The notes under the pieces are model-generated. The model worked only from the letters and a program-made list of their open reading frames with translations. It was not told the origin of the DNA and did no database searches. This document shows positions 1 through 18,372 of a stretch of DNA of 18,372 bases, piece after piece. Positions within the stretch are counted from its first letter, which is position 1; each line of letters starts with the position of its first letter. A program made the translations under genes and the position numbers. Source of the DNA: Planctomycetota bacterium (GTDB lineage Bacteria; Planctomycetota; PUPC01; JACPCR01). The stretch is taken from contig JASLXP010000186.1 in NCBI GenBank assembly GCA_030740295.1, positions 1-18,372 on the forward strand, given 5' to 3'.

Positions 1-721
1 TGTAATCGTGGTCCTCAAAGTACGCCAGTTTCACCTCGCTCGGATCGAGGGTGATGGTCAGGTGTGAGACATTCGGGAAGACGATACCGTCGGCGACGGC
101 CTGGGCGCGGCGTTTGAGTGGGTCGAGGACTTGAAGCTGGATAGTGGATTCCAGTGGAATGACTGCCGGGCTGAGTCGTGGCGTGTGCGGGCAGATGGGG
201 GTAGCGCAGAGGACCCTCAGACTTGGGTGACATGCGGGGCCGGCCGCGGAGAAGTTGTAGGCCGTTGAGCCGAGTGCGGTGCAGAAGACCATGCCGTCAC
301 AGACCATCTTTTCTACGACGGTGATTTCATCGATCATGATTCGGAGATGAATGGCCTGGGGGACCATGCGCTCCAGGTAGATATCGTTAATCGCTGCCGC
401 TTCCCAGGTCTGGCCATCGATGCTCTGCGCGTGGGTGCGGATGCGGGGGAAGCTCCGGATGGTGTAACTCTTCGATTGAAGCCGGCAGACGAGTTCTTCA
501 GAGTCTTCAGGAAGGTTGTTCAATAGAAAACCTACCGAGCCGCAATTGATACCGAGGAAGACCGCATTGGGTGAATAATGCTCACGCACAGCGCGCAACA
601 TGAATCCATCTCCGCCGAGCACGATGTTGACGTGTTCATCACCCTCGAGATCGACACGCTCTGCAAGAAACTCATGCAGGCTTGCGGCCTTGGGATTTTC
701 TTCATCGTAGAGAATCTTCAT
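1..721 (-). CDS. nadK: NAD kinase (ATP-NAD kinase), 3' end cut off by window edge
   Basis: This cytosolic enzyme phosphorylates NAD to NADP. I translated the minus strand from the ATG at 719-721; 240 residues are visible before the window ends, so an estimated 20-50 C-terminal residues are missing. Family motifs are clear: GGDG at residues 36-39 (Asp38 is the expected catalytic residue), INCGSVGFL at 58-66, NDIYLER at 112-118, and the signature DGMVFCTALGSTAYNFSAAGP from about 142, which matches the family's DG...TPtGSTAYslSAGGP. The residue after GGDG is Phe, where Thr or Ser is usual. No good Shine-Dalgarno precedes the ATG. It is divergent from the FHA/kinase-like gene at 921. The family call is secure; the missing end cannot be judged. 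Confidence 0.95.
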   Translation of the reverse strand, partial: MKILYDEENPKAASLHEFLAERVDLEGDEHVNIVLGGDGFMLRAVREHYSPNAVFLGINCGSVGFLLNNLPEDSEELVCRLQSKSYTIRSFPRIRTHAQSIDGQTWEAAAINDIYLERMVPQAIHLRIMIDEITVVEKMVCDGMVFCTALGSTAYNFSAAGPACHPSLRVLCATPICPHTPRLSPAVIPLESTIQLQVLDPLKRRAQAVADGIVFPNVSHLTITLDPSEVKLAYFEDHDY

Positions 722-743
722 GGTTCTTAACTTAATCTTCGTC

Positions 744-786
744 GGATTCAGGATTCAAGAGGACTCACTGTGAATCCATCTGAATC
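744..786. repeat. Cluster of GGATTCA / TGAATCC motifs between divergent genes
   Basis: Two tandem copies of GGATTCA (744-750 and 751-757) are followed by two inverted copies, TGAATCC (771-777) and TGAATC (781-786). Copies 751-757 and 771-777 can pair as a 7-bp stem with a 13-nt loop. The cluster lies in the 199-nt gap between divergently transcribed nadK and the FHA/kinase-like gene, where an operator would sit. No regulator is known, and the repeats could be chance. I saw no convincing sigma-70 promoter in the rest of this gap. Confidence 0.35.
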
Positions 787-920
787 AAACTCCTGATGTT
801 ACTGAGGATATTCGAAAAGGCGATAACGGTAGCCAAAACCTGATGCCTCTCCTGTTTGGATCCGTTAACCTGTTGGGTGTCTTCATGCGACATGTTTGAA
901 ACAAGCAGACGGAGGGGTTC

Positions 921-2525
921 ATGCCGGCCAGGCTAATGGCCATTGAGGGGTTCATATCCGGGCAGACATTCTTTGTGCCGGATGACGAGCCGCTGCGGAT
1001 CGGGCGTATGCCGGACGCGGAGATACCGATCATGGAGCAATCCATGTCGCGTAATCACTGCGAAGTCTTCAGGAAAGGCAATGCGTACATGTTGCTCGAC
1101 CAGGGCTCGAGCAACGGAACTTTTGTCAATGACAAACGCACGGAAACTTGTGTCCTGAAATCGGGCGACGAGGTGCGAACAGGCTCTATCAAATTCGTTT
1201 TTGCCATTGATGAGGAGGCAGCGAAGGAAATACCCACCAAGCTAATCCTGGTTCCTGAAGCGGAGGAGAAAGGAAGCAAAGACAGGCAGTTCGAAGCAGA
1301 GAAAAGCGGCCGGAAGGATTCGGCTCTGATACAGCTCCTCGAGCCACTGAGGCAGCAGAGAATTCCAAATGCTTCGCCAGAAGCCAAAACGATTGCCGAA
1401 CCGAAGGATGTGCCTGAAACCATCAAGCCGAAAACAGTGGCTCAGGGATCTTCACCGGCACTGGAACGGATTCGGCCAGAACAGGAGAAAAAGGAAGCGG
1501 CGAAGAAGGGTACGCACCCGGCTATCGAAGCCGGTGTGCCAACCATCAGCGAACCGCGGAAAAGACCGGCGCCACCTTCAAAACGACATTTTGTCAACCG
1601 TTGCCCAAACTGCACGAAGCCGATCTATCAGGACGAGATGGACAGCGGCCAATGCAAGACGCTGGAAGCCAAACTACACTGCCCCGGATGCACGGAATGC
1701 ATCGAGCTCGTCGGTAAAGACTTCGGCGATTACCACGTGTTCGGGCTGCTATCCATCAGCTCTATTGGAGCCATTTATAGAGCGCAGCATATCGAGACCG
1801 ATCATCCGGTGGCGCTGAAGATCATGACGCGTGAGGCGGCCAAAGGTGAAGACGCGGTCCTGCGGTATATCCGGCAAGCCAAAGTTGGTAAGGAGATCGA
1901 TCATCCGAACATTGCGGCGATTTACGATCTTGGCGCGTTTGAGGGCAAGCCGTTCATCGTGATTCAATTCATAGCCGGCCAGTCACTGATGAGCATGATT
2001 CATCAGAAAGGCAAGCTGACTCAGAAGGAGGCCGCGGCCTTTGTCTGGCCCATCGCAGATGGGCTTTACCACGCGCACGAACGCGACATCATCATCCGGG
2101 ATTTTCGACCCCACCTCATCAAGATCAGTCAGAAAAGTGTTCCCATCCTGACCGACCTGGGCCTTGCCAAGAGCATCAGCGATCCCGGCAGCCAGTTGAC
2201 CGGACAGCATCAGCGGGTTGGCAAGCCGGGCTACCTCGCCCCGGAGCAGATCCGAACCGAAAAGAAACTCGACCACCGCGTCGACATCTACGCGCTCGGC
2301 GCCACTCTCTACCACGCGGTAACCGGGCGTCCTCCTTTCGTCGGTGAGACCGCGCGTGAGATCATGCAGAAGACGCTCGGCGACCCGGCGCCGAATCCGA
2401 CAGAGTTCAATACCGGTCTCTCGGACGATTTCGTTCTGGCTATAGCCACTGCTATGGCTAAGAAGCCCGAGGAGCGGTTTATAAGCGCGAAGCAATTTGG
2501 CGCTGTTTTAAAGCACTTTGCGTGA
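921..2525 (+). CDS. FHA domain / zinc-ribbon / Ser-Thr kinase-fold protein, probable pseudokinase
   Basis: This is a 534-residue cytoplasmic protein with no membrane segment. An N-terminal FHA domain (about 5-95) has RIGR at 26-29, SRNH at 43-46 and SSNGTFVN at 63-70, so it should bind phosphothreonine peptides. A charged, Pro/Lys/Glu-rich linker (100-220) leads to a zinc-ribbon-like knuckle (C228, C231, C254, C257). A Hanks-type kinase fold covers 268-534. It keeps the VALK lysine (K300), the Asp of IRD (D394), DLG (412-414), APE (440-442) and the DxxxxG helix-F motif. The glycine loop reads LSISSIG, the alpha-C Glu position is Gln319, HRD is IRD, the catalytic-loop Lys is Arg396 and the metal-binding Asn is Leu399. 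I infer a signalling scaffold or very weak kinase. GGAGGGG at 911-917 supports the start. Confidence 0.85.
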   Translation: MPARLMAIEGFISGQTFFVPDDEPLRIGRMPDAEIPIMEQSMSRNHCEVFRKGNAYMLLDQGSSNGTFVNDKRTETCVLKSGDEVRTGSIKFVFAIDEEAAKEIPTKLILVPEAEEKGSKDRQFEAEKSGRKDSALIQLLEPLRQQRIPNASPEAKTIAEPKDVPETIKPKTVAQGSSPALERIRPEQEKKEAAKKGTHPAIEAGVPTISEPRKRPAPPSKRHFVNRCPNCTKPIYQDEMDSGQCKTLEAKLHCPGCTECIELVGKDFGDYHVFGLLSISSIGAIYRAQHIETDHPVALKIMTREAAKGEDAVLRYIRQAKVGKEIDHPNIAAIYDLGAFEGKPFIVIQFIAGQSLMSMIHQKGKLTQKEAAAFVWPIADGLYHAHERDIIIRDFRPHLIKISQKSVPILTDLGLAKSISDPGSQLTGQHQRVGKPGYLAPEQIRTEKKLDHRVDIYALGATLYHAVTGRPPFVGETAREIMQKTLGDPAPNPTEFNTGLSDDFVLAIATAMAKKPEERFISAKQFGAVLKHFA

Positions 2526-2674
2526 AGCTTTGCGGCTATCATCAAAAACAACCTGAAATCTGAAACAAAAGCCCATTGCTGGTGGATGTTCGCAGCTTTG
2601 TTTTATATACCTCCCGCTTCATGGGAAGCGCCCTTCGGTGAGGCGCAGAATCTGACAGATCACACACAAGAATC

Positions 2675-3310
2675 ATGCACAAGTACATATTTATGGGCAT
2701 CCAGGGCAGTGGTAAGAGCACGCAGGCAAAGATGCTCATGGATGATTATGACCTGGTTCACATCAGCGTCGGCGACATCTTTCGCTGGAATATTCAGATG
2801 CACACCAAGCTGGGAGCCCGTGTGAGGAGGATAATCGACGAGGGCAAGCTGGTATCAGACGATATCGTTGAGGAGATCGTCCGTGATCGACTCGATATCC
2901 ATGACTGGAATTACGGGTTCATCCTCGACGGCTTCCCACGGAATCACCCTCAGGCGGAATTCTTCCTGGAAAGCTACGACGTCGACGCGATTGTCCACAT
3001 AGAAGTCCCCGATGACGAAATCCTCAGACGTATCGACGCCCGAAGGCTCTGTGATAGCTGCGGCCTCGACTACAATCTCATCGAGCACCGCTCAAAAGTC
3101 GAGGACAAATGTGACGTCTGCGGCGGCAGGTTGGTGCGGCGCCCGGATGACGAAGAATCCGCAGCGCGACAGCGTATGCAGGATTACCATGAAAAGACCA
3201 GACCGATCCTCGAGGTCTTCGCTCGTAAAGAACTCGCCATCATGGTGGACGGTCAGAAAAAACCAGACGAGATTCAGGCCGAGATTCGCTCTCGTCTCGG
3301 ACTTGAATAG
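2675..3310 (+). CDS. adk: Adenylate kinase with zinc-binding LID
   Basis: The enzyme interconverts ATP + AMP and 2 ADP in the cytosol. The protein has 211 residues, normal for the long bacterial form. The P-loop is GIQGSGKST (8-16), where GPPGAGKGT is usual. DGFPRN (85-90) is the AMP-site motif, usually DGFPRT. The LID (about 121-158) carries a zinc site built from C126, C129, C146 and C149. The C-terminal RQRMQDYHEKTRPI segment is typical of the family. The gene is not in the ribosomal-protein cluster where adk often sits. No strong Shine-Dalgarno precedes the ATG, but the P-loop starts 8 residues in, so the start is well placed. It lies 149 nt downstream of the kinase-like gene on the same strand and may have its own promoter. 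Confidence 0.93.
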   Translation: MHKYIFMGIQGSGKSTQAKMLMDDYDLVHISVGDIFRWNIQMHTKLGARVRRIIDEGKLVSDDIVEEIVRDRLDIHDWNYGFILDGFPRNHPQAEFFLESYDVDAIVHIEVPDDEILRRIDARRLCDSCGLDYNLIEHRSKVEDKCDVCGGRLVRRPDDEESAARQRMQDYHEKTRPILEVFARKELAIMVDGQKKPDEIQAEIRSRLGLE

Positions 3311-3341
3311 AGCCTGCCAGATCCTCGGAGACAGTTGTTTA

Positions 3342-3361
3342 GGCCCGCCAACGAGCGGGCC
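3342..3361 (+). other. 7-bp GC-rich hairpin downstream of adk
   Basis: GGCCCGC and GCGGGCC form a perfect 7-bp stem with a 6-nt loop, 31 nt after the adk stop. No T-run follows, so it is at best a weak terminator or an mRNA 3'-end stabiliser. The rest of the gap from 3311 to 3568 shows no gene. Confidence 0.4.
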
Positions 3362-3568
3362 CGCAAATCGTCGAAGCAACAGCCTGCATTGGCACCGCAG
3401 TCAGGAACGAGGGACGCCCGTCCGCAGGGCAGGGATTCGCAAACAGACTGCTGCGGCTGCGATAATCCACACAATATTTCAGCGGCATTCGTATCTCAGC
3501 GCTTTCATGTTCTGTTCCTTAATCCCGGCGAAAAACCGGCCACATACAAGTTATTGGGGATAAGTCTA

Positions 3569-3597
3569 TTGACAGCCCAATTTACGGGTGCTAATAT
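3569..3597 (+). promoter_or_regulatory. Strong sigma-70-type promoter for the zinc-ribbon gene
   Basis: A consensus -35 box TTGACA (3569-3574) and a near-consensus -10 box TAATAT (3592-3597) are separated by exactly 17 bp. Transcription would start near 3604, giving a leader of about 115 nt before the ATG at 3720. It is the closest match to a housekeeping promoter that I found in the window. Confidence 0.8.
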
Positions 3598-3609
3598 CTC
3601 CCGCCTCAG

Positions 3610-3723
3610 ATGGATGGCAATGGCAAACCCCTACCTGTAACCCGGCGAATCACCCCAGCCCTACCCAAGTCTCAAATTGGTTTTACAGTTTTTTCATGCT
3701 GTCCCGGTAGGAGGTCTACATGA
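3610..3723 (+). CDS. Possible 37-codon leader ORF overlapping the zinc-ribbon start (speculative)
   Basis: An ATG at 3610, only about 6 nt after the predicted transcription start, opens a 37-codon frame whose TGA stop (3721-3723) overlaps the zinc-ribbon ATG as ATGA. The peptide would be basic and end in CCPGRRST. There is no room for a Shine-Dalgarno, so translation would have to be nearly leaderless. The overlap would allow translational coupling, yet the downstream gene already has its own strong ribosome-binding site. The peptide resembles nothing I recognise, and the frame may be open by chance. Confidence 0.2.
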   Translation: MDGNGKPLPVTRRITPALPKSQIGFTVFSCCPGRRST

Positions 3724-3893
3724 CCGTTCAAGAGGCTAACGAAACAAAGAAGTGGTTGCGCTGTCTGCGCTGCGGTAAGCAAATGTGGACAGATCGTTGT
3801 CATCGTATCTGCAAGAAATGCCAGAGACGTAACAACGCCCAACATGTCAAGGATCGAGTCCGAATCGCTTCGACAAGCAACCGCAGAGACTGA
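3720..3893 (+). CDS. 57-residue basic zinc-ribbon microprotein
   Basis: I found this gene by translation. It encodes 57 residues rich in Arg and Lys. Zinc ligands are likely C15-x2-C18 and C31-x2-C34, with C27 and H28 beside the second pair. The core CLRCGKQMWTDRCHRICKKC resembles small bacterial and phage zinc-finger proteins of the pattern CxxCGK.F....NRxCxxC. The Shine-Dalgarno TAGGAGGT lies 6-7 nt before the ATG. The gene stands alone between a consensus promoter (3569-3597) and a strong terminator (3921-3956), which suggests steady, high expression. A nucleic-acid-binding or ribosome-associated role is inferred from charge and zinc motif only; no function can be assigned. Confidence 0.85.
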   Translation: MTVQEANETKKWLRCLRCGKQMWTDRCHRICKKCQRRNNAQHVKDRVRIASTSNRRD

Positions 3894-3920
3894 CACCTCT
3901 GTTACTGATTCTTGCTGAAA

Positions 3921-3956
3921 GCTCGGTGGCGTCTCCATACGCCACCGGGCTTTTTT
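3921..3956 (+). terminator. Intrinsic terminator after the zinc-ribbon gene
   Basis: An 11-bp stem (3921-3931 with 3940-3950, one G-U pair) encloses the 8-nt loop TCTCCATA and is followed directly by six Ts. It starts 28 nt after the zinc-ribbon stop codon and is the best intrinsic terminator in the window. Confidence 0.92.
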
Positions 3957-4072
3957 GTTTCCGTTTCGTTATTTGAGTCTATATTCTCTCGCACAGGCGT
4001 GTCTGAGCTGCCGCGGGGCACAGCGCTATTGTGGTCTCGACGCTTCGCGACAAGATTCAGGAGGACCTCGAT

Positions 4073-5287
4073 ATGGCCAACCAGAAACCCTCCCGCCGGC
4101 GAAGCCAGAAAAACCGGAAGCAGGCGAGCGGCGGAACGCTGGATCTTGAGAGGCGGGCCGAGAAAATTTACCGTGAGATAGAGGAACTGTCCCGCGATCT
4201 CCTCCACTGCCGATATCACGGCCAGGAGGCCCATTTCCCGCCCCTCAAGCTGGAACTGTCTGTTTCGCCATTTCAGAAGTCAGAGGAAGGTACCTCCGGC
4301 GGCTCTGAAATCATAGGTCAGTTTCTCAGCCAGATGGAAAATGCCTTTCGCCCGGAGGGCTTCAAAGAAGGCCGCATCTATTGCTATCTCTGCGAATCCG
4401 CGGATTGCACACATTCTGAACCGACCTCTCCCAAAGCCGTGTTCGTCGGCTACTCCACCAACGGCAAGCCCGATTGGGAAGATTTCTCCAATTTCCTGCT
4501 CCATCAGTCTGAATCCCGTGCTGACCAACTCTACGAAAAACGTCCGCTGGTAATTGCGATCCCGCAGCACGGAGACGACCTGCACGCCAATCAGCTCTCC
4601 GCTTTTGGCCGCACCTCGCCTACCCACCACATTCTGGGGCAGGTTGTTTCCGGCTATTACAAAGAATCTGAGAAGGAAACAGGCGGACGCTGGGCTGTAT
4701 CACTGCAGGCAGTCGAATATCGAATGCGGGATGGCCGGCCCAGACTGGATCTGAATGTGGTCAGCGGGGCTCTGGGCTCGGCGGGCCTCTCGGGCATACT
4801 CACTCAGCAGAATGACGAAGGCCTCTATGCGACTGTTGCACGTGCCCGGGGGATGATCGGCTCGATAGGTGAGCGGTCGATCAATCGGCGAACCGGCGAA
4901 TGGTACAGCCGTAAATTCGAATCAAATGTTTACGACGTCCTCCAGAATCTGGCACGTTTCCTCGAGCGCAACGATCACCACCACCGCAGCCGAACCAGAC
5001 ACGCCCGCATAGAACGTACACGCTCCGACCGACCGATCTCCTCGGCACTCAGCGACACCGAACGCGCCCGGGACACCGATGTCTTTATCGACTCAAGAAA
5101 CTCCACCATCGTGGTCATCGGCCCACACAACCGCACCCACGTTTTCAATGCCGAGGGCCGCCTCGTCACCAGCATCAACTACGAAGGCGATGAGATAAAG
5201 CGTAAGCTCCGCATCCGGCACTGGACCCCGGCGACTGCCGAGGAGACCCAGAAATTCCGAAGAGCAGTGGCAGCCTTCAGGAGGTGA
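4073..5287 (+). CDS. Conserved-looking protein of unknown function with CxxCx4CxH motif
   Basis: I do not recognise this 404-residue family. I chose the ATG at 4073, not the in-frame GTG at 4031, because AGGAGG lies 8 nt upstream of the ATG. The N-terminus is very basic (RRRSQKNRK, 8-16). A zinc-site-like motif C104-x2-C107-x4-C112-x-H114 recalls SWIM-type CxC...CxH fingers but has different spacing. It is followed by KAVFVGYSTNGKPDWEDF. A His/Arg-rich stretch (about 299-320) separates a final module that includes VFIDSRNSTIVVIGPHNRTHVFNAEG. No signal peptide or membrane helix is visible. ruvC follows 42 nt later, suggesting shared transcription and perhaps a nucleic-acid role, which is inference. 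A weak promoter (TTGTTT, 19-bp spacer, TATATT at 3980-3985) lies upstream. Confidence 0.85.
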   Translation: MANQKPSRRRSQKNRKQASGGTLDLERRAEKIYREIEELSRDLLHCRYHGQEAHFPPLKLELSVSPFQKSEEGTSGGSEIIGQFLSQMENAFRPEGFKEGRIYCYLCESADCTHSEPTSPKAVFVGYSTNGKPDWEDFSNFLLHQSESRADQLYEKRPLVIAIPQHGDDLHANQLSAFGRTSPTHHILGQVVSGYYKESEKETGGRWAVSLQAVEYRMRDGRPRLDLNVVSGALGSAGLSGILTQQNDEGLYATVARARGMIGSIGERSINRRTGEWYSRKFESNVYDVLQNLARFLERNDHHHRSRTRHARIERTRSDRPISSALSDTERARDTDVFIDSRNSTIVVIGPHNRTHVFNAEGRLVTSINYEGDEIKRKLRIRHWTPATAEETQKFRRAVAAFRR

Positions 5288-5329
5288 GCCCATCAATCAT
5301 CCGACCAACAACCGTTAACCATTCCGCAA

Positions 5330-5812
5330 ATGCGCGTCCTTGGCATCGATCCCGGTACCGTCACCTGCGGCTATGGCGTCATTGACTATCGAAGCAACAG
5401 CTTCCAGTCTGTGGCCTATGGCGCGATCAGGTGCAAGCCTAAAACACCGTTCGAAGAGCGACTTGCCACGATATTCACGGGCCTGGAAGAAATCATCGAG
5501 CAGCACAAGCCCGACTGCGTAGCCATCGAAGAGGCATTCGCCGGCAAGAGCATCCAGACTGCGTTGCGAATCGGTGAAGCGAGGGGCATCGCAATTCTGT
5601 CCGCTTCCAAAGTCGGCCTGCCGGTGTCTCAATACCCGCCCCGGCTGGTGAAGAAAGCGGTGGTCGGTGCAGGGGGCGCGCACAAATCACAGGTGCAGAA
5701 AATGGTACAGGTCGTCCTTTCTCTCCCGGAGCTTCCTAAGCCGGATGATGCATCGGATGCGCTGGCCATTGCCATCTGCCATTGCCATCGGGCGGACGGA
5801 AGAATGGGATGA
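5330..5812 (+). CDS. ruvC: Holliday-junction resolvase RuvC
   Basis: This endonuclease cuts Holliday junctions during recombinational repair, working with RuvAB, whose genes are not in this window. The protein has 160 residues, the usual size. Its RNase-H-like fold motifs are complete: LGIDPGT with D7, IEEAFAGKS with E67, and PDDASDALAIAICHCH with D140 and D143, matching the four acidic catalytic residues known in E. coli RuvC. The start is fixed by family alignment, since the GIDPG strand begins at residue 5. No Shine-Dalgarno is evident, so translation may depend on coupling with the upstream 404-residue gene 42 nt away. Confidence 0.95.
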   Translation: MRVLGIDPGTVTCGYGVIDYRSNSFQSVAYGAIRCKPKTPFEERLATIFTGLEEIIEQHKPDCVAIEEAFAGKSIQTALRIGEARGIAILSASKVGLPVSQYPPRLVKKAVVGAGGAHKSQVQKMVQVVLSLPELPKPDDASDALAIAICHCHRADGRMG

Positions 5813-5921
5813 TGCGGAACAGTGGTATGGTGGTGGCGCGGAGCAATGCTGCAGAGATTAGGTCTGTAGTGACCGGCTTGAGCTCCAGATCCCCTTAGAA
5901 CGGGTCACCGTGAGCTAACCG

Positions 5922-5951
5922 TGGACTTCTCATTCCATTGGCCGCTATACT
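5922..5951 (+). promoter_or_regulatory. Possible promoter for fabG-like gene
   Basis: TGGACT (5922-5927, 4 of 6 matches to TTGACA) and TATACT (5946-5951) are separated by 18 bp. Transcription would start near 5958, about 38 nt before the chosen ATG. The -35 box is weak. Confidence 0.35.
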
Positions 5952-5995
5952 TACCGCGAAGAGCCAAGACCCCTTTCACCATTCCATTCTTCTCT

Positions 5996-6730
5996 ATGTT
6001 ACTTGAAGGAAAGACAGCCATTGTAACCGGAGGCTCTCGCGGTATCGGCAGGGCCATTGTGAACACATTTGTCGCTGAAGGCGCGAAAGTGATCTTTACC
6101 TTCTTGAGTAACGCGGAAGCCGCCGCGAGCGCGGCAGACGCCGCGGGCGAAAACGCCATCGCGATGCAGAGCGACGTGCGTGATGCGGATTCTGTCAAGG
6201 CGGTGATCGGCGCAGTCAAGGATCAATTAGGCGGGTTGGATATCCTGGTCAACAACGCGGGACTGTTGAAGGAACAGATGCTGGCGTTTACGAAAGAAGC
6301 TGACTGGGACGAAATCATGGACACCAACCTCAAGGGCGCCTTCCTGTTTACCAAGGGAGTCGTCCGCCTGATGGCGAGGAAGCGTGCCGGCCGCGTTATC
6401 AACATTTCTTCGGATGCCGCACTGCTGGGTGATGTTCAGAGAGCGGGTTACTGTGCGGCGAAGGCGGGGATGATCGGTCTCACCAGGTCGGTCGCCAGGG
6501 AGGTCGCCACCCAGGGCATTACCGTGAACGCAGTTTCGCCCGGCATCATCGAGACCGACATGATAGCCCACCTCGACGAACAGAAGCGCGACGCCTACAT
6601 GCAACACATCCCCGCACGCCGCTTCGGCGACGCGCAGGATGTTGCCCACCTCGTGGCTTTCCTGGCTTCGGACAAAGCCTCGTACATTACCGGTCAGGTA
6701 CTGTCCGTGGATGGCGGGCTGCATATGTGA
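5996..6730 (+). CDS. fabG: 3-oxoacyl-ACP reductase-like short-chain dehydrogenase (FabG type)
   Basis: This NADPH-dependent enzyme likely reduces 3-oxoacyl-ACP in fatty-acid elongation. The 244 residues match the usual FabG length when the ATG at 5996 is used. An in-frame GTG at 5921 would add 25 residues unlike the family and would overlap the candidate promoter. The Rossmann motif TGGSRGIG is at 11-18, NNAG at 86-89, Asn111 aligns with the active-site Asn, and the catalytic Ser139, Tyr152 and Lys156 are present. The C-terminal ITGQVLSVDGG is typical of FabG. The gene is isolated from other fatty-acid genes and ends only 29 nt from the convergent DUF1080 gene, with no obvious terminator between. 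Another substrate within the SDR family cannot be excluded. Confidence 0.88.
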   Translation: MLLEGKTAIVTGGSRGIGRAIVNTFVAEGAKVIFTFLSNAEAAASAADAAGENAIAMQSDVRDADSVKAVIGAVKDQLGGLDILVNNAGLLKEQMLAFTKEADWDEIMDTNLKGAFLFTKGVVRLMARKRAGRVINISSDAALLGDVQRAGYCAAKAGMIGLTRSVAREVATQGITVNAVSPGIIETDMIAHLDEQKRDAYMQHIPARRFGDAQDVAHLVAFLASDKASYITGQVLSVDGGLHM

Positions 6731-6759
6731 AGCGGAGCGGAATCTCCTCTTCACCTGAA

Positions 6760-8169
6760 TCAAAGCACGGGTTTTAAAACCCGATACCAGATATTTCGAT
6801 ACCGAACTGGATTACCATGATCCTGAAGGCTCAGGTTGCCCAGCACGGGATTACCTGCTTTGGGGCCGCGCTTGCCTGCCCTCTTGTTGATCACATGGTC
6901 GTGCACGATTACACCGTTGTGGAAAACGGTAAACGTGCCCGGATTCGCCAGTTTGCCTTCCTCATCGTAATCCGGCGCAAAATAGATGATGTCGTAGGAT
7001 TGCCAGATACCGGGCGGCCGGCAGGCGTTGAACATTGGCGGATATTGCTTGTAGAGCGCGGATGCCTGGCCATCGGGATAGGTCTTGTTGTTGTAGGAAT
7101 CCAGAACCTGCACTTCGGAACGCCCAAGAAAGACACCGCTGTTGCCCCGCCCCTGTCCGTTGCCTTTCACCTCGGAGGGCGTCGCCCATTCAACGTGGAG
7201 TTGGACATCTTCGAAGCGCGCTTTTGATCTGATGCCGCCGCTCCCTCTGACGACCTCCATGTAACCGTCCTTCACACTCCATTTGAATTCGTTGTTCTTG
7301 CCGGCAAGGCCGCTCGTGTCTTTACCATCAAAGATGAAGGTAGCGTCCTCAGGCCTCGCGCCGGCCGTTTCATTCGTGCTGACAGTGCCGGCCTTCATCT
7401 TCGCCGCAAATTCCTTTTTGTCGGTAAGGTCGTGAGGCCGGCCTGTGAATTCGTTGAGGGGCGGAATCTCGCGAATCCAGATGTTCCGGTAGCGGACCGG
7501 ATTGCCGTGATCCTGCAGCATGATCGGACCTTTCTCGACCAGCGGCCGCTTGCCGCCCGCGCCAGTGCCCCTGGTCAGGGCACGGTTGTACTGCACCAGC
7601 ACTCCATTGTGCATGACAGTTACCCGAGCCGGCGTTTTGAGCTTGCCGTCCTCCAGTTTCACGCCGTGAAACACGATGTCGTAGGTCTGCCATTCGCCCG
7701 GTTTGCGCGTGACATTCACCAGGGGCGTGAACTTTTTGTAGAGCGCGCCGCACTGCTGGTCCGGGCTGCCGCTCGTCTTCTCCTTGCTCGAATTCATGAT
7801 CTGTACTTCGAACAGCCGGTGAATGTAAACTCCGCTGTTGCCATCCTTGTTGTCGGGCAGATCAAACTCGATGTGAAATTGCGCGTCCGAAAACACGTGC
7901 TTTGAAATGATACTTCCGCCGCCCGCGATCATGGCGCCGCCTTCGACTTTCCAGGGGGCCGGTCTCCCGTCTTCTTTTGTCCAGCCGGAGACATCTTTGC
8001 CATCGAAGAGGACTGTGGCATCGCTTGGCGGGCTGCCGTTCCAATCTCCGGGGGTGACAATGTCAGGTTCCTTCAGTTTCGGTTTCGGCGGCTTGGTTTC
8101 AGATTCAGGGAGTAAGCAGGCGGGGGATACGAACGTGGCGGCGAAAAAGATGAATACCAGGTGTTTCAT
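6760..8169 (-). CDS. Secreted protein with two DUF1080 (3-keto-disaccharide hydrolase-type) domains
   Basis: The 469-residue protein starts at the ATG at 8167-8169, with AGGAAG about 8 nt upstream. The open frame continues further upstream but then overlaps the preceding gene and loses the signal peptide. Residues 1-18 form a hydrophobic export signal ending at Cys18 (SPAC). That is a poor lipobox, so either lipoprotein or ordinary cleavage is possible. Two concanavalin-like DUF1080 domains follow, about 50-235 and 275-465. Each opens with an FDGKD motif and ends with the identical 14-residue segment LQDHGNPVRYRNIW (218-231 and 448-461). DUF1080 proteins bind or cleave sugars, and some are 3-keto-glycoside hydrolases. 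The putative glycoside hydrolase upstream, 62 nt away, fits a carbohydrate role. The exact substrate is unknown. Confidence 0.88.
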   Translation of the reverse strand: MKHLVFIFFAATFVSPACLLPESETKPPKPKLKEPDIVTPGDWNGSPPSDATVLFDGKDVSGWTKEDGRPAPWKVEGGAMIAGGGSIISKHVFSDAQFHIEFDLPDNKDGNSGVYIHRLFEVQIMNSSKEKTSGSPDQQCGALYKKFTPLVNVTRKPGEWQTYDIVFHGVKLEDGKLKTPARVTVMHNGVLVQYNRALTRGTGAGGKRPLVEKGPIMLQDHGNPVRYRNIWIREIPPLNEFTGRPHDLTDKKEFAAKMKAGTVSTNETAGARPEDATFIFDGKDTSGLAGKNNEFKWSVKDGYMEVVRGSGGIRSKARFEDVQLHVEWATPSEVKGNGQGRGNSGVFLGRSEVQVLDSYNNKTYPDGQASALYKQYPPMFNACRPPGIWQSYDIIYFAPDYDEEGKLANPGTFTVFHNGVIVHDHVINKRAGKRGPKAGNPVLGNLSLQDHGNPVRYRNIWYRVLKPVL

Positions 8170-8231
8170 GGATTTCTTCCTGAACGCGCACAAGACTGAA
8201 CCATCGGAATGGATCAGTCTGACATCGTTGC

Positions 8232-10055
8232 TCATTCCGGCAGCAGCGCCTTGCACGACCCCGGCTCGACATAGTCGCCGCTGGGGAGCTCGAAAGGCTC
8301 GCGGGAAAAGTTGGCGACTACCTGCAGGCCGTTGCCGAAGTGGCTCAACTGGACCAGGCGGTCTTCGGTAAGCCAACCGTGGAGGAGGAGCTCTTCCCCG
8401 GCAGTCTGCGAGTGGACATTGCTCGCCGCGTTGAGCAGTCCGGCGAGGTGACTTCCTTGATTATCAAGGGTTGAAGGATGAGCGATAGTGGCTACCGGCG
8501 GGTTGCCGTAAAGAAAGTCGAAGAGAGCGCGGACTCCGTTGTCTTCGGCTGAGGTGTAGCTGTCCTGATGATGCCACGTGCTGTCGATGACTTCGTGATA
8601 GACGAGATTGAAGAGAGGTATCCGCAGGGCCGGGTCGAGATTGAATCTGTGGGCCGCGGGCGCCTGTTCGATGAAGTAGTAGCGGGCCAGGCTCATCTGC
8701 CCGGCGAGGAAATCCGCGTAGCCTGCCCCGAATTCCATGCTGCCCTCTGCGCCCATGAGGCGCGAGGAGTTTTTCGCAAACTCCAGAAGCTCTTTGCGGG
8801 ATCGGATGTCATCGCCCCGAGTCGACCGGTTCTCCTTGTCGTAGTTTTCACGCGCATCGATGCAGGCGCCGTCCAGCACGACCGAATCGAACGGGCCGGC
8901 CTGGAGCGCGGGTGGAAGAAACTTTTCAGCGAACTCGAGCTGCTGCGCGCCCGAAATCCTGAGGGCCGGCACTCTTGATGAGCCCAGGAAGCCTCCATAG
9001 ACATTACTGCCGTCAGGATCTTTGGTGACCGCATCACCAGCGTAGCCCGGGAAGCCTTCGAAGGTATCACGGAAACAGGCGGCAATGCCGGGCACGTACC
9101 CGATATGCTTGACGAAATCGATCAGATTCTTCAGGCCCTCTTCTCCCCCCGCTTCCTGAGAGGGGGGCATCTGTTCGGGCGCGTTGTAGGGCTCCTGCTG
9201 CCAGTTACGGAGGTGGATGACCGCCTTTTCGACACCGAGGCTTTTGAGGCGCTCGCACTGTTCGGCCACATCTTCAAAAGAGAGCTGCCCTATGTGAAAA
9301 GCCACATGCGCCGCGCCGCGAAGGAGCTCCGCACGCTCGGGGGACGGCGAAGGAAAACGGCCACGCTCTCTCAGGTATTCCTGGTAGCGTTTGGCCTGAG
9401 CCAGGTAACCATTCTCCGAGTGGAAGAAAAGCCTGAGCCGGCGGTCGTATTCCATGTTGCCCAGGGTCGAGCGCCAGGCCGGCTGGGCTGTCAGCAGAGA
9501 GCCTTCCCTGCAATCGTGAGAACCGAAGAGGACTGACCCGTCTTCTGCCGTTTCAAGAATGGTGAGGACGCCGTGTCCACTGGGCATACAAATCATGCCA
9601 AAGAAAGGCATGCTGAGATCCGATGTGTAGGCATCGAGCATCTGCCCATCGAGGAATCGCTGGAGAGCATAGTCTTCGGCCGGGTACAGGATGCCCTGCG
9701 AGTGCGGCACGACGAACATGGAATTATCGGCCAGGAACGGCGCCGGATAGGTGAACAGCTCGAATGAGGTCTCCTGCTCCGGCTGCATCTGAACGCGAAT
9801 TTCCGGCAGCTCATCATCGAGCTCCCAGATGACGCGCATGCCGAGCCCTGCGCCGGTCTGCATGTAACCGGAGACGTTGCCTTCGCCGGGCGCGTAGTAT
9901 TCGGCCCGAAGAGAGGTCTCGTGAGATTGCTTCCAATTGAAGTCCACCCGCCGGTCGTAGACCTCGACCGCGGCTGAGCGATGGTAGAAGCGCACGACCA
10001 GGTGCTGATTCTCCATCACGAGTCCTTCGTCCGTTTCACGAACTATTTTTGGCAT
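8232..10055 (-). CDS. Putative glycoside hydrolase, DUF5696/GH101-like barrel (tentative)
   Basis: This 607-residue protein lacks a signal peptide. Residues 1-210 are beta-rich with many aromatics, like the beta-sandwich that precedes a catalytic barrel. About 245-460 looks like a (beta/alpha)8 barrel. It includes GVEKAVIHLRNWQQEPYN (274-291), a VVLDGACIDARENYD strand end with D395 and D400, and GAEGSMEFGAGYADFLAG with E437 and E441. These acidic residues at strand ends are candidate catalytic groups. The C-terminal 100 residues appear to be a beta domain. The overall plan resembles DUF5696 and GH101-type enzymes from memory, and the match is not certain. GAGG lies 7 nt before the ATG. It is 12 nt after folE and 62 nt before the DUF1080 gene, in one apparent operon. 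Confidence 0.6.
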   Translation of the reverse strand: MPKIVRETDEGLVMENQHLVVRFYHRSAAVEVYDRRVDFNWKQSHETSLRAEYYAPGEGNVSGYMQTGAGLGMRVIWELDDELPEIRVQMQPEQETSFELFTYPAPFLADNSMFVVPHSQGILYPAEDYALQRFLDGQMLDAYTSDLSMPFFGMICMPSGHGVLTILETAEDGSVLFGSHDCREGSLLTAQPAWRSTLGNMEYDRRLRLFFHSENGYLAQAKRYQEYLRERGRFPSPSPERAELLRGAAHVAFHIGQLSFEDVAEQCERLKSLGVEKAVIHLRNWQQEPYNAPEQMPPSQEAGGEEGLKNLIDFVKHIGYVPGIAACFRDTFEGFPGYAGDAVTKDPDGSNVYGGFLGSSRVPALRISGAQQLEFAEKFLPPALQAGPFDSVVLDGACIDARENYDKENRSTRGDDIRSRKELLEFAKNSSRLMGAEGSMEFGAGYADFLAGQMSLARYYFIEQAPAAHRFNLDPALRIPLFNLVYHEVIDSTWHHQDSYTSAEDNGVRALFDFLYGNPPVATIAHPSTLDNQGSHLAGLLNAASNVHSQTAGEELLLHGWLTEDRLVQLSHFGNGLQVVANFSREPFELPSGDYVEPGSCKALLPE

Positions 10056-10067
10056 TGGCTGGCCTCG

Positions 10068-10631
10068 TCAAGTTTCTATCAGCTTCATGAACTCGGCTCT
10101 TGTTTCCTGATGTGATCGGAAGTGTCCGAGCATGGCGGAGGTAATGGCAGAGGAATCCTGTTTTTCAACGCCTCGCATCTGCATGCACATGTGTTCGGCC
10201 TTGATGATTACACCGACGCCACGGGGTTGGAGGACCTTGTTGATCGTTTCTGCGATCTGCATGGTCATCCGTTCCTGCACCTGGAGACGCCTGGCGAAAA
10301 TGTCTACCAACCGGGCGATTTTGCTGAGGCCGACAATCTTGCCGTCCGGCAGGTAAGCGACATGAGCCACACCAACGAAAGGCAGCATGTGGTGTTCACA
10401 GAGGCTGAAAATCTTGATGTTCTTCACCACGACCATCTCATTGTAATCCTCGGTGAACAGAGCGTCGTTCAGTACCTCCACGGGATCTTCAGCGTATCCC
10501 TTCGTGAGATACTTGAGGCTCTTATCCACGCGCTCCGGGGTGTCGACCAGCCCTTCACGCGAGGGGTCTTCGCCGATTCCGCTCAGCAGATCAGCGATAA
10601 GCGGGGAGAGGTCCCCAGTTCTGGTCGACAT
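10068..10631 (-). CDS. folE: GTP cyclohydrolase I
   Basis: The enzyme converts GTP to 7,8-dihydroneopterin triphosphate plus formate, the first step to tetrahydrofolate and pterins, and supplies queuosine and related deazapurine pathways in some bacteria. The 187 residues match the family. Zinc ligands C78 and H81 lie in [10 protein letters not shown] and C149 in [11 protein letters not shown]. The substrate-binding segments [29 protein letters not shown] are intact. It is the first gene of a minus-strand group with the putative glycoside hydrolase and DUF1080 genes, an unusual pairing. A GGAAAC stretch 8-9 nt before the ATG may be a weak ribosome-binding site. The 261-nt region upstream contains no other gene. 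Confidence 0.95.
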
Positions 10632-10783
10632 GGTGATGTTTCCGATTTGCGCAATGACGCCCAGTTCCGGGCGAAAGGCGCGGCAAATTACCAGACGAGG
10701 TACCTGTTCGCCACGCAGGAAGATGGGAGGCAGGCGAAGACCAATTTATCAAGCCTCAGCCCCGTTGCCGGCCAAGCGGTTTT

Positions 10784-10818
10784 CCGAACTGGATGTTCAT
10801 CGCTGCAGTCCAGTTCAG
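10784..10818 (-). other. 10-bp hairpin in the folE upstream region
   Basis: Positions 10784-10793 and 10809-10818 pair over 10 bp (one G-U as minus-strand RNA) around a 15-nt loop. It sits between the PhyH stop and the folE start, nearer PhyH. No U-run follows, so it is not a standard terminator; it may be a leader hairpin or an operator. No complete promoter was found in this gap; TTGACA exists on the minus strand at 10867-10872 without a good -10 box. Confidence 0.4.
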
Positions 10819-10892
10819 AAATCCGAACAGAAAACGATGATTGCTGAATCAATCCAGAGGATCTCTTGTCAAAAGCACAGAAACTTCGGCGT

Positions 10893-11636
10893 TTAACTCG
10901 TTATGACAACATATTGGCTCTTGTCGTAAGGCAAGGCGGGGTTCACGAGCTTAACGCCATTGCGGGCGTAATGGAAAGCGGCGGCGCGGCGCCAGTTGGG
11001 GCTGGTGTTGCTGGAGGATTGGTGGAAGGTGCTGCCATGATGGAATGAGACTCCGCCCCGGGGAACGTGAGCCGCGGTCAAGGGGACCTTTGAAGCTGTT
11101 TCGGTGGGGATCTGCAGATTGAAGGGCTCGTCTTCCGGCGCGATGTGTTGAATGACTTCGCCGTCCTGAGTGCCCTCTCCGTAACAGAGGCATCCGTTTT
11201 CGGTGGTGGCTTCATCGAGTGCGATCCAGACGGTGACCATGCCGTTGGGGTCGTCCGGTCCAAAGTAGAAATTATCCTGATGCACCGGTTTGGGGCCGCC
11301 TCCCTCTGGCGGCTTGAGGAATACCTGGCTGAAATAAATGCTGATGCCTTTGCCGATGAGCTGCTCGACACATGTGACCAGGTTCTCTTTGTGCGCCAGG
11401 CTGCGGAAGACTTCCCGCTGAGAGACCGGCAGATCGAGCTTTCGAAGGACCTCGGCGTTCTCTACTCCGCGGTCGAGATACCAGGCCTTGTCGCTCTCAG
11501 AGAGATTCTCGAGGATGTGATTTCCCCAGGAGTGGATGTCCTGGATCGCTTCGTCGATCTCACTTGAAGTGAAGAGCCCGTGGAGCGTCAGATGGCCACG
11601 CTCTCTGTAATCCTGGATTTGGGGATCGGTGAGCAT
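10893..11636 (-). CDS. Phytanoyl-CoA dioxygenase (PhyH) family Fe(II)/2-oxoglutarate oxygenase
   Basis: The 247-residue protein has the double-stranded beta-helix signature of PhyH oxygenases. The iron ligands are probably H119 and D121 (VHQDNFYF) and H205 (HHGSTFHQSSSN), with Arg216 or Arg217 of WRRAAAFHY positioned to bind 2-oxoglutarate. WIALDEATTENGCL is also typical. These enzymes hydroxylate diverse small molecules, and the substrate cannot be read from sequence. The length is near that of short bacterial members. No Shine-Dalgarno is visible before the ATG at 11634-11636. It follows the HAD phosphatase by 45 nt, and that gap holds a perfect hairpin, so the two may be cotranscribed but differentially expressed. 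Confidence 0.88.
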   Translation of the reverse strand: MLTDPQIQDYRERGHLTLHGLFTSSEIDEAIQDIHSWGNHILENLSESDKAWYLDRGVENAEVLRKLDLPVSQREVFRSLAHKENLVTCVEQLIGKGISIYFSQVFLKPPEGGGPKPVHQDNFYFGPDDPNGMVTVWIALDEATTENGCLCYGEGTQDGEVIQHIAPEDEPFNLQIPTETASKVPLTAAHVPRGGVSFHHGSTFHQSSSNTSPNWRRAAAFHYARNGVKLVNPALPYDKSQYVVITS

Positions 11637-11647
11637 GTGCAGTGGTG

Positions 11648-11668
11648 TCGCAGGCTTTTGACCTGCGA
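11648..11668 (-). other. Perfect 7-bp hairpin between HAD and PhyH genes
   Basis: TCGCAGG and CCTGCGA form a 7-bp perfect stem with a 7-nt loop within the 45-nt intercistronic gap. No U-run follows on the minus strand, so partial attenuation or mRNA processing is more likely than full termination. Confidence 0.45.
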
Positions 11669-11681
11669 TGGCGAAGGCAGA

Positions 11682-12299
11682 TTACAGATCCACCCCACGT
11701 TCCCTGATATGAGGCCTCAGTAACGGAATCAGCTCATCCGCTGTCTCGACGCGAAAATCAGGAGCCGGCATGCTGTCCGGCGGTTCCTGCGAGGGGATGA
11801 GTGCAGTGCGCATGCCGGCGGCCTGTCCAGTGATGATGTCGTACTGGAAGTCACCGATGAAAATGCAGAATGCCGGCTCGACCTCTATCAATCGGGCTGC
11901 CAGGAGGGCCGGCTCCGGAGAAGGCTTGACCGGGGCATCCTCTCTGGTGACTGAGGCTTGCACGCGGATATCCAGTTTGCTGAGCGTGGCATTCAGGCAG
12001 GCGCGGCTGTTCCGTGTCACGATGGCGATCCGGACTGAGGCCGCGTACAGAAAATCAAGGAGCTCCGGTACTCCGTTGTTGAATTCGGCGTCGTTCGCGG
12101 CCCGGGCTTCAAAATCGTCCAGCATCTTTGAGCGGTGATCGCGGTCTTCCGGCTCGAGCGTATCGAGATACTCGAGGATTGGGGTTCTTCCCGGTATTTC
12201 CAATGCGGCTCGGATAGCGTTGAAATCCAGGATGGGCCTGGTGAGGGTACCATCCAGATCGAAAATGACGCCCCGGATGGGCTCGGGTGTGGGGGTCAC
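11682..12299 (-). CDS. HAD-superfamily phosphatase (phosphoglycolate phosphatase-like)
   Basis: The 205-residue hydrolase carries all four HAD motifs: DLDGT with the nucleophile D14 and acid/base D16, Thr95 in IVTRN, Lys125 in PVKPSPEP, and the metal-binding GDFQYD with D150 and D154. A helical cap of subfamily I type lies between motifs I and II (about 25-75). It likely dephosphorylates a small metabolite; the substrate is not known. The start is GTG at 12297-12299, which overlaps the TGA stop of the upstream FHA gene as GTGA. This implies translational coupling, and no other start fits before motif I. The purine-rich end of the FHA gene (AAGAAAGAG) may serve as its ribosome-binding site. 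Confidence 0.9.
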   Translation of the reverse strand: MTPTPEPIRGVIFDLDGTLTRPILDFNAIRAALEIPGRTPILEYLDTLEPEDRDHRSKMLDDFEARAANDAEFNNGVPELLDFLYAASVRIAIVTRNSRACLNATLSKLDIRVQASVTREDAPVKPSPEPALLAARLIEVEPAFCIFIGDFQYDIITGQAAGMRTALIPSQEPPDSMPAPDFRVETADELIPLLRPHIRERGVDL

Positions 12300-12745
12300 T
12301 CTTTCTTCTTGCCGCCGAAGATTCCCAGCAGACCGCCACCCTTCTGATGGAAGGTGAAATCGCAGGCGATGGAGGTGTTCTCTTCGTTGCCTTCGAGCTT
12401 GGTTTTGGCGATTGCCTGGGGGCGTGCGATGAACGTGCTTGTGCCGCTTTCGCTTTCCGAGCCGTCAGATTCGGCGTAAATGATGACAACCCTCAGTACA
12501 TCACCATTCTCCAGTTTACGCTCATCTCTGACCCGTACGTCATTGACGTAAAAGCCATGAGTGCTGCCGGAATCGTGGATGGTGAAATTCCCGGTGAGGG
12601 ACTTGCGAATCTCGAAGTGATACTTCGAGATGATGCGGTTGTTCAACACTATATCGTTGTCGATCCTGCGGCCGACGCGGGTGACCCTGGATGTGAGGGG
12701 AAATTCTTTTCCAGTCTGGTTATCTACAAGTTTTGCTTTGGCCAT
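12296..12745 (-). CDS. Small FHA-domain protein
   Basis: This protein has 149 residues from the ATG at 12743-12745. An alternative ATG at 12775 adds ten residues with no better ribosome-binding site, so the start is uncertain. The FHA domain covers about 4-92, with RVGR (23-26), SKYH (40-43) and DSGSTHGFYVND (58-69). The usual Asn of STNG is His63, which may alter phosphopeptide affinity. A second short stretch (100-130) is probably beta-rich or unstructured, and the end is Gly/Lys-rich (GGGLLGIFGGKKKE). There are no membrane segments. It is coupled to the HAD phosphatase by a GTGA overlap. It is the second FHA protein in this window, and a partner kinase is not identified nearby. Confidence 0.85.
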   Translation of the reverse strand: MAKAKLVDNQTGKEFPLTSRVTRVGRRIDNDIVLNNRIISKYHFEIRKSLTGNFTIHDSGSTHGFYVNDVRVRDERKLENGDVLRVVIIYAESDGSESESGTSTFIARPQAIAKTKLEGNEENTSIACDFTFHQKGGGLLGIFGGKKKE

Positions 12746-12807
12746 GGCTTTTATGAAAGGGAAAGAACCCACCATCGGCCCTGATGGGTCCGTGTGTACG
12801 GGTTGTA

Positions 12808-12847
12808 TAGCGCGACCGGCTAAGAAAGCCCCAAGGGATGGTCGCTA
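12808..12847 (-). other. Nested hairpin after yebC
   Basis: An outer stem (12808-12817 with 12840-12847, one 2-nt bulge) encloses an inner GGCT/AGCC stem (12818-12821 with 12827-12830). It lies right after the yebC stop and upstream of the FHA gene, so it could separate the two transcription units. No U-run is present. Confidence 0.4.
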
Positions 12848-12850
12848 TTA

Positions 12851-13609
12851 TCAGGCTTCAGCCTTCAGCTCTTCAAGGACTTGTTCGGGAATCTCGAGGT
12901 TTGAGTGGACTCCCTGAACATCGTCATGATCCTCGAGCTCTTCCATGAGCCCTAACACTTTTCGACTGTCATCCGGACTAGCTTCGATGCGATTGTTGGG
13001 AAGGTAGCTCAGCTCAGCGACCTCCACTTCGATCTCATTCTGGTCGAGAGCGCTTTTTACGCTCATAAAGTCTTCCGGGCTACAGGTAATCTCGAAATTC
13101 TCGTCGGTTTCATCGAACTCATCTGCGTTTGCCTCAAGGGCGATCTCCATGAGGTCATCGCTGTCGATTCCGTTCCTTTGTATGACAAAGAGCCCCTTCT
13201 TTTCAAATTGCCAGGCGACACTGCCAGGGGACCCGAGATTCCCGCCTTTCCTGTCGAATATCTTTCGTACCTCTGCGCTGGTGCGATTCCGGTTGTCTGT
13301 CAAGCCTTCGATGAGCAGTGCGATACCCCCCGAGCCGTAGCCTTCGTACATGATTTCAAACAAGTCCTCTTCGCCATCTGTGACTCCTGCACCGCGGTTG
13401 ATTGCCCTTTCAATATTGTCTTTGGGCATGCTTACCGCCTTGGCGCGATCTATGGCGTATTTCAGATGGAGGTTTGCCTCGGGGTCTCCGCCGCCTTGTC
13501 TCGCGGCGGCGATGATGTGTTTCGCCAGCTTGCTGAAGAGCTTTCCACGCTTCGCGTCGTTTGCACCTTTCTTGTGTTTAATGCCGGCCCAATGGGAATG
13601 TCCAGCCAT
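12851..13609 (-). CDS. yebC: YebC/PmpR/TACO1 family protein
   Basis: The 252-residue protein begins with the family signature MAGHSHWAGIKHKKGANDAKRGKLFSKLAK. It continues with AIDRAKAVSMPKDNIERAI and the segment MYEGYGSGGIALLIEGLTDNRNRT, as in all members. The three-domain YebC fold should be complete. The family was long annotated as a transcription regulator; more recent work on bacterial and mitochondrial members links it to translation of proline-rich or stalling sequences. The ribosome-binding site AAGGAGAG lies 5-7 nt upstream. It follows the secreted TPR gene by 25 nt. The gene ends in three consecutive in-frame stops, TGA TAA TAG. ruvC, a frequent neighbour of yebC in other bacteria, is in this window but about 7 kb away. 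Confidence 0.95.
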   Translation of the reverse strand: MAGHSHWAGIKHKKGANDAKRGKLFSKLAKHIIAAARQGGGDPEANLHLKYAIDRAKAVSMPKDNIERAINRGAGVTDGEEDLFEIMYEGYGSGGIALLIEGLTDNRNRTSAEVRKIFDRKGGNLGSPGSVAWQFEKKGLFVIQRNGIDSDDLMEIALEANADEFDETDENFEITCSPEDFMSVKSALDQNEIEVEVAELSYLPNNRIEASPDDSRKVLGLMEELEDHDDVQGVHSNLEIPEQVLEELKAEA

Positions 13610-13634
13610 CTAATCTCTCCTTGGCAGATGGTTG

Positions 13635-15407
13635 TCAGTCCAGGCTCTCAAGTTTCTTCCTGACTGCATTCAATTTCGAGTCGAACTGGAGTGCTTTTTT
13701 CCAGTGAACTTTGGCTTCTGAACTCTCGCCCTGAGCATGATAAATATCACCCAGGTGGTCTCTTAGGACCGAATCGTCGTGGATGTTAATGGCTTCGTGA
13801 AGTTTTTCCAGTGCCTCTTGGTGCCGCCCAAGCTTGAAGAAAGCCCAGCCAAGGCTATCGAGGTATGCCCAGTTTTTGGGATTTGCTTTGAGGGCACCCT
13901 GAATCAGGGCGACCGCTTCCTCGAGATTACGCCCACGCTCGGCGTAGAAATAGCCAAGATGGTTCATCGCGCGATGATTCTCTGGGTCTTCGTGCAGGAC
14001 GCCTTTCAGAACCTTTTCCGCTTTGTCGTCCAGCTTTTCCTCATCGTAGAGCATGGCTAGATAGAGGCTGGTGTCCGCATGGCCCGGCAGTTTTTCGAGC
14101 CCCTTTTCAAGGATGGCGATGGCGTCCGTCCGTTTGTTAAGGGCCGTGAGAACCTGGGCCTGCATCCGGGACAGCATGATGAACTCTTTCTTGTCGTTCG
14201 AATGTTGCTGGATGAGATTCATCTCCTCGATGCACTTCTCCGCATCTTCGTCACGGCCGAGCGCGGCATAGGAACGACCCATGAGCTCATAGGCCATCCG
14301 GTTCACGCGGTCGCCGAACCGTTCCAGATACTCCTGGCCCACCTCGATGGTCTTGTCGTGTTCCTTGAGAAGCTGGTAACAGTAGACCAGGCGGTACAGG
14401 GCGTCCTTGTATTTGGGCCAGACTCTTCTGACCGACTCGAGCACTTGCGCGGCACGCGCGTATTTTTCGAGGTCGATATAAATGTCGGCCACTTCGTAGA
14501 GCAGCTCCGCTTTGTCGGGATGACGCACCGCTGCCGTGAGGTAAGCGTTGACGGCCTTCATTGGCTGACTGGTTCGCCGGTAGATGCGGCCGAGGAGCTC
14601 TTGGCCCGCGCCCCACTCAGGCTCAATTTTCAGGGCTGTTTCAAATGCCTTCTTCGCGAGGCCGAAATTGCGCTCCTGCTGGTGCAGGAGCCCAAGCCGG
14701 AAGTATGGGATGAAGTCCGAATCGCCAACCGATATGGCTTTCTTCTTCAGGTCAGCGACATCGTCAGGCAGGCGGCGATAGATGCGCTCCAGTGCCTGGC
14801 TTGTGCGGACGAGAGAAGGCCTGTTCCTGAGCACAATCTCATACTGGGACGCGCAGTCATTCATGCGCTTGGTCATCCGGTAGAGCGTGGCGAGCAGAAA
14901 GTGCAGGCGGATGTCTCCCGATTTGAGTTTGGCGGCCTTTTCAAGATGTCTGGAGGCGAGGTCGAGCTTGTTGTCTCTGAAATAGAGTCGGCCCAGTTCC
15001 CAGTTCCCTTTGAAATCCTCCGGATCAATCTCCAGCGCTCGGATCAGATGCTTTCTGGCCTCGGCACTATTCCCGAGGTCCTGGTGAATCTGGGCCAGAT
15101 TGCGCAATACAGGGACGGCGTCCGGATCATGTTTGAGAGCGCTCGTAAAGAATTCGAGTGCCGCATCCTTGTCTTTTCTGAGTAGTGCGCTGATTCCTTT
15201 GGCGAAATTGGCGTACGCCTGGGGCGGGGTGGATTTTTCTTCCGCTGGCTCTGCGGACGCCTGTTTCTCTTCGGGAGGGGCTTTCTTTTCTGCCGGGGTC
15301 GCCTTTTCCTCTGCCGGAGCCACCTTATCCTGTGCTCTGATGACGCCGCCCAGCCCCAGGCTGATGGTAAAAATGGCAGTCAACCTGGTGAATCTGAGAT
15401 TGGGCAC
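13635..15407 (-). CDS. Exported tetratricopeptide-repeat protein
   Basis: The 590-residue protein starts with GTG at 15405-15407, 5 nt after the hisG stop. Residues 1-25 form a signal peptide ending near VIRA, so the mature protein should be periplasmic or surface-associated. Residues 28-62 are an Ala/Glu/Lys/Pro-rich low-complexity spacer with repeated AEEK-like units. From about 65 to the end the sequence is almost all TPR repeats (roughly 12-15), with classic helices such as ALEIDPEDFKGNWELGRLYF. It is a probable scaffold for envelope or secretion complexes; partners are unknown. No clear Shine-Dalgarno precedes the GTG, so coupling to hisG is likely. The 368-residue open frame on the opposite strand (14079-15185) is a shadow of this coding sequence. 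Confidence 0.88.
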   Translation of the reverse strand: MPNLRFTRLTAIFTISLGLGGVIRAQDKVAPAEEKATPAEKKAPPEEKQASAEPAEEKSTPPQAYANFAKGISALLRKDKDAALEFFTSALKHDPDAVPVLRNLAQIHQDLGNSAEARKHLIRALEIDPEDFKGNWELGRLYFRDNKLDLASRHLEKAAKLKSGDIRLHFLLATLYRMTKRMNDCASQYEIVLRNRPSLVRTSQALERIYRRLPDDVADLKKKAISVGDSDFIPYFRLGLLHQQERNFGLAKKAFETALKIEPEWGAGQELLGRIYRRTSQPMKAVNAYLTAAVRHPDKAELLYEVADIYIDLEKYARAAQVLESVRRVWPKYKDALYRLVYCYQLLKEHDKTIEVGQEYLERFGDRVNRMAYELMGRSYAALGRDEDAEKCIEEMNLIQQHSNDKKEFIMLSRMQAQVLTALNKRTDAIAILEKGLEKLPGHADTSLYLAMLYDEEKLDDKAEKVLKGVLHEDPENHRAMNHLGYFYAERGRNLEEAVALIQGALKANPKNWAYLDSLGWAFFKLGRHQEALEKLHEAINIHDDSVLRDHLGDIYHAQGESSEAKVHWKKALQFDSKLNAVRKKLESLD

Positions 15408-15412
15408 AGTGG

Positions 15413-16282
15413 CTATGGGATAACTTTGTTCAGCGGATACTCGATGATGCCTTCGGCGCCGGCACGTTTCAACTCTGGAACGATATCCCTTACCACGCTT
15501 TCGTCAATGATCGTTTCAATCGCGCTCCAATCCGGTTCGGCAAGTTGGGAAATGGTGGGGCGGCGCATTGCAGGCAGCAGGCTGAGGACCTGTTCTATTC
15601 TCGATGTTTCGATATTCATCTTTAGCCCAACCTTTCCTTTGGCGTTGATCGCCCCCTGCAGCAGCATGGCGAGATTTTCCATCTTGGTTCGCTTCCACGG
15701 GTCAGCCCACGCTGCCTTGTTGGCGATGAACTTGGTCGTAGATGTGGTCACCGTATCGATCACCCTGAGGTTATTGGCCCGGAGGCTCGATCCGGTTTCA
15801 GTCACATCTACGATGGCATCGACCAGGCGTGCCTTGACCTCTGTCGCCCCCCACGAAAACTCGACCTTGGCATCCACGCCCTGGCTCTCAAAGTAGCGTT
15901 GAGTTACCTCGATAAGCTCAGTGGCGACTAATTTGCCCTCCAGATCCTGGACGCTCCGGTATTCGGATTCCTCTGGGACAGCCAGTACCCAGCGAACGGG
16001 TTTGAGCCTCTGCTTGGCATAAATCAGCTCGGCCACTTCGACGACATCCACGCCGGACTCATCAATCCAGTCCTGGCCGGTGATGCCGGCGTCGAGGACC
16101 TCGTCGGCCACATATCTTGCCATTTCCTGAGCGCGGAACCGGATAGCTGAGACTTCCGGGTCCGCAGTATTTGCCGTATATGAGCGCGAACTGCCGGAGA
16201 TCTCAAAACCCGCTTTAGCCATCAGAGCCGTTGTGGATTCAGAAAGACTGCCCGCGGGCAATCCCAACTTCAGCACGTTCAT
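15413..16282 (-). CDS. hisG: ATP phosphoribosyltransferase, long form
   Basis: This enzyme catalyses the first and feedback-controlled step of histidine synthesis, joining ATP and PRPP. The 289 residues include the N-terminal [13 protein letters not shown], the PRPP-binding [13 protein letters not shown] (155-167), and a C-terminal ACT-like regulatory domain (about 215-289). That makes it the long HisG type, which is hexameric, is inhibited by histidine and needs no HisZ. GGAG about 8 nt before the ATG is a good ribosome-binding site. It sits 15 nt after the HhH-like gene and 5 nt before the TPR gene. No other his gene is in the window, so histidine synthesis is dispersed or hisG has been separated from its cluster. 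Confidence 0.95.
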
Positions 16283-16297
16283 TTGCGACTCCAGTGA

Positions 16298-17044
16298 CTA
16301 TTTTTTTGCGTTCTTTTTGGCTGCCTTCTTCGTGGTTTTTTGGGCTGAGGCTGCCTTCTTCTCCGGTGCCTTTTTTGCCGTTTTCTTGGCTGCGGGCTTC
16401 TTTGCCGGTGATTTCTTTGCGGTCTTTTTGGATTTCTTCTCCGGCTTCAAGTCATCGGCATACGCACAAAAGAGGTAGTAGGCCTTCAACATCAGTTTCT
16501 TGGGGATGGAGTCTGACAGCAACTGCGCAAGTTCATCGATGTCCTGGTCTTCCGTTGCGACATTGATGGCATGGCATACTTTGACGACCTTGTCCGTCGC
16601 CGGAAAAAACGGATGCCCCAATGACAACAACATGATTTCGTTGAGCGTTGCCCTCGGCAGCCCCGGAAACGCCTTTAGAAAATCGTGGGCTTTTTTCTCT
16701 TTATAGTTAAGAAGGAAGTCCATCGAGAGTTGGTTCTTCTTGACAAACAGACGGCCAAGAGCTGCCTTCAAGATCCGGGCTTTTTCCGGGTCGAGACCGG
16801 CGTCCTTTAAGACGCGGCCGATCTCTGCCACCGCACTCACGCGGACTTCATTCCAGTCAACAAATTCCACCTCGAAGAGCTCAAATGCCTTGCGTGTACC
16901 GGACGGGCTCTCGTTGAGGGAAAGGATGGATTGGAGCATCTGCTCGAATACCGGCATTGGTTCAGCCGGTTCAACATCTTGGTAGACCTTCTCCAGCGAG
17001 GTGATGGTCTTCCGGATGATCTGAGTCTTCTCCTTCTTAGTCAT
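16298..17044 (-). CDS. Endonuclease III-like HhH-GPD protein, catalytically degenerate, with histone-H1-like tail
   Basis: The 248-residue protein splits into two parts. Residues 1-195 resemble the helical HhH-GPD fold of endonuclease III: FEQMLQSILSLNESPS fits the LSAQTTD region, FPGLPRATLNE (126-136) fits the LPGVGRKTANV hairpin, and PATDKVVKV (148-156) fits VDTHVFRV. The catalytic Lys is Ala132, the second hairpin Gly is Pro130, and the C-terminal iron-sulfur cysteines are absent; the catalytic Asp appears kept (D151). Residues 200-248 are almost pure Lys/Ala/Pro, with AKK and PAKK repeats like eukaryotic H1 or bacterial H1-like proteins. Both parts suggest a DNA-binding, non-glycosylase role. 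It is first in the hisG operon. No strong Shine-Dalgarno was seen. Fold assignment is by motif alignment only. Confidence 0.75.
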   Translation of the reverse strand: MTKKEKTQIIRKTITSLEKVYQDVEPAEPMPVFEQMLQSILSLNESPSGTRKAFELFEVEFVDWNEVRVSAVAEIGRVLKDAGLDPEKARILKAALGRLFVKKNQLSMDFLLNYKEKKAHDFLKAFPGLPRATLNEIMLLSLGHPFFPATDKVVKVCHAINVATEDQDIDELAQLLSDSIPKKLMLKAYYLFCAYADDLKPEKKSKKTAKKSPAKKPAAKKTAKKAPEKKAASAQKTTKKAAKKNAKK

Positions 17045-17192
17045 GGCGTTGTTCGCCCAATAATGTGGTGTGAATTTCGTGTATCCTGCCGCGGGGAATT
17101 AATGCTCCTGTTCGATGCCCATTCGAACCGACGACACGCGTAACCCTATTAAATTAGTATAGTTATGGTCGTCCCGCGAAATTAAGTGGCGA

Positions 17193-17221
17193 AGTATACA
17201 AAAGCGGTTCTACGGATTCAA
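17193..17221 (-). promoter_or_regulatory. Probable promoter of the HhH-hisG-TPR-yebC operon
   Basis: On the minus strand TTGAAT (17216-17221) and TATACT (17193-17198) are separated by 17 bp. Transcription would start near 17186, about 140 nt before the ATG at 17044. A second TATACT at 17156-17161 lacks a good -35 box. The leader holds a 6-bp hairpin (17110-17115 with 17123-17128). The rest of the 222-nt gap shows no gene. Confidence 0.5.
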
Positions 17222-17266
17222 ACGCCAGAGCAAACAGATGCAGCCTGACTTGCCAGGAAAGTCTAA

Positions 17267-17958
17267 CTAACGAATGCCGCCATCGCCGAGGGTTCTCATC
17301 ATCCGCTCCTGGTCTTCATCGCGGAGTTGGGGAACTCGATCAACATCCCAGAGGTCGTCGAGTGCGCGGTATCGGCGCGGGCCAAGAAGTTCGATTCGCA
17401 GGTCGTTGTAGACGCAGTGTGCCCCCAGTCCTGGCCTCCAGCCTCGTAACGGGAGTGGATGTCTCAAGCCTTGCTCCACAACGATCGGTATATCTGTCGC
17501 CGCGGTTACTGGCAAACTCATGGTCGAACTCTTGCTGAAAATGGGAGTAAGCCAATACGAACAGACGGTGCCGTATTTGGTCTTTCGGGGCGCCTGGTCA
17601 ACAGGACAGAGGAATTGGTCACTCGTCAGCGGTTCTTGCTGAGTCCGCGGTCGCCTTGAGCTGCCAGGCTGAGCCCCGCTCGTGGGCCGATATACCCACC
17701 GAGCCGCTGGATACGGTCGTCCGGGTCGGGAGGGGTGAAGCCGTCCCACTCTGAGCAGTACGTTCTCATTCCCATCGCGATTGCCAGCATTCTCCCGTTA
17801 CAAACGGTACGGGCGTTGGCTCCCTTCACGTGAGATACGACACTCGTCAGGATCACCAGAAAGACGAATGCCAGACCCAATATGGCCACGATTTTCAGAC
17901 GGCTCCGCATGGCAAGTAGAGAGAAGCAGTAGGGACATGTCTGGGCGAGGGCTGCCAT
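17267..17958 (-). pseudogene. Frameshifted pseudopilin-like (H-X9-DG / DUF1559-like) membrane protein
   Basis: Two overlapping frames encode one protein. The first runs from the ATG at 17956-17958: TCPYC, a membrane helix (VAILGLAFVFLVILTSVV), then VCNGRMLAIAMGMRTYCSEWDGFTPP, which matches the C.sNLkQi..A..mY..D.dG.fPP region of pseudopilin-like proteins. It stops at 17626 after GLSKNR. The second frame takes over with EPLTSDQFLCPVDQ and ends with a region like the family's C-terminal H...G.N....D motif. A -1 slip, or restoring one base near 17630-17640 (AGCAAGAACC), joins them as ..LSKEPLTSDQFLCPVD. No slippery heptamer is present, so mutation or sequencing error is likelier than programmed shifting. 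The N-terminus lacks the usual GFTLIELLVV signal. A GTG at 17985 is an alternative start. Confidence 0.65.
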
Positions 17959-18000
17959 CCTACGAATGCAAACCCGCCCTGTCACGAATCCGCAGAAACA

Positions 18001-18035
18001 CCTCCGTCTTGGCCTCCTAGTCCTCCAAGACGGAG
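18001..18035. repeat. 11-bp perfect palindromic hairpin beside the broken gene
   Basis: CTCCGTCTTGG (18002-18012) and CCAAGACGGAG (18025-18035) form a perfect 11-bp stem with a 12-nt loop. TCGTTTT follows on the plus strand. It could act as a terminator or belong to a repeated palindromic family. Positions 18001-18020 are partly repeated at 18288-18306. Confidence 0.7.
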
Positions 18036-18038
18036 TCG

Positions 18039-18283
18039 TTTTGACGGATTTCAGGGGCGAAGCCCCGGGCTGTTTGCCTAGCCCAGCCCAACGGGCTGGG
18101 TGAATGGTACAAAGAGCTGAAAAGGGGCAACGCCCCGGCCATTTATAAGGAGGCCATTCATTGGGGCATATGACCGGGGCGTTGCCCCTAAGGATGATCT
18201 GCCCGAAAACCCAGCCCGTTGGGCTGGGCTAGGCAAACGGCCCGGGGCCTTGCCCCTGAAAATTGTCACTCAAATCCGTAAAA
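18039..18283. mobile_element. 245-bp REPIN/MITE-like inverted-repeat element
   Basis: Left arm 18039-18101 and right arm 18208-18283 are inverted copies of each other, apart from a few substitutions and an extra 13 nt in the right arm (GAGTGACAATTTT in the left-arm sense). Inside, a second perfect 16-bp inverted repeat pairs 18122-18137 with 18173-18188. Each arm holds three small hairpins: GGGGC/GCCCC near the end, CAGCCC/GGGCTG, and the inner GGGGC/GCCCC. The element therefore has six hairpins in mirrored order. The core 18138-18172 contains two GGCCATT copies. No transposase is present and the only open frame is a repeat shadow, so it looks like a non-autonomous palindromic element moved by an unseen transposase such as a RAYT. 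Confidence 0.75.
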
Positions 18284-18287
18284 TTGC

Positions 18288-18306
18288 CCTCCTCTTGGCC
18301 TCCCAG
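18288..18306 (+). repeat. Imperfect direct repeat of 18001-18020
   Basis: Positions 18288-18306 match 18001-18020 with one missing base and one substitution. The two copies bracket the 245-bp palindromic element. They may be a target-site duplication of unusual length or two copies of a local repeat. Beyond 18306 nothing recognisable is seen. Confidence 0.5.
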
Positions 18307-18372
18307 CCAGCCGTACCCGATACCTGACACTCGATTCCAGCACTTAAGTCGCCGTTCCTGAACTATCTGATC

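Follow-up and report, generated by a model that had tools for sequence, protein, structure and literature searches.

An apparently undescribed planctomycete protein family with the endonuclease III fold, very probably non-enzymatic and possibly an adaptor of gene expression or a packer of the nucleoid

Among the closest known systems to the protein described here are the endonucleases EndoIII-1 and EndoIII-3 of Deinococcus radiodurans (PDB 4unf, 8a5c, 4uob, 8a5g), both of which keep the catalytic lysine, the catalytic aspartate and the Fe-S cluster (PMC9268735). The protein of the window, by which we mean the whole stretch of 18,372 nucleotides analysed, has none of the three; conversely, the aligned EndoIII-1 has its Fe-S cysteines in place and does not carry the N-E-x-R signature described below. 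The window protein, a planctomycetal pseudo-EndoIII of 248 amino acids, is encoded on the minus strand (16298..17044) and consists of an all-helical domain with the HhH-GPD fold (residues 1-198, 16451..17044) and a Lys/Ala/Pro-rich tail (residues 199-248, 16301..16450) with 22 lysines in 50 residues and a charge of +20. At the site of the catalytic lysine it has Ala132 (codon 16649..16651), at the site of the catalytic aspartate Thr150 (16595..16597), and the GxG hairpin of the enzymes is degenerate and reads GLP (residues 128-130, 16655..16663). The only cysteines are Cys157 and Cys193. The replacement of the lysine, the missing cysteine cluster and the lysine-rich tail, all pointed out by the sequence-only reading, are thereby confirmed. 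A dN/dS of about 0.13, from one pair, indicates purifying selection on the gene, and the promoter and terminator scan found one of each, against 0.7 and 1.9 in shuffled sequences.

The fold was predicted from an alignment of 93 rows with AF2, which modelled residues 1-200 with a pLDDT of 96.3 and a pTM of 0.90 and supersedes a single-sequence prediction that reached a pLDDT of only 40. Searches of the predicted structure with Foldseek and VIA led to EndoIII and ROS1, fold lists that by their nature cannot rule out a family missing from them, and together with the profiles the model places the domain in the HhH-GPD superfamily with the two-domain, all-helical EndoIII fold. The endonuclease III-like fold proposed earlier thus held when checked by structure prediction. 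In Pfam, no family matches the window protein even at an E of 10, so that PF00730 stays below its cut-off; of 93 relatives, 4 match PF00730 at E<=0.01. The hallmarks of endonuclease III (Nth) are missing, as the lysine of LPGVGRKTA is Ala132, the aspartate is Thr150 and there are no 4Fe-4S cysteines. Against NF053634, the model of the DR2438-type monofunctional HhH-GPD glycosylase, the protein scores 33.9 bits where the cut-off is 400, and the catalytic aspartate of that type is again Thr150. The tail is a lysine-rich stretch of the H1-like kind, and no H1-like model in Pfam or NCBIfam, HC2 included, matches the window protein. Two of 31 relatives match NF038053, and P0026 matches HC2 with 0.0012, below the cut-off.

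The sequence-only reading of one unusual protein is right but understated, for the window protein belongs to a family found across the phylum. A first search yielded 119 homologs, partly drawn by the tail, and a search with the domain only yielded 17. The nearest relative compared (L083) is 78% identical in the domain, 91% in HisG and 86% in YebC. When 84,980 species genomes were searched for the signature pattern, 304 stretches came up, and 251 of them were confirmed; among the best 80 of these 251, 76 bear the name Planctomycetota, one Acidobacteriota and one Pseudomonadota, and two have no stated phylum. Of 294 genomes sampled from the phylum to which the planctomycete isolate L053 belongs, 205 match at E<=1e-25. 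L083 comes from this sample, which makes a planctomycetal origin of the window most likely. From the matches listed for the sample 110 were examined, and two of them (L164 and L166) are canonical enzymes; the ten lowest-scoring ones examined (L203-L212, 108-121 bits) all show the signature, slightly varied, and lack the catalytic lysine. The phylum of the genome named Acidobacteriota gave 14 matches in 60 genomes at 1e-20, one of them that genome itself; its matches of 100-132 bits were considered as family members and rejected, since all ten examined of the 14 are canonical enzymes. The phylum of the genome named Pseudomonadota gave two matches in 60, one being that genome. Two family members lie on contigs named Acidobacteria (L061) and Gammaproteobacteria (L079), and because the family is rare or absent in the samples of those phyla, transfer or mis-binning would account for them. 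Of 59 planctomycete genomes, 42 contain a true Nth that scores above the cut-off, which shows that the family is an additional protein.

The profile search found at least 2157 database proteins at E<=1e-25 among 8000 candidates, the lower-scoring of which may include true enzymes. Many of the 120 matches listed are called endonuclease III or endonuclease-3 at their source; such misleading names occur for P0116 and others, and once the source name is chemotaxis protein histidine kinase CheA. We did not find the family described in titles and abstracts of the open-licence literature, which does not prove its absence in print, nor is there a description in the available parts of PMC10523315, PMC9268735, PMC3440768, PMC8567305, PMC8620282 and PMC4433238; for MutYX, no paper was found in the open-licence literature. 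This bacterial protein family is large and, apparently, undescribed.

In a quick tree of 184 sequences, left from 199 after rows more than 90% identical had been dropped, the 171 family members group in a single clade, separated from the 13 enzymes (SH-aLRT 80); L164 and L166 were placed with the enzymes for the tree counts, and the preceding count of catalytic residues had used 178 unique rows. All 13 enzymes have the lysine, the aspartate and the Fe-S cysteines and none has a tail, a uniformity that is somewhat flattered by their small number and by the origin of ten of them in one phylum. In the family, the lysine is found in 1 of 171 members, the aspartate in 69 and the Fe-S cluster, judged by the cysteine pattern, in 75; the single member with a lysine at the lysine site (L156) has a serine at the aspartate site. 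The same lysine site was inspected in 117 further top-scoring proteins of the profile search, where it is Tyr in 71, Phe in 45, Ser in one and never Lys. Ala132 itself recurs in most of the closest relatives, for example in P0002, P0005, P0007, P0120, P0122 and L083, and is replaced by Thr in P0123 and by Ser in P0008 and P0124. The loss of the Fe-S cluster stands for the window protein and is not a defining feature of the family, because 75 of 171 members keep the cysteines, among them relatives whose domains are 43-46% identical to that of the window.

The residues with which the enzymes bind DNA have largely gone as well. The Gln of the first intercalating loop (12/13 enzymes) and the Gly and Leu of the second (13/13 and 12/13) are mostly lost in the family, and the two hairpin glycines, present in 13/13 and 12/13 enzymes, remain in 88/171 and 12/171 members, respectively. 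The window protein still has Gly83, Leu84 and Gly128, the remaining loop and hairpin residues of the enzymes being gone. The median net charge of the family domain is 0 (quartiles -4 and +3, range -18 to +17) in comparison to +7 to +22 in the enzymes, with overlap between the two. The earlier supposition that the HhH-GPD domain binds DNA is consequently not supported in the family, where loop residues, hairpin and positive charge are mostly lost. On these sequence grounds, the family of HhH-GPD-fold proteins very probably consists of non-enzymes.

What is conserved instead lies elsewhere in the domain, in agreement with the earlier suggestion of a repair-enzyme scaffold put to other use. Most conserved are Arg68 (171/171), Asn65 (170/171), Asp63 (165/171) and Val69, which belong to a near-invariant signature D-W-N-E-x-R-V, in the window FVDWNEVRVS (residues 61-70, 16835..16864); Asp63, Asn65 and Arg68 are also present in all 117 further top-scoring proteins. 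The signature segment has an entropy of 0.83 bits in the family, compared with 2.5-3.5 in its other segments, whereas the lowest values in the enzymes belong to the path to the aspartate, loop 2 and the HhH. Asn65 is new in the family (0/13 enzymes). Some of its conservation may have structural reasons, because D-W---R is partly ancestral, as seen from VDWKAIR in ROS1 and from the arginine in 4 of 13 enzymes. The signature sits between the helix leaving intercalating loop 1 and the helix leading to loop 2, and from this secondary structure it should face away from the DNA cleft, in domain B.

The genomic surroundings point to the gene-expression machinery. Of 130 non-identical loci that reach 3.9 kb or more upstream, 80 contain infB and 99 contain at least one of infB, rbfA, nusA, DUF503, ffh and rpsP, leaving 31 with none; neighbouring genes were named from the Pfam match of one representative per cluster, and the 99 loci are not independent, as the operon context is inherited by descent. 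ffh and rpsP make up a second, different translation cluster. Ribosomal protein S16 genes lie near the family gene, for instance at L020:5602-5931, and four members of the S16 cluster end in a Lys/Arg-rich stretch by the last-40-residue rule described below for the tails. Of 161 loci that extend 600 bases or more upstream, 59 contain rbfA, and in a count of 60 rbfA genes 59 end at most 235 bases before the family gene or reach into it by no more than 35 bases, with a 4-base overlap in ten loci (start codons chosen in the analysis). The 1.3 kb upstream in the window contain none of infB, rbfA, nusA, DUF503, ffh and rpsP, so that the window displays the hisG-TPR-yebC side only: hisG (15413..16282, minus strand, Pfam HisG) starts 15 bases downstream of the stop codon and is the next gene downstream in 29 of the 151 loci that cover 1.2 kb or more on that side, followed on the minus strand by two recurrent neighbours, a TPR-repeat protein assigned by Pfam (13635..15407, a cluster of 30 loci including the window) and yebC (12851..13609, named from the Pfam match of a cluster member, 58 loci including the window). 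On the other side (17267..17985, minus strand), two overlapping ORFs of 160 and 119 amino acids in different frames have no Pfam match and resemble, by eye, two parts of a pseudopilin-like protein, possibly a frameshift or a decayed gene. Elsewhere, the window holds an FHA-domain protein kinase (921..2525, plus strand) and a small FHA protein (12296..12775, minus strand), both by Pfam, an ORF with two stretches of 3-keto-disaccharide hydrolase (PF06439; 6760..8376, minus strand), probably tandem domains, and a 418-amino-acid ORF without a Pfam match (4031..5287, plus strand) beside the ORF 5330..5812, ruvC by eye.

We suggest tentatively, as a reading somewhat short of probable, that the family arose from a repair enzyme and serves as a non-enzymatic adaptor tied to the gene-expression machinery. 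The signature patch, which in domain B should point away from the DNA cleft, would dock to a conserved partner, and the disordered cationic tail would keep the complex attached to nucleic acid of any sequence. Judging by the operon context, this partner is most likely to be RNA polymerase, the ribosome or the ribosome-assembly machinery. Among the functions considered the gene-expression adaptor is the most likely one, with a role in the nucleoid as its main rival. The wider proposal, that the Planctomycetota possess a phylum-wide core protein in which a dead glycosylase became either a structural adaptor between nucleic acid and the gene-expression machinery or a packer of the condensed nucleoid, is possible, and we regard it as more doubtful than the adaptor itself.

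An abundant nucleoid-associated protein, in which the H1-like tail compacts DNA and the dead domain serves as a spacer or oligomerisation module, comes close to what the sequence-only reading proposed and is on balance unlikely for the family. In its favour, a Lys/Arg-rich tail ends 119 of 167 members with a countable end by the rule applied to the tree. By a separate rule on the last 40 residues, 100 of 176 rows of the family, in which some genomes appear twice, have a Lys/Arg-rich low-complexity end, as do 5 of 411 neighbouring ORFs on the same strand that belong to clusters with at least three members. The frequent place in housekeeping operons would fit the high expression of a nucleoid protein, and bead-like particles have been observed on the DNA of the condensed Gemmata nucleoid in a 2012 study, which left their identity to future work (PMC3440768). 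However, the conserved part of the family is the DWNEVR patch and not the tail, which 48 of 167 members do not clearly have; the conservation expected of the tail holds in the window's clade (12/12 rows) and not family-wide, where the tree implies 30 or more changes of its state. Moreover, the domain is without most of the DNA-binding residues of the enzymes, and the linkage is to translation and transcription genes and not to chromosome genes. Of the two roles put forward by the sequence-only reading, the one in the nucleoid is possible, and lesion marking is unsupported.

A residual monofunctional glycosylase or lesion binder, in which the members with Asp and Tyr or Phe act and the lineage of the window is a degenerate branch, appears quite improbable to us. 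The aspartate is kept in 112 of the 117 top-scoring proteins in addition to the 69 of 171 members, and the former mostly combine it with Tyr or Phe in place of the lysine (116), as is conceivable for a monofunctional glycosylase. The nearest NCBIfam model, which 27 of 31 members match at E<=1e-3, describes an enzyme of this monofunctional kind. Against this stands the state of the other sites: the 69 Asp-retaining members have the loop Gln in six and the Gly of loop 2 in five cases, and their second hairpin Gly is outside the five commonest residues at its site, while the 117 proteins have Glu at the loop Gln site in 108 and Ser or Thr at the second Gly in 104 cases. Furthermore, 144 of 171 members carry Asp, Thr, Ser or Asn at the aspartate site, which lies directly before helix 151-159 in the AF2 model. 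All four of these residues are good helix caps. Since both the choice of residues and the position fit helix capping, we think that a structural role explains the retention of the aspartate better than catalysis does. It also speaks against a glycosylase that a true Nth is separately present in most of the sampled genomes and that the window protein has neither the lysine nor the aspartate.

The compensatory exchange of the Fe-S cluster loop for the tail as the DNA-binding element is very improbable, because the raw table in its favour (a tail in 73 of 92 members without and 46 of 75 with the cluster) is unsupported by independent pairs on the tree (n=9, starred branches; on average, tail changing the same way 0.7, opposite 1.1, no difference 7.2), a test to which so few informative pairs give little power.

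Proteins of this family should not be counted as repair enzymes by name alone, given that the catalytic lysine is found in 0 of 117 and 1 of 171 members examined. Should the family prove to be a core adaptor or nucleoid protein, it would bear on the open question of the Gemmata particles, and the combination of a conserved patch with a separable tail makes the proposal directly testable.

Among the other close systems, the plant 5-methylcytosine glycosylases ROS1 and DME differ at the active site, where ROS1 reads GLGLKS with its lysine and the window protein GLPRAT. ROS1 is also much longer and has further domains. AlkD2 is a DNA glycosylase paralog with weak DNA binding and no excision of alkylpurines (PMC4433238). 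It is likewise a glycosylase homolog without the normal activity, built of HEAT-like repeats and thus of a fold unrelated to that of the window protein. Mag2 of Schizosaccharomyces pombe, an HhH-GPD protein in the fold list, is titled a glycosylase homolog sculpting DNA at abasic sites and is counted as a monofunctional glycosylase in a review (PMC8620282). It binds lesions. To our knowledge, neither AlkD2 nor Mag2 has a lysine tail. With the bacterial H1-like proteins of the HC1/HC2 type, finally, the window protein has the Lys/Ala/Pro-rich low-complexity tail in common, which here is the appendage of a folded domain.
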